Source: Gemmatimonadota bacterium (GTDB taxonomy: Bacteria; Gemmatimonadota; Gemmatimonadetes; Gemmatimonadales; Gemmatimonadaceae). Taken from it: a stretch of DNA of 52,810 nucleotides. The stretch spans positions 118,175 through 170,984 of the forward strand of contig PLCA01000007.1 in the NCBI GenBank assembly GCA_003134685.1, written 5' to 3'. Below are positions 1 through 52,810 of this stretch, piece after piece. Under the pieces are notes generated by a model. The model was not told the origin of the DNA and did no database searches. It was given only the letters and a program-made list of their open reading frames with translations. The translations under genes were made by a program, and so were the position numbers. Position 1 is the first letter of the stretch. Each line of letters opens with the position of its first letter.

Positions 1-932
1 TTGTCGCCGTGATCCTTGTCGCCCTTGCCATGATCGCCGTCGCCATTGCCATTGCCATTGCCACTACTGCTCGCGCAGCCGGTGACATTCGTTCCCGTGA
101 TCGTCACCCCGGCTTTGGCGAGGGCCCGCCCGTTGAAGGTCCCAACGGTTGCGGTGGTCGTCTTGACGGTGATGTCCGCCCCGGAGAGAATCGTTCCGAT
201 AAAGGGCGAATCGGTCAGACTCGCGGCCTGGGCGACCCACCACGTTACGTTGCACGTCTGCCCGCCACCCGCCATGGCCACGGTGAAGTTGGTGCCCGTG
301 AGTGCGCCGGTCCCCGAGGTCCCGATTTTGAAAATCCAGGCCGCGTTGGCGTTGCCAAGCGGGTCGAGGGTCAACGTGACCCCCGTCGCCGTCAACGCCG
401 CACCGGTGCAGTATGTACCGGGGGGCAGCGTTATGGAGGCCGGGATCGTACTAGTCAATGTATGGGCGAGGTTGCAGTCCCCCGTCTTGGGCGCCAGTGC
501 GTCGTACGCGGTGTTGAAGTCCCTTAAAACCTGAGCTGAGACGGGCGCGATGATCGCACCCGTAATCGTGCACCCCGTGTTAGTGACCGAGGCCGCGGGG
601 CCGGAGGAGCCCACGTTCCCGGTGATGATGGGGGTGGGGGGGGTGTTAGTACAGGTCACCGCCCCCGCACTCAAGGGCGCTGCACTCAGGAGCGCGAAGC
701 CCGCCGCCGCACCTAGTGACGGCCCGGACACCGCGGACGCCGCGGGTGCCGCGGGTGCCGCGGGTGTGTGGCCTTTGTCCATGCTGGAGAGGAGCGGGGG
801 GGCGTTGATGCGGGACGCTGAGTCGTTGCTGCACGCCGCCGTGAGCATCGCCAACGTGACGAGGACTCCTGCGGCAAGTCTCGGCGGAGCAAGTTTACGT
901 ACCAGATGCATAGAAAGATTGTGCGCGTACAT
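1..932 (-). CDS. DUF3494 (ice-binding-like) lipoprotein, C terminus cut by window edge
   Basis: The frame is open from ATG at 932 down to the window edge, giving 310 codons with no stop. AAGGAGG at 939-945, 6 nt upstream, fixes the start. Residues 1-34 look like a lipoprotein signal with a weak lipobox (TAAC, Cys34). An Ala/Pro-rich linker follows, including three AAP units encoded by a 9-bp repeat. From about residue 95 the sequence matches the DUF3494 ice-binding fold: LPPGTYC, a repeated Thr/Gly/Ala beta-strand pattern, NAAWIFKIG, and NVTWWVAQAASL leading to GTILSGADIT. After the domain a Gly/Asn/Asp/His/Lys tail (GNGNGNGDGD and similar) runs off the window. The family binds ice or acts as an adhesin at the surface. 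The fold assignment is firm; true ice binding here is inference. Confidence 0.8.
   Translation of the reverse strand, partial: MYAHNLSMHLVRKLAPPRLAAGVLVTLAMLTAACSNDSASRINAPPLLSSMDKGHTPAAPAAPAASAVSGPSLGAAAGFALLSAAPLSAGAVTCTNTPPTPIITGNVGSSGPAASVTNTGCTITGAIIAPVSAQVLRDFNTAYDALAPKTGDCNLAHTLTSTIPASITLPPGTYCTGAALTATGVTLTLDPLGNANAAWIFKIGTSGTGALTGTNFTVAMAGGGQTCNVTWWVAQAASLTDSPFIGTILSGADITVKTTTATVGTFNGRALAKAGVTITGTNVTGCASSSGNGNGNGDGDHGKGDKDHGD
739..765. repeat. 9-bp tandem repeat, three copies
   Basis: The unit gccgcgggt is repeated three times exactly, inside the DUF3494 lipoprotein gene. It encodes Ala-Ala-Pro units of the linker between the lipid anchor and the folded domain, so a change in copy number would alter linker length without shifting the frame. 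Confidence 0.85.
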
Positions 933-1063
933 GTGGGCCTCCTTAGGGTCCTGGTGGTTCTGAGTGAGCAGATTTCGGAAAGGAGCTTGGCTCGGTCTCA
1001 TGCTGAGATCGCCATGAACAACTCTTCGTTGGTGCGGCGCATGTCGTCGGCCCGTGAAGGAGG

Positions 1064-1093
1064 TTTATGATCGCGCGTGTTCGATAGTGGCAA
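1064..1093 (-). promoter_or_regulatory. Possible promoter of the DUF3494 lipoprotein
   Basis: On the minus strand TTGCCA (1088-1093) and CATAAA (1064-1069) are separated by 18 bp and resemble sigma-70 -35 and -10 elements. They lie about 130 bp upstream of the start codon, leaving a leader of roughly 125 nt. Resemblance is moderate, and in this phylum promoter consensus is poorly known. Confidence 0.3.
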
Positions 1094-1136
1094 CTCTTGT
1101 TCGAGCATTCATAATGACTACTTCCCATCTGAATAC

Positions 1137-1192
1137 GTAGTAGCCAAATAGTAGTAGCCAATAAGTAGTAGGCGATGAGTAGCAGCGATCGA
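1137..1192. repeat. 14-bp tandem repeat, four degenerate copies
   Basis: Four successive 14-bp units begin at 1137, 1151, 1165 and 1179. They read gtagtagccaaata, gtagtagccaataa, gtagtaggcgatga and gtagcagcgatcga. The first two differ at two positions and the later ones diverge progressively. The array lies between the OmpA terminator and the possible promoter of the DUF3494 gene. It could be a set of protein-binding sites or a decaying simple repeat. Confidence 0.75.
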
Positions 1193-1206
1193 AGGGAGAG
1201 ATGCAG

Positions 1207-1244
1207 AAAGGCGGAGCGCCCTTTTTGGGGACGCTCCGCCTTTT
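1207..1244 (-). terminator. Rho-independent terminator after the OmpA-type gene
   Basis: A perfect 12-bp stem is formed by AAAGGCGGAGCG at 1207-1218 and its complement at 1232-1243. The loop contains a further CCC/GGG pairing. It lies 48 bp beyond the stop of the minus-strand OmpA-type gene. A/T runs on both sides mean it could also stop readthrough from the other direction. Confidence 0.85.
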
Positions 1245-1291
1245 AGTCTCTGTACCGGACCCCCTTTCGAGGGCCCGGCCAGAGAAGGTGC

Positions 1292-3022
1292 TTACTCCTG
1301 CGGTGGTATTACGATCCTGTCGCTGCCGATCGTCACGATACGGAAATCATCGCGACGGTTCTGCTGCCAGCAGGCTTCGTTGTGCTCGGTGCAAACCGGG
1401 CGCTCCTCGCCATAGCTCACGAGGTCGAAGCGATCTGCCGCAATGCCGTGGTCAACGAGGTACCGCTTGGCACTTGCCGCACGGCGCTGGCCCAGGGCCA
1501 GGTTGTACTCGTCGGAACCACGCTCGTCAGCGTTACCCTCGATACGAATTCTCATTCCGGGGTTAGCCTGCAGCCACGGGATCTTCACATCGAGTGTTGA
1601 AGCTGCATCCGGTCTGATCGTCGACTTGTCGAAGTCGAAGTAGATCGGACCAGTGATTTTGGTCGTGTCAGCCACTGCGAGCGGTGGAGCCACGCAAGCC
1701 GGATCCGTTGCCAGAATGTTCGAATTGTACTGGCAGGTCGGCGGCGGCGGTGGTGGTGGTGGTGGCGGCGGCGGAGCAACGCAGTTCGGGCTCGAAGCAG
1801 GAATGCTTTCGAGTCCGGCGTACGTGCACATAACCTCCGGACGCGCACCACCAAACAGGAAGCTCAGGCCGGCGCGGCCGTGCAAATTCATGTTCGCGCT
1901 CGGCTTGTGATTCGGCATGTAGTCGATCACACCGTCGAGACGAAGCGCCGTGCGGTTCGCGACCGCGAGGCGGAGACCAGCGAGACCGCTGCCGCCGAAA
2001 TTATAGCTGTAGGCGTCGGGCCCCGTGGCGCTCTTGAACTTGTAGCTCGTGCGAGTGCCACCAGCACCGAGGATGAACTGGCTCTGCCGACCCATCAGGC
2101 GGATCGGGAAATTGTAGTTCAGCCGCGTGGCGAAAGCATGCGCGTTGACTTTCGTCACCGGATTAATCCCGCAGCAAGGCGGGCCGATGTTGTCCTGCGG
2201 CGAATAGTAGCCATCGCCTTCGAGCTCCCACCGGGGATCGGAGAGGAACACGCCAACGCGTCCACCGTAGCCAAGACCGTTCTTCGGCTGCGGGCCAGTC
2301 GGTCCCCGTCCGGCATTGCTATCGAACCGTGTCCACTGAGCGAAGCCGCCAATTTCGACGGTTCCGGGAAGCGGGGCATCAAGGTTGTCCCACCACACGT
2401 ATGGAGCCCACATCACCGGGTTGCTCGTCGCGCCGCCACCCATCAGGTCGCGGAGATCCGGCGAGAGCTGGAGACCAGCCTGTGCGCCGAAATCGAAAAA
2501 GCCACCGTTGGACGGGAGATAGTTCACGAGTCCGTCGACGCGGAGTGATACGCCACCGAAACCGAGGTTGAAACCGACCAGTCCGTTCGCTCCGAACTGA
2601 TAAGTCCCGGCTCCGGCATCGGTCCCGCCGCGAAGGTTCTCGAGGACGCCACCGGCGCCGATATGGATCGACGGCAGATTCCCGAGCGGGAAGCTGTACA
2701 TGAGCCGCGCAGTGAACGCGCTCGACTTCACGTCGCCGGCAAGCGCGTTGCTCGGAGATCCCAGGAAGCGAAAGCCAGCCTGCGATTTCGCGGGGGTATA
2801 GACGCCGTCAGCCTCGATGTTCCAGTTCGGCGCGATGAAGGCGCCAAGGCGTCCACCGTAACCGATAGAATTACCGAAGCCCGAGTCCAGATTCCATTTG
2901 CTATCGAAGTGCGTCCACTGCCCGAAGCCTCCTACCAGCAACGTACCGGGCGACTGGGCAGCCGCCGTTCCGCCGAGGAGTAAGGCCGTCATCGCGCAGA
3001 CGGTCCAACTTCTTCTCAACAT
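1292..3022 (-). CDS. OmpA-family outer-membrane protein with two N-terminal barrel repeats
   Basis: 576 aa. Residues 1-22 are a signal peptide ending AAA-Q. Two homologous barrel-like modules follow (about 26-195 and 218-393). Both open with a GGFxQWTxFDS element and continue with GYGGRxGxF and a RxDGxxxYxP strand. A linker with 12 consecutive prolines joins them to a C-terminal OmpA/Pal peptidoglycan-binding domain (about 455-570), with FDFDKSTIRPDA, GNADERGSDEYNLALGQRRA and the YGEERP element. It should sit in the outer membrane and hold the cell wall through the OmpA domain. The start has AGAGGA 7 nt upstream. It is transcribed alone and ends at a strong terminator. Two barrel modules in one chain is unusual, since most OmpA-type proteins have one. 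Confidence 0.9.
   Translation of the reverse strand: MLRRSWTVCAMTALLLGGTAAAQSPGTLLVGGFGQWTHFDSKWNLDSGFGNSIGYGGRLGAFIAPNWNIEADGVYTPAKSQAGFRFLGSPSNALAGDVKSSAFTARLMYSFPLGNLPSIHIGAGGVLENLRGGTDAGAGTYQFGANGLVGFNLGFGGVSLRVDGLVNYLPSNGGFFDFGAQAGLQLSPDLRDLMGGGATSNPVMWAPYVWWDNLDAPLPGTVEIGGFAQWTRFDSNAGRGPTGPQPKNGLGYGGRVGVFLSDPRWELEGDGYYSPQDNIGPPCCGINPVTKVNAHAFATRLNYNFPIRLMGRQSQFILGAGGTRTSYKFKSATGPDAYSYNFGGSGLAGLRLAVANRTALRLDGVIDYMPNHKPSANMNLHGRAGLSFLFGGARPEVMCTYAGLESIPASSPNCVAPPPPPPPPPPPPTCQYNSNILATDPACVAPPLAVADTTKITGPIYFDFDKSTIRPDAASTLDVKIPWLQANPGMRIRIEGNADERGSDEYNLALGQRRAASAKRYLVDHGIAADRFDLVSYGEERPVCTEHNEACWQQNRRDDFRIVTIGSDRIVIPPQE
1739..1774. repeat. Proline-codon trinucleotide run in the OmpA-type gene
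   Basis: Twelve consecutive proline codons (CCG or CCA on the minus strand) form a near-perfect trinucleotide repeat encoding the linker between barrels and OmpA domain. Slippage would change linker length in frame. Confidence 0.9.
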
Positions 3023-3471
3023 GATTGATTCCTCTCAAAGGGTGGAGATACTTACAGCGGTTACCGCGGTTGCACGTTGCGTTGTGAGGCAGGATGCATG
3101 CCCAGTGAGCGCGCGAGCGCTCTCCAGACCGACCGTCTCACAACCGGACAAACTAGCAAATCTTTTCAGTGGCGCTAGTGATGCACGCCGTTAAAAAAAC
3201 AACGCGACAAACATTCGTCACGCTCCGCCGATATGCGGCAGCGGTAGCCGTTCTCGTCGTCGACAATCGGATTGCAAGTGCCACGCCAGCCAACGCCATT
3301 GAAGGGCAAATAAAGGGCTTTAGAACGAAATACCGGAAATCCGACGGGCAATTCGCCCCTTTTGGGGTCGCGCAGTGCTCGCAGCCCCATTTGTAAGTCC
3401 GCGCGGCACAACCAGCTACGGGCGCGCAGGCACTGCCGCGAGGTGCTTTCGCGAGGCACGTCCGTCCGTTA
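3023..3471. other. Intergenic region, 449 bp
   Basis: This is the upstream region of the OmpA-type gene and the downstream region of the Ser/Thr kinase gene. It contains an inverted repeat GTTGTGAG (3081-3088) / CTCACAAC (3137-3144). The repeat encloses a small hairpin GAGCGC-GCGA-GCGCTC (3107-3122). No credible coding frame, RNA gene or clear promoter was identified. Confidence 0.5.
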
Positions 3472-5244
3472 CTATGAAACGACTCGCCGCCACCACGGCC
3501 CGCGCTGCCGCGCCAGAACTTTCTCGGTCGCCTTTCCCCACGCTTTCTTCATCTCCAAACCATCCGCGAAACGATCTTCCGGCTTCGCCGCAAATGCAGT
3601 GCGGAACCAATTGGCGATCACTGTCGGAAACGGCACCAGATCCGCACGCTCGCTCAACTGGCGCGCCAATATGCTACGCGCATCGTCGTCGCCAAACGGT
3701 GGCTCGCCCGTCATCGTGAAATACACGATCGCGGCGAGCGCGAAATAATCAGCCGCCGGCCCCTGTTGCTCACCAAGGAGCTGCTCGGGCGCCGCGAATG
3801 CGGGCGTGCCCGTGGTACCGGCTACATCCTCGCCGGTGACGTTCGCGATGCCGAAGTCCGTGATGCGCCAGCGCTGATAACGGTCAATGAGAATGTTCTC
3901 GGGCTTGAGGTCGCGGTGCAGTATTCCGTTCGCGTGCGCGACGTTGAGGCCGTCCAGAACCTGTTCGACCTGCGACGCGATCTCGGCCGCCTGGCGCGGA
4001 CCGGATCGCGCCACGAGACTCGCCACGCTCCCTTCCTCGGCCAGCTCCATCGTGTACCAGGAAAGATCTCCGCTCGAGTCCCAGTCGTAGATCGGCACGA
4101 TCGCCGGATGCGCGAGCTGCGCGGCGAGCTTTGCTTCGCGCCAGAACGCTCTCACCGCTTTGTCGTCGCGCGCGATTGCCGGGTGCAGCGCCTTCAGCGC
4201 GACCTCGCGCTCGAGTGAGAGATCGCGCGCGCGCCACACCGTTCCGAACGCGCCGCTGCCCAGCTTCGAGAGAATCTCATAGTCATCGCCCACCGCCCAG
4301 CGCACGCGCGCCTCGGCGGACTCCTGCGCTGTGCTGTCGGGCTCGCCGCGAACCATCACTACCGTCCGCGCCGGATCACCGCGATCCACCGCCCGCAGAA
4401 GAACCGCAAGCGAAGGAAAACGGTCGGCCGCATTCGGCGACAGCGCGCGGTCGAGCGCGCTCGCCATCGACTCGGGTGTCTCGGGTCGCACCAGCTTGAT
4501 CGGCGGCGCGCCGCGCGATGGCGGCGCCTCACCCGTGAGCGCGGTGAAACACATCGCGGCGAGCTGCCACTGGTCGCTCGCGGGCGAGGGAATCCACTCG
4601 CCCGACTCCCACTCGGGCGGCATCGGGAGGAGCTCCGCGCGCATCGGACGCGAGGCCTCGAGCGAGCGAATCTCGAGCGGACCATTGCCGGGTCTGACTC
4701 CCGGGGGAATCGCCTCGCGGGGAACCGCCCACTGCCACTCCAGCATCCAGAGACGTCCCGTTGGCGTCGTCCACAACGCATCGCCGTTCAGCCCGCCGTG
4801 CGCGAGGCCGGTTTCGTGGAGGTACGAGAGTGTCGAGCACGCCCCGCGAAGCATCTGAAAGACGTACGGAATGTCCGCGAGGCCGAGCCGCGCCAGACGC
4901 GCGCGCACAGTCTCGCCGGTCACCCACCGGCGTAAGTAGCCGGGCCCGCGCCGGGCGTCACGATACGCTGTCCAGTAATGATAGGTCGTCGGAATCGAAG
5001 GATGACTGCGCTGCGCCAGCTGCCTCGCTTCCTCGAAGAGCCACGGTGTGTGAGCGGGATCGGGCGCGGTCACCAGCGACAGCGACCGACCCAATGCGTC
5101 GACCACTTCCTGGTAATGGCGATAGTCGCCAACCATCCCGCCCGGGCCCCAGGACCACTCCGGAGGCAGCTGCCAATCGAACAGGTGCGGCGGCAGAACC
5201 TTGGTTGCGCGCGGAGTCTCTACCCCGCGATTCACTCCGTTCAT
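3472..5244 (-). CDS. Ser/Thr protein kinase with N-terminal pseudokinase domain
   Basis: 590 aa, no membrane segment. Residues 320-575 form a complete Hanks-type kinase: glycine loop GSGAFG (329-334), Lys351, Glu370, HRDLKPEN with Asp445 and Asn450, DFG (463-465) and APE (485-487). Residues about 40-290 resemble a second kinase fold (a YLHETGLAHGGLNGDAL stretch, then a helical lobe with DQWQLAAMCFTALTGE). This module lacks the catalytic HRD Asp and the DFG Asp, so it is a likely pseudokinase. The ATG lies in a 4-bp ATGA overlap with the stop of the upstream histidine kinase, so the two are translationally coupled. The cytoplasmic substrate is unknown. The pseudokinase may regulate the active domain or recognise a signal; this is inference. 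Confidence 0.9.
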   Translation of the reverse strand: MNGVNRGVETPRATKVLPPHLFDWQLPPEWSWGPGGMVGDYRHYQEVVDALGRSLSLVTAPDPAHTPWLFEEARQLAQRSHPSIPTTYHYWTAYRDARRGPGYLRRWVTGETVRARLARLGLADIPYVFQMLRGACSTLSYLHETGLAHGGLNGDALWTTPTGRLWMLEWQWAVPREAIPPGVRPGNGPLEIRSLEASRPMRAELLPMPPEWESGEWIPSPASDQWQLAAMCFTALTGEAPPSRGAPPIKLVRPETPESMASALDRALSPNAADRFPSLAVLLRAVDRGDPARTVVMVRGEPDSTAQESAEARVRWAVGDDYEILSKLGSGAFGTVWRARDLSLEREVALKALHPAIARDDKAVRAFWREAKLAAQLAHPAIVPIYDWDSSGDLSWYTMELAEEGSVASLVARSGPRQAAEIASQVEQVLDGLNVAHANGILHRDLKPENILIDRYQRWRITDFGIANVTGEDVAGTTGTPAFAAPEQLLGEQQGPAADYFALAAIVYFTMTGEPPFGDDDARSILARQLSERADLVPFPTVIANWFRTAFAAKPEDRFADGLEMKKAWGKATEKVLARQRGPWWRRVVS

Positions 5245-8200
5245 GCCTCGCTCCGCTCAAGTACTATGAGCACTCTGGTTCCTTTTCCTTCTTCGCTCGT
5301 GATCGCGATCTCTCCTCCCCAGGCTTCGATCAGTCTGCGGCTTACGGCGAGCCCGAGTCCGCTTCCGGTTGTGCGCGTTGAAAAATGCGGCTCGAAGATC
5401 CTCGGCAACACTGCCGGGGCGATTCCCGACCCATCGTCGACCGTCTCTATGGTCACTCTTGCATCTTCCTCGCGCAGTGAGATATCCACGTGACGCGCCA
5501 GCGCGAGGCGCGCGTTCTCGAATACGTTGAGCAGCACGTCCCGCATTTCGTCCTTCCGCGCCATCGCCCACACCGGCTTGTCGGCACCCCGCAACTGCCA
5601 CTTTACCTTTCGGTCGCCCATCTGCTCGAGGGCAACGACGTCCTTGACCACCGCGGCAACGTCGACAGAGAGCGCCGGCGGCAGATCGGCAGGCGCGCTG
5701 CCATAGCGACTGAACGAGCGCGCGATCTCGTCGAGCCTGTCAATCTCGGCAAGGATTCGTTTCACGTTGTCGTTGAGCACCTGGTCATAGTCAACGCGCG
5801 GATCGCTGCGCGCCCGCCGCAAATGCTGAACCCCCAGTCTAATCGGTGTGAGCGGATTCTTGATCTCATGGGCGATCTGGCGCGCCATCTCGCCCCACGC
5901 CAGCACGCGCTCGGCGCGCGCCACTTCGATGCGGCTGAGCTCGAGATCCCTCGCCAGCCCCTTCGCCGCGATCCCGCTGAGCCCCAGAGCCGCGAGCGCG
6001 CCGATGGCCGTTGCGAACAGCACCAGCATCCCGAGATCGCGGCGACGCCTGTCCAGCACGATATCGTCGCTCCGAGCAGGCGCGGCGAGCACGTAGCGTT
6101 CCTGCCCCACTACGCCGGTACTGTAGCCGAAGAGCATTTTCGTGGCGCCCAGCTTTGCTTCCCACACAGCCGAGAGCTCGCCCCCAGTCGAGAGGCTGAG
6201 CTCTACCGGTGGAGGCAACTGCCGCCCGGTCGGAGCGAGGGCATCGAGCAGGCTGTCGCTCGTGCGATCGAGAAAGCCGTTGGAATAGAGGAAGAGCGGA
6301 GTGTCGAAGCGCCGCGCCGCTCCCGGCAGCTGCTCGTACTCGTTGCCCGCGGCAACCGCGTTGAGGGTCTCGCGCACGAGCACCTCGCGGGTCTGAACGT
6401 CGTCGCTTTGCAATCTCTGATACGACCACACCGCGAATGCGATCGCCGGAATCACGAAGAACGCGAAGAGAGCGAGAGTGAGCCTCGCGTGGTAGGTGTA
6501 AATCCACCTCGCCGCGCGCACGCGGAGCCAACGCACGAAACCCTTCTCCATCATCGTGCCGAGCAGCCAGAACAATCCGGCGAGCATCAGGTCGAGCAGC
6601 AGGACGAGGCTTCCGCGCTCGGCCCGCACCCAAATCGAGCGCAGATCGATCTCCACGTGCGCGCGCATCGTTCCCGCGCTCGTCGAGATCAGCCGGTTGC
6701 CGTGGAGCTCGTCCCCCACCCGATGCCAGCGCACCTGAATCGTGTCGGCGTGGCCCGAGGGCGAGACGTCGGTCAGCAGCAGCGCATAGGGGGGATCGCC
6801 GCCGGATGGCGGAGCCATTCCAAGAAGCGCGGCGTATGGATTGGCACTTAGAAGTCTGGTGCGCGGCAGCACCAGCACCGATGTCGCGCCTCCCGACGGA
6901 TGGGCGACGGCAGCGAGAATCTGAACGCCGGTGGGACCGAGCGTGCTTCGCGTCACTGTCTGCCGTGTGGCGATCGCCTCCTTGACCGCGTTCGTTACCG
7001 CCTCGGAATCCGGCTCCGCGGGCGCGACCGCAAATTCGGAGATCTGCGTCGCGGCTTGATTCCAGGATGTAATAGTCGCCGGATACTCCGCCGATGCCAG
7101 ATCAGAGGCCGCATATGCTTTCAGCAGGTCCGCACGACTGAGCGGCTGCGGAGACTGCGAGAGTGTGTTGACGAATCGGCGTGTGAGCTGGACCGCGTAA
7201 TCGTCAACGTGCCCGAGTGCGGCAACATCCTGTTCCGCGAGCTGCATGCGATCTTTGGATGTCGTAGACCAGAGGCCGCCGAGCGCGACGATAGCGGAAA
7301 CGGAGGCGATGATGAGCGCCGCGCGAAAGTTGACGGCTCCCGGCTTGCCGAACGCCATGCGCGCCATCCAGTACGCGGCGAGCAGCACGGCGAAAAGGAA
7401 GAGGAAGAGGGGAATCTCCCACGAGAGCCAGAGGCCGGGAGTAGAGCCCCACGGTGGCTGCCCGATTCCTCGAACAATGTTCGATGCGAGCGGAATCCCG
7501 ACGCCGAGGGTGACGATGGCGCCGACCGCGGCGTAGGGGCGTGGCCAGCGGGCCTCGGGGTGCGCGCGAATGACCGCGTACACCGCCATGAGAATGAGTG
7601 CCGTGCTGATGCAAAGCGCGCCCGCGTTGGCCGTGAGCGGCCCTCCTAGCCTTGAGAAGTAGTAAGCCGGATCAAAGAGGCGCGATGTATTGGAGAACGA
7701 GTTCCATGGAATGAGCGCCGTGATCGTGAGCGCAACCGCGACCGCGAAGAGCCGCTCCGCCAGGGCGCGTCTCTCCCGCCAGGCGAAGACGAGAAACGCG
7801 AGAGCGAGAATGACGAGCGCTACTGCTCCCCTCGCGCGAAGCATCGATGCGCGACGAAAGCTGACCTCGTCCGCCGTTGCCAGTCGCGCCAGCGACCGCA
7901 GAATCGGCTTTCCATTCGCGGAAAGCACAACTGGCCCTCCTGGCGCAATCGCCGGCGGGGAGAATTCGTAGGAAGCCACGTCCTGGGCGAGGGCGAGCTG
8001 TTCGTCCACAGATTCGGTGAGCCTGTTCGCCGGCGGCGCTGCGTGCAGCACGGCCGATGCGACGCCACGGCGGTCGCCGCGCGTCTCGACAACGTTGAGA
8101 GTCGTGTAGAACGGGCTGAACGTCACGCTGACATGGCCGCGAAGTGTATCGGGATCGATCCTCACTTTGCCCGACCAGGCGAAGGGACGATCGTGGTCGA

Positions 8201-8549
8201 AGAGGACGACCGATTCTCCATCTCTCTGGGGAGACCGCGCGGAGAGAAACGCAAAGGCCCCTTCGGGGTCGACGGGGGCATCGAGCGCGCGAGTCGCCCT
8301 TTCGTCGAGGCGGTCCCGCGTCTCGGCTAGAGTCCGCGCCAGCGATCGCAGAGCGCCGTCGGCCGCATTAACCCGCTCGCTTCCGTTTGGCGAATCCGGC
8401 CCCGACGTGCGTGGAAGCGCCGGGGTTCTGACCCACATCGCAATCAGGAAAAGCGGAACCGCGGCAGCCGCGAGGATTGCGCCTCGCGGCAGGTGACCGC
8501 TTCTTACAATAAGACTACTATCTGATGCGATGACTCTTCCCTCCTCCAT
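5241..8549 (-). CDS. Large membrane sensor histidine kinase (NtrY-like)
   Basis: About 1102 aa from ATG 8549. Roughly ten membrane segments and two large extracytoplasmic regions are followed by a HisKA domain with IAHEIKNPLTPIRLG (phosphoacceptor His894). A HATPase domain follows with NVFENA (N box), DDGSGIA, GSGLGLAVSRR and a final strand. The NPLTPI form of the H box is typical of NtrY-type kinases. An upstream in-frame ATG at 8633 would add 28 residues but would overlap the divergent creatininase gene further. ATG 8549 already overlaps it by 20 bp and leaves a normal cytoplasmic leader before the first membrane segment, so the exact start is uncertain. No response regulator adjoins it; its operon partner is the Ser/Thr kinase. 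Confidence 0.88.
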   Translation of the reverse strand: MEEGRVIASDSSLIVRSGHLPRGAILAAAAVPLFLIAMWVRTPALPRTSGPDSPNGSERVNAADGALRSLARTLAETRDRLDERATRALDAPVDPEGAFAFLSARSPQRDGESVVLFDHDRPFAWSGKVRIDPDTLRGHVSVTFSPFYTTLNVVETRGDRRGVASAVLHAAPPANRLTESVDEQLALAQDVASYEFSPPAIAPGGPVVLSANGKPILRSLARLATADEVSFRRASMLRARGAVALVILALAFLVFAWRERRALAERLFAVAVALTITALIPWNSFSNTSRLFDPAYYFSRLGGPLTANAGALCISTALILMAVYAVIRAHPEARWPRPYAAVGAIVTLGVGIPLASNIVRGIGQPPWGSTPGLWLSWEIPLFLFLFAVLLAAYWMARMAFGKPGAVNFRAALIIASVSAIVALGGLWSTTSKDRMQLAEQDVAALGHVDDYAVQLTRRFVNTLSQSPQPLSRADLLKAYAASDLASAEYPATITSWNQAATQISEFAVAPAEPDSEAVTNAVKEAIATRQTVTRSTLGPTGVQILAAVAHPSGGATSVLVLPRTRLLSANPYAALLGMAPPSGGDPPYALLLTDVSPSGHADTIQVRWHRVGDELHGNRLISTSAGTMRAHVEIDLRSIWVRAERGSLVLLLDLMLAGLFWLLGTMMEKGFVRWLRVRAARWIYTYHARLTLALFAFFVIPAIAFAVWSYQRLQSDDVQTREVLVRETLNAVAAGNEYEQLPGAARRFDTPLFLYSNGFLDRTSDSLLDALAPTGRQLPPPVELSLSTGGELSAVWEAKLGATKMLFGYSTGVVGQERYVLAAPARSDDIVLDRRRRDLGMLVLFATAIGALAALGLSGIAAKGLARDLELSRIEVARAERVLAWGEMARQIAHEIKNPLTPIRLGVQHLRRARSDPRVDYDQVLNDNVKRILAEIDRLDEIARSFSRYGSAPADLPPALSVDVAAVVKDVVALEQMGDRKVKWQLRGADKPVWAMARKDEMRDVLLNVFENARLALARHVDISLREEDARVTIETVDDGSGIAPAVLPRIFEPHFSTRTTGSGLGLAVSRRLIEAWGGEIAITSEEGKGTRVLIVLERSEA

Positions 8550-9276
8550 TCCAGTTTCCGGGCCGCTGCGGGTCAAGGAGCTCAATCCGGCGCAGATCAG
8601 CGCGATACTCGGCAACGATCCGCGGCTCATCATCCCGATCGGGACGTGCGAGCAGCACGGTCCTCACCTTCCGCTCGGCTGCGACACCATAATCGTCGAG
8701 CACATGGCGGACGATCTCTCAGCGGAATATGGCGTGTTGCGGGCTCCGACGGTGGAGTACGGAGTGAACGTCGACACGGAGCGCGGGTTCACCGGTAATG
8801 CCTCGCTGAGAAAGAAGACGCTGCACCGGATGCTCAATGACCTGCTCGATTCGTGGGAGGCCACTGGCGTGCGGGAGTTCATTCTGCTCACGGCGCACGG
8901 GCACGATCCACATCAAGAGGCGCTTGCTACCGTCATCACCACTGCGGCGCGGGTAAGAGTTGTTGACATGTTCGGCGTGAATCTCTCCGACCTGCTCGAA
9001 GGCCAGAGGGAGGCCATGCACGGAGACGAGGTCGACACATCCATAATGCTGTTCCTGGCGCCGCATATGGTCAGCCTCGATCAGGCACAGGACTATATGA
9101 TGTCGCGCGAGCAGCTCAGGCGGTACAGACGCGGCTGGCTCACGGTTCCGAGCGGGAGCGCGGGCTCCATCGGGAGACCGTCTCTCGCATCGGCGGAAAA
9201 GGGGAAGCGCATCTACGAGCGCATCTACGCCAAGATCAGCGACCGAATCTTTCTGGCGCCCGCGTCGACCGAATAA
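8530..9276 (+). CDS. Creatininase family amidohydrolase
   Basis: 248 aa, the usual family length. Metal-site motif IGTCEQHGPHLPLGCD supplies Glu41, His43 and Asp52 with the spacing of creatininase metal ligands. AHGHDPHQEA (about 122-131) and MHGDEVDTS (163-171) correspond to the later conserved blocks. Family members cleave cyclic or linear amides (creatinine, formamides, steps in cofactor biosynthesis); the substrate here cannot be told. The gene is divergent from the histidine kinase and the two start regions overlap. No clear Shine-Dalgarno is visible before ATG 8530. Confidence 0.85.
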   Translation: MTLPSSIPVSGPLRVKELNPAQISAILGNDPRLIIPIGTCEQHGPHLPLGCDTIIVEHMADDLSAEYGVLRAPTVEYGVNVDTERGFTGNASLRKKTLHRMLNDLLDSWEATGVREFILLTAHGHDPHQEALATVITTAARVRVVDMFGVNLSDLLEGQREAMHGDEVDTSIMLFLAPHMVSLDQAQDYMMSREQLRRYRRGWLTVPSGSAGSIGRPSLASAEKGKRIYERIYAKISDRIFLAPASTE

Positions 9277-9394
9277 GGTCGCGCGCCAGAGCAAGTCGGA
9301 CTTAATTCAATCTTAAGGAAACTCGGTGTTTTCGGGTCTGAAACTCTGTTGTATAGTTGGCCGTAAGTGTTCGAAAAGTCCACCTCCCCTACAA

Positions 9395-10879
9395 ATGATA
9401 CGATCACTGCTTTTCTTAAGTCTTGTGGCAGGCGCCGCTCAGGCATCCGCCCAGGTTACTCCCCGCGATTCGGCTGGCCAGGCCACGCTGACCATCGATC
9501 AGGCGATCGAGCTGGCCCGGCGCAATAACCCCGAGCTCCAGCAGATTCAGAACAACCGGATCGGCGCCCGTGCGGCGGTGCGGAGCGCGTATGGCGCTCT
9601 GCTGCCGACCGCGGACGCGTCGCTCTTCGCGCAAAGACAGCAGGGCGGCCAGCAGATCTTCAGCGGCGCAAGTCTTGGCGCCAGCTCCGACGTCAATCAG
9701 TCCAGCTATCAGATCGGAGTGAACTATAGAATCAACAGCGCAACGCTGATCACGCCGAGCCTGCAGCGGGCCAATCGCGACGCGGTAGAGGCTGACATCA
9801 CGGGCGCTGCCGAGACGCTCCGCAGCAACGTGCGGCAGCAGTATCTGTCGTCGCTCCAGGCCGAGGCGAATGCGGATCTTCAGGACACGCTCGTCGTGGC
9901 GTCGCAGCAGGAGCTGATTCTCGCGCAGGCCAGAGAGATCGTCGGTTCCGGCACGCAGCTGGATGTCCAGCGCGCCGAGGTGTCGCTCGGACTGCAGCAG
10001 GTGGCGGCGCTCAAGGCGAGAAGCCAGGTCGACATCGAGAAGCTGCGGCTGTTCCAGCTGATGGGAACCCCACAGCCGCCGAACGTGAAGCTCGTAAGCC
10101 AGTTCCCGGTCACGCCGACAGCGCTCGATCTCCAGGAGCTCATCGCGTCGGCCCACCGCCAGAACCCGGGTGTTCTCGCGCTGCGGTCGAGGGAGCACGT
10201 GTCCGATCTCAACGTGAGGCGGGAAAAGGGGGAATACTCACCAACCCTCTCGTTGTCCACGGGCATCGGCGGCTATACGTACGGCTACGCGAATTCAAAC
10301 TTCCCTGTGACGCAAGCGTCGGCGCAGCTCGACGCGGCGCGCACGAGTTGCATCAGAACCGAGGAAGTCCGCGCTGCGCTCAACCTTTCAAACCAGCTCG
10401 CCTCGTGCAACGCGATGGCATTCACGGACGCGCAAGCGCAGGCGATCCGCGACGGCAACTCGCGGTTCCCGTTCAACTTTACAAAGTCTCCGCGCTCGTT
10501 CAGCGCGACGCTCTCGCTTCCCTTGTTCGATGGATTCTCGCGTGAGCAGAGGTTGCAGGAAGCGATGGCGAGCCGGTCCGACGCGCGCTACAGCGTGAAA
10601 TCGAAGGAGCTTGCGCTCACGGCGGACGTGACTGCGGCGTACCTGATTCTGGTGACGGCGGAAAAAACCGTAGCGCTCCAGGAGCAGAACGCCGCCAAAG
10701 CCAAGCAGGAGCTGAAGCTCGTGCAGGACCGGTACAGAATCGGGGCGACGACGTACGTCGACCTCACGGAAGCGCGCGCGACATACGAGCGCTCCGAGAG
10801 CGACCGCATCACCGCCGTGTACGACTATCATAAAGCCTTCGCCGCTCTGGAGAGCGCCGTCGGTCATCCCCTTCGCTAA
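9395..10879 (+). CDS. TolC-family outer-membrane efflux protein
   Basis: 494 aa from ATG 9395, chosen because MIRSLLFLSLVAGAAQASAQ is a clean signal peptide; an in-frame ATG at 9326 would bury it. The mature part has the two OEP repeats of TolC proteins: LTIDQAIELARRNNPEL near the start, long coiled-coil helices rich in Ala/Gln, and a second repeat ending LVQDRYRIGATTYVDLTEARATYERSESDR. It forms the outer-membrane exit duct of a tripartite pump. The membrane-fusion protein begins 14 nt downstream, followed by ABC components, so it very likely serves that ABC exporter. Confidence 0.92.
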   Translation: MIRSLLFLSLVAGAAQASAQVTPRDSAGQATLTIDQAIELARRNNPELQQIQNNRIGARAAVRSAYGALLPTADASLFAQRQQGGQQIFSGASLGASSDVNQSSYQIGVNYRINSATLITPSLQRANRDAVEADITGAAETLRSNVRQQYLSSLQAEANADLQDTLVVASQQELILAQAREIVGSGTQLDVQRAEVSLGLQQVAALKARSQVDIEKLRLFQLMGTPQPPNVKLVSQFPVTPTALDLQELIASAHRQNPGVLALRSREHVSDLNVRREKGEYSPTLSLSTGIGGYTYGYANSNFPVTQASAQLDAARTSCIRTEEVRAALNLSNQLASCNAMAFTDAQAQAIRDGNSRFPFNFTKSPRSFSATLSLPLFDGFSREQRLQEAMASRSDARYSVKSKELALTADVTAAYLILVTAEKTVALQEQNAAKAKQELKLVQDRYRIGATTYVDLTEARATYERSESDRITAVYDYHKAFAALESAVGHPLR

Positions 10880-10893
10880 TCGGATCGACATAT

Positions 10894-12183
10894 ATGAAGA
10901 AACGCACCAAGTGGACCGTCGTCGGCGCGATCACTCTCGCGATCGTGATCCTCGGCGTCACCAGCGCGATGAAGGGCCGCAACAAGGCGACCGAAGTCCG
11001 CATGGAGAAGGTTCAGAAGCGTGATCTGGTCGCCTCGGTGACGGCGAGCGGCCAGGTACAACCGCACACGAAGGTAGACATCAGCGCCGACATCAGCGGA
11101 CGAATCGTCCGCCTGGCCGTGAAGGAAGGCCAGATGGTGACAATGGGCCAGTTCCTGCTCGAGATCGACCCGTCGCAGTACCGGGCGAGCGTCGAGAGAG
11201 CGACCGCGGCCGTCGCATCGGCCAGGTCACAGGCGGCGCAGGCGAAGCCGGCTATGACCCAGGCTCAGCGCAACTTCGACCGTTTGATGGCGCTCAAGAA
11301 AGCAAATCCGACGCTGGTGTCCGATGAACAAATCGAGCAGCTGAGAACGCAGGTCGAAGTCAATCAGGCGACGCTGGAGGCGGCGAACCACGCCATTGAT
11401 CAAGCCACGGCGTCGTATCGGGACGCGCAGTCGCTCCTGAGCAAGACGACAATCTCAGCTCCGATGAGCGGTCGCATTACGCGCCTCAGCGTCGAGCAGG
11501 GCGAGACCGCGATCCAGGGAACGTTCAACAAGGACGCGGCGACGATGCTTACGATCAGCGACATGAGCGTCCTCGAGACCAAGGTCAAGGTGGATGAGAC
11601 CGATGTCTCGCGAATCAAGATCGGCGACTCGACGGTGGTCCAGCTCGATGCATTCCCCGATACGACATTCATTGGCCGGGTTTCCGAGATTTCGAATAGC
11701 TCGGTAAAGGGTGCGGGCACCGGCGGTACCGGCGGCGCGACCGACCAGGCGATCGACTATGAAGTGACGATCCAGCTGCTCAACGTTCCGCCCGACACAC
11801 GGCCCGATTTCTCGTCTACCGCGAAGATCATCACGTCGACCCGGAACAACGTCATCGCGATTCCGATCATCGCGCTCACGGTCCGCGAGGACAGCGTCAA
11901 GCCCGACACTTCGCTCACGCTCGCGAAGAAGGCGCCGTCGAAGGAAGTCGGTAAGCGTGACGTCGAGGGAGTGTTCGTGATCGGAACAAACAACAAAGTC
12001 ACCTTCCGTCCCGTAAAGGTTGGTATCGCGGGTGAGAAGTATTTCGAGGTTCTCAGTGGCCTCAAGGAAGGCGAGAACATCGTCGGCGGCACCTACCAGG
12101 CCATCCGCGAGCTCAAGGACGGCACAACGGTGCGCGCACAGAAGGACCAACCGAAGAAGGCCGGCGAGCCGGCGAAGGCCTAA
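10894..12183 (+). CDS. Periplasmic membrane-fusion (HlyD/MacA-type) protein
   Basis: 429 aa. One N-terminal membrane segment (about 9-27) anchors it. A barrel-sandwich/lipoyl half follows ([41 protein letters not shown]), then a long alpha-hairpin and the second lipoyl half ([19 protein letters not shown]). Beta-barrel and membrane-proximal domains end in [24 protein letters not shown]. It links inner-membrane MacB-type permeases to the TolC protein encoded just upstream. Its stop TAA overlaps the start of the ATPase gene by one base, which supports one operon. Confidence 0.93.
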
Positions 12184-13001
12184 TGCCAACGACTGACGAA
12201 ATTCCGATCAGCACCACTGCTGAGCGACAGGTAATCACGACCGAAGCCGGAGCCGCTCCGGATAAGGAATGGGTCATCGTCACGCGCGGGCTGAAGCGCG
12301 ACTACGACATGGGCGGCGAGATAGTACACGCTTTGCGCGGAGTCGACATTGCCATCCGCCGCAACGAGTACGTCGCGATCATGGGCCCTTCGGGCTCGGG
12401 AAAGTCGACGCTGATGAATCTGATCGGCTGCCTCGACACGCCGAACGCAGGCGAATACTGGCTGAATGGCGAGCTTGTTTCCGACAAGGATGAGGACGAG
12501 CTCGCGCGCGTCAGGAATCGCGAGATCGGCTTCGTGTTCCAGACCTTCAACCTGCTGCCTCGCGCGACCGCGTTGCACAACGTCGAGCTGCCGCTGGTGT
12601 ACGCCGGCGTCGGATCGGACGAGCGGAGAAAGCGAGCCACTGAAGCACTCGAGCGCGTGCAGCTTGGAGATCGAATCCAGCATCGGCCGAACGAACTTTC
12701 CGGCGGTCAGCGCCAGCGCGTCGCGATCGCGCGCGCCCTTGTGAATCAGCCATCGATTCTTCTTGCGGACGAGCCGACGGGAAACCTCGACTCGACCACA
12801 TCGGAAGAGATCATGCGCGTCTTCGAGGGCCTGGCCGAACAGGGACAGACCGTGATCATGGTGACCCACGAGCCCGACATTGCGGCCCACGCGCGGCGCG
12901 TGATCGTCCTGCGCGACGGCTCGGTTGCCAGCGACGAAAAGCGCGCAACCTTTATCAAGGCAGCCGGAATCGCCCCGCCAGACCTCAACAGGAAAACCTG
13001 A
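12183..13001 (+). CDS. ABC transporter ATPase, MacB/LolD type
   Basis: 272 aa. Walker [10 protein letters not shown] (68-76), Q loop in [11 protein letters not shown], signature [15 protein letters not shown], Walker [13 protein letters not shown] and the switch histidine in MVTHEPD are all intact. It has an N-terminal extension of about 30 residues before the ATPase fold. It is the only ATPase in a cluster with four permeases and so presumably powers all of them. Substrate unknown; the family exports lipoproteins, peptides, antibiotics or siderophores. Confidence 0.95.
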
Positions 13002-13003
13002 CC

Positions 13004-14245
13004 GTGCCGTTCGTCGAGGCAATCTGGCTGGCTCTGGCGCAGATACGCGTGCAGAAGCTGAAAAGCTTCTTCACGCTCCTCGGTGTTTGCATCGGCGTCA
13101 TGTTCCTGATCGCGGTCATCTCGATCGTTCAGGGCATGAGCAGCTACATGGAAAACGACTTCGCGGCGAAGCTGCTGGGCGTGAACACCTTCACGCTGCG
13201 CCGTTTTCCCTGGTTCGGCGACGGCGCCAGCTCCGAAGAGGAGTGGCGCACCTGGCTCCGTCGTCCGCGCATCTATCACTCGGATCTGGCGCTCGTCGCC
13301 AGCGTGCTGCCCCCCGGATCCAGGTACGCCGTCGAAAGCCAGGAATACCTCCAAGCGCAGTCACAGTACGCGCGCCCCAAGCAGGTCGAGGCCCACGCCG
13401 TGGACGGCGACTACTTCACGATCAAGAAGTACGACGTCCGCCTCGGCAGGCTCTTCACGCAGCAGGAGTCGACCCTCGGCGCGCCGGTTGTCGTCATCGG
13501 TGACGAGGTCGCGACCTATTTCTTCAGGGACCTCGACCCGCTCGGGCGCCAGCTCCGCATCAAGGGAATGCCTTATACGGTGATCGGAGTGCTCGAGAAG
13601 CAGGGTTCCGTATTCGGGCTCTCGCTCGATCGCGTCGCCATCGCGCCCTATAACTCGCCGCTGCACCATTTTACGAATCCACGCGGCGACGTGGACGGAA
13701 TCATGGTTCAGACTCCGACGTCGCTCACGATGACCGACGCGATGGAGTCTGTGCGCGAGGTAATGCGCGGCCGGCGCAAGCTCCGGCCGAGTGAGTCCGA
13801 CAACTTCTTCATGGAAACCTCCGCGACCGCGCTGGCCTTCATGGACAAGCTGAAGAAGGTGATGACCATGGCCGGCACCGCGTTCCCCGCGATCGGACTG
13901 ATCGTTGGTGGACTCGTGATCATGAACATCATGCTCGTCGCCGTCGCTGAGCGTACGCACGAGATCGGGATAAGGAAGTCGCTCGGTGCCAGACGGCGTG
14001 ACATTATGCGACAGTTCCTTGTCGAGGCCGCGACTCTGAGCACGCTCGGCGCGGTGGTCGGAATCATTCTCGGAATCGCCGCTGCCAAGGTCGTCGAGTG
14101 GAAGACGCCGCTCCCCGCGGCGGTTGCACCCTGGTCAATCGTGATGGCGACGCTGCTCGGGACGGTCGTAGGAATCATCTCGGGCGTATATCCGGCTCGC
14201 AAGGCGGCAGCGCTCGACCCGATCGAAGCCCTGAGGAAGGAATAG
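13004..14245 (+). CDS. MacB-type ABC permease (copy A1)
   Basis: 413 aa, GTG start 2 nt after the ATPase stop. Topology is that of MacB without its ATPase: one N-terminal membrane helix (FFTLLGVCIGVMFLIAVISIV), a large periplasmic MacB_PCD domain (about 45-270), then three C-terminal helices of the FtsX domain with ERTHEIGIRKSLGARRRDI. The C-terminal YPARKAAALDPIEALRKE is the classic FtsX ending. It is most like the permease at 15826-17067: both share QIRV-KL-SFFTLLG at the N terminus and have the same length. It is likely paired with the next gene as a heterodimer. Confidence 0.93.
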   Translation: MPFVEAIWLALAQIRVQKLKSFFTLLGVCIGVMFLIAVISIVQGMSSYMENDFAAKLLGVNTFTLRRFPWFGDGASSEEEWRTWLRRPRIYHSDLALVASVLPPGSRYAVESQEYLQAQSQYARPKQVEAHAVDGDYFTIKKYDVRLGRLFTQQESTLGAPVVVIGDEVATYFFRDLDPLGRQLRIKGMPYTVIGVLEKQGSVFGLSLDRVAIAPYNSPLHHFTNPRGDVDGIMVQTPTSLTMTDAMESVREVMRGRRKLRPSESDNFFMETSATALAFMDKLKKVMTMAGTAFPAIGLIVGGLVIMNIMLVAVAERTHEIGIRKSLGARRRDIMRQFLVEAATLSTLGAVVGIILGIAAAKVVEWKTPLPAAVAPWSIVMATLLGTVVGIISGVYPARKAAALDPIEALRKE

Positions 14246-14247
14246 CG

Positions 14248-15519
14248 ATGCGGATCGGGCAGCGCATTTTCAACGCGCTCGAAGGCGTCGGCATGGCCGT
14301 CGACTCGATCCGCTCGAACAAGGTACGAGCCGCGCTCACTATCATGGGGGTCGCGATCGGCGTGTTCGTCGTCGTCGCGATGTCATCGGTGGTGCGCGGG
14401 ATCAACGAGAGCTTCGCCAAGGATCTGGAGGCGGCCGGTCCGACTTCGTTCTTCATCTATCGACGTCCGATCAGTGGTTTCCAGGCGTGCGATGGCTCGG
14501 ACGAGACGTGCCCCGAGCGGCGGAATCCGGCTCTGACGATCGACGACGCAACGGCGATCGAGCGGCTGCCCACTATCAAGGCAGTCACCGCGCATCTAGG
14601 GAGTGGCGCCAAGTTCACCTACAAGGACAAGCAGGTGAGCACGGGGATGGAGATCTACACGCCGAACTGGGTCGATGTGGATGGCGGCGATATCTATCCC
14701 GGCCGCAGCTTCACCTACGCCGAGAATACCACTGCGGCGCGAGTCATCATCGTCAACCAGAAACTGGCCGAACGACTCTTCGGAACGTCGGACCCACTGG
14801 ACAAGATGATCAACGTCGATGGCGTTGGATTCCAAGTGATCGGAGTTTACCACTATACGGCGAGTCCGATGGGAACGCCGACGTCGGCTGGCGGTGGTGA
14901 TCAGGCGAAGGCGATCGTGCCGTTCGAGTCGGCGCGCCGCAGTCTCAACCCGTGGATGCGGGGCGTGGATTTCATCGTCAAGCCGGAGCCCGGCGTGACG
15001 ACGGAGGAAGCAACGGACGACGTGACGGCGCTGTTGCGGGCGCGCCGTGGGCTCAGATCGACCGCCAAGAACACATTCGAGATCGTGACACAGGACCGGT
15101 TGATGGGGATCTACAACCAGCTGTTCGGCACTTTCTTCGTCGTCGGGCTGGCGCTCTCCTCGGTCGGACTACTGGTCGGCGGAGTGGGCGTGGTGGCGAT
15201 CATGATGATCAGCGTCACCGAGCGCACGCGTGAGATTGGCGTGCGAAAGGCGCTGGGCGCGACCAGGAGCGCGATCCTCTGGCAGTTCCTGGTAGAGGCC
15301 GCGACGCTGACCAGCATTGGCGCCGCGATCGGGCTCGTGCTGGGCATTCTGGTGGCGCTCGGAATCAAGACCGCCTTCCCCGCTGTCCCTGCCTCGACCC
15401 CCATCTCGGCGGTCGTGGCGGCGCTGGCGACGAGCGCGTTCACCGGAATTCTCTTTGGGCTGCTCCCCGCCGCGCGAGCGGCGAGGCTGGACCCCGTCGA
15501 GGCCCTACGATACGAGTGA
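14248..15519 (+). CDS. MacB-type ABC permease (copy B1)
   Basis: 423 aa from ATG 14248, 2 nt after the previous stop; the longer upstream frame overlaps copy A1 and is not used. N-terminal helix (ALTIMGVAIGVFVVVAMSSVV), MacB_PCD periplasmic domain containing a Cys pair (CDGSDETC), and FtsX domain with ERTREIGVRKALGATRSAI. It ends AARAARLDPVEALRYE. It is most like the permease at 17064-18308 (SIRSNKVRAALTIMGV against TLRANKLRSALTILGV). It forms the second half of the first permease pair. Confidence 0.93.
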   Translation: MRIGQRIFNALEGVGMAVDSIRSNKVRAALTIMGVAIGVFVVVAMSSVVRGINESFAKDLEAAGPTSFFIYRRPISGFQACDGSDETCPERRNPALTIDDATAIERLPTIKAVTAHLGSGAKFTYKDKQVSTGMEIYTPNWVDVDGGDIYPGRSFTYAENTTAARVIIVNQKLAERLFGTSDPLDKMINVDGVGFQVIGVYHYTASPMGTPTSAGGGDQAKAIVPFESARRSLNPWMRGVDFIVKPEPGVTTEEATDDVTALLRARRGLRSTAKNTFEIVTQDRLMGIYNQLFGTFFVVGLALSSVGLLVGGVGVVAIMMISVTERTREIGVRKALGATRSAILWQFLVEAATLTSIGAAIGLVLGILVALGIKTAFPAVPASTPISAVVAALATSAFTGILFGLLPAARAARLDPVEALRYE

Positions 15520-15825
15520 GTGGCGGGGGCCGCTGTAGGGATCAACGGCAACGGAACGGGGTGGGAGGCGTCAGAGGCATAGATGCCAGTTTTCAGTTCA
15601 CTACGCCCTGACTTTTCTACTGCTGATCAAGGCACAAGCAACTGCCTGCCCTTGAATGCCACAGAGGCAAGTCCGGGCGTCGCGAACTGGATGACTGGCA
15701 ACTGCGCTACTGAGGCCTCCCACCCGTTCTCTTGCAGTTTGAAGCTATCGACCGCCTCCGCCTGTTCAGTTGCAGTTAGGAAAGTTCTTTGTGGCGGCCG
15801 GGGCGCCCTTCGCCGAAATTAGGTT
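15520..15825. other. Gap between the two permease pairs, 306 bp
   Basis: The only gap of this size in the exporter operon. A short open frame at 15583-15822 has no Shine-Dalgarno, no recognisable domain and Ser/Cys-rich content unlike neighbouring genes. Several copies of a CAACTGC-like word occur in both orientations. No clear promoter or terminator is visible. It may be the scar of the duplication that made the second pair. Confidence 0.5.
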
Positions 15826-17067
15826 ATGCGCTCCATCGATGTAATCACCACTGCGCTCGAGCAGATCCGCGTCAACAAGCTGCGCTCCTTTTTCACGCTG
15901 CTCGGGATTATCGTGTCCGTGGCGTTCCTCGTCGCCGTTGTCGCCATCATCTCGGGCATGAACGCGTACGTGAAGGAGAACCTCGCCAGCGCGCTCATTG
16001 GCGCGAACACTTTCCAGGTGAGAAGGACTCCGATCCGGATCGGACTCTTCGACGATGAGGAGTGGAAAAGACTCCAGAGGCGTCCACGCATCACTGAGGC
16101 AGACGCGAACGCGGTGATCGCCGCGGTCCCCGAGGCGGTGGCCGTCAGCATGCAATCCGGCTGGCCCACTCCAATCGCCGACATCGTTTGGCGGGACAGG
16201 ACCCAGGCCGACGTCGTCATACTTGGCGTCACCGCTCCGTACCAGGTCGTCCAGGACTACGTGTTCGATAATGGTCGCCCAATCAGCGACATGGATGTGC
16301 GCGATCGCAGGCCGGTCGCCGTCATCGGCGCCGACATCGCCGAGAAGCTGTTCGAGCATGTGGATCCGGTCGGGCAGGACATCCGGATCGTCGGCCAGAG
16401 ATTCACCGTCATCGGCACGATCGCAAAGAAAGGTCGCGTGCTCGGGCAGTCCTTCGATGGATTCGTGCTGCTGCCGCTCCCGAACTTCGAGATGATTTAC
16501 GGGCGGCGCAAGACGAACACGGTGTCGGTCAAGATGCCGACAGCGCTTCTCGTCGCGAGCGGGATGCAGAGAGCCGACGAAGCGATGCGCATCGCGCACC
16601 GCCTGCGCCCGGCGGACGAGCCTGACTATTCGGTCGAGACCGCCGACGCGCTGGTGGAGTTCTGGAAGAACCTGACAAAGATCCTCTTCTCCGTCATCCC
16701 GGCCATCGTCGCGATCGGAGTCGTCGTCGGCGGAATCGTCATCATGAACATCATGCTGATGTCGGTGACCGAGCGGACGCGTGAGATCGGCGTCAGAAAG
16801 GCACTGGGCGCGAAGCCGGGCGACATTCGCCGGCAGTTTCTGGTGGAGGCGGTCGTGCTGGCCAGCATTGGCGGTCTTTGCGGCGTTGCTGCCGGGTGGG
16901 GACTCGCGGGTCTGGTGAGTCTCGCGTCGCCCCTGCCCGCCAGGGTGAGCTTGTGGTCCGTAATGCTTGCGCTCTCCCTCGGGGCGGGCGTTGGCGTCCT
17001 GTTCGGCGTCTACCCGGCATCGCGCGCGGCCCAGCTCGATCCGATTGACGCACTGCGCGCCGAATGA
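15826..17067 (+). CDS. MacB-type ABC permease (copy A2)
   Basis: 413 aa, same length as copy A1 and clearly its paralogue: QIRVNKLRSFFTLLG, then GMNAYVKENLASALIGANTFQVRR aligning with the GANTF/GVNTF element of A1. MacB_PCD domain, then FtsX domain with ERTREIGVRKALGAKPGDIRRQFLVEA and terminal SRAAQLDPIDALRAE. Its stop overlaps the next start in ATGA. It lacks an ATPase of its own and presumably uses the one at 12183. Confidence 0.93.
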   Translation: MRSIDVITTALEQIRVNKLRSFFTLLGIIVSVAFLVAVVAIISGMNAYVKENLASALIGANTFQVRRTPIRIGLFDDEEWKRLQRRPRITEADANAVIAAVPEAVAVSMQSGWPTPIADIVWRDRTQADVVILGVTAPYQVVQDYVFDNGRPISDMDVRDRRPVAVIGADIAEKLFEHVDPVGQDIRIVGQRFTVIGTIAKKGRVLGQSFDGFVLLPLPNFEMIYGRRKTNTVSVKMPTALLVASGMQRADEAMRIAHRLRPADEPDYSVETADALVEFWKNLTKILFSVIPAIVAIGVVVGGIVIMNIMLMSVTERTREIGVRKALGAKPGDIRRQFLVEAVVLASIGGLCGVAAGWGLAGLVSLASPLPARVSLWSVMLALSLGAGVGVLFGVYPASRAAQLDPIDALRAE

Positions 17068-18308
17068 TCATCACCGATCGGATCCAGAGCAACGTTCAGA
17101 TCGCGCTGGACACGCTGCGCGCGAACAAGCTTAGGTCGGCTCTTACGATTCTCGGCGTCGTGATTGGCGTCTCCACCGTGATGACGATGGCGGCGATCGT
17201 CCAGGGAATTAAGGATCAGATCGTCCGCACGATCGAGATCGCGGGGCCGACCACGTTCTACGTCATCAAGGTTTTCTCTCAGACACCGGTGAACCCTGAC
17301 CGGCTTCCGAAGTGGATTAGGGTGCGTCCGGATTTGGTCGAGGCCGAAGCCGAGCGTCTCAGGCAGTTGCCGGAGATCGGGTACGCTGCGATCTGGGGAC
17401 AGTCGAATGGCCGTCTCTCCTATGAGGCGCAGCGCACCCAGAACGTCCTCATCATGGGAGCCGACGACCGGTATCAGGAGATTCAGGGCGGAGAGCTGCT
17501 GGACGGACGTTGGTTCACGCCGGCAGAGATGTCCTCGGGATCGAGCGTCGCCGTGATCGACGAGAACGCAGCGAAGCGACTGTTCGGCCGCGAGTCGATT
17601 CTGGACAAGCAAATTCACATCAGCGGCAGGCCGGCGCGCGTGATTGGGGTCTACGCCCAGCCTGGAAACATTTTCTCGCCTCCGGGACAGGACATCGGCG
17701 TCATCGTGCCGTACGCGATGCTCGACCACCAGTTCACGCTCGACAAGACGAACGCGCTCTACATCCCCGTCAAGCCGAAGCAAGGAGTGACGACGGCGCA
17801 GGCAGAGGAAGCGGTGACGATCGCGCTACGCGAGATGCGGCGGCTGCGCCCCGCCGACAAAAACAATTTCGACCTGATCACGCAGGACCAGATTCTCGAT
17901 TCCTTCAACAAGATCACAGCCGTGTTCTTCCTGGTGATGATCGTGTTGTCGAGCGTCGGCCTCCTCGTCGGCGGCATCGGAGTGATGGCGATCATGATGG
18001 TGTCGGTGACCAGCAGAACGCGCGAGATCGGCATCAGGAAGGCACTCGGAGCGACGAGACGGGAGATACTGTTTCAGTTCCTGGTCGAGGCTGCGACGCT
18101 CACGGGGTTTGGTGGCATACTCGGCATTCTCATCGGACTGGCTTTCGGGCGAGTGGCCACGCTGGCGATGAACATCGACGCGAGCGTTCCGATCGGACTT
18201 ACCGCGATCGCCGTAATGGTCTCAGTGACTATCGGCATCGTGTTCGGCATGCTTCCGGCGCAGCGAGCGGCGAAGCTGGATCCGATCGACGCTTTGCGGT
18301 ACGAGTAG
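17064..18308 (+). CDS. MacB-type ABC permease (copy B2)
   Basis: 414 aa, ATG within a 4-bp ATGA overlap with copy A2. N-terminal helix (ALTILGVVIGVSTVMTMAAIV), MacB_PCD domain (about 45-275), FtsX domain with SRTREIGIRKALGATRREILFQFLVEA and ending QRAAKLDPIDALRYE. Paralogue of copy B1. Last of the exporter genes; bshB1 follows 9 nt later, so transcription probably continues. Confidence 0.93.
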   Translation: MIITDRIQSNVQIALDTLRANKLRSALTILGVVIGVSTVMTMAAIVQGIKDQIVRTIEIAGPTTFYVIKVFSQTPVNPDRLPKWIRVRPDLVEAEAERLRQLPEIGYAAIWGQSNGRLSYEAQRTQNVLIMGADDRYQEIQGGELLDGRWFTPAEMSSGSSVAVIDENAAKRLFGRESILDKQIHISGRPARVIGVYAQPGNIFSPPGQDIGVIVPYAMLDHQFTLDKTNALYIPVKPKQGVTTAQAEEAVTIALREMRRLRPADKNNFDLITQDQILDSFNKITAVFFLVMIVLSSVGLLVGGIGVMAIMMVSVTSRTREIGIRKALGATRREILFQFLVEAATLTGFGGILGILIGLAFGRVATLAMNIDASVPIGLTAIAVMVSVTIGIVFGMLPAQRAAKLDPIDALRYE

Positions 18309-18317
18309 ATTCTTCGC

Positions 18318-19037
18318 ATGAAACCAGTAGACGTTCTCGCCATCGCCGCCCACCCCGACGATGTCGAGCTGATTTGCGGAGGCACGCTCATTCGGGCCCA
18401 CATGCTCGGGAGATCTACCGGAATTCTCGATCTCGCGGCGGGCGAGATGGCCAGCAGAGGAACGCCGGAGCTTCGCGCGAAAGAGGCGGCGAAAGCAGCG
18501 AAGGTGATGGGCGTCAGCGTGCGCGAGAATCTTGGGCTTCCTGATGGCGGAATCCAAAACACCCCGGAAACGAGAGCGAAGCTGGCTGTCGCGATCAGGC
18601 GCATTCAGCCAAGGATCGTGATCACCCACTCCCAGCACGGACGACATCCGGATCATCCGATCGTCGCCCAGCTCGTGCGAGACGCGTGCTTCGTCGCCGG
18701 CCTGAAAAAGGTCGAGCCCAAAGTCGCGCCTCACCGCCCGCTCAAGGTTCTTCACGCTCTCTCGTTCCGCGAAGACAACCAGAAGCCGACCTTCGTCGTC
18801 GACATCAGTGAGGCGTTCGAGAAGAAGCTCGAAGCAATCGGATGCTATGAGTCGCAGTTCGGTGAAGCGGTTCAGGCGGGAGAGGTTTACCCGAACGGGG
18901 AGCCACTCCACGATCTGATTCGCCACCACGCCGCGCACTACGGGTCGCTGATTCGCTGCCGCTACGGCGAGCCGTTCTACACAACTGAGACGATGCGGGT
19001 GGAGGACGTGGCGTCGCTCGAGGTCGCGACGTTTTGA
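18318..19037 (+). CDS. bshB1: PIG-L deacetylase, bacillithiol biosynthesis BshB1 type
   Basis: 239 aa. Zinc motif AHPDDVE (His12, Asp15) and HGRHPDH (His110, His113) are the LmbE/PIG-L metal site. Further blocks typical of BshB1 are LDLAAGEMASRGTPELRAKEA, LGLPDGGIQN and the C-terminal YGEPFYTTE. The enzyme removes the acetyl group from GlcNAc-malate in bacillithiol synthesis. The glycosyltransferase (BshA) and ligase (BshC) are not in this window. Its stop overlaps the next start as TTGA. The subfamily call is by motif; a mycothiol-type or other PIG-L activity is less likely. Confidence 0.85.
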   Translation: MKPVDVLAIAAHPDDVELICGGTLIRAHMLGRSTGILDLAAGEMASRGTPELRAKEAAKAAKVMGVSVRENLGLPDGGIQNTPETRAKLAVAIRRIQPRIVITHSQHGRHPDHPIVAQLVRDACFVAGLKKVEPKVAPHRPLKVLHALSFREDNQKPTFVVDISEAFEKKLEAIGCYESQFGEAVQAGEVYPNGEPLHDLIRHHAAHYGSLIRCRYGEPFYTTETMRVEDVASLEVATF

Positions 19038-19819
19038 CCGGCAAGGGAGGCAAGCGCCCTTCGGCTCCGGTCCCGAAGAAATCCGAGGACGAGGTCACTT
19101 ATCCGTCCTATCTCGCGCTCGAAGAGCTTTTACTGCTACAGCGTCCCCGCTCCACGCCCGAGCACCCCGACGAGCTGCTTTTCATCATCGTCCACCAGGC
19201 GAGCGAGCTCTGGTTCAAGCTTATTCTCCACGAGCTCAACGCGCTCATTGCGCTGATCGAAGCCAGGGACACGCTTGGCGCCCTCACTTCAGTGCGGCGA
19301 GTGAACGCGCTCGTGCGTATCGTTACCGGCCAGCTCTCAGCGCTCGAGACGCTCCCGCCGCAGCGGTTCGCCCAATTCCGCGGCTATCTTGGCACATCCA
19401 GCGGCTCGCAGAGCGTGCAGTTCCGCGCGATCGAAGCGATGTCCGGAATGCGCGACGCACATTTTCTGCAGGTCCTCAAGCAGCACGGTGAGATTGCGCC
19501 TTTGGTCAAAAAAGCGCTCGCCAGGCCGACGCTCCAGCAGCTGTACGACGATCTGCTCGATGCAGAGGGCGTGACGCTCGAGCAGGTCTACTCCGAGCAA
19601 AACCAGAAGCCGCTGCAAATGCTGGCGGAGGGGCTCCTGGAATACGAGCAGGGCTTCGCCATGTGGCGATTCCTGCATGTTCAGCTGGTCGAGCGGATCA
19701 TCGGCCCGTTGACCTCCGGCACCGGGGGCACGCTCGGCTCGAAATATCTTCAGCAGACGATAAATCAGCGCTTTTTCCCGAAACTGTGGGCAGTGAGGAG
19801 CAAATTCTTCAAGGGTTGA
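19034..19819 (+). CDS. Tryptophan 2,3-dioxygenase
   Basis: 261 aa, TTG start overlapping the bshB1 stop (TTGA). TDO hallmarks: YPSYLALEELL, the heme/substrate helix LLFIIVHQASELWFKLILHEL, FRGYLGTSSGSQSVQFR and SGTGGTLGSKYLQ near the C terminus. The cytoplasmic heme enzyme opens the indole ring of tryptophan to N-formylkynurenine. No other kynurenine-pathway gene adjoins it, so the operon partners are not metabolically obvious. Family membership is clear. Confidence 0.9.
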   Translation: MTGKGGKRPSAPVPKKSEDEVTYPSYLALEELLLLQRPRSTPEHPDELLFIIVHQASELWFKLILHELNALIALIEARDTLGALTSVRRVNALVRIVTGQLSALETLPPQRFAQFRGYLGTSSGSQSVQFRAIEAMSGMRDAHFLQVLKQHGEIAPLVKKALARPTLQQLYDDLLDAEGVTLEQVYSEQNQKPLQMLAEGLLEYEQGFAMWRFLHVQLVERIIGPLTSGTGGTLGSKYLQQTINQRFFPKLWAVRSKFFKG

Positions 19820-19833
19820 GCTAAATTTTAGCC

Positions 19834-20997
19834 ATGCCGATTGACCCGATTTATCTCGACCACGCCGCCACGACGCCGGTGCGAGAAGAGGTCTTCGAGG
19901 CAATGAAGCCGTTTTTCGGCCCACGCTTCGGAAACCCTTCCAGCACGCATCGATGGGGGCGCGAAGCGCGCGCGGCGCTGGACGAGGCTCGGGAACGAGT
20001 GGGCCGATGTCTAGGCGCGCGTGCGGACGAGATCTGCTTCACCTCGGGCGGTACTGAGGCCGACAACCTCGCCATTCTGGGCGCGTGGCGCGCTCTCAAG
20101 GCAAAGGGCCGTACCGCCGTGGTTACGACGCCAATCGAGCACAAAGCGATTCTGGGCGCGGTGCATCAGGCGGCGCACGAAGGGGCCGAGGAGCGTTTCC
20201 TGGGCATGACGCCCGACGGCGTGATAGATCCGGCGTCATTCGACGAGCTGGTCGACGAGAAGGTCGCCGTCTGCTCGATGATGTGGGTGAACAACGAAAT
20301 CGGCTCTATTCAGGCGGTGCCGGAGCTCTCCGCAAAGGCCAAGGGCCGCGGCGCGATGGTCCACACCGACGCTGTTCAGGCGTTCGGGAAGGTCACGATC
20401 GACGCCCAGACGCAGCAGTTCGACTTTCTTACGATCTCGGGCCACAAGTTCGGCGCGCCCAAGGGAATTGGCGCGCTCTTCATCCGCCGGGGGACGCACA
20501 TCGAGCCGCTGATGCACGGCGGAACCCAGGATCGCGGGCGAAGACCGGGGACCGAGAATGTCGCCGCAGCCGTGGGTTTGGCGCGCGCCGCCGAGCTCAC
20601 GCTCGCGGAGGGCGAGGCGCATTGCGCGCGGATTCGGAAGCTGCGTGACAAGCTCGAGGCCGGAATCCTGGCGAAAATCCCCGACGCGGTAATCCACGGC
20701 CGCGGAGCGGCGCGGGCCCCGCACATCGTCAATATCTCGGTGCCCGGGACGGACAGCGAATCGCTCCTCATGGCGCTCGATCTCCGCGGCATCGCCGCAT
20801 CAGGTGGCTCGGCCTGCCAGAGCGGAAGCATCGATCCGTCGCATGTCCTGACGGCGCTCGGCGTCCGTCCGGATCTCGCCAGTGCTGCAATCCGTATGAG
20901 CCTCGGCGTTCTGACGACGGATCAAAGCATCGACCGCGTCATCGAAATCTTCCCCGCGCTCGTCGCCAAGGCGAGACAGCTCGCGGTCGCGGAATAA
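19834..20997 (+). CDS. Cysteine desulfurase (NifS/IscS family)
   Basis: 387 aa. N-terminal YLDHAATTPV and FGNPSSTHRWGREAR, PLP lysine in SGHKFGAPKG (Lys205), and catalytic cysteine in ASGGSACQSGS (Cys328). It takes sulfur from cysteine as a persulfide. mnmA follows with only 2 nt between, so the most direct job is supplying sulfur for tRNA 2-thiouridine, as seen in genomes where a dedicated desulfurase is paired with mnmA. It could also serve Fe-S cluster assembly. Confidence 0.93.
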   Translation: MPIDPIYLDHAATTPVREEVFEAMKPFFGPRFGNPSSTHRWGREARAALDEARERVGRCLGARADEICFTSGGTEADNLAILGAWRALKAKGRTAVVTTPIEHKAILGAVHQAAHEGAEERFLGMTPDGVIDPASFDELVDEKVAVCSMMWVNNEIGSIQAVPELSAKAKGRGAMVHTDAVQAFGKVTIDAQTQQFDFLTISGHKFGAPKGIGALFIRRGTHIEPLMHGGTQDRGRRPGTENVAAAVGLARAAELTLAEGEAHCARIRKLRDKLEAGILAKIPDAVIHGRGAARAPHIVNISVPGTDSESLLMALDLRGIAASGGSACQSGSIDPSHVLTALGVRPDLASAAIRMSLGVLTTDQSIDRVIEIFPALVAKARQLAVAE

Positions 20998-20999
20998 CG

Positions 21000-22103
21000 A
21001 TGTCGCGCGAGCGGGTGCTGGTCGCTATGTCCGGCGGCGTGGACTCCTCGGTCGCCGCGGCGCTGCTCGTCGAGCAGGGCTACGACGTCGTTGGCGCGAC
21101 CATGAAACTATTCTGTCACGGTGAAGATGTCCCTGACCGCCCGTGTTGTTCGCTTGACTCCGTGAACGACGCAAGGCGAGTCTGCGAGCAGCTGGGGATT
21201 CCGCACTACGTGCTCAATCTCGAAAGCCGCTTCGGACACGACGTGGTCGACAACTTCGTCGAAGAGTACGCCCGCGGCCGTACCCCGATTCCATGCGTCC
21301 GCTGCAACACGTTCACGAAGTTCCGCGACTTCTTGAAGAAGGCAAATGCAATTGACGCCCAATGGATCGCGACGGGACACTACGCGCGCGTGGTCGATGG
21401 CGAGCTTCGTCGGGGATTGGACGAGAACAAGGACCAGACTTATTTCCTCTGGGGAATCGACTGCGAGGTGTTGTCGCGCATGATGCTGCCCGTCGGCGGC
21501 CTCGACAAGGCGCAGACGCGCGCCCGCGCGCACGCGATGGGTCTCGAGGTGATCGCGGAGAAGCCGGAGAGCCAGGAGATCTGCTTCGTGCCGGACGGCG
21601 ACTACACCCGGATTCTGGAGCAGCGGCTGCCGGCGGACGCGCCCGCGCTTTCGCGCGGTCCGATTATCAACTCGAGTGGCGCGATCGTGGGCGAGCACAA
21701 CGGCTTCGCGCGCTACACCATCGGTCAGCGGCGCGGAGTTCCCGGCGGATTCGCGCATCCGATGTACGTGATCGCGATTCGACCCGAGCAGCGCGCTGTC
21801 GTCATTGGCACCCGCGACGAGCTACTTGGTAGTGGCATCATAGCTCGCGAAGTGAATTGGCTCACCGATGCGCCCAGTATCGGCGACCAGGTGAGCGTTC
21901 GCATCCGGCACCGCGCACCACTCGCCCGCGCGGAGATCGTTCGTCTCAATGGACAAGAAATCGAGCTCGCACTCGACGAGCCTGTGTCAGCCATAACGCC
22001 GGGACAGTCCGCTGTGTTCTACGACGGTGAGCGCGTTCTTGGCGGCGGATTCATCGAGGCCTCGCGTAGTCTGCGTTCCGCACTACCTGTCTTGGCAGCG
22101 TGA
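21000..22103 (+). CDS. mnmA: tRNA-specific 2-thiouridylase MnmA
   Basis: 367 aa, normal length. PP-loop AMSGGVDSSVAAALL (9-23), catalytic Cys102 in PCVRCNTFTKF and Cys195 in SQEICFVPDG. C-terminal tRNA-binding barrel with RYTIGQRRGVPGG and a last strand before GQSAVFYDGERVLGGGFI. A further cluster CHGEDVPDRPCC near residue 39-50 is the zinc-like insertion found in many non-proteobacterial MnmA proteins. It makes s2U34 in Lys, Glu and Gln tRNAs. It directly follows the desulfurase that probably feeds it. Confidence 0.95.
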   Translation: MSRERVLVAMSGGVDSSVAAALLVEQGYDVVGATMKLFCHGEDVPDRPCCSLDSVNDARRVCEQLGIPHYVLNLESRFGHDVVDNFVEEYARGRTPIPCVRCNTFTKFRDFLKKANAIDAQWIATGHYARVVDGELRRGLDENKDQTYFLWGIDCEVLSRMMLPVGGLDKAQTRARAHAMGLEVIAEKPESQEICFVPDGDYTRILEQRLPADAPALSRGPIINSSGAIVGEHNGFARYTIGQRRGVPGGFAHPMYVIAIRPEQRAVVIGTRDELLGSGIIAREVNWLTDAPSIGDQVSVRIRHRAPLARAEIVRLNGQEIELALDEPVSAITPGQSAVFYDGERVLGGGFIEASRSLRSALPVLAA

Positions 22104-22193
22104 TTCAACGCGCACGCCGAGAAGTTGCAGGCGAGCTGCAGGGAACATTATTCGATGTGACTGAAGAGCATACCTAACGAGAGGAGCCGTCTC

Positions 22194-23744
22194 ATGTCTG
22201 CACGCGAACTGTGGTCACACCCGAAGCTCGCGATAGCGATCGTCGGCGCCCTTCTAGTAATGGGTTGCAACCCCCCGGCTCCCGCCCCCCCGCCGGGGCC
22301 TCAGGCCGGCGCCCTCCCGCCGCGAATCATTCCTTTGCCAGCGTCACTCTCACTCGCGGGTGGCGCTCCGTTCAAGATCGCCAAAGAGACGCGGGTCACG
22401 CTCGTCGGAGCCAATCCGGAGGTGGCCGCGATCGGAGAAACACTCGCTGCCCTGCTTCGCCGCGCTACCGACTTCCCGATCCCGGTGTCAGCGTCTTCGG
22501 ACGGGAGCGGCTCCGGAAGCGTCGAGCTGCGTTTTGGCAGCGACCTCGCTTCGCTCGGCGAAGATGGTTACAGGTTGACGGTGACCTCCGACTCGGTGCG
22601 GCTCGTGGCCGGCACACCGGCTGGGCTGTTTCGCGGCATACAGACGATCAGACAACTTCTGCCCGCCGACATCGAATCAGAGATCGGGGTGGAGCGCGGC
22701 GACTGGGCTATGCCGGCGCTTACCATAGTAGACCGGCCCCGCTTTGCCTGGCGCGGCTCGATGCTCGATCCCGCACGCCACTTCCTCACCGTCAAGGAAG
22801 TCGAGCAGTACATCGACTTGATGGCCCTCTACAAGCTCAATGTTCTTCACCTGCACCTCTCCGACGATCAGGGCTGGAGAATCCAGATCAACTCACGTCC
22901 GAAGCTTACTGCCGTTGGGTCGCTTTCACAGATTGGAGGCGGACCAGGTGGGTTCTACACCCAGCAGGATTACCAGGAAATAGTTCGGTACGCGCAGGCG
23001 CGCTATATCACGATCGTTCCGGAGATAGAAATGCCGGGGCACAGCCGCGCGGCCACGACGGCGTACCCGGAGGTTGCGTGCACCAGCACTTTTTGCGTCG
23101 ACAAGGAAGACACCTACGCCCTCCTGGACGACGTGGTGCGGGAGATCAGTGCGCTGACACCCGGCACATACATTCATATCGGCGGCGACGAAGTGGAGGG
23201 GCTCACTCCCGAACAGTACGCGCGCTTCGTAGAGCGTGCGCAGACGATCGTCAACAAGTACGGGAAGCTGATGATCGGGTGGGAGGAGATCGCGAAGGCG
23301 CATATCAAGCCGACGACCATAGTGCAGCAATGGAAGAGCGATTCGGTAACCGCCGCGCTCCAGTACGGCTCGAAAATAATCCTTTCGCCGTCGGACAAAG
23401 CGTACCTCGACATGAAATACACCGCGACGACCGAGCTCGGACTCACCTGGGCCGCCTTGATCGAGGTGAACACTGCTTACAATTGGGATCCGGCGGTCTA
23501 CATGCCGGGTGTCACGGAACAAAACGTTGTCGGGATCGAAGCTCCGATTTGGGGGGAAACAGTGCGGAACATTACCGCCGTAGAGTTTCAGGCGATGCCA
23601 CGTCTCGCGGCGTTAGCCGAGGTGGGGTGGACACCGCAGATCTCGCGCGAGTGGCAGGGGTTCCGCTCGAGGCTCGCTGCCCAGGCTCCGCGCTGGCACT
23701 ACCTCGGCGTCAATTACTATCGGTCACCGCTAATTCCGTGGTGA
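22194..23744 (+). CDS. GH20 beta-N-acetylhexosaminidase lipoprotein (copy 1)
   Basis: 516 aa. Lipoprotein signal with lipobox VMGC (Cys25), then a Pro-rich spacer. An N-terminal GH20b domain (about 45-185) precedes the TIM barrel starting at RFAWRGSMLDPARHF. Active-site residues are Asp332-Glu333 in HIGGDEV, and [12 protein letters not shown] plus IVPEIEMPGH line the pocket. It removes terminal N-acetylhexosamine from chitin, peptidoglycan or glycan fragments, probably at the periplasmic face of a membrane. GAGAGG lies about 8 nt upstream of the ATG. A second copy follows 398 bp downstream. Confidence 0.93.
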   Translation: MSARELWSHPKLAIAIVGALLVMGCNPPAPAPPPGPQAGALPPRIIPLPASLSLAGGAPFKIAKETRVTLVGANPEVAAIGETLAALLRRATDFPIPVSASSDGSGSGSVELRFGSDLASLGEDGYRLTVTSDSVRLVAGTPAGLFRGIQTIRQLLPADIESEIGVERGDWAMPALTIVDRPRFAWRGSMLDPARHFLTVKEVEQYIDLMALYKLNVLHLHLSDDQGWRIQINSRPKLTAVGSLSQIGGGPGGFYTQQDYQEIVRYAQARYITIVPEIEMPGHSRAATTAYPEVACTSTFCVDKEDTYALLDDVVREISALTPGTYIHIGGDEVEGLTPEQYARFVERAQTIVNKYGKLMIGWEEIAKAHIKPTTIVQQWKSDSVTAALQYGSKIILSPSDKAYLDMKYTATTELGLTWAALIEVNTAYNWDPAVYMPGVTEQNVVGIEAPIWGETVRNITAVEFQAMPRLAALAEVGWTPQISREWQGFRSRLAAQAPRWHYLGVNYYRSPLIPW

Positions 23745-23768
23745 AGCTGCGGCGCACGCGAATTCCGC

Positions 23769-24053
23769 ATGAGCGGTCCAACCGCGGATGATTTGACGCG
23801 GAGCACGCGACTCTGGGCGCTGAATCCAGTTACGATGGGAGCTTTGCAGCAGGCACTGCCCAACGGACTCCTGGCCTACGACCCCGCCGGACGCGCGTGG
23901 TTCGAGGATCCGATCCTGTACTGCGAGGGAAATCTCCTTCTGGGCGTCCTTTCGCACGAAGCATTCGCCGTTCTGCGAATGTCGGTTCTTGAATCGGTGA
24001 GACTATCGGCAGCCGGATTCCTTAGTCACGATTCATTGCCGCGAGTGGGGTGA
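23769..24053 (+). CDS. Small hypothetical protein between the GH20 genes
   Basis: 94 aa, same strand and spacing as its neighbours, with codon use broadly like them (mostly G or C at third positions). The sequence is not low-complexity and contains a plausible amphipathic stretch EGNLLLGVLSHEAFAVLRMS. I recognise no family and see no signal peptide or strong Shine-Dalgarno. It may be a real small protein or an unconstrained open frame in a 398-bp gap. Confidence 0.4.
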   Translation: MSGPTADDLTRSTRLWALNPVTMGALQQALPNGLLAYDPAGRAWFEDPILYCEGNLLLGVLSHEAFAVLRMSVLESVRLSAAGFLSHDSLPRVG

Positions 24054-24142
24054 CCGCCCCAAGTTTGTAACGTCGCAGTCGCCTGGAAATCCTCAGAGAC
24101 AGGCGCTGCGTAACCGGCTGGCAAACCAACGGAGGCCCGGCG

Positions 24143-25726
24143 ATGCGGAGACGAGAGGCTCTACGGTGTTCGAGACGCGTTCTTGCCGTTGCAGGATCAA
24201 TTTTCGGCGCCGCGTGTCAGGCGCCCGGTCCGGCGCCCGCCCCCCAACCCGCTAGGGTAACGCCACAACTTGTTCCCGCCCCAGCATCCATGGTCCTCGC
24301 GGGGGGATCCCCGTTTCAGATCATTAGAACCACCGGCATTTTCGTCGACGGCAGCAGTGCCGAAGTGACCGCGATCGGAGAGATGCTGGCGGCGCTGATA
24401 CGCCGGCCCACGGGTTTCCCGGTCGTTGTTTCACCGATCGGTACGCAGTCCGTCGGCTCGATCATTTTGCGCCTGGCGCCGGATCGCACAGCTCTCGGCG
24501 AGGAAGGATACGAGCTCAGGGTGACGAGCGATTCCGTCAGCCTCGTCGCCAACAGGCCGGCGGGTCTGTTCCGCGGCATCCAGACCATAAGGCAGTTGTT
24601 GCCCCCCGACATTGAATCGGAGATGGGGCAGGAGCGTTACGACTGGAGCATTCCCGCGCTCAGCATTGCGGATCAGCCGCGCTTCGCCTACCGCGGCGCC
24701 ATGCTCGACGTCAGCCGCCACTTCTTCACCGTGCGGGAAGTGGAGCAGTACCTCGACGTCCTCGCGCTGTACAAGCTGAACGTGCTGCACTTGCACCTGT
24801 CCGACGATCAGGGATGGCGAATACAGATCGATTCGCGCCCGAAGCTGACCGCGATGGGATCGCTGACGCAGGTCGGCGGCGGACCGGGGGGCTTCTATAC
24901 CAAGCGGGATTACCAGGACATACTGCGCTACGCACAGGCACGCTACATCCTGATCGTGCCGGAGATCGACATGCCGAGCCACATCAACGCCGCCCTCATC
25001 GGCTATCCGGAGCTGGCGTGCAGCGCGCGGCCCCCGGCTCCCTACACGGGAACCGACGTCGGCTGGAGTTCGCTCTGCGTGGACAAAGAGGAGACGTACG
25101 CTTTCGTTGACGACGTGATCCGCGAGCTCAGTGCAATGACTCCGGGCCCCTACTTTCACATCGGTGGCGACGAGGTGAAGACGCTTACGCCCGAGCAATA
25201 CGTGAAGTTCGTCGAGCGCGTTCAAACGATCGTCAACAAATACGGGAAGAAGATGATCGGCTGGGAAGAAATCACTAAGGCGCATCTCAACCCGACCACG
25301 ATCGCACATCAATGGAAGAGCGATTCGGCCACGGCGGCGGTGGCCTACGGCTCCAAGCTGATACTCTCGCCCGCACCAAAGGTGTATCTCGACATGAAGT
25401 ACACACCGGCGACCGAGCTTGGGCAGCACTGGGCAGCGTACGTCGAAGTACGGGACTCCTACGACTGGGATCCGGCGACGTACATGAAGGGAGTCACCGA
25501 GCGGGACATCTTCGGCGTCGAAGCGCCGATGTGGAGCGAGACTCTTCGCAACATCACCGCTGTGGAATACCTGGCAATTCCACGGCTGCCGGCCGTTGCC
25601 GAAGTGGCGTGGACCCCGCAAGCAGTACGGAACTGGGAGAGCTTCCGCACACGTATCGTGACACACCAGAGGCGATGGAACTACCTCGGAATCAACTTCT
25701 ACCGGTCACCACAACTCCCATGGTAG
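24143..25726 (+). CDS. GH20 beta-N-acetylhexosaminidase lipoprotein (copy 2)
   Basis: 527 aa, a clear paralogue of the gene at 22194. Lipobox FGAAC (Cys25), Pro-rich spacer, GH20b domain, then the barrel with [13 protein letters not shown] and catalytic Asp343-Glu344 in HIGGDEV. It differs by an insertion of about 11 residues after YPELACS and by PEIDMPSH in place of PEIEMPGH, so specificity may differ. AACGGAGG precedes the ATG by about 8 nt. Its last codons overlap the DUF1080 start. Confidence 0.93.
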
Positions 25727-26457
25727 CACGCCTAACGGTCACGGCATCAATTGTCGTCGTACTCGCCGCTGCGGGAGCGTGGGCGCAGGAGCCGGGGCCA
25801 TTCCCGGCTCCGAAGGCGGAGCCAGCGATCGTCACGCCTGGAAGAACCAGCGCGGATCCGCCGTCCGACGCGATCGTACTGTTCAACGGACGGGATCTCT
25901 CACATTGGCGGAGCAAGGATGGAGGCGCCGCCAAATGGAACGTGAGAGACGGCTACGTCGAGGTCGCCCCCGGCGCGGGTGACATCACCACGACCGACAA
26001 GTTCGGCGACGTGCAGCTTCACATCGAGTGGGCAACGCCGGCGGTGGTCAAAGGGGAGGGACAGGAGCGCGGCAACAGCGGCGTCTTCCTGATGGACAGG
26101 TACGAGGTCCAGGTGCTCGATTCCTACGACAACAAGACTTACTTCCACGGGCAGGCGGGCTCGGTTTACAAGCAGCATGCACCGCTCGTGAACGCGTCGC
26201 GCAAGCCGGGAGAGTGGCAGTCGTACGACATTGTCTTCCACGCGCCCAAGTTCGACGATCAGGGAAAGGTGATCGACCGCGCGCGCGTCACGGTGCTGCA
26301 CAACGGCGTTCTGATTCAGAACAACGTTGAGATCTATGGCCTCACCTACAATGACCGGCCGGCACTATACATCGCGCATTCGGCCGAAGAGCCGCTGCAC
26401 CTTCAGGATCACGGGAATCCTGTGCGATATCGCAATATCTGGATCAGAAAACTGTAG
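25720..26457 (+). CDS. Secreted DUF1080 (3-keto-disaccharide hydrolase-like) protein
   Basis: 245 aa from ATG 25720, which overlaps the GH20 stop by 7 nt. This start gives a clean signal peptide ([22 protein letters not shown]). The upstream frame lies inside the GH20 gene and is not coding. DUF1080 signature elements: [55 protein letters not shown], and a final lectin-like beta strand [18 protein letters not shown]. The fold is a concanavalin-like jelly roll found in secreted glycan-degrading proteins. Its position after two hexosaminidases suggests a glycan role. Confidence 0.88.
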
Positions 26458-26577
26458 CTAAGCGGCGCTGAGTCCCGACTCGCTGCCGGCTGCGGCGCGC
26501 TCAACCGCGATCTGCAGAGTCGTTGAAGTATGTGTCTCCATCTGGCGCAGCTCGGTCAATCGGCGGAGTCGCGCCGG

Positions 26578-27225
26578 TCAGAACACGACGTGAATATTTA
26601 CGTTCGGAGTCTTGAGCTTCGTGAAGAGCCGCAACCAAAGTGAGAGGTACATCTCCTGGGCGCGCGCGGCGGTGATGTCACCGAGGTCCATGACCTCCTT
26701 CCAGCCGAATCCCGTCTTGAGGAGATCGATCACCACCCCTTTCGCCTTAGCATCATTTCCACAGACGAAAATGGTGTGGACGCCCGGAATCAAGGATGGC
26801 TCGACCATCACGGCTGCGGTCACCGTATTGAGCGCCTTGACCACCTTCGCGGTGGGATATGCGCGCTGAATCTGCTCACCAAGGGAGTCGGTGTTGCAGA
26901 CTGAGTGCGTGGGCGGCATCCCCTTCGAGAAATCCAACGGGTTCGACACGTCGATGAGAACCTTTCCCTGAAGGTTCTGCGCGCCCGCGGCCTTCAGCGC
27001 CTCGAGCGACGCCATGCCCGACGTGCAGTTGAAGACGATCTCGCCATGCGCGGCCGCATCGGCGAAGGTGCCCTCAGATGACTTGGTGCCGGTGATCCTG
27101 GCCCACTCCTTCGCGCTCTCGCCGCCGGCTGCGCGCGAGCCCATGCGCACGTCGTGACCGAGCTTCGCGAGCTTGGTCCCCAACGTCTTGCCGACTACTC
27201 CGGTTCCCAAAATTCCGATTCTCAT
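26578..27225 (-). CDS. NADPH-dependent F420 reductase-like oxidoreductase
   Basis: 215 aa. Rossmann motif GILGTGVVGKTLG at the N terminus, a SR pair after the second strand (RMGSR, typical of NADP binding), VLIDVSNPLDFSKGMPP and VVKALNTVTAAVM. The pattern is that of the F420-dependent NADP reductase/NADP oxidoreductase family (PF03807). Many bacterial members lack F420 and have unknown substrates. It lies 41 bp downstream of dnaJ on the same strand and converges with the DUF1080 gene. Confidence 0.85.
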   Translation of the reverse strand: MRIGILGTGVVGKTLGTKLAKLGHDVRMGSRAAGGESAKEWARITGTKSSEGTFADAAAHGEIVFNCTSGMASLEALKAAGAQNLQGKVLIDVSNPLDFSKGMPPTHSVCNTDSLGEQIQRAYPTAKVVKALNTVTAAVMVEPSLIPGVHTIFVCGNDAKAKGVVIDLLKTGFGWKEVMDLGDITAARAQEMYLSLWLRLFTKLKTPNVNIHVVF

Positions 27226-27266
27226 GAGAATAATATCAACACGGAGTTACACGGGATGCCAGCCGC

Positions 27267-28409
27267 TCAGTACTTGAGCCCGCCCGCCTCTGCGAATTCC
27301 TTCATCATCCGTTCCTGCTCTTCCGAAAGCTTTTCCGGGACGGCGATAGATACTTCGACGATCAGGTCCCCTTTCTTGTCGCCCTTCTGGATTCCCTGCC
27401 CTCGCACGCGGAGTCGTTTCCCCGAGGGAGTTCCCGGCGGAATTTTAATCGCGACTCTTTTTCCGTCGAGCGTCTTCACGCTGATCTTGGTTCCCAATGT
27501 CGCCTGCGCGATGTTGAGCGGCACGGTCGCGATCACATCGAGTCCATCCCGCCGGTAGAACTTGTCAGGAAGAATGTTGAACGTGATGATGAGATCGCCC
27601 GGCGGTCCGTTCTGGGGTCCCTTTCCGCCCTGGCCCTTGAGCCGGATCTTGGAGCCGGTGTCAACTCCAGGCGGGACATTTATCAGCACCTTCCGCTTGA
27701 CGCGCACTTCTCCCGTCCCATGACACGTTGGGCATGGCTCCGTCGGAACCTGCCCGCGGCCGAGGCACACCGGACATGGTCGGTTGACGGCGAAACCGCC
27801 CTGCCCGAAGGAGATGACTCCGCGACCATTGCATTCGGGACAGATCCTGAGCGAGGCGCCAGGTGCTGCACCCGTACCACGACAGGTGCCGCACTCTTCG
27901 CTTACCTCGAGCTCGATCGGAACTTTTCCGCCGCGCGCGGCGGTGCGGAATGGAATGTCGAGCGTCGCCTCGACCGACTCGCCCTTCTCGGGTCCGCGTT
28001 GACGCGTGGTCTGGCGCGTCTCTCCACCGCCGAACATCGAGCTGAAAAGATCGCCTAGACCGCCCAGGCCACCGATGTCGAAGTCCTGGAAGTTGATGGT
28101 CTGGCCGCCACTGGCTCCCCCGTACGAACCGGCGCCGCGCGACGATCTGCCGCCGCCGCCAAAACCTCCGAATCCGTCGAAGGCGCCTAGCCGGCGCATC
28201 TCGTCGTACTGCTTTCGCTTTACGGTATCGCCGAGGACGTTATTCGCCTCCGAGATCTCCTTGAAGCGCTCGGCTGCCTTCGGATCGCTCGCGTTCGCAT
28301 CGGGATGGTTTTTCTTGGCGAGCTTGCGATACGCTTTCTTGATCTCGTCCTGGGAGGCGCTGGAGCTTACGCCGAGGACGGCGTAGAAATCCCTCTTCGT
28401 CGGTGCCAT
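27267..28409 (-). CDS. dnaJ: Chaperone DnaJ
   Basis: 380 aa. J domain with HPD (35-37), Gly/Phe-rich linker ([15 protein letters not shown]), four CxxCxGxG zinc motifs ([32 protein letters not shown]) and the two C-terminal beta domains. It stimulates the DnaK ATPase and delivers clients. grpE lies 23 nt upstream on the same strand; dnaK is not in the window. Confidence 0.96.
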
Positions 28410-28432
28410 GGGCGGTCAGCGCGGGAGCGCGG

Positions 28433-29083
28433 TCAGCCGTTCCACTGCTTCACGACCACTCGCGCGGGCCGAAGAAGCTGGGACTTGAAGATGTATCCGG
28501 GCTGGTACACGCGCGATACGACGTGATCGTCCTCTCGCGCAGAGGTGGGCTCTGTCGCAACTGCTTCATGCAGCGCGGGGTCGAACGTCTCGCCGACGGG
28601 ATTGATCACCTCGAGCCCAGCATTACCGAGGGCCTTTAGTAGCTTCTTCTCCACCATGTCGACGCCCTGCACGATCGTCCCCGCGTCGGTCGTGGCGGGA
28701 TCGATGTGCGCGAAGCGCGCTACATCATCGAGCGCTTCTACCAGTTGGCGAACGAGATCGGCTTGCGCGCGCGCGCCGGCGTCCTGACGCTCCTTGGCGG
28801 AGCGCTTTCGATAATTGTCGTATTCGGCCGCAAGCCTCAGATATCTGTCACGCTCAGTCCCAGAATCAGGCTCCGCGCGGCTGGTCGCAGCGGCGCCGGC
28901 TTCCGCGGCGCCCGTGGCGGCGCGCGTGTCGGCTGCGGGGTCGGACGAGTCGCTGAACGGTGGATCGCCGCCCTGGCCGTCGCCCTGGCTCACGGAGCCT
29001 TCGGGCGCGTAGTCGTCGGCCGGACCCATCGAACCCTGGTCCGGAGCCGGCGCGCTCTCGCCTTTCTTTCTCGAGTGTTTCAT
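28433..29083 (-). CDS. grpE: Nucleotide exchange factor GrpE
   Basis: 216 aa. A disordered acidic/Ala-rich N terminus (about 1-75) is followed by RYLRLAAEYDNYRKRSAKERQD, the long GrpE helix. The beta domain carries GLEVINPVGETFDPALHEAV and the PGY element near the end. It releases ADP from DnaK. It sits directly between cinA and dnaJ. No CIRCE-type inverted repeat was recognised upstream, so expression may depend on the longer operon. Confidence 0.95.
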   Translation of the reverse strand: MKHSRKKGESAPAPDQGSMGPADDYAPEGSVSQGDGQGGDPPFSDSSDPAADTRAATGAAEAGAAATSRAEPDSGTERDRYLRLAAEYDNYRKRSAKERQDAGARAQADLVRQLVEALDDVARFAHIDPATTDAGTIVQGVDMVEKKLLKALGNAGLEVINPVGETFDPALHEAVATEPTSAREDDHVVSRVYQPGYIFKSQLLRPARVVVKQWNG

Positions 29084-29092
29084 GTGCGTAAG

Positions 29093-30358
29093 TTAACCGT
29101 TTGAGAGAGCGCGCCGCACCATCTCCAGCGCAGCCTGTGCTGCCCGCTGCCTGATCTCGGCGCGGTCTCCAAAAACATGGAAGCGCCGTGCCTTCGCGTC
29201 GGTCGCATCTACACTAATCCAGACCAGTCCGACAGGCTTGTCGGGCGTGCCGCCCCCGGGCCCCGCAATCCCCGTCACCGAAACCCCGACATCGGCACCC
29301 GTTTGTTCGCGAACTCCGGACGCCATCTGCAGCGCCACCGGCTCGCTCACAGCTCCGTGGCGCTCGATATCCTCGGCACGAACGCCCAGCGCTTTGACCT
29401 TTACGTCGTTGTGGTAGGCGATGATGCCGCCCAGAAAGACATCGCTCGAGCCCGGAATGCTCGTGATTCGCTCTCCCAGCATTCCGCCGGTGCAGCTCTC
29501 GGCGACGGCGAGCTTGAGCCCCAGCGAGCGCAGTCTCTCGAGCACGACGGCCGCGAGATCCGCGTCATCCTCTCCATAGGCATACGCCGATACCCTGCTC
29601 CGCAGTTTCAGAATTGCCTCCTTTACGAGTCTCTCCGCCCGTGCACGAGGCAGTCCTTTCGCGGTGACGCGAAGATCGACACCGACGACGCCCGGCAGAT
29701 AAGCGAGGGGGAGCGATCCGAGCTCGGTGCCGGGCTCGCCCAGAAAACTCGGGCCCAGCAGCTCCGCGATCGCTGATTCCGCGATTCCGGTCGTGCGCAA
29801 TGTTCCGGAGAGCACTACGCTTTCAGCACCCTTCGAGCGTGACTTGATGGCCGGCAGAACCTCCTCTGCCAGCATTCCGCGCATCTCGCGCGGAACGCCG
29901 GGGATCATCGCAACCCACCGTCCCTTGTCGTCCTCTAGCCAGATTCCGGGCGCCGAGCCGTGACGATTGGTGAGAATCCGCGCGCCTTCGGGAATCTCGG
30001 CCTGTGTGCGGTTGGTCGCCGGAAAACTGCTGTTGGGGAATCGCGCCCTCCACCGCTGCTCGAGCGAGGTCGCGATCGCCTCGTCCAGCTTCATCTCGCG
30101 GCCGAAGATTTTCGCGATCGCCGGCTTGGTGAGATCGTCGCTCGTCGGCCCGAGTCCACCGGTCGTGATCACGGCGCCCGTCCGCTCGAGCGCCTCGCGC
30201 ACCGCGCCCGCAATTTTTTCAGGCTCGTCGCCGACGGTGGTGCGACGAACGATCTCGACGCCCGCGGCAGCAAGGGTGCGTGATATATGCGCGGCGTTCG
30301 TATCTATCGTGAAGCCCAGGAGGAGCTCGTCACCGATGGTGATCAGCTCGACCTGCAT
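29093..30358 (-). CDS. cinA: CinA-family nicotinamide-nucleotide amidohydrolase
   Basis: 421 aa from ATG 30358, which gives the canonical MQVELITIGDELLLG; the frame upstream overlaps pgsA and is not used. N-terminal MoCF-like/COG1058 domain with TTGGLGPTSDDLTKPA. C-terminal CinA amidase domain with LAVAESCTGGMLGERIT, PGSSDVFLGGIIAYHNDVK and GVSVTGIAGPGGGTPDKPVGLVW. The enzyme recycles nicotinamide mononucleotide to nicotinate mononucleotide and cleans damaged nucleotides. It begins 5 nt after the pgsA stop. Confidence 0.95.
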   Translation of the reverse strand: MQVELITIGDELLLGFTIDTNAAHISRTLAAAGVEIVRRTTVGDEPEKIAGAVREALERTGAVITTGGLGPTSDDLTKPAIAKIFGREMKLDEAIATSLEQRWRARFPNSSFPATNRTQAEIPEGARILTNRHGSAPGIWLEDDKGRWVAMIPGVPREMRGMLAEEVLPAIKSRSKGAESVVLSGTLRTTGIAESAIAELLGPSFLGEPGTELGSLPLAYLPGVVGVDLRVTAKGLPRARAERLVKEAILKLRSRVSAYAYGEDDADLAAVVLERLRSLGLKLAVAESCTGGMLGERITSIPGSSDVFLGGIIAYHNDVKVKALGVRAEDIERHGAVSEPVALQMASGVREQTGADVGVSVTGIAGPGGGTPDKPVGLVWISVDATDAKARRFHVFGDRAEIRQRAAQAALEMVRRALSNG

Positions 30359-30363
30359 TGCGC

Positions 30364-31035
30364 TCAACCGGCGAACACGCCGGCGAACCGCCGGAGATAG
30401 AGAATCAAGGAGTACATGGTGAGAAATACCGACGCAACCATGGTGATCGTGCCGACGATGCCGTTGAAGTTGGCGAACGCGCGCCACGCAACGCTGGTCC
30501 ACCCGTCAACTCTCGCGAGAGTCGCCGCAAAGAACCAGAAGTAAGCGGAGCCGACCCAAACGGACTGGAATCCCGTCTTCCATTTGGCCGGACCGATCGC
30601 CGAAATGACGACACCTCGGCGCGCGGCCGCCTGTCGGAAAACGGTCATGAAGATCTCCCGCCCGATCACGATCGCGACTATCCACCATGGCAGCCCCACC
30701 TGCCCAAATGGAGTGATGAACTGGAGCCGGGCGGCGTCGATGCTCTCCGCGCGCGTGGGAACGAGCGCGTCACTGGTCGGCGCCATTAAAACGAACATCG
30801 GAACGAGCGTGGCGAAGAGGAGCAGCTTGTCGGCGAGCGGATCGAGCAGGCGGCCAAGGTCCGTGATCAGATTCCGCGTACGCGCCAGCTTTCCGTCGTA
30901 GTAGTCGGTTATCGCCGCCACGATATAAAGAACGAACGCGGCGAGCCTGGCGCCGGGCGACGCTATGAACGGCAGCGCCGCGATGAAGGGCGCGGCCAGG
31001 ATGCGGCCGACGGTGATCGTGTTCGGGAGATTCAC
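30364..31035 (-). CDS. pgsA: CDP-diacylglycerol-glycerol-3-phosphate 3-phosphatidyltransferase
   Basis: 223 aa from GTG 31035, with AGAGGGG about 7 nt upstream and 20 nt after the MglA stop. Starts VNLPNTITVGRI, the usual PgsA opening. The CDP-alcohol phosphotransferase motif D-x2-DG-x2-AR-x8-G-x3-D-x3-D is complete (DYYDGKLAR, then GRLLDPLADK). Several membrane helices. It carries out the committed step of phosphatidylglycerol synthesis in the inner membrane. The hydrophilic C-terminal half has an insertion near SDALVPTRAESIDAARLQF. Confidence 0.93.
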   Translation of the reverse strand: MNLPNTITVGRILAAPFIAALPFIASPGARLAAFVLYIVAAITDYYDGKLARTRNLITDLGRLLDPLADKLLLFATLVPMFVLMAPTSDALVPTRAESIDAARLQFITPFGQVGLPWWIVAIVIGREIFMTVFRQAAARRGVVISAIGPAKWKTGFQSVWVGSAYFWFFAATLARVDGWTSVAWRAFANFNGIVGTITMVASVFLTMYSLILYLRRFAGVFAG

Positions 31036-31055
31036 ACGAAGCCCCTCTGTCCCCG

Positions 31056-31733
31056 CTAGGCGAGCGCCTTCAACACCAGCTTGCTCACGGCCTTGAGGGT
31101 GTCGAACACACCATCGCCGTTTACCGCGATCGCCTCGAAATACGGCGCTCTCTCGACCCATTCGCCGCCAGGAAGCTGCTCGACGAGATTCTGGCCCGCG
31201 TGATACGGATCCGGTTGTACGCGATGCTTGCTCGCGTCCTCCACTTCCCAACCGGGATTGAGAGCAGCCTGGAGATCTTCGATCGGAGAGGCGTTCGCGA
31301 GGTCGCGCTTGTTGTACTGGATGACGAACGGCATCTGCGTCAGATCGTATCCGTACTCGGTCATGTTGTCGTAGAGATTCTGCATCGACTCGAGGTTTGC
31401 TTCCATGCGCTCGGCCTGTGAATCACCGACGAACACGATGCCGTCCACGTTCTTGAGTATGAGCTTGCGGCTGGCGTTGTAGTAGACCTGGCCGGGCACA
31501 GTGTAAAGGTGGAACCGCGTCTTGAAACCGCGGATGGTTCCGAGATCGACGGGAAGGAAATCGAAGAAGAGGGTCCGCTCCGTCTCGGTGGCGAGAGATA
31601 TGAGCTTGCCTCGCGTCTCCGGCTTAACCTTGCCGTAGATGTGCTCGAGATTCGTGGTTTTGCCGCCAAGCCCGGGACCATAGTAAACGATCTTACAATT
31701 GATCTCGCGCGAAGCGTAGTTGATCATCGACAC
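31056..31733 (-). CDS. mglA: MglA-like small Ras-family GTPase
   Basis: 225 aa from GTG 31733, chosen because GTG-TCG-ATG yields the family start [14 protein letters not shown], with AGGAAGAG just upstream. P-loop [10 protein letters not shown], switch region [31 protein letters not shown] in place of the DxxG motif, and NKRDL for guanine recognition. MglA controls polarity and motility in gliding bacteria; in other phyla it has unknown roles. The roadblock protein immediately upstream is its expected GAP partner. Confidence 0.92.
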
Positions 31734-31746
31734 GTCTAGCTCTTCC

Positions 31747-32238
31747 TCACCAGTTGAAGAGTTTGTCGATTTCGTCATCCGCGCCACGGAGCACATGCTC
31801 ATCAGGCGCGGCGCCATTGCGACCGCGTGAGAATACACGATCGACCAACAACGTCAACTCCTCGATCTCATCCTTCATCCTCAGACGGACGAGCCCGACA
31901 GTCGTGCGCGAATCGAAGATTATTACCAGCAGCAGCCGCCGCGCGATGTCCGCGACGTAGATGGACTCCTTTTCGCCCTGATGAAAGAGGCTGGAGAAGT
32001 CGTTTTCGCCGACCAGCTTTGCGAGCTGGTCGTTGGCGCTGTAGTCGGCGGCCGTGAGCGTAGCGAACGATGTCGTGTCCAGCCCCCGGGCTTCTCCGAC
32101 GGTGGTCACGAGCTGCCCGGACCGGTCGACCAGGAGAGCGCAGAGCGACTTGGTCTCGTCCAGAAAGCGCTTCAAGGATTCAGTTATCCCGGTGAAGTCG
32201 TCCTGAGTGAACGACCAGTTGGCCGTGCCCGCGGTCAT
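31747..32238 (-). CDS. Roadblock/LC7 domain protein (MglB-like)
   Basis: 163 aa from ATG 32238, 10 nt after the preceding stop with GGGGGA upstream; the frame further upstream overlaps that gene. Roadblock fold elements: [37 protein letters not shown], and [30 protein letters not shown]-terminal helix ends [10 protein letters not shown]. The family activates MglA GTP hydrolysis, and the adjacent MglA-like gene starts 13 nt downstream of its stop. That supports a GTPase/GAP module. Confidence 0.9.
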
Positions 32239-32248
32239 CGTCCCCCGG

Positions 32249-32518
32249 TCACAGCGTCGCCTCGAGCCGTCGTAGCATTTTCGCTCCGCGATCGCGGAGA
32301 ATGGGGCGCGGCTCCCACGCCACGTACTCACGAAGAAGCTGCGCGGTGTTCACCGTTGGCCGGGCGCGAAGGTAGCCCAGCGCGGCGACGCGTCGGAGTG
32401 TGTGGGGTGAAAACAGATTGCGGCGGTACTGGCGCTGCAGGCGGCTCCAGATCAGGGTCCCGGCGGCTATTCCGCCCAGAAACCCCACGGCGACGAAGCT
32501 CGCTCTTTGTCTGCTCAT
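32249..32518 (-). CDS. Small membrane-anchored hypothetical protein
   Basis: 89 aa. One N-terminal membrane helix (FVAVGFLGGIAAGTLIW, about 8-24), then a basic, Arg-rich soluble part. Its ATG overlaps the recR stop as ATGA and it precedes the MglB-like gene by 10 nt. It is therefore well supported as a gene by position. I recognise no family. The location raises the possibility of a link to the MglA/B module. Confidence 0.75.
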   Translation of the reverse strand: MSRQRASFVAVGFLGGIAAGTLIWSRLQRQYRRNLFSPHTLRRVAALGYLRARPTVNTAQLLREYVAWEPRPILRDRGAKMLRRLEATL

Positions 32519-33105
32519 GACATTGCCCTCCTTGCGGTCAACGCCTGGGCAATGGTTACGCCATCCGCGTATTCGAGGTCGCCTCCGACCGGAAGTCCCC
32601 GCGCAATTCGGGAGACCGTCAAAGGATAACGAGCCAGTTTGCGCTGTACGTACAGCGCGGTGGTCTCGCCCTCAATGCTCGGATTAGTGGCAATTATCAC
32701 TTCACGGACGACTCCAGCCGACACTCTCGTCTCCAGCTGCGGTATGGTGAGGTCTTCGGGTCCGATGCCATCCAATGGCGACAGGCGACCTCCCAGGACG
32801 TGATAGACACCCCGGAATTCGCCGGACCGCTCGATAGCCCCGATATCTGATGCTTCCTCTACTGCGCAGATGACTCCCGTATCCCTGCGCGCGTCACGGC
32901 AGATGGAACACAAATCCTCCTCTGTCAGATTGAAGCACTGGGGGCACGGCCGGACCTTCTCGGCCAAGGTCGTCAGCGCCGAGGCCAGGCGCTTGGACTG
33001 TTCGGGAGTCCGCTTCAGCAGGTGGTAGGTCAGTCGGAGCGCCGTCTTCCGCCCTATTCCGGGCAGCTTCGACAGTTCGGCGGCCAGATCGTCAATGGCT
33101 CCCAC
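32515..33105 (-). CDS. recR: Recombination protein RecR
   Basis: 196 aa, normal length. N-terminal helix-hairpin-helix (LSKLPGIGRKTALRLTYHLL), a C4 zinc finger (CPQCFNLTEEDLCSICRD) and a Toprim domain (VICAVEEASDIGAIERSG, then IIATNPSIEGETTALYV). Works with RecF and RecO to load RecA at gaps. ybaB lies 1 nt upstream and dnaX precedes it, the standard dnaX-ybaB-recR order. Confidence 0.97.
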   Translation of the reverse strand: MGAIDDLAAELSKLPGIGRKTALRLTYHLLKRTPEQSKRLASALTTLAEKVRPCPQCFNLTEEDLCSICRDARRDTGVICAVEEASDIGAIERSGEFRGVYHVLGGRLSPLDGIGPEDLTIPQLETRVSAGVVREVIIATNPSIEGETTALYVQRKLARYPLTVSRIARGLPVGGDLEYADGVTIAQALTARRAMS

Positions 33106-33106
33106 G

Positions 33107-33424
33107 CTAAAAAGGCAGCTTGAATGGAAGGTTGAGCCCGCCAGTGAGCTTGCCCATTTCTCCCTTTGCCAGCTCCGCCGCCTTCTTTTGAGCTTCGTTG
33201 ACGGCGACCAGAACCAGATCCTCGAGCATCTCGAGGTCCTTCGGATCGGCGACGCTGGGATCGATCTTGACCTTGGTGATGGTTCCCTTCCCGTCGGCCT
33301 CGACCGTCACCATGCCGCCGCCCGCTGCCGCGGTGACGGTCTGCTTTTCCAGCTCGGCCTGCATCTGCTGCATGCGCGCCTGCATCTGCTGCGCCTGCTC
33401 GAAGATCTTCGTGAAGTCTGCCAT
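33107..33424 (-). CDS. YbaB/EbfC nucleoid-associated protein
   Basis: 105 aa. Starts MADFTKIFEQAQQMQARMQQMQAELEK, the family helix. It continues with VTVEADGKGTITKVKIDPSV and a C-terminal helix ending in LTGGLNLPFKLPF. A dimeric DNA-binding protein encoded between dnaX and recR as in most bacteria. Confidence 0.95.
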   Translation of the reverse strand: MADFTKIFEQAQQMQARMQQMQAELEKQTVTAAAGGGMVTVEADGKGTITKVKIDPSVADPKDLEMLEDLVLVAVNEAQKKAAELAKGEMGKLTGGLNLPFKLPF

Positions 33425-33448
33425 GACTCGTGAATTCAGAATGAGTGG

Positions 33449-35035
33449 TTAGTCGAGGAGCTCGAGATCGAGCTCGTCGATGGCCGCGCCCAGCGCCGGA
33501 TCCTTCTGGCGGAGCATGCCGATGCGCTCCTCCTTCAGGGCTTCCGGTGTCATGCGACTCCGATTCGAATCCTGTGCTGTCGTTTCCATTGCGCGCTTCA
33601 TTTCGCGGAGTTGGCCTTCGTTGGCGCCCGGAGCGGGCGGCTTCGAAATGGTAGCCGGGGGAAGCGCGTTCGGCGCATCGATCTGAGGCGGATACCCGGG
33701 CCTGGTCGCGGGCCGCTGTGAGGTTCGGGCGACTGATGCCTGTGCCGGCTGGGTCCGCACCGCGCCGCTGGGCACGTCGGACCTTGGAGACCCTGTCGCC
33801 GGCTCCGCGCGAGCTGCCGGGATTGATTCTACGCGCGCTGAAGGCGTCGATTCTCCGCGAGCTGACGGCTTCGATTCTCCACGAGCCGACGGCGTCGATT
33901 CTCCGGCCAGCCCCTTGAGCAGATCCTCGAGCGCAACGGTGCGATCGAGGAGCGCCATCCGAACCAGCAGCATCTCGATCAGAAGCTGCTGCTGCGAGCT
34001 CTTTCTGAACGTCGGCTCGAGAGCGTTGACGGCGCTCAGCATGCGGAGCAGGTCGCCGGCGGTGAAGAGATCCCGCCTTTCCCTGAGGGCAGCCGCGGCT
34101 GTCGCCGACACTCCCTCCGCTTTCCCATTCAGGACGACGGTGAGCTGAGCGCGCAGGATATCGGCGAAGCCCGAGAGAAACACCCCGAAGTCGACGCCGG
34201 CATCGGCCAGCTTGTTGACGGCGCCGAAGATTTCTCCGGCGCGGTGGCCCGCGATGATGTCGACGATCGCAAGGAACTCATCCTCCGGCACGAGACCCAG
34301 AGCTTCGCGAACCCGCTCCGCGGTCACCGCTCCTTCGCCGATCGAAATTACCTGGTCGGTGAGGCTCAGAGCGTCGCGCATGGAGCCGTCCGCGGCCCGC
34401 GCGATCATCGCCAGCGCGTCGTCCGACGCCTTGATCCCTTCGTTGTCCAGCACCGTCGAGAGACGCAGGGTAATGTCGGCGAGCCCGATGCGCTTGAGGT
34501 CGAAGCGCTGGAGGCGACTGAGTACAGGCGCCGCGGTCTGGGCGATTTTCTGCGGCTCCGTCGTCGCGAACACGAAGATGACGCGCGGCGGCGGCTCCTC
34601 GAGAATCTTGAGCAGCGCGTTCCAGGCCTCACGCGTCAGCATGTGCGCTTCATCGACGATGTAGACCTTGTAGCGGTCGTCACCCGAGGGCGCGTACATG
34701 GCTCTCTCGCGCAGGTCGCGCGCGTCGTCCACGCCGCGATTCGAGGCGGCGTCGATCTCCACCACGTCCAGGCTGGACGATCCGCTCCAGATGCGCTGGC
34801 AGGAGATGCACTCTCCGCATGGCTCGCCGTCGTCCCGCTTGTTCTCGCAGTTGAGCGCCATCGCCAGCACGCGGGCGAGCGTCGTCTTACCCACTCCGCG
34901 AGGTCCGCAAAGTAGGTAGCCGTGCGCGACGCGGCCCCGGGCGATTGCCCCACGCAGCGTGTTGGACACGTGCGACTGGACGGCTACGTCAGCGAAACGT
35001 TTTGGGCGGTATTTGCGGGCGAGTGCGAGAGACAT
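33449..35035 (-). CDS. dnaX: DNA polymerase III subunit gamma/tau
   Basis: 528 aa. AAA+ clamp-loader module: Walker A GPRGVGKTT (44-52), zinc cluster around CENKRDDGEPCGECISCQ, Walker B VYIVDEAHML, sensor 1 FVFATTEPQKI. Domain III follows. A disordered linker contains an 8-residue repeat (GESTPSAR-type units) encoded by a 24-bp tandem repeat. A short C-terminal region ends LGAAIDELDLELLD. The starting ATG lies 8 nt after the 3' end of the SRP RNA gene. Confidence 0.95.
   Translation of the reverse strand: MSLALARKYRPKRFADVAVQSHVSNTLRGAIARGRVAHGYLLCGPRGVGKTTLARVLAMALNCENKRDDGEPCGECISCQRIWSGSSSLDVVEIDAASNRGVDDARDLRERAMYAPSGDDRYKVYIVDEAHMLTREAWNALLKILEEPPPRVIFVFATTEPQKIAQTAAPVLSRLQRFDLKRIGLADITLRLSTVLDNEGIKASDDALAMIARAADGSMRDALSLTDQVISIGEGAVTAERVREALGLVPEDEFLAIVDIIAGHRAGEIFGAVNKLADAGVDFGVFLSGFADILRAQLTVVLNGKAEGVSATAAAALRERRDLFTAGDLLRMLSAVNALEPTFRKSSQQQLLIEMLLVRMALLDRTVALEDLLKGLAGESTPSARGESKPSARGESTPSARVESIPAARAEPATGSPRSDVPSGAVRTQPAQASVARTSQRPATRPGYPPQIDAPNALPPATISKPPAPGANEGQLREMKRAMETTAQDSNRSRMTPEALKEERIGMLRQKDPALGAAIDELDLELLD
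33825..33910. repeat. 24-bp tandem repeat in dnaX linker
   Basis: Units start at 33825, 33849, 33873 and (partial) 33897. Each begins gattct and carries a ctga/ccga core ending gcgtc or gcttc. They encode the 8-residue Ser/Ala/Arg/Gly/Glu linker repeats of the gamma/tau subunit. Copy-number change would keep the frame. Confidence 0.85.
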
Positions 35036-35043
35036 TGCGAGGC

Positions 35044-35151
35044 GGGAGTACCCCAGGTCTTACGGAGCAACGTTAGACACCGCATGCCGCTGCTACCTTC
35101 GGGGTCCTGACGGAGTTAGCGGGCTTACGCCCTCCGGGACCTGGGGCACCC
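35044..35151 (-). ncRNA. ffs: Signal recognition particle RNA (small bacterial 4.5S type)
   Basis: The minus strand carries the diagnostic domain IV core, GTCAGGACCCCGAAGGTAGC (35087-35106). It corresponds to the GGTCAGGTCCGGAAGGAAGCAGCC region of 4.5S RNA. The ends pair through CCCCAGGTC (5' arm, 35138-35146) and GACCTGGGG (3' arm, 35051-35059), giving a single long hairpin of about 105 nt. The RNA forms the Ffh-binding part of SRP and targets membrane proteins. A good -10 box lies just upstream. Confidence 0.92.
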
Positions 35152-35153
35152 GT

Positions 35154-35159
35154 AATATA
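35154..35159 (-). promoter_or_regulatory. -10 element of the SRP RNA promoter
   Basis: TATATT on the minus strand lies 5-8 nt before the predicted 5' end of the SRP RNA. No good -35 box is seen 16-18 bp upstream. Because dnaX begins 8 nt after the RNA, this promoter may also contribute to dnaX operon transcription. Confidence 0.55.
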
Positions 35160-35321
35160 GTGCGGTAGCTAGAGACTCGGGAGCTAACTGGCCACGTTGC
35201 GCAGCACCTTTTTCACTGATGACTACCTGCCGGGGGCTGTCGGAGGGCCGGCCGTTGGCTTCGGGCTTCAACCGACGCGAAACGATGCAGCATTGAACGG
35301 ATCTCTGCTTGATCCTGCGGG

Positions 35322-35714
35322 ATGTCGGATTTTAAGAAGCTTCAGGTATGGCATAGAGCGCACGCTCTCTCGCTGAGCGTAGATCGCGTGTGTGCGAAAA
35401 TCCGCGGAGCCCGATATTCGTCCCTTAGAAATCAGATGTACCGGTCAGCGATGTCGATTCCGGCCAACATCGCCGAGGGAAGGAGACAGAAGAGCGAGAA
35501 GGAGTTCAGCCGGTTCCTTGGATACGCTCTCAATTCGACCTCGGAGCTGGAGTATCATCTGATCGTAGCGCACGACACCAAGGCTATTCCTGAAACTGAC
35601 TTCGTTTCTCTAATCACCCAAACAATCACCGTGCGCAAGATGCTTTACGGATTGCTGAAGCGACTCTCGTTTCCTAGTACTGACTCGAAGCCGCAAAGAA
35701 CCGTTCCGCACTAA
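35322..35714 (+). CDS. Four-helix-bundle protein (23S rRNA intervening-sequence type)
   Basis: 130 aa. Starts MSDFKKLQVWHRAHALSLSV and continues LRNQMYRSAMSIPANIAEGRRQKSEKEF, RFLGYALNSTSELEYHL. This is the hallmark pattern of the TIGR02436/S23 family, first seen in 23S rRNA intervening sequences. Function unknown; the fold is a pentameric four-helix bundle. It stands alone on the plus strand between two minus-strand operons, as expected of a sporadically distributed insertion. Confidence 0.9.
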   Translation: MSDFKKLQVWHRAHALSLSVDRVCAKIRGARYSSLRNQMYRSAMSIPANIAEGRRQKSEKEFSRFLGYALNSTSELEYHLIVAHDTKAIPETDFVSLITQTITVRKMLYGLLKRLSFPSTDSKPQRTVPH

Positions 35715-35806
35715 TGCTCGCAGTCAATAGCCGGCCCGCCCACGGCTCCCGGCAGATAGTCATCAGTTGCAGTTCCCCGATCCACCGTCTTAACTGTAAG
35801 ACAAAG

Positions 35807-35836
35807 AAGGGCCCCGCCATTTCTGACGGGACCCTT
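35807..35836 (-). terminator. Rho-independent terminator after the small lipoprotein
   Basis: AAGGG-C-CCCG (35807-35816) pairs with CGGG-A-CCCTT (35827-35836), a stem with one mismatch. On the minus strand it is followed by a T-rich stretch (CTTTGTCTT). A second GC-rich hairpin, ACCGGG/CCCGGT, lies between it and the lipoprotein stop. It would end the long minus-strand operon. Confidence 0.75.
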
Positions 35837-35876
35837 GATCACAGTTCACCGGGGGCGCTCGCGCCCGGTAAGTGAG

Positions 35877-36107
35877 TTACTTCTTAATCTTCACCGTCGG
35901 CGTCTTGATCTTCGCGGAATCCATCACGACCTTCGGAACCGCGACCGTGGTGGTCTGTGTGCCGACGTCGACCGTCGGGGTGTGAATCGTGTCCGTCTGC
36001 GTTCCGACGACCGGCTTCTCCACCTGGTACTCTCCCTCTCCCGTCTTCTTGCAAGCCGAGATCGATACAACGGCCAAAGCGGCCGCAACTACTAGTAACT
36101 TGCGCAC
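35877..36107 (-). CDS. Small lipoprotein with Thr/Val repeats
   Basis: 76 aa from GTG 36107; GGGAGGG 6 nt upstream decides this start over a longer frame. Signal VRKLLVVAAALAVVSISAC with lipidated Cys near 19, then a Lys/Glu segment. A repetitive beta-like tail contains VGTQTDTIHTPTV, VGTQTTTVAVPKVV and KTPTVKIKK. No family recognised. Followed by a strong terminator. Confidence 0.75.
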   Translation of the reverse strand: MRKLLVVAAALAVVSISACKKTGEGEYQVEKPVVGTQTDTIHTPTVDVGTQTTTVAVPKVVMDSAKIKTPTVKIKK

Positions 36108-36170
36108 GAGTCGCCCTCCCCCACCAAAGAGTATATTCGCCGGAAGACCCGGCAACCTCGCCAATATTGC

Positions 36171-37079
36171 TCAATCCTCAAATGCCTCGCGCTGCTTCTT
36201 CCGAACGCGACGAAGCTCGTAGACCTGTGCCACCTCGCCGCCGATGATGAAAATGAAGGAGGCGTAGTAGACCCAGACTACGGTCAACACCAATGCAGCG
36301 ACCGTGCCGCTATAGAAGGAGCCGGGGTTAAAAGAGCGCACATAGGCCGAAAAAGCCCGTTTTGCCACCTCCAGCATGACGCCCGTGAACAGCGCGGCGA
36401 TCAGAGCGGTCTTCCAGCGTATTTTGCGGTGGGGCAGGAACTTGTAGAGCGAGAAGAACATCGTCGCTATGAACGAGAATGCCAGCAACTGGCCGAGGTT
36501 GTACTCGAGCTGGCCCATCAGCTCCTTCCGAATGCCAAGGTCGGCGAGAACCAGCACCCCGCGCGTGGTGGCGATCGCGAGGTAGGCGCTGAGCGCCGTG
36601 TAAGCGACGAGGAGGAGGCTCGAGACGAGCGTCATCTCGATGTCGAAGATCTTGCCCGCGATTATGCCGCGATCGGTGTCAATATCGAAGATCGCCGCCA
36701 GCACCGTGCGGAGGGATCCGAACAGGCGCGTCGAGAACCACACGAAGCCAATGGCGCTGTACACTCCGAGCGAGCCGCGCCGCTTGATGACCTCATCCAG
36801 AATCCCCGCCGCCGGCCCCGAGTCCCCCGGCGGATGCGATGGAAGAAACTTGTCGACGATGGTGAGCACTTCCGCCGACGTCGTGTCGGGCGACTGGTTG
36901 AGCAGATAAACCAGGGCGGTCGCGAGCAGCAGGAAGAACGGGACAGCGGCGAGGAGGATGTTGAACGCGATTCCGCCCGCCAGAAAAAAAACGTTGTCTT
37001 CGCCGCTGTTGTCCCAGACTCGCTTCGCGTAGTCGCGAAGCAGCCAACCGAGCCGGGCCGCGAGCCCGCGCTGCGGCAC
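36171..37079 (-). CDS. YihY/BrkB-family inner-membrane protein
   Basis: 302 aa, GTG start sharing its first base with the YtxH stop. About six membrane helices. Family blocks include DNVFFLAGGIAFNILLAAVPFFLLL, SLGVYSAIGFVWFSTRLFGSLRTVL and TVVWVYYASFIFIIGGEVAQVYE near the C terminus. Function of the family is unsettled; it was once misnamed ribonuclease BN. The C terminus is basic and cytoplasmic. Confidence 0.9.
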   Translation of the reverse strand: MPQRGLAARLGWLLRDYAKRVWDNSGEDNVFFLAGGIAFNILLAAVPFFLLLATALVYLLNQSPDTTSAEVLTIVDKFLPSHPPGDSGPAAGILDEVIKRRGSLGVYSAIGFVWFSTRLFGSLRTVLAAIFDIDTDRGIIAGKIFDIEMTLVSSLLLVAYTALSAYLAIATTRGVLVLADLGIRKELMGQLEYNLGQLLAFSFIATMFFSLYKFLPHRKIRWKTALIAALFTGVMLEVAKRAFSAYVRSFNPGSFYSGTVAALVLTVVWVYYASFIFIIGGEVAQVYELRRVRKKQREAFED

Positions 37080-37501
37080 TAGCTGTCTTTGTAAGCCGCT
37101 TTGCTTTCGGCGATGCGCTGCTCCAGCTCGCCGCGCGCTTCACGAGCCGCGGCCCGCCCGGCGTGGAACGCGTTAGTCACCCGTCGCTTCTTGTCGTCGA
37201 CGGCGTCGAGTGTCGCCTCGATGCGCTCCCCGACAGTGGCGCGGACTTCGTCGAACTTGTCGGCGACCGTGCCGCTCACGTCCGCGACGAAATCCTGGGC
37301 CGCATCCTGCGCCCTCCGGGCCCGTCGGGCGATGCCACGGCGAGTCTCCTCGCCGCTCTGCGGAGCGAAAAGGAGCGCTACCCCAGCGCCAAGCGCGAGC
37401 CCAATGAGGAGTGGGCCGATTCCAGCTTCGCGTCTTTCGACGATGACGTAAGGCCCGCCATAGTTTTGCTCGTCGTCATCGTACAGATCGTCCTCGTCCA
37501 T
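37079..37501 (-). CDS. YtxH-domain protein
   Basis: 140 aa. An acidic N terminus (MDEDDLYDDDEQ), one membrane-like segment (IGPLLIGLALGAGVALLFAPQSGEETR, the YtxH signature), then a long charged helix with apolipoprotein/late-embryogenesis-like repeats. Related proteins are general-stress induced. Translationally tied to the BrkB gene. Confidence 0.85.
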   Translation of the reverse strand: MDEDDLYDDDEQNYGGPYVIVERREAGIGPLLIGLALGAGVALLFAPQSGEETRRGIARRARRAQDAAQDFVADVSGTVADKFDEVRATVGERIEATLDAVDDKKRRVTNAFHAGRAAAREARGELEQRIAESKAAYKDS

Positions 37502-37518
37502 TCCCTTCCTCCGATTCG

Positions 37519-39048
37519 TTAACGCTTCTTTGGCTTGGCCTTGCCTGGGCTCCCCGACGCTTTGACTGGAGCCTTCGCACTTTTTCCGGCTGGTGCCGAT
37601 GATTCGGACGCCCTGGCCACGCGTGGCGCGCCGTTGGCCGCGCCTACCGCCCCCTGCCCCTCAGTGGCCTTCCCATTGAGAAGCGATGCAATCTCCGCGC
37701 GAACGTCGGCGGGGGTCATTCCCACCACGGTCGCGGTGCGCGCGTAATCGCCGTTGGTCGAGGCAAAGGCGCGAAGCACCAGCTGACGACGGGTATCCGC
37801 CAGCGTCGCCCCGGGCGGAACCGTGATCGAAGCATTGGCCTCCTGACCGCGACGGAGATGGCGCGGCATGATGTCGGCCGCCTTGATCTTGTCGCCGCGC
37901 GTCATGATTACCGCCCGCTCGACCGCGTTCTTCAGCTCGCGCACGTTACCCTGCCAGTTGTGCGAGAGAATCCATTCCCACGCCGCATCGTCGAAGCCAG
38001 TCATCGGCTTGCCGTTCTGCTCCGCGAAGCGCACGAGAAACTCGTTTGCGAGCAGCTTGATGTCGCCAACCCGCTCGCGGAGCGGCGGGAGAAACAGCTC
38101 GACCACGGCGAGACGATAGTACAGATCCTCGCGCAGGTCCCCGTCGGCAAGCGCCTTCTGGAGATCGCGATTGGTCGCGGCGAGGATGCGAATGTCCACC
38201 TCGATTTCTTTCTTGCCGCCGAGTCGCCTGATGGTTCGCGACTCGATCGCGCGAAGCAGCTTCACCTGAATGTCGGGTGGCATCTCCGCCACTTCGTCGA
38301 GAAAGATCGTTCCGCCATCAGCCATCTCGAACGCGCCGGGCTTCTCGTTGGTCGAGCCGGTGAAGGCACCCTTCTCGTGCCCGAACAGCTCGTTCTCGAG
38401 GATGTCCTTGGGAAGCGCCGCGCAGTTGAGGGCGAAGAACGGACCCTTCGCTCTCTCGCTCTTGGCGTGGATCGCCCGGGCGACAAGCTCCTTGCCCGTG
38501 CCCGACTCGCCGAAGATCAATACGCTGGCAGTCGAGGGAGCGACGGCTTCGATGATCTGGTAAACGGCCCGCATCTCTTCTGATTGTCCCGTCAGCTCGC
38601 CGAAGTGCGTGAGCCCTTCGAGCTTGGACGACAGCTCTCGGTTTTTCTGCTGCACGTTGAACTTCTCGAGCGCCTTCGGAATGAGCGCCTTGAGGCGATT
38701 CAGCTTGTCGGCGGTGAGCGGCTTTTCGACGTAGTCGTACGCGCCTTCGCGCATCGCCTGCACCGCCGAATCGACCGTTGCCTGGCCGGTGACGATAATG
38801 CACTCGGTCGGGATGGCGCGGAGCTGCAGCTCCTTAAGCAGCGCGAGCCCATCCACTTTCGGCATTTTCAGATCGGCGAGCACGATACCAAAAGCCTCGG
38901 CGACGAGCTGGTCAAGCGCCTTCTGGCCATCGACGGCGACCGCGACCTCGTATCCTTCGTCGCGCAAAATGGCGCTCAACCCTTCTGTAATAGAACGGTC
39001 GTCGTCCGCGATGAGTACTTTGGCGCGCTTTATCTCAGGCTTTGGAAT
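37519..39048 (-). CDS. NtrC-family sigma-54-type response regulator, apparent ATT start
   Basis: 509 aa if begun at ATT 39048. Receiver domain with acidic pocket IADDD (15-17), phospho-acceptor Asp59 in VLADLKMP and the conserved Lys in YVEKPL. The AAA+ domain has Walker A GESGTGKE, Walker B and GGTIFLDEV. The sigma-54 loop reads GAFTGS where GAFTGA is usual. A Fis-like helix-turn-helix is followed by a basic Ala/Lys tail. The first ATG, GTG or TTG in frame (TTG 38979) would remove the first receiver strand and acidic pocket. ATT 39046-39048 instead follows AAGGA (39056-39060) by 7 nt and overlaps the upstream gene by 14 bp. Confidence 0.88.
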   Translation of the reverse strand: MPKPEIKRAKVLIADDDRSITEGLSAILRDEGYEVAVAVDGQKALDQLVAEAFGIVLADLKMPKVDGLALLKELQLRAIPTECIIVTGQATVDSAVQAMREGAYDYVEKPLTADKLNRLKALIPKALEKFNVQQKNRELSSKLEGLTHFGELTGQSEEMRAVYQIIEAVAPSTASVLIFGESGTGKELVARAIHAKSERAKGPFFALNCAALPKDILENELFGHEKGAFTGSTNEKPGAFEMADGGTIFLDEVAEMPPDIQVKLLRAIESRTIRRLGGKKEIEVDIRILAATNRDLQKALADGDLREDLYYRLAVVELFLPPLRERVGDIKLLANEFLVRFAEQNGKPMTGFDDAAWEWILSHNWQGNVRELKNAVERAVIMTRGDKIKAADIMPRHLRRGQEANASITVPPGATLADTRRQLVLRAFASTNGDYARTATVVGMTPADVRAEIASLLNGKATEGQGAVGAANGAPRVARASESSAPAGKSAKAPVKASGSPGKAKPKKR

Positions 39049-39487
39049 GGCTTCTTCCTTCTGGTAAGATGGTTAATATAACGCTCGGGCCGTGCTGCTC
39101 GACGCCAACGCCAATGCGGCTCGCCAGACGTTCGATATCGGACAAAACAGCAGCCGCGGCGTCGCCATAAATCATTAATTCGATTCGACTTCCAGCGCCA
39201 TGTCCGCCGGGCTCCTTGAGCGTTCCGGCCGCCTGCGCCGCCAGTACCGACCCCACGAACGCGAGCAGTCCATCGGTCAGCTTGCTTGCCTCCTCAACCT
39301 GAGCCGACGCGCGCTCGGCGAACGCTGTCAGCTCTATTGCCGGTCCTTCGCGCCCAGCCCTGCTGCGCACGACCTCGACATTAACCGCGACGCCACTGAG
39401 GGCGTTCCTGAGCTCGTGCCCCGCCCGCCGGATTATCTCACGAACAGCCTCAGGAGCTTCCTTTGCCTGTCGACGAGCGTCAGTCAC
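39035..39487 (-). CDS. Minimal histidine-kinase-like (DHp-only) protein
   Basis: 150 aa, GTG start overlapping the aldolase stop by 8 bp. Residues about 16-75 form a dimerisation/phosphotransfer-like helical hairpin with the H-box GHELRNALSG. The C-terminal part (GSRIELMIYGDAAAAVLSD to VILTILPEG) has a beta-alpha pattern like the end of a HATPase domain. N, G1, F and G2 boxes are absent. It probably cannot bind ATP, so it may be a phosphotransfer or docking partner, in the manner of Spo0B. It is overlapped by the NtrC-type regulator gene, its obvious partner. Confidence 0.75.
   Translation of the reverse strand: MTDARRQAKEAPEAVREIIRRAGHELRNALSGVAVNVEVVRSRAGREGPAIELTAFAERASAQVEEASKLTDGLLAFVGSVLAAQAAGTLKEPGGHGAGSRIELMIYGDAAAAVLSDIERLASRIGVGVEQHGPSVILTILPEGRSHSKA
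39046..39060 (-). promoter_or_regulatory. Shine-Dalgarno and ATT start of the NtrC-type gene
   Basis: AAGGA at 39056-39060 lies 7 nt before ATT at 39046-39048, inside the last codons of the histidine-kinase-like gene. An in-frame TAA upstream limits the frame to eight codons before the ATT. None of those codons, nor the next 22 codons after the ATT, is ATG, GTG, TTG or CTG. Confidence 0.6.
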
Positions 39488-40883
39488 TCAGATCCGCGTC
39501 ATCTGGTGCTGCTTCAACCACGGCGAGATCCGGGTGCGGCTGCGGCTTGTGCTGCTCGATAGGCTTGACGAAACGATCGACAGTCTCGCGCGTGTTGACC
39601 ACCGCCAGCTGCGTGAACAGAAAGCTGAACTTCTCATCGTAGGCCTTGGCGAGACGCGCTTTCACGTCGGCCGGCAGATCCCAGAACCTTTTCTTGAACG
39701 GGCCAATCGCCTTTTTCCGGGTCTTGTAAATGAACTGTTCGTCGGTATCGGTTGGCTTCCGCTCGTCCTTCGCGTTCACGTGGAGCCACTCGTAGATCTC
39801 CTTGCGCAGCGCGTCCGGGATGTTGTCGAACAACATCGTCTGGAAGTTCGTCGCGAGGTGGATCTCCGCGGTTTCCGTGCGCGGGAAATTGTGGAACGCT
39901 GTGTCGGGGAGCGTCGACGCGCCGTGCTGAACCGCGCCGGCCAGCCCGTACTTCTCACGCGCGATCTTCGAGAGCTTGGCGAGCGTGTCGAAATCGATCT
40001 TGACGTCGGCAATGCTGCCGTCGGCGAGCACGACGCCGCCGTGCGTCGTTCCTGACTGCACGCTGATCTTTGACAGCCCCTCCGTGCCGGGCGAGCGCTT
40101 CGCGAGCGTCGCGTTGAAGCCGTCCATGTAGGTCACGAGCTCCTCGACGGTCGAATTCTCGGTGCCGACCTCGCCGATCTCGCCGCCGATCGAGATGTTC
40201 ACGCCCTTTGGCTGCAACCCTCTCACCGTGAGCGCGAGCTCGACTCCCTGCTCGTAATTCGTCCGCTGCTGTTCGTTGAGCGTCGGCTTCGAGAGATCAA
40301 CCAGAGTCGAAGTGTCGACGTCGATGTTGTAAAAGCCCGCCGCAATGGCTTCGCGCGCGAGCTGCTTCACGCCATTCACTTCGGTGACCGGATCAACGGC
40401 GAACTTCTTGACGCTGACCTGGAAGTGGTCGCCCTGAATAAAGATCGGCCCACGGAACCCTTCGCGCAGCGCTGCCGCCATCATCACGGCTACGTACTCG
40501 GACGGCCGCTGATCCGTATACGCGATCTCCGAGCGCGCTATCTCCAGGATCAGCGCTCCGACCTTGAGCCTGACGGCGGACCGGAAGATCGAGCGGCCGG
40601 TGTCGTACGCCATGCCGCGAATGTTCATAGCGGGAACGGTGAAGCCACCAGTCAGGCCCCTGCCCCGGGATAGATACAGATCGTGGATCGACGACGGCCG
40701 CACGCCCACCGCTTGCCCGATCTCCCAGATCAGCCAGCGCGCGTCCTCTCGGTCGTCGGGCTCTCCGAATACCGCGGTGTACACGAGCTTGTCCATCGCC
40801 GGAGATGCGATCGCGGACTCGTCGTGAACGGTGACTCTGCCGTCGAGGACGCTTACAGCCTTGTTGAATGGATTGATGAACAT
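39480..40883 (-). CDS. Class II fructose-bisphosphate aldolase family protein
   Basis: 467 aa from ATG 40883 (MFINPFNKAV); a TTG at 40919 would add 12 residues. Barrel blocks: GGFTVPAMNIRG, GPIFIQGDHFQVS (metal/proton-transfer Asp-His), GFYNIDVDTSTLVD, NISIGGEIGEVG (metal Glu) and GLAGAVQHGASTLP (metal His). It is longer than E. coli FbaA because of a C-terminal helical region. It reversibly splits fructose 1,6-bisphosphate. The gene neighbours pgi, pyk and tal, which supports the glycolytic role, though tagatose-type activity cannot be excluded. Confidence 0.87.
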   Translation of the reverse strand: MFINPFNKAVSVLDGRVTVHDESAIASPAMDKLVYTAVFGEPDDREDARWLIWEIGQAVGVRPSSIHDLYLSRGRGLTGGFTVPAMNIRGMAYDTGRSIFRSAVRLKVGALILEIARSEIAYTDQRPSEYVAVMMAAALREGFRGPIFIQGDHFQVSVKKFAVDPVTEVNGVKQLAREAIAAGFYNIDVDTSTLVDLSKPTLNEQQRTNYEQGVELALTVRGLQPKGVNISIGGEIGEVGTENSTVEELVTYMDGFNATLAKRSPGTEGLSKISVQSGTTHGGVVLADGSIADVKIDFDTLAKLSKIAREKYGLAGAVQHGASTLPDTAFHNFPRTETAEIHLATNFQTMLFDNIPDALRKEIYEWLHVNAKDERKPTDTDEQFIYKTRKKAIGPFKKRFWDLPADVKARLAKAYDEKFSFLFTQLAVVNTRETVDRFVKPIEQHKPQPHPDLAVVEAAPDDADLSD

Positions 40884-40969
40884 GTTAGTGAAACTCGTGT
40901 GGCTCGGGGGCTCTCGCAAGGTCCACGAAATTTACTGAAGACTACCCGCTAACGGCGTCTTCAGTTTTC

Positions 40970-42346
40970 TCAAACTGTCCAGCGGGGATCGCTCTTTGGA
41001 AGCGATTCCCACTCCTTCTTTGCGCTGTCCGCCCCCGGCCTGCCCAAAAGGGCGTAAGCGAACTGTTTTCCGAGCTCCACGCCCGGCTGATTGAAAGCGT
41101 CGATCCCGTACAGCTGTCCGGCGTACGCCGTCGCGATCTCGAGGAGCATCATCAGCTGGCCGACGTGCGCCGCATCGACGCGGTCCAGGTGAATCGTCAT
41201 GTTGGGCCGCTCGCGCCGGGCCAGCGCGCCGGCTGTGGCGCGCTGCTCGATGTCAATCAGCTCGCCGAGCGAATGACCAGCCAGATAGCCGAGCTCTTTC
41301 ACGTCGGCAAAAGCCGCCGGGATTTTCACGTCCGTCGAGCGCTCCTTTACCGCGACGAACGTCACAGTCTTATCGGCTGGCCCTTCCATGAAGAGCTGCA
41401 CCTGGGCGTGTTGGTCGGTCGCACCGACCGCCGCCAGCGGCGTGGATCCCACGGAAGTCCCGTCGGTCCGCTTCTTTCCTAGACTCTCTGCCCAGAGCTG
41501 GACGAACCACGCCGCGAAATCACGCAGTGGATCCGAGTATGGCATGAACACGGCGATCGATTTTTTCAGCTGTGTGTCGGAGAGCCACTGAAGCATCGCG
41601 TACACGCCCGCCGGATTCGCCGCGAGCTCCGCTTTGTCACAGCGGCTGGCCATCTCGCCGGCGCCAGACAGCAGAGATTTTACGTCGATGCCGATGAGCG
41701 CCGCCGGCAGTGTCCCGACCGGAGTCAGCACACTGAACCGACCACCCACGCTCGGCGGAATGTCGACCGCCGGCACCTTGAGCCGCTCAGCCAATGGCCG
41801 CAGCGCACCTTGCTTCGGATCGGTGACGAACACCATCTGCTTCGCGACATCCAGCTTCGCCGACGTGATTCGATCGTGCACGATGAGGAACTGCGCCATG
41901 GTCTCGGCCGTTCCACCGGATTTGGACGTGACGATGAACAGCGTGCGGGCGAATTGGAGCCGCCCGAGCAGCGCCGCGATCGTCTCGGGATCGACGTTGT
42001 CGAGCACGTGAAGGCGAGGGTACCCGCCGCGCGCCTTGTCATCGAGCATGTTCCAGCCACTCGGCCGAAGCGCGGTGCGCAGAGCGATTGGGCCGAGCGC
42101 GGAGCCGCCGATGCCGAGGATCACCACATCGTCGTACTTGCCACGCGCCGCCGAGGCGAACGTGGTCACCTGGTCGAGCAGCCGCTTGTCGCTTGGCAAA
42201 TCGACGAACCCAACCGTGCCGCTGCCTCGCAGTGAATCGAAGCCGCGCTTTGCGTCCGCGAACTGTTTCCCCGCCGCGGCCCACGCCTTCGGGTCGATCC
42301 CGCCGGGCGAGATCATCATGTTGGAGTAATCGAGTCTCAGCGTCAT
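40970..42346 (-). CDS. pgi: Glucose-6-phosphate isomerase
   Basis: 458 aa. Sugar-isomerase elements: VVILGIGGSALGPIALRTAL, FIVTSKSGGTAETMAQF, VGGRFSVLTPVGTLPAALIG, and a C-terminal block IDAFNQPGVELGKQFAYALL. It interconverts glucose-6-phosphate and fructose-6-phosphate. It begins 1 nt after the MBL-hydrolase stop and is followed by the aldolase gene. Confidence 0.95.
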   Translation of the reverse strand: MTLRLDYSNMMISPGGIDPKAWAAAGKQFADAKRGFDSLRGSGTVGFVDLPSDKRLLDQVTTFASAARGKYDDVVILGIGGSALGPIALRTALRPSGWNMLDDKARGGYPRLHVLDNVDPETIAALLGRLQFARTLFIVTSKSGGTAETMAQFLIVHDRITSAKLDVAKQMVFVTDPKQGALRPLAERLKVPAVDIPPSVGGRFSVLTPVGTLPAALIGIDVKSLLSGAGEMASRCDKAELAANPAGVYAMLQWLSDTQLKKSIAVFMPYSDPLRDFAAWFVQLWAESLGKKRTDGTSVGSTPLAAVGATDQHAQVQLFMEGPADKTVTFVAVKERSTDVKIPAAFADVKELGYLAGHSLGELIDIEQRATAGALARRERPNMTIHLDRVDAAHVGQLMMLLEIATAYAGQLYGIDAFNQPGVELGKQFAYALLGRPGADSAKKEWESLPKSDPRWTV

Positions 42347-42347
42347 T

Positions 42348-43127
42348 TCAATTGACCTGTACGGTCAGTCCGTCAAATGCAGGAGCGATACCGGACGGCA
42401 GCTCCGCCGCCAGCTCGGCGTGACCGGTGCGGTGGGTGAGGTGCGTGAGCCAGGTCTCTCGCGCGCCGATTTTCTGCGCGGCGGCCACAGCCTCCGACAC
42501 ACTGAGGTGCGTCGGGTGCGGCGTGCGGAACAGCGCGTTGAGGACGAGGACATCGACTCCGCGAAAAGCCCGAATCGCTTCATCCGGCAGCTCCTTCGCG
42601 TCCGTGATGTAGCCGAGGTTGCCAATGCGGTAGCCGTAAACGGAGGTGGGCCCGTGCGGTACCAACACCGGCGTCACGTCCACATCTCCAATGCGAAAGC
42701 TATTGCCCGGCGGAACCGGATGAGCGCGGCCTTCGGGCTTGCTCGTGCCGGGAAGAGGCCGGATGGAATCGTCGAAGATGTAGGCGAAGCGGTTCGCGAG
42801 TCGGGCCATCGACTCGGGCGGCCCGTACATCTCGATCGGAACATCGCCGCGGTCGGAGAGGGCGCGGATATCGTCTATCCCGTGGACGTGGTCTGCGTGA
42901 TCGTGCGTGAACAGAATGGCGTCCACCTTGCTGACGCTCGCGGCGATGAGCTGTAAGCGCAGCTCGGGTGGAGTGTCGATCAGAATGGTCGTGCCCCCAT
43001 CCGTCTCCACGACCGCGCCAACGCGGGTGCGCTTATCTCTGGGATCCGTCGACCTGCAGACTTCGCACGCGCATCCGATCTGCGGGATGCCAAAGCTGGT
43101 TCCTGTCCCCAGGAAGGTGAGTTTCAG
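42348..43127 (-). CDS. MBL-fold metal-dependent hydrolase (PhnP-like), apparent CTG start
   Basis: 259 aa if begun at CTG 43127. The N terminus then reads (M)KLTFLGTGTSFGIPQIGC with CACEVC, typical of PhnP/ribonuclease Z-like MBL proteins with a Cys pair. Metal motif FTHDHADHVHGIDDI, then VLVPHG, GYITDAKELPD and WLTHLTHRTGH. The first ordinary in-frame start, GTG 43010, would delete 39 residues including the first beta strand and the GTGTS loop. CTG lies in a CTGA overlap with the pyruvate kinase stop and has GGAG 5 nt upstream (43133-43136). Substrate is probably a cyclic phosphodiester or similar. Confidence 0.85.
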   Translation of the reverse strand: MKLTFLGTGTSFGIPQIGCACEVCRSTDPRDKRTRVGAVVETDGGTTILIDTPPELRLQLIAASVSKVDAILFTHDHADHVHGIDDIRALSDRGDVPIEMYGPPESMARLANRFAYIFDDSIRPLPGTSKPEGRAHPVPPGNSFRIGDVDVTPVLVPHGPTSVYGYRIGNLGYITDAKELPDEAIRAFRGVDVLVLNALFRTPHPTHLSVSEAVAAAQKIGARETWLTHLTHRTGHAELAAELPSGIAPAFDGLTVQVN

Positions 43128-44536
43128 ACCGTCTCCACCTTGAGCAGATTGGTGGTACCGGGCATGTCGAAGGGCACGCCCGCGGTGACGATGATGCGGT
43201 CTCCATTCGACGCCAGCTCTCTCCGCACGACAACATTCTTGGTCTGGTGCATCATCGCGTCGTAGTCCTCACAGTGCGGCACCAACTCCGGCACGACGCC
43301 CCACACGAGCGCTAGCTGACGGTATGTCCGCTCCTCGTCCGTCAGTGCCAGGATCGGAACCGGAGGCCGCTTAGATGCGACCACGCGCGCGGAGAACCCG
43401 CTCTTGGTGAAGACGACGACCAGAGGCGCGCCCAGCATGCCGACCGCCGCGACTGTCGCCGCGGCGATCGCGACTTCGGTGGTCACGACTCCATCGCCCT
43501 GCTCCGCGCCGGCGAAAGGAGCGACCGGCGGGTGCGTTTCGATCTCCTTGATGATCCGCGTCATCGCCTCCACCGCGAGGCGGGGGTAAGCGCCGGCGGC
43601 CGTCTCGGCCGACAGCATCACGGCGTCGGTTCCATCGATGATCGCGTTGGCGACGTCGCTCGCTTCGGCGCGTGTGGGACGCGGGTGCTCGATCATCGAC
43701 TCGAGCATCTGCGTCGCGGTGATGACCGGGCGGCCGTGTTTGTTTGCCAGCCGAATGATTCGCTTCTGCGCGCCTGGCACTGCCTCGAACGGCAGCTCGA
43801 CGCCCAAGTCCCCACGCGCGACCATCACTGCATCGCTGGCGCGGACGATGGCCTCGATGTTCTGGAGGGCGACATCCTTCTCGATCTTCGCCACGACCAG
43901 CAGCCACTTCGGAATCATCTTCCGCAGCAACTCGATGTCTTCCGCGCGCCTGACGAAGCTGAGGCCGAGGTAGTCCACCTGATGCTGGACAGCGAATCGA
44001 ATGTCGGCTTCGTCCTTTTCGGTGATCGACGGGGCCGATACCTGGACGCCGGGAAGATTCAATCCCTTGTGGCTTTTGAGATCTCCGCCGTTCAGGACGC
44101 GGGCTTTAACGCGAGAGTTGCTCACGTCGAGGGAGACGAGCTCGATCAAGCCGTCGTCGATGAGGATCCTGTCGCCGACGCGTACGTCATTCGCGAGATG
44201 CTCGTAGGTAACGGGAATCTCGCCGTTCTTTTCCTGGCCCTCGTGCACGAGCACAACGTCCTCGCCGACCTTGAGCGTGATCGGCTTCGCAAGATCGCCG
44301 ATTCTGATTCGCGGGCCCTGGAGGTCGCCCAGGATGGCGATGGGCTTTCCGACCACTTCCGCGAGCCGCCGAACCATCGCAATCGTCGCGGCGTGCTGGT
44401 CGTGCGTCCCGTGCGAGAAGTTCACACGGGCGACGTTCATGCCGGCCTCGATCAGCCCGCGGATCGCATCATCTGTCGAAGTCGAGGGCCCAAGTGTGCA
44501 GACGATCTTGGTGCGGGGAGTGTAGATGCCGGTCAC
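43124..44536 (-). CDS. pyk: Pyruvate kinase
   Basis: 470 aa, GTG start in a GTGA overlap with the transaldolase stop. TKIVCTLGPSTSTDD, MNVARVNFSHGTHDQH, LGDLQGPRIRIG, the active-site block LLVVAKIEKDVALQNIEAI with MVARGDLGVELP, and TATQMLESMIEHPRPTRAEASDVANAI. C-terminal regulatory domain present. It converts phosphoenolpyruvate and ADP to pyruvate and ATP, the last step of glycolysis. Confidence 0.96.
   Translation of the reverse strand: MTGIYTPRTKIVCTLGPSTSTDDAIRGLIEAGMNVARVNFSHGTHDQHAATIAMVRRLAEVVGKPIAILGDLQGPRIRIGDLAKPITLKVGEDVVLVHEGQEKNGEIPVTYEHLANDVRVGDRILIDDGLIELVSLDVSNSRVKARVLNGGDLKSHKGLNLPGVQVSAPSITEKDEADIRFAVQHQVDYLGLSFVRRAEDIELLRKMIPKWLLVVAKIEKDVALQNIEAIVRASDAVMVARGDLGVELPFEAVPGAQKRIIRLANKHGRPVITATQMLESMIEHPRPTRAEASDVANAIIDGTDAVMLSAETAAGAYPRLAVEAMTRIIKEIETHPPVAPFAGAEQGDGVVTTEVAIAAATVAAVGMLGAPLVVVFTKSGFSARVVASKRPPVPILALTDEERTYRQLALVWGVVPELVPHCEDYDAMMHQTKNVVVRRELASNGDRIIVTAGVPFDMPGTTNLLKVETV
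43125..43136 (-). promoter_or_regulatory. Shine-Dalgarno and CTG start in a CTGA overlap
   Basis: GGAG at 43133-43136 is 5 nt before CTG 43125-43127, which overlaps the pyruvate kinase stop TGA 43124-43126. The arrangement is the same as ATGA, GTGA and TTGA junctions elsewhere in the window. That supports initiation at CTG by a terminating ribosome. Confidence 0.6.
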
Positions 44537-45672
44537 TTCCCGCCAGGTGCGAGTGAGCCGATCTTCGCCTCGAGTCCGGCGATCAGCTCGTCGAACGATT
44601 TCTGGAAGCTGGCGATTCCGTCGACGAGGAGCTTCTCTGTGACTTCCTTGATCGATATTCCGACCGCTTCGACTTCCTTCAGCAGTCCTTCGGCGGCCGC
44701 GACTTTCTTGTCGACCGCTCTCTCAACTACTCCGTGATCCCGGAACGCATCGATCGTGGCGGGGGGCATCGTGTCCACCGTGTCCGGCCCGATCAGTTCT
44801 TCGACGTACATCACGTCGCGGTACTCGGGATTCTTCGTGCTGGTGCTCGCCCAGAGCGGACGCTGAGCGCGCGCTCCCTGCTTCGCCAGCGCTTGCCAGC
44901 GGGTTCCGGCGAACTTCTGCGCGAACAATCTGTAGGCGAGCTTCGCGTTCGCGATCGCCGCGCGGCCCTTGAGCAGCCTGAGCCTTTCCTTTTCCGGCTG
45001 CGAGGCCTTGGCGATAAGCGCATCGAGACGCTTGTCGATTTCGGTGTCGACTCTGCTCACGAAGAAGCTCGCGACTGACGCAAGGCCATCGATCGGCTGG
45101 CGCGCCTTGATGCGATCCTCGAGCCCGGCCATGTACGCCTCGATCACACGATCGTGCGCCTGGATAGCGAAGAGGAGCGTGATATTGACATTGATGCCTT
45201 CGGCGATGAGACGGCGCACCGCAATCGCGCCTTCCGACGTGCCGGGCACTTTGACCATCACGTTCGGGCGATCGACAGTCTTCCAGAGCCGCCGCGCTTC
45301 CTCGACGGTGGCGTCGGCGCTGTGCGAAACCCCGGGTGACACTTCGATCGAGACGTAGCCATCGGCCCCGCGCGTCGAGCTGTAGACGGCGGCGAAATGG
45401 TCGCAGGCGTCGCGCACGTCAGTCGTCTCGAGGAGCTCGAAGAGCTGCCAGCTGGTGAGGCCTTGCTGCTCGGCCTCGATGATCTGGTCGTCGTAGGCAT
45501 TGCTCGACGCCAGGGCCTTCTGAAAAATTGTCGGATTAGACGTCATGCCGGTGAGCGCATCGTCGGAGATGCGGCGATCCAGCTCGCCGTCGTGCAGCAT
45601 TCGTCGATCGATGCTGTCGAGCCAGATAGATTGGCCGATGTCGTGAAGCTGTTGTAGCCTGTTCTTGGCCAT
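44533..45672 (-). CDS. tal: Transaldolase
   Basis: 379 aa, the long transaldolase type found in actinobacteria and cyanobacteria. SIWLDSIDRRMLHDGEL, GMTSNPTIFQKAL, and the Schiff-base lysine region NVMVKVPGTSEGAIAVRRLI. Later blocks are NVNITLLFAI, SVASFFVSRVDTEIDK and QRPLWASTSTKNPEYRDVMYVEELIGPDTVDTMPP in pieces. It transfers dihydroxyacetone units in the pentose phosphate pathway. First gene of the central-carbon operon. Confidence 0.95.
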   Translation of the reverse strand: MAKNRLQQLHDIGQSIWLDSIDRRMLHDGELDRRISDDALTGMTSNPTIFQKALASSNAYDDQIIEAEQQGLTSWQLFELLETTDVRDACDHFAAVYSSTRGADGYVSIEVSPGVSHSADATVEEARRLWKTVDRPNVMVKVPGTSEGAIAVRRLIAEGINVNITLLFAIQAHDRVIEAYMAGLEDRIKARQPIDGLASVASFFVSRVDTEIDKRLDALIAKASQPEKERLRLLKGRAAIANAKLAYRLFAQKFAGTRWQALAKQGARAQRPLWASTSTKNPEYRDVMYVEELIGPDTVDTMPPATIDAFRDHGVVERAVDKKVAAAEGLLKEVEAVGISIKEVTEKLLVDGIASFQKSFDELIAGLEAKIGSLAPGGK

Positions 45673-45743
45673 GGAAAATCCCCCTCTCGAATTCTAACCA
45701 GCCAGACGCCCCGGCGCCTCTGTCCGGCGGGGATTGCCCTGTA

Positions 45744-45932
45744 TCAAAACTCCCGCTTGCGCATTTCCTTGAAGAAGCGCTCGTGTTCCTGGCGCTCCTT
45801 GAGCGTCGCCTCGTCCGTGGGCAAATCAGAGAGGTTCTTGTCGTATTTCTTGCCGAAGCCCTTTTGACCGGTCGATTTTGCTGCTTTGGCGGCGTTCTTC
45901 TTTGCCAGCGCCGCGATCTTCTTGTCGTCCAT
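45744..45932 (-). CDS. Small Lys-rich hypothetical protein
   Basis: 62 aa from ATG 45932. Composition is strongly charged: MDDKKIAALAKKNAAKAAKS, a central GFGKKYDKNLSDLPTDEATL and a C-terminal ERQEHERFFKEMRKREF helix. No Cys, no membrane segment, no recognised family. A longer in-frame start at 45989 would add 19 residues without clear benefit. Its isolated position and high charge suggest a small cytoplasmic, possibly nucleic-acid-binding protein. Confidence 0.6.
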   Translation of the reverse strand: MDDKKIAALAKKNAAKAAKSTGQKGFGKKYDKNLSDLPTDEATLKERQEHERFFKEMRKREF

Positions 45933-46031
45933 GATTGGGTTTTCCCGGAGGAAGTGCTTAAAGGGAGCAACGAGGCACCCGAAAGGCAAGTGCGACTATC
46001 CCACTTTGGGCCACTCGCCCATTATTCACGA

Positions 46032-46589
46032 ATGAGAATGGCTCGCCTCATGTGCACGGCAGCGTTGGTCCCGGCTTTCATGGGGGCCCAGGGCCAGCAA
46101 CGACCCCTCTCCTATCACGGCTGGGCCCTTGGGATTTCGTTCGATAGCGCCACGAAACTCACCGAGGCGCAGATCGCCAGACCACTCGTATGCGTCGGAA
46201 TGGACACAAAGACGATGTTCTGCCAGACGGATCCTGGCGGACGGAACGCAAGTCTTTATTTCAGCCCGATGCCACGGCGCCTCGAAGAAATCCGGCTCAG
46301 CTTCCCAGTCGACCGACGTTTTTCCAGAGACTCCCTAAAGAGGTTTTTCACGACACAGTGGGGTCCTCCCATCCCTCGAGAGGTGCTCAGCACCGGATCG
46401 ACGTCGCCGAGGAGGGTCCGGCCGTCATCCGACGTCATTGGAAGCTGGGCGCGGGAGGGAACGGTATTCGGCATGGTCGCGGTTTCATCGCTCGACTCCG
46501 CGGCGAAGCTCTATATCTCCATCGCCAGCATGGATCGGCAGATCCGCCTCATGCTGGAGCAAGCCGACACGAGTCGCAAAACAAGATGA
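46032..46589 (+). CDS. Secreted hypothetical protein
   Basis: 185 aa from ATG 46032. A signal peptide of about 20 residues (MRMARLMCTAALVPAFMGAQG) precedes a mature domain with two cysteines and LYFSPMPRRLEEIRLSFPVDRRFSRDSLKR. No family recognised. Its stop overlaps the next gene's ATG (ATGA). The frame is open upstream, but that part lies antisense to the neighbouring small gene and is unlikely to be coding. Confidence 0.7.
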   Translation: MRMARLMCTAALVPAFMGAQGQQRPLSYHGWALGISFDSATKLTEAQIARPLVCVGMDTKTMFCQTDPGGRNASLYFSPMPRRLEEIRLSFPVDRRFSRDSLKRFFTTQWGPPIPREVLSTGSTSPRRVRPSSDVIGSWAREGTVFGMVAVSSLDSAAKLYISIASMDRQIRLMLEQADTSRKTR

Positions 46590-47128
46590 CCAATTTCCCC
46601 GACGCGATTTCGGTTCTCTCCGCGATGATCACACCCGCCGTGCTCATCTCGGCGTGCGGATCGCTCATCCTCGCGACTTCGGACAGGCTGAGCAAGGCGG
46701 TGACGCGCACCCGCGAGATTTCGAGCGCGTTGATCCCGCGTGCCGCCGACCAGCGACACGACGATCGTGAAGAAGAGCGGCGGATGCTGTTCGTTCAACT
46801 CGACTTCGTGACGACGCGATCGCGTTTGCTACAACGAGCGCTGTCGCGCCTGTACGCGGCGCTGGCGTTCTTCGTGGGCACGAGCGTGAGCATCGGACTG
46901 GTGGCGATAACGAGCTCGGCGTTCACTCTCGTTCCGATTGCGCTCGGGCTGATTGGCGCGGGGCTGCTCCTCTACGCCGCATTTCTCTTGATCAAGGAAT
47001 CCCGCTTCGCGCTCGCCGCGGTGAACGAGGAGATGGACTTCATGTGGAAGCGCGGAAAAGAATACGGCCCGCCCGATCTGGTCGAGAAGGGGATCAAGCG
47101 TGCGGGCTGGTTTGGGGGAGTGAAGTAG
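46586..47128 (+). CDS. DUF2721 family membrane protein
   Basis: 180 aa, ATG in an ATGA overlap. DUF2721 pattern: VLSAMITPAVLISACGSLILATSDRLSKAVTRTREI, a charged loop with LFVQLDFVTTRSRLLQRAL, and two further membrane helices (ALAFFVGTSVSIGLVAI and LVPIALGLIGAGLLLYAAFLLI) with VNEEMDF near the end. Function unknown. Followed by a strong bidirectional terminator. Confidence 0.85.
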   Translation: MTNFPDAISVLSAMITPAVLISACGSLILATSDRLSKAVTRTREISSALIPRAADQRHDDREEERRMLFVQLDFVTTRSRLLQRALSRLYAALAFFVGTSVSIGLVAITSSAFTLVPIALGLIGAGLLLYAAFLLIKESRFALAAVNEEMDFMWKRGKEYGPPDLVEKGIKRAGWFGGVK

Positions 47129-47157
47129 GCGCGAGCTCTAACCAAATATCCCACAAG

Positions 47158-47189
47158 AAAAACGCCGGGCATTGCTGCCCGGCGTTTTT
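47158..47189. terminator. Bidirectional Rho-independent terminator
   Basis: AAACGCCGGGC pairs perfectly with GCCCGGCGTTT around a 6-nt loop (attgct), with A and T runs on either side. It separates the convergent DUF2721 and nrdJ genes and can end both transcripts. Confidence 0.92.
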
Positions 47190-47210
47190 GTCTATGAGCG
47201 CGGATCTACC

Positions 47211-49706
47211 TCACCCGCACTCGCTGAATCCGCACACATGGCACTTGGCGCAACCTTCAGCCATCTCGAGCGACGATCCGCAGTCCGGGCACGTGCCGAT
47301 GAACGACTCGCTCCGATTCAGCGCATCGAAACGATACTGAGATTGCCCGCCCTCTCCAGCCACCGGAGTCGGCTTGGGCTCCGCCACTTCGTCGATAGAA
47401 GGAGCTAGAGGCGCGCTGCCAAGCAGCTCTTGCTGCACACCCTGCTTCTCACGCATCCACTTCTCGAGCGCAATACCTATTGCATCGGGAACAGACAGTA
47501 CCTTGTTGGGACCGAGTCCGATCGCCTTATCCGACGCAATACCGCGCAGCTGGCGATGCACTTCCCGAATCGGAATTCCGGATCTCAGCGCCAGCGAGAT
47601 CAGACGTCCCATTGCCTCAGCGTCTGCCATCGCTGCTCCACCGGCCTTGCCGAGGTTGATGAACACCTCGAATGGCTGGCCACGATCATCCTCGGTGATG
47701 TTGAGGAACATCGTGCCGAGTGGTGTCTCGATGCGCGTGGTGATGCCGCGCAGCGTATCTGGACGCGCTCTCTTGGCGCGGCGCTGGAGATTCTCGGCCT
47801 CCACGTCGAACACCGCCTGCTTGAGTCTCGTGTTCTCGGCCTCGAGCTCCGCAATCGTGCCGTGCAGCTCACCACGCTCGGCTCTCGCGTCGGCCTTGCC
47901 GTCGCGCTCGGCTTTCGCCTGCACGGTCGCTCCGGTCGAGAGAACCTGATTGTCGCGCGAGCCATCGCGGTACACCGTCACGCCCTTGCACTTGAGCGCG
48001 TAGGCGAGCTCGTAGATCTCGCGCACATCGTCGGGAGTGGTCGCGTGCGGGAAGTTGGTCGTCTTGGAGATCGCAGAATCGCAATTCTCCTGGAAGGCGG
48101 CCTGCATTCTGACGTGCCACTCGGGCGTGATGTCGTGCGCGGTGACAAATACGCGCTGCACCTGCCTGGGCACTTCGTCAAAGTGAATGTGACCTTCCCT
48201 TGCGATCTTCTCCATCAGCTCGTCGGAGTACCAGCCATCTTTCCTTGCGATCGCGACGAAATCTTCGTTCACGTCGGGCATCATCGCGCCCGCCTGATTC
48301 CGCATGAACGCAACGGCAAAAAGCGGCTCGATGCCCGAAGAGCAGCCTGCGATTATCGAGATGGTGCCGGTCGGAGCGATCGTGTTGACGTTGCAATTGC
48401 GCAGCAGCTGCATTGGCTTGACGCGCTTGCCATTGGCGTCGCGGGCGCACGTTTCGTCGGGGCCCCAGATCGATCTCGCCCACTCCGGGAACGGTCCGCG
48501 CTGGTCGGCGAGACGCTCGCTCTCGCGCTTCGACTCGACGTCCACGAACTTCTGAAGCTGGCGTCCGAACTCGACGCCCTCGATGCTACTGTAGGCGATT
48601 CCCAACCGAACTAGAGCATCGGCGAAGCCCATGACGCCGAATCCGATGCGCCGGATTCTCTTGGAGAGCGCGTCGATCTCGGGCAGGGGATACTTGTTGA
48701 CGTCGATGATGTTGTCGAGGAAGCGAACCGAGAGGTGGATGTCTCGCTTGAGAGCGTCCCAATCCATCTGCTCGTCCTTCACATAGTAGCCGACGTTGAT
48801 CGAGCCGAGGTTGCAGACGTCGTACGGGAGCAGCGGCTGCTCGCCGCACGGATTCGTCGCCTCATACTTTCCGACGTGCGGGACGGGATTGTAGCGGTTC
48901 GCTTCGTCTATGAAGAAGCAGCCCGGCTCGCCCGTTCTCCACGCGCCGTCGATCATCTTGTCCCAGACGGCGCGCGCGTCGAGCTGGCCGGTGACTTTGC
49001 CGCTGCTCGGGTCAATGAGGTCGTAGCTCGTGCCCGCCTTGACCGCTGCCATGAACTTGTCGGTGACGGCGACGGAAATATTGAAATTCGTGATCTGCGT
49101 CAGGTCTTCCTTGCAGGTAATGAAGTCCATGACGTCGGGATGATCCACGCGGAGAATTCCCATGTTGGCGCCGCGGCGCGTGCCGCCCTGCTTCACCGCA
49201 TCGGTCGACGCATCGTAAAGCTTCATGAACGACACCGGACCCGATGCGACGCCGGTCGTTGAGCGAACCATCGAGCCCTTGCCGCGCAGCTTCGAGAACC
49301 CGAAGCCTGTTCCGCCGCCGGACTGATGAATCAGCGCCATGGCGCGCAGCGTGTCGTAGATCCCATCGCGGCCGTTGGACAGAGCGTCCTCGACGGGAAG
49401 AACGAAGCACGCAGAGAGCTGACCGAGGGGGCGTCCCGCGTTCATTAGGGTCGGTGAGTTGGGCTCGAACCGACGCTCGACCATCAGGCGGTAGAAATTC
49501 TCCGCCATGGACGTGACCTCGCTGTCGCTTGCACCGTACCGGCGATCCGCTTCGGCAACCGTTCCCGCCACGCGCCAGAACATGTCTTCCGGCTGCTCCA
49601 CAGGTGTGCCCGTTGCGTCCTTGATCAGATAGCGTTTGCTGATCACGGTGCGCGCATTGTCATTCAATTGGGCTTCGCCCTGGGGCGGGACGGCAGGTAT
49701 GGGCAT
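47211..49706 (-). CDS. nrdJ: B12-dependent ribonucleoside-diphosphate reductase (class II)
   Basis: 831 aa. Conserved reductase blocks: [77 protein letters not shown] and [18 protein letters not shown]. The C-terminal part has a TSCPD-type domain and ends in a four-Cys cluster ([16 protein letters not shown]) that probably reduces the active site or binds zinc. A helical insert rich in Glu/Arg ([21 protein letters not shown]) separates the two parts. It makes deoxyribonucleotides without oxygen. GGAGAG lies 9 nt before the ATG. Confidence 0.95.
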
Positions 49707-50149
49707 TAGATAGAACTCTCCGCAGGATAAAAAGGGTTGTCAAGTAAGAAGACGACGGACCTTGAACTTCACGCTTGGGCATCGGTGATTTCGATGCGGG
49801 CAGGGATACTACCGGTATTCGTGAGTCCACGCCAGTGTTGACTTATCTCTTTACATGACAACGCTTTACGTATTCCACATCACGAATAGATACTCGACCA
49901 TTTTTTTTCCACGCCGAGGTCCATCGCGATCTACCGATCCAGGTCTGCATATCGCGCTCCCCGGTCAGATAATTGTGGCGAGGGATCGATGCCTTCTTAA
50001 GTACACCGGAGAGCGGTAGTTAGGTCATCTGAAAGGGGGAAACCCCACGAGCGATCAGTCGAGAACTGCGAGAAAGACTGGCGCGAGTCGGCCGTAGTGC
50101 CGCCGCTGGAAAACGTCCGTTTGCTTAGATACACGCACTCCAAAAGGGG
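49707..50149. other. Intergenic region upstream of nrdJ, 443 bp
   Basis: No coding frame, tRNA, B12-riboswitch core or clear NrdR box was found. An A/T-rich stretch around 49840-49910 includes an 8-T run. On the minus strand TTGACA occurs about 30 bp before the nrdJ start but without a -10 at proper spacing. It separates nrdJ from the upstream peptidase gene on the same strand. Confidence 0.5.
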
Positions 50150-52810
50150 TCAAAACGAAGCGCCAAAAGTCGCGTAAGCCTGCGCTACGCTCGCTCCGAG
50201 CTGCGCTCGATTGACCAGTGGAAACGCGAGTCCCAACCGAAGCCGAGCCTGCACATCGAGCTGTAGTCCGGTGTCGATATTGAGCTCTGCTCCGGCAGAA
50301 GTCATGGCCGGATTCCGGATATTCGCGGAGGTACAGAATCCGTTCGTGGTGTCGGCGCTCGCGGGACAGAACGCTCGACCGGTCTCGCCGAAAAGGGTCA
50401 GCGACATCCGATCGACGAAGACCGGGAAGTAGCGGAAGCCGCGCGATGGTGCGGCGAGCGGCGCACGATACTCGATCGCGGCCGAATACGCGCGAATTCC
50501 GCCCTCGGCTCCGGCGGGATATCCACGCACACCGAACGTTCGACGCTGCTGGCCAGCGGTAACACCGGGGAAGAGCTCGAGCGCCGTTCCACTGATTCCG
50601 CCGGCCGAAAAGAGGTCGGGACTTCCCTCATCGGTGATGCCGCCCGCGGCGCGAAGCGCGAGCACGTGGTGTGCAAAACCCGGCAGGTCGAGCGACTTGT
50701 ACGCCAACGTCGTTCCCACGACGCTGCGCGTGGCGCCGCCAGTCGTGCCTCCTCGCCAACGCTGACGTCCGGCAGCGCTGATGCTGATTCCATCCTCGGG
50801 CGAGATGCTCAGGCCCGGGCGCTGCGCGTTGGACCAGCCCGCCGACGCGATCAACGCCGGGTAGCTTTTGCTCTGCGAGTAGATCGACGACAGAAGCTGT
50901 AGCACTGTGTCGGGGCGAGTGGAGTAGGTGAGACCCTCGAGCTCTGCGCCGATCGAAGCGAGGGTGTAGGTTCGAAAACGCGGACGAATGAACGTCGCCT
51001 GTAGCGACACAATTCTCTCGCGCAATGTGAATCCGAACGGCGCCCTAGCGGCCCCGGTGGCCAGAGTGTCGTTCGCGTTGGAGAAGTTCTGCGATGCGTA
51101 CAGATCCAGCAGCGGCAGGCCGAATCCCGAATAGCGGTACCAGAGCCACGCGGAGTTTTGCGCCCATCGCGAATTGTGAAGCACCTCGACGAGATAGTCG
51201 TGGCGATCCACAATGTCGGAGCCGCTGGTGGAACCGCCCCATGACGTTCCGTTGTCTGTGGTGCTCTCGAGAACCGGACTCCAATAGCGCGGCAGGAGCG
51301 AAACCCACGGCGAATATTTCGTCGCGCGGGAGGTGTCGGACGCGCCAAGCGGCGCGAGCCCGGGCACATCAGCCAGGCAATTCGCGCAGCCAGAGCGTGG
51401 GCTCGTCGTGGTGCTGTCGGTGGCAACGCGAACGAGGGACGTGAACGGAGCGACGCCCAGATGAAATCCGTCGGCCCTGAAGAGCAGTGTCGCCAGCTGG
51501 CTTTGATCGGGCGACGCCTCTGGAGCGAATAATCCGGTGGACGCGCTGCTGATCCTGGCCACCGTGGGCGCGAAGGTGGTCACGTCCGCAACATAGATCT
51601 GCGGCGAGCCGCTTCGCTCGGATGAGAAATAGATGCGTGTCCCGTCAGAAGACCAGCTCGGACTCGAGTTGATTGCGTGGGTCGCGCCGAAGGAGTCGAT
51701 CATCTTCCCATCCGAACCGATGATGGCGATCTCGGATCTCCCGCGACTCTGCTTCACGGCCGCGATGCGCGAGCCATCGGGGGACCACCGCGGATCTGCC
51801 CACTGCACGTCGATGCTCGTGGGTGTGAGCGGCACGAGCGTGCGTCCGTCGCTCGAGAGCCGTACCAGCCTCGTCGTCGCCGGCTCGTCCTGAACCGCGA
51901 CGATCTCGCCGTCCACTCGCGCGTCCGGTGAGGTCAACCGAGCGCCGGTCGTGAGCCTGGTCTGCGATCCGTTTCTCTCGACGTAGAGATCGTTCCGGAT
52001 GTGGTATGGATCCAGGAAGTCGGGCTGCGAGAAGAGAATGCCACCGTCGGGCATTCTCACATTGGGACTCGTTCCGTTGCGCCGGCCGAGTCGCGTCTCG
52101 CGTCCCAAGAGACTGACCTGATATGCGGCGGGCATCTCGCGCCCGTTGTCGCCCGCGTACACCAGGGTCGTGTCGCTGAGCCAGCGCGGAAAGAGCGCGA
52201 CGCGTCCGTCGTTTGTGAGCTGGCGCCATCCCGGCATCACTTCGAATGGGCCCCGCACCTCGCGAGCCAGCGAGTCGCGCCAGTGCTCCCACGCCGTCTG
52301 GAACGACATCCCGAACGCGTTTCGCGACGTCAGCGTGAGAATGAAGGGAAGCGGAGTCTTCGCGCCATCCTCGACGAACCGGCGAATGCTCCCGGGGCCC
52401 TCCGTTCGCGACAGGTAGTCGAACAGCAGCGAGCCGTAGATGTAGATGACGTTGCCGCCGGGAAAGCGCGTCGTACCTGGTGACAACTCCTGGAGTGTAG
52501 GTAATTGATTGGCGAGCGCGGCCGCGCGCGCGGTCATCGAGTGTTCGGAGCTCTCCAGCCTGCCCACACCCGCCATTCGGGACTCGAAATAGACGGCGAG
52601 CCCCTCGAGCACCCAGCGCGGCTCGTACAGATTCGGAAAGAGCAGCGCATTCCTGCCGAAGATCGCCTGGCCAAAGCGCCAGATCCCACGCGAGCGGTCG
52701 AGGTGGAAAATGTGCGTGAGCTCGTGGGTCACGACGAGCGCGTTCCAGTCATCGTAGTTACGGAGACCCGATGCGTCTGTGGGCGGGTGCGCATAGACGA
52801 CGATGCGATT
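50150..52810 (-). CDS. Metallopeptidase / TolB-like propeller / outer-membrane barrel protein, N terminus cut
   Basis: At least 886 residues; the frame is open through the window edge at 52810, so the start lies outside. The N-terminal part carries a gluzincin motif, VTHELTHIFH (HExxH), with a glutamate in WVLEGLAVYFES about 40 residues later, as in M1/MA-like peptidases. The middle has TolB/PD40 propeller repeats (DPRWSPDGSRIAAV, SPSWSSDGTRIYFSSE, LFPRWLSDTTLVYAG). The C-terminal 400 residues are strand-rich, with surface-antigen features and a terminal aromatic residue (ATFGASF). It probably sits in the outer membrane with the peptidase and propeller facing one side. Substrate unknown. Confidence 0.82.
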   Translation of the reverse strand, partial: NRIVVYAHPPTDASGLRNYDDWNALVVTHELTHIFHLDRSRGIWRFGQAIFGRNALLFPNLYEPRWVLEGLAVYFESRMAGVGRLESSEHSMTARAAALANQLPTLQELSPGTTRFPGGNVIYIYGSLLFDYLSRTEGPGSIRRFVEDGAKTPLPFILTLTSRNAFGMSFQTAWEHWRDSLAREVRGPFEVMPGWRQLTNDGRVALFPRWLSDTTLVYAGDNGREMPAAYQVSLLGRETRLGRRNGTSPNVRMPDGGILFSQPDFLDPYHIRNDLYVERNGSQTRLTTGARLTSPDARVDGEIVAVQDEPATTRLVRLSSDGRTLVPLTPTSIDVQWADPRWSPDGSRIAAVKQSRGRSEIAIIGSDGKMIDSFGATHAINSSPSWSSDGTRIYFSSERSGSPQIYVADVTTFAPTVARISSASTGLFAPEASPDQSQLATLLFRADGFHLGVAPFTSLVRVATDSTTTSPRSGCANCLADVPGLAPLGASDTSRATKYSPWVSLLPRYWSPVLESTTDNGTSWGGSTSGSDIVDRHDYLVEVLHNSRWAQNSAWLWYRYSGFGLPLLDLYASQNFSNANDTLATGAARAPFGFTLRERIVSLQATFIRPRFRTYTLASIGAELEGLTYSTRPDTVLQLLSSIYSQSKSYPALIASAGWSNAQRPGLSISPEDGISISAAGRQRWRGGTTGGATRSVVGTTLAYKSLDLPGFAHHVLALRAAGGITDEGSPDLFSAGGISGTALELFPGVTAGQQRRTFGVRGYPAGAEGGIRAYSAAIEYRAPLAAPSRGFRYFPVFVDRMSLTLFGETGRAFCPASADTTNGFCTSANIRNPAMTSAGAELNIDTGLQLDVQARLRLGLAFPLVNRAQLGASVAQAYATFGASF

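Follow-up and report, generated by a model that had tools for sequence, protein, structure and literature searches.

Can a single polypeptide join a zinc peptidase, a TolB-like propeller and an outer-membrane barrel, and if so, where in the cell envelope would such an enzyme act? This question is raised by a gene at the end of the 52,810-nucleotide stretch of DNA analyzed here (the window), which spans C3:118175–170984 and comes from a soil bacterium of the Gemmatimonadota with a genome of 3.6 Mb. The part of the gene within the window occupies positions 50150–52810 on the minus strand, read from 52810 down to 50150, and consists of an open frame of 886 codons plus a stop, without internal stop codons. 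The encoded protein ends in ...YATFGASF. A first-pass annotation of this locus had placed a HExxH gluzincin domain, TolB-like repeats and a C-terminal barrel with a terminal Phe in one chain. All three were found, the order from N to C terminus being signal peptide, gluzincin peptidase, six-bladed TolB-like propeller and a 16-strand barrel ending in Phe.

The 5' end of the gene extends past the window, across an unsized assembly gap of 2 N (L002 4986–4987) that adjoins the window edge at 52810 and interrupts the gene. Beyond the gap, a GTG start at L002:5154 opens a stretch of 55 residues that starts like a signal peptide and continues with ...LRTRHFRVHFTPAVEEEARRAAVNA. These residues comprise the signal peptide and the start of the peptidase domain. 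The orthologue at locus L033, 88% identical to the window protein, reads through the gap region without a break, and comparison with it places approximately 38 residues (about 114 bases) within the gap. The full gene, the retrieval of which had been called for in the first-pass annotation, was hence obtained in part: the 55 N-terminal residues were recovered, while the approximately 38 that follow lie within the 2-N gap. The first 93 residues of the protein consequently fall outside the window or inside the gap, and a full length of about 975 residues was estimated from relatives, with the gap left unfilled. A frameshift or pseudogene was considered and rejected, as the break consists of N and the frame runs on unbroken there in close relatives. 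Judged by eye, nearly all full-length homologues begin with a signal-peptide-like sequence. In the closest sibling genome (L038; G014:C90), the gene is spread over two overlapping frames of 616 and 480 amino acids, pointing to a frameshift or an assembly error in the propeller region.

Searches of Pfam, NCBIfam and PDB sequences with the window protein matched the propeller alone, and the peptidase and the barrel therefore required family alignments and fold prediction. Structure prediction, also proposed at first pass, gave a confident three-domain AlphaFold2 model of the full-length L033 orthologue (mean pLDDT 88, pTM 0.88). Residue conservation was counted over 59 aligned full-length sequences of 35–88% identity.

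The C-terminal region (50153–51301, minus strand; last residue F886) had been described simply as a barrel, and a soluble C-terminus had been named as the outcome that would speak against it. Instead, a 16-strand barrel is predicted, and it is specifically of the Omp85/BamA type. DSSP assigns 16 long strands between residues 604 and 976 of the L033 model, and residues 599–979 align with BamA of Deinococcus radiodurans (Z 23.4, rmsd 4.7, 320 aligned residues); the fold of Escherichia coli BamA is matched as well. The Omp85 signatures have been defined as (V/I)RG(F/Y) in loop 6 and (F/G)xDxG in strand 13 (PMC4490367). In the window protein, the former reads VRGY (50519–50530, minus strand), with RG conserved in 59/59 sequences, V in 54/59 and F/Y in 54/59. 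The latter reads FGETG (50378–50392, minus strand), in which D is replaced by E. Across the alignment this motif has F in 58 of the 59 sequences, D in 54 and E in 5, and G (39) or A (20) at its last position; the family as a whole thus carries the strand-13 signature, the window protein having a conservative variant of it. The Pfam Omp85 model matches 12 of 45 homologous barrels (best E 8.9e-7) and does not match the window protein itself, and it is fold and motifs that carry the assignment. When the barrel profile was searched against PDB sequences, only a weak BamA-like match emerged (E 0.09). No POTRA domain precedes the barrel in the model, in contrast to the POTRA-bearing Omp85 proteins BamA, TamA and FhaC; the peptidase and propeller are found there instead, with a short linker to the barrel. 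The possibility that this gene encodes the only Omp85 protein of the genome was rejected, since seven Omp85 matches were found.

Directly before the barrel lies a six-bladed TolB-like beta-propeller (51437–52249, minus strand), detected in the window protein by Pfam PD40 (E 5.5e-15) and by the NCBIfam TolB model (E 3.1e-23, residues 340–462). In the L033 model, residues 281–529 superimpose on TolB with Z 26.1 and an rmsd of 2.3 over 238 aligned residues. The linker between propeller and barrel (51302–51436, minus strand) is less confidently modeled at first, with pLDDT 62–73 over three initial blocks of ten residues in the matching stretch and 85–92 thereafter. The likeness to TolB, a periplasmic protein, lies in the propeller fold. 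However, TolB is soluble and part of Tol-Pal, whereas the propeller described here is joined to a barrel, and a better TolB-like gene is present separately in the same genome (at C11), for which reason a stand-alone TolB was rejected. TolB-like propeller stretches abound in the genome, with 25 matches to the TolB model, including genes in which the propeller has other partners.

The N-terminal domain, of which the window encodes the C-terminal part (52253–52810, minus strand), is a predicted gluzincin, a zinc peptidase of the MA clan. Its HELTH motif at residues 29–33 (52712–52726, minus strand) supplies the putative zinc ligands H29 and H33 and the catalytic E30. The predicted third ligand, E69, lies in the motif W-x-x-E-G-L-A (52604–52606, minus strand), the ligand context in the window protein being HELTH...WVLEGLA, and Y123 in Y-x-Y-G (52442–52444, minus strand) is a candidate transition-state tyrosine by analogy with M1 peptidases. 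In the first-pass annotation, the peptidase claim was made to depend on conservation of the zinc ligands among homologues. Both histidines, E69 and the catalytic glutamate are invariant in all 59 sequences, as is Y123, conservation of the sort that an active enzyme should display. In a profile comparison with the genome's own M1 proteins, E69 aligned with the third-ligand Glu in WLNEG and Y123 with the tyrosine of YPKG, which is catalytic in M1; with an hhalign probability of 52% and E 1.5e-4, this alignment is supportive rather than strong.

Folded by itself with AlphaFold2 from 58 aligned sequences, the peptidase domain reached a mean pLDDT of 86. In Foldseek and VIA-align comparisons, the best fold match was M30 lugdulysin (Z 16.4, rmsd 3.4, 224 aligned residues), followed by many M1 aminopeptidases (Z 14–16); a TFIID subunit also appears among the M1-fold matches. 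Pfam Peptidase_MA_2 was matched by 28 of 58 homologues at E 1 or better (best E 2.7e-5), and a PDB sequence search with the peptidase profile matched no gluzincin. The domain therefore has the features of clan MA(E), namely HExxH with a downstream Glu ligand in 59/59 sequences and a zincin fold at Z 15–16. With M30 and M1 it shares this fold, the HExxH motif, the glutamate third ligand and the YxxG tyrosine. It differs from them in its spacing, HExxH-x35-E (H126 to E162 in L033 numbering) as against x18 in M1, and in lacking any significant sequence similarity to a gluzincin of solved structure. For M30 (hyicolysin/lugdulysin), the fold match likewise comes without a sequence match, and the fold scores, tied within about 1 Z, favor neither M30 nor M1.

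The architecture is widely distributed. All 61 genomes sampled across the genus, family and order contain some match to the window protein, many of them through the propeller only. In 100 of 150 genomes drawn from the phylum, a match at E 1e-30 to a 971-position model of the protein was obtained, and most of these 100 matches cover nearly all 971 positions; some weaker ones, to the peptidase-propeller part alone, are probably paralogues. Full-length homologues are found across the phylum at 34–88% identity, the orthologues in the sample from genus, family and order reaching down to about 31–34%, and their retention of invariant catalytic and barrel motifs rules out a chance architecture. The named loci are nearly all from Gemmatimonadota, with two labeled Vicinamibacterales and Acidobacteria (L107 and L109), and more relatives with the same motifs were found in the phylum of L107, the Acidobacteriota. 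Moreover, a paralogue of the same architecture is encoded outside the window in the source genome (C3:81355–84597; L123:3356–6598). Its 1081-residue frame carries the motifs HEMVH...WFIEGMAEY, matches PD40 at E 6e-28 and scores 38.6 bits with Omp85, above the cut-off. Of 61 genomes in a phylum-wide sample, 60 hold a match to this paralogue at E 1e-60. The peptidase-propeller-Omp85 fusion is thus common in the phylum rather than singular.

The gene neighborhood offers a lead on function. Upstream, outside the window, lies a cluster comprising murQ (N-acetylmuramic acid 6-phosphate etherase), anmK (anhydro-MurNAc kinase), a NagZ-like gene (glycoside hydrolase family 3 beta-N-acetylhexosaminidase) and the muropeptide transporter gene ampG, all four assigned by NCBIfam, followed by a PP2C phosphatase gene on the other strand and then an Amidase_3 gene. 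The latter encodes an N-acetylmuramoyl-L-alanine amidase, and its stop overlaps the start of the window gene by four bases. Of 71 named loci for which 900 or more upstream bases are available, 65 have an Amidase_3 gene immediately upstream in the same orientation, -1 to 303 bases away; 12 of these 65 have the -1 distance, that is, the overlap seen in the source genome. In 26/47 loci, one or more additional recycling genes are located within about 5.7 kb. These counts include only genes detectable by tblastn with the proteins of the source genome. The tie to the amidase is not universal, as no amidase was found next door in four Gemmatimonas-related loci (L087, L090, L093 and L102) or beside the Acidobacteriota relatives examined. 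By eye, FHA-domain-like and kinase-like sequence is present on the opposite strand in those four loci. Downstream of the window gene, a vitamin B12-dependent ribonucleotide reductase is encoded (47211–49706, minus strand; NCBIfam 1137 bits), as it is in 30 of the 36 loci with enough sequence. Because it is several hundred bases away in the source genome, it was given no functional weight. A DUF2721 membrane-protein gene (46190–47128, plus strand) is convergent with the ribonucleotide reductase gene and occupies the same place in several close relatives. At best, the gene neighborhood indicates co-regulation, and it does not imply a shared substrate.

Taken together, we lean toward an outer-membrane-anchored protease that faces the periplasm and acts at the interface between outer membrane and peptidoglycan. 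In such a protein, a gluzincin zinc peptidase and a TolB-like propeller would replace the periplasmic POTRA domains of an Omp85 protein. The signal peptide would direct the chain to the periplasm, and the barrel would enter the outer membrane with its N-terminal side inward, leaving propeller and peptidase hanging in the periplasm; this orientation is suggested because an even-stranded barrel keeps its N-terminal side periplasmic. The propeller may dock a partner or substrate and offer peptides to the peptidase. In Gemmatimonadota, the gene and that of a periplasmic peptidoglycan amidase would be co-expressed, in many cases with translational coupling, and the peptidase may cut an envelope protein or the peptides freed by the amidase, serving amidase-run wall turnover. 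Given such co-expression with an amidase in a recycling cluster, it is most likely the outer membrane-peptidoglycan interface that the proteolysis serves. A more specific version is put forward only tentatively: the protein may be a dedicated protease, in which the Omp85 barrel holds the zincin over the wall and translational coupling to the amidase brings two reactions to one site, the removal of stem peptides from glycan and the cleavage of either an envelope protein or the peptides released. The functional suggestion made at first pass fares accordingly: that substrates are cleaved at the outer membrane may fairly be inferred, while coupling to barrel assembly or export is one option only, the gene context pointing at least as much to peptidoglycan remodeling or recycling.

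The nearest rival, which we consider rather unlikely, is quality control of the kind performed by BepA. The peptidase would then degrade stalled or misfolded outer-membrane proteins, and the BamB/TolB-like propeller and the barrel would dock to the BAM complex or form a private assembly site. BepA (M48) is indeed a periplasmic zinc peptidase that works on the BAM complex and hence at an Omp85 protein, but it is separate, soluble, from another zinc peptidase family and not fused to a barrel (PMC8423444). Omp85 barrels in general assemble or translocate proteins, and the authors of the 2014 survey likened propeller-Omp85 proteins to a BamA-BamB fusion (Heinz and Lithgow 2014; PMC4104836). However, POTRA domains are absent here, the genome holds three much stronger Omp85 matches that could act as BamA-like proteins, and the conserved neighbors tested include no BAM or outer-membrane protein biogenesis gene, being peptidoglycan genes and the ribonucleotide reductase instead.

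It is improbable that the peptidase domain serves as a non-catalytic substrate- or ligand-binding domain within an outer-membrane element with a structural or sensing role. Peptidase folds without catalytic function do occur in other families, and the TFIID subunit among the M1-fold matches is in keeping with this, but invariance of the catalytic and zinc residues in 59/59 sequences at 35–88% identity is what an active enzyme would display. Least probable is a surface-exposed or exported protease of the type Vd kind, in which the barrel would move its own peptidase-propeller part across the outer membrane: protease secretion is frequent in soil bacteria, and the export idea raised at first pass is of the same kind as the original proposal for the patatin-Omp85 protein PlpD, but a folded propeller and zincin are unlikely to pass through an Omp85 barrel, the conserved neighbors work on peptidoglycan in the periplasm and cytoplasm, and the enzyme domain of PlpD, first thought to be exported, was later shown to be periplasmic (PMC11116518).

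With the protease at the outer membrane-peptidoglycan interface as the preferred reading, the protein can be placed among known systems. The Omp85/TpsB superfamily is defined by its barrel, and a WD40-Omp85 subfamily with a TolB-like propeller and no assigned function was described in 2014 (Heinz and Lithgow 2014; PMC4104836). Like that subfamily, the window protein has a TolB-like propeller directly N-terminal to an Omp85 barrel, without POTRA domains. It is a member of the Omp85 superfamily related to the WD40-Omp85 subfamily, with a gluzincin domain in front. The main text of PMC4104836 names no peptidase in the subfamily, some members of which may share the architecture; its 'Metallo' group is a separate group with PF00149. 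PlpD, which has an enzyme domain N-terminal to an Omp85 barrel, sets a precedent for a periplasmic enzyme in such a fusion, but it is a lipase with a POTRA domain and no propeller, whereas the window protein has a peptidase and a propeller; the same paper calls Omp85 subfamilies such as WD40-Omp85 not well characterized (PMC11116518). The statement in the first-pass annotation that no characterized example is known therefore holds for the peptidase-propeller-Omp85 protein in the literature searched, mostly non-subscription papers, while its two halves, the propeller-Omp85 subfamily (PMC4104836) and the enzyme-Omp85 fusion (PlpD; PMC11116518), had already been described. The architecture is real and well supported, and the lead from gene context is new.

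Enzyme-Omp85 fusions challenge the view of Omp85 proteins as assembly or translocation factors only. The peptidase-bearing form is widespread in Gemmatimonadota and present in some Acidobacteriota, its active-site residues are conserved and its gene order ties it to peptidoglycan recycling, making the function of the subfamily a question that can be tested with a few point mutants. If the reading as an amidase-coupled protease is true, Omp85 proteins would do more than assemble and translocate proteins, and an ATP-free connection from the outer membrane to the wall would exist in a phylum with little envelope genetics.

A tblastn search of plasmids with the window protein gave propeller-region matches only. 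On Salinibacter ruber plasmid pSR116 (L174:2411–4309), a peptidase-propeller relative of the paralogue is encoded that lacks the barrel and is annotated as 'basic secretory protein-like protein'. A split arrangement, with the barrel encoded alongside, was rejected for Salinibacter, the next gene being serine carboxypeptidase-like. The existence of this barrel-less gene suggests that the peptidase-propeller module can, in some cases, do without a membrane anchor.
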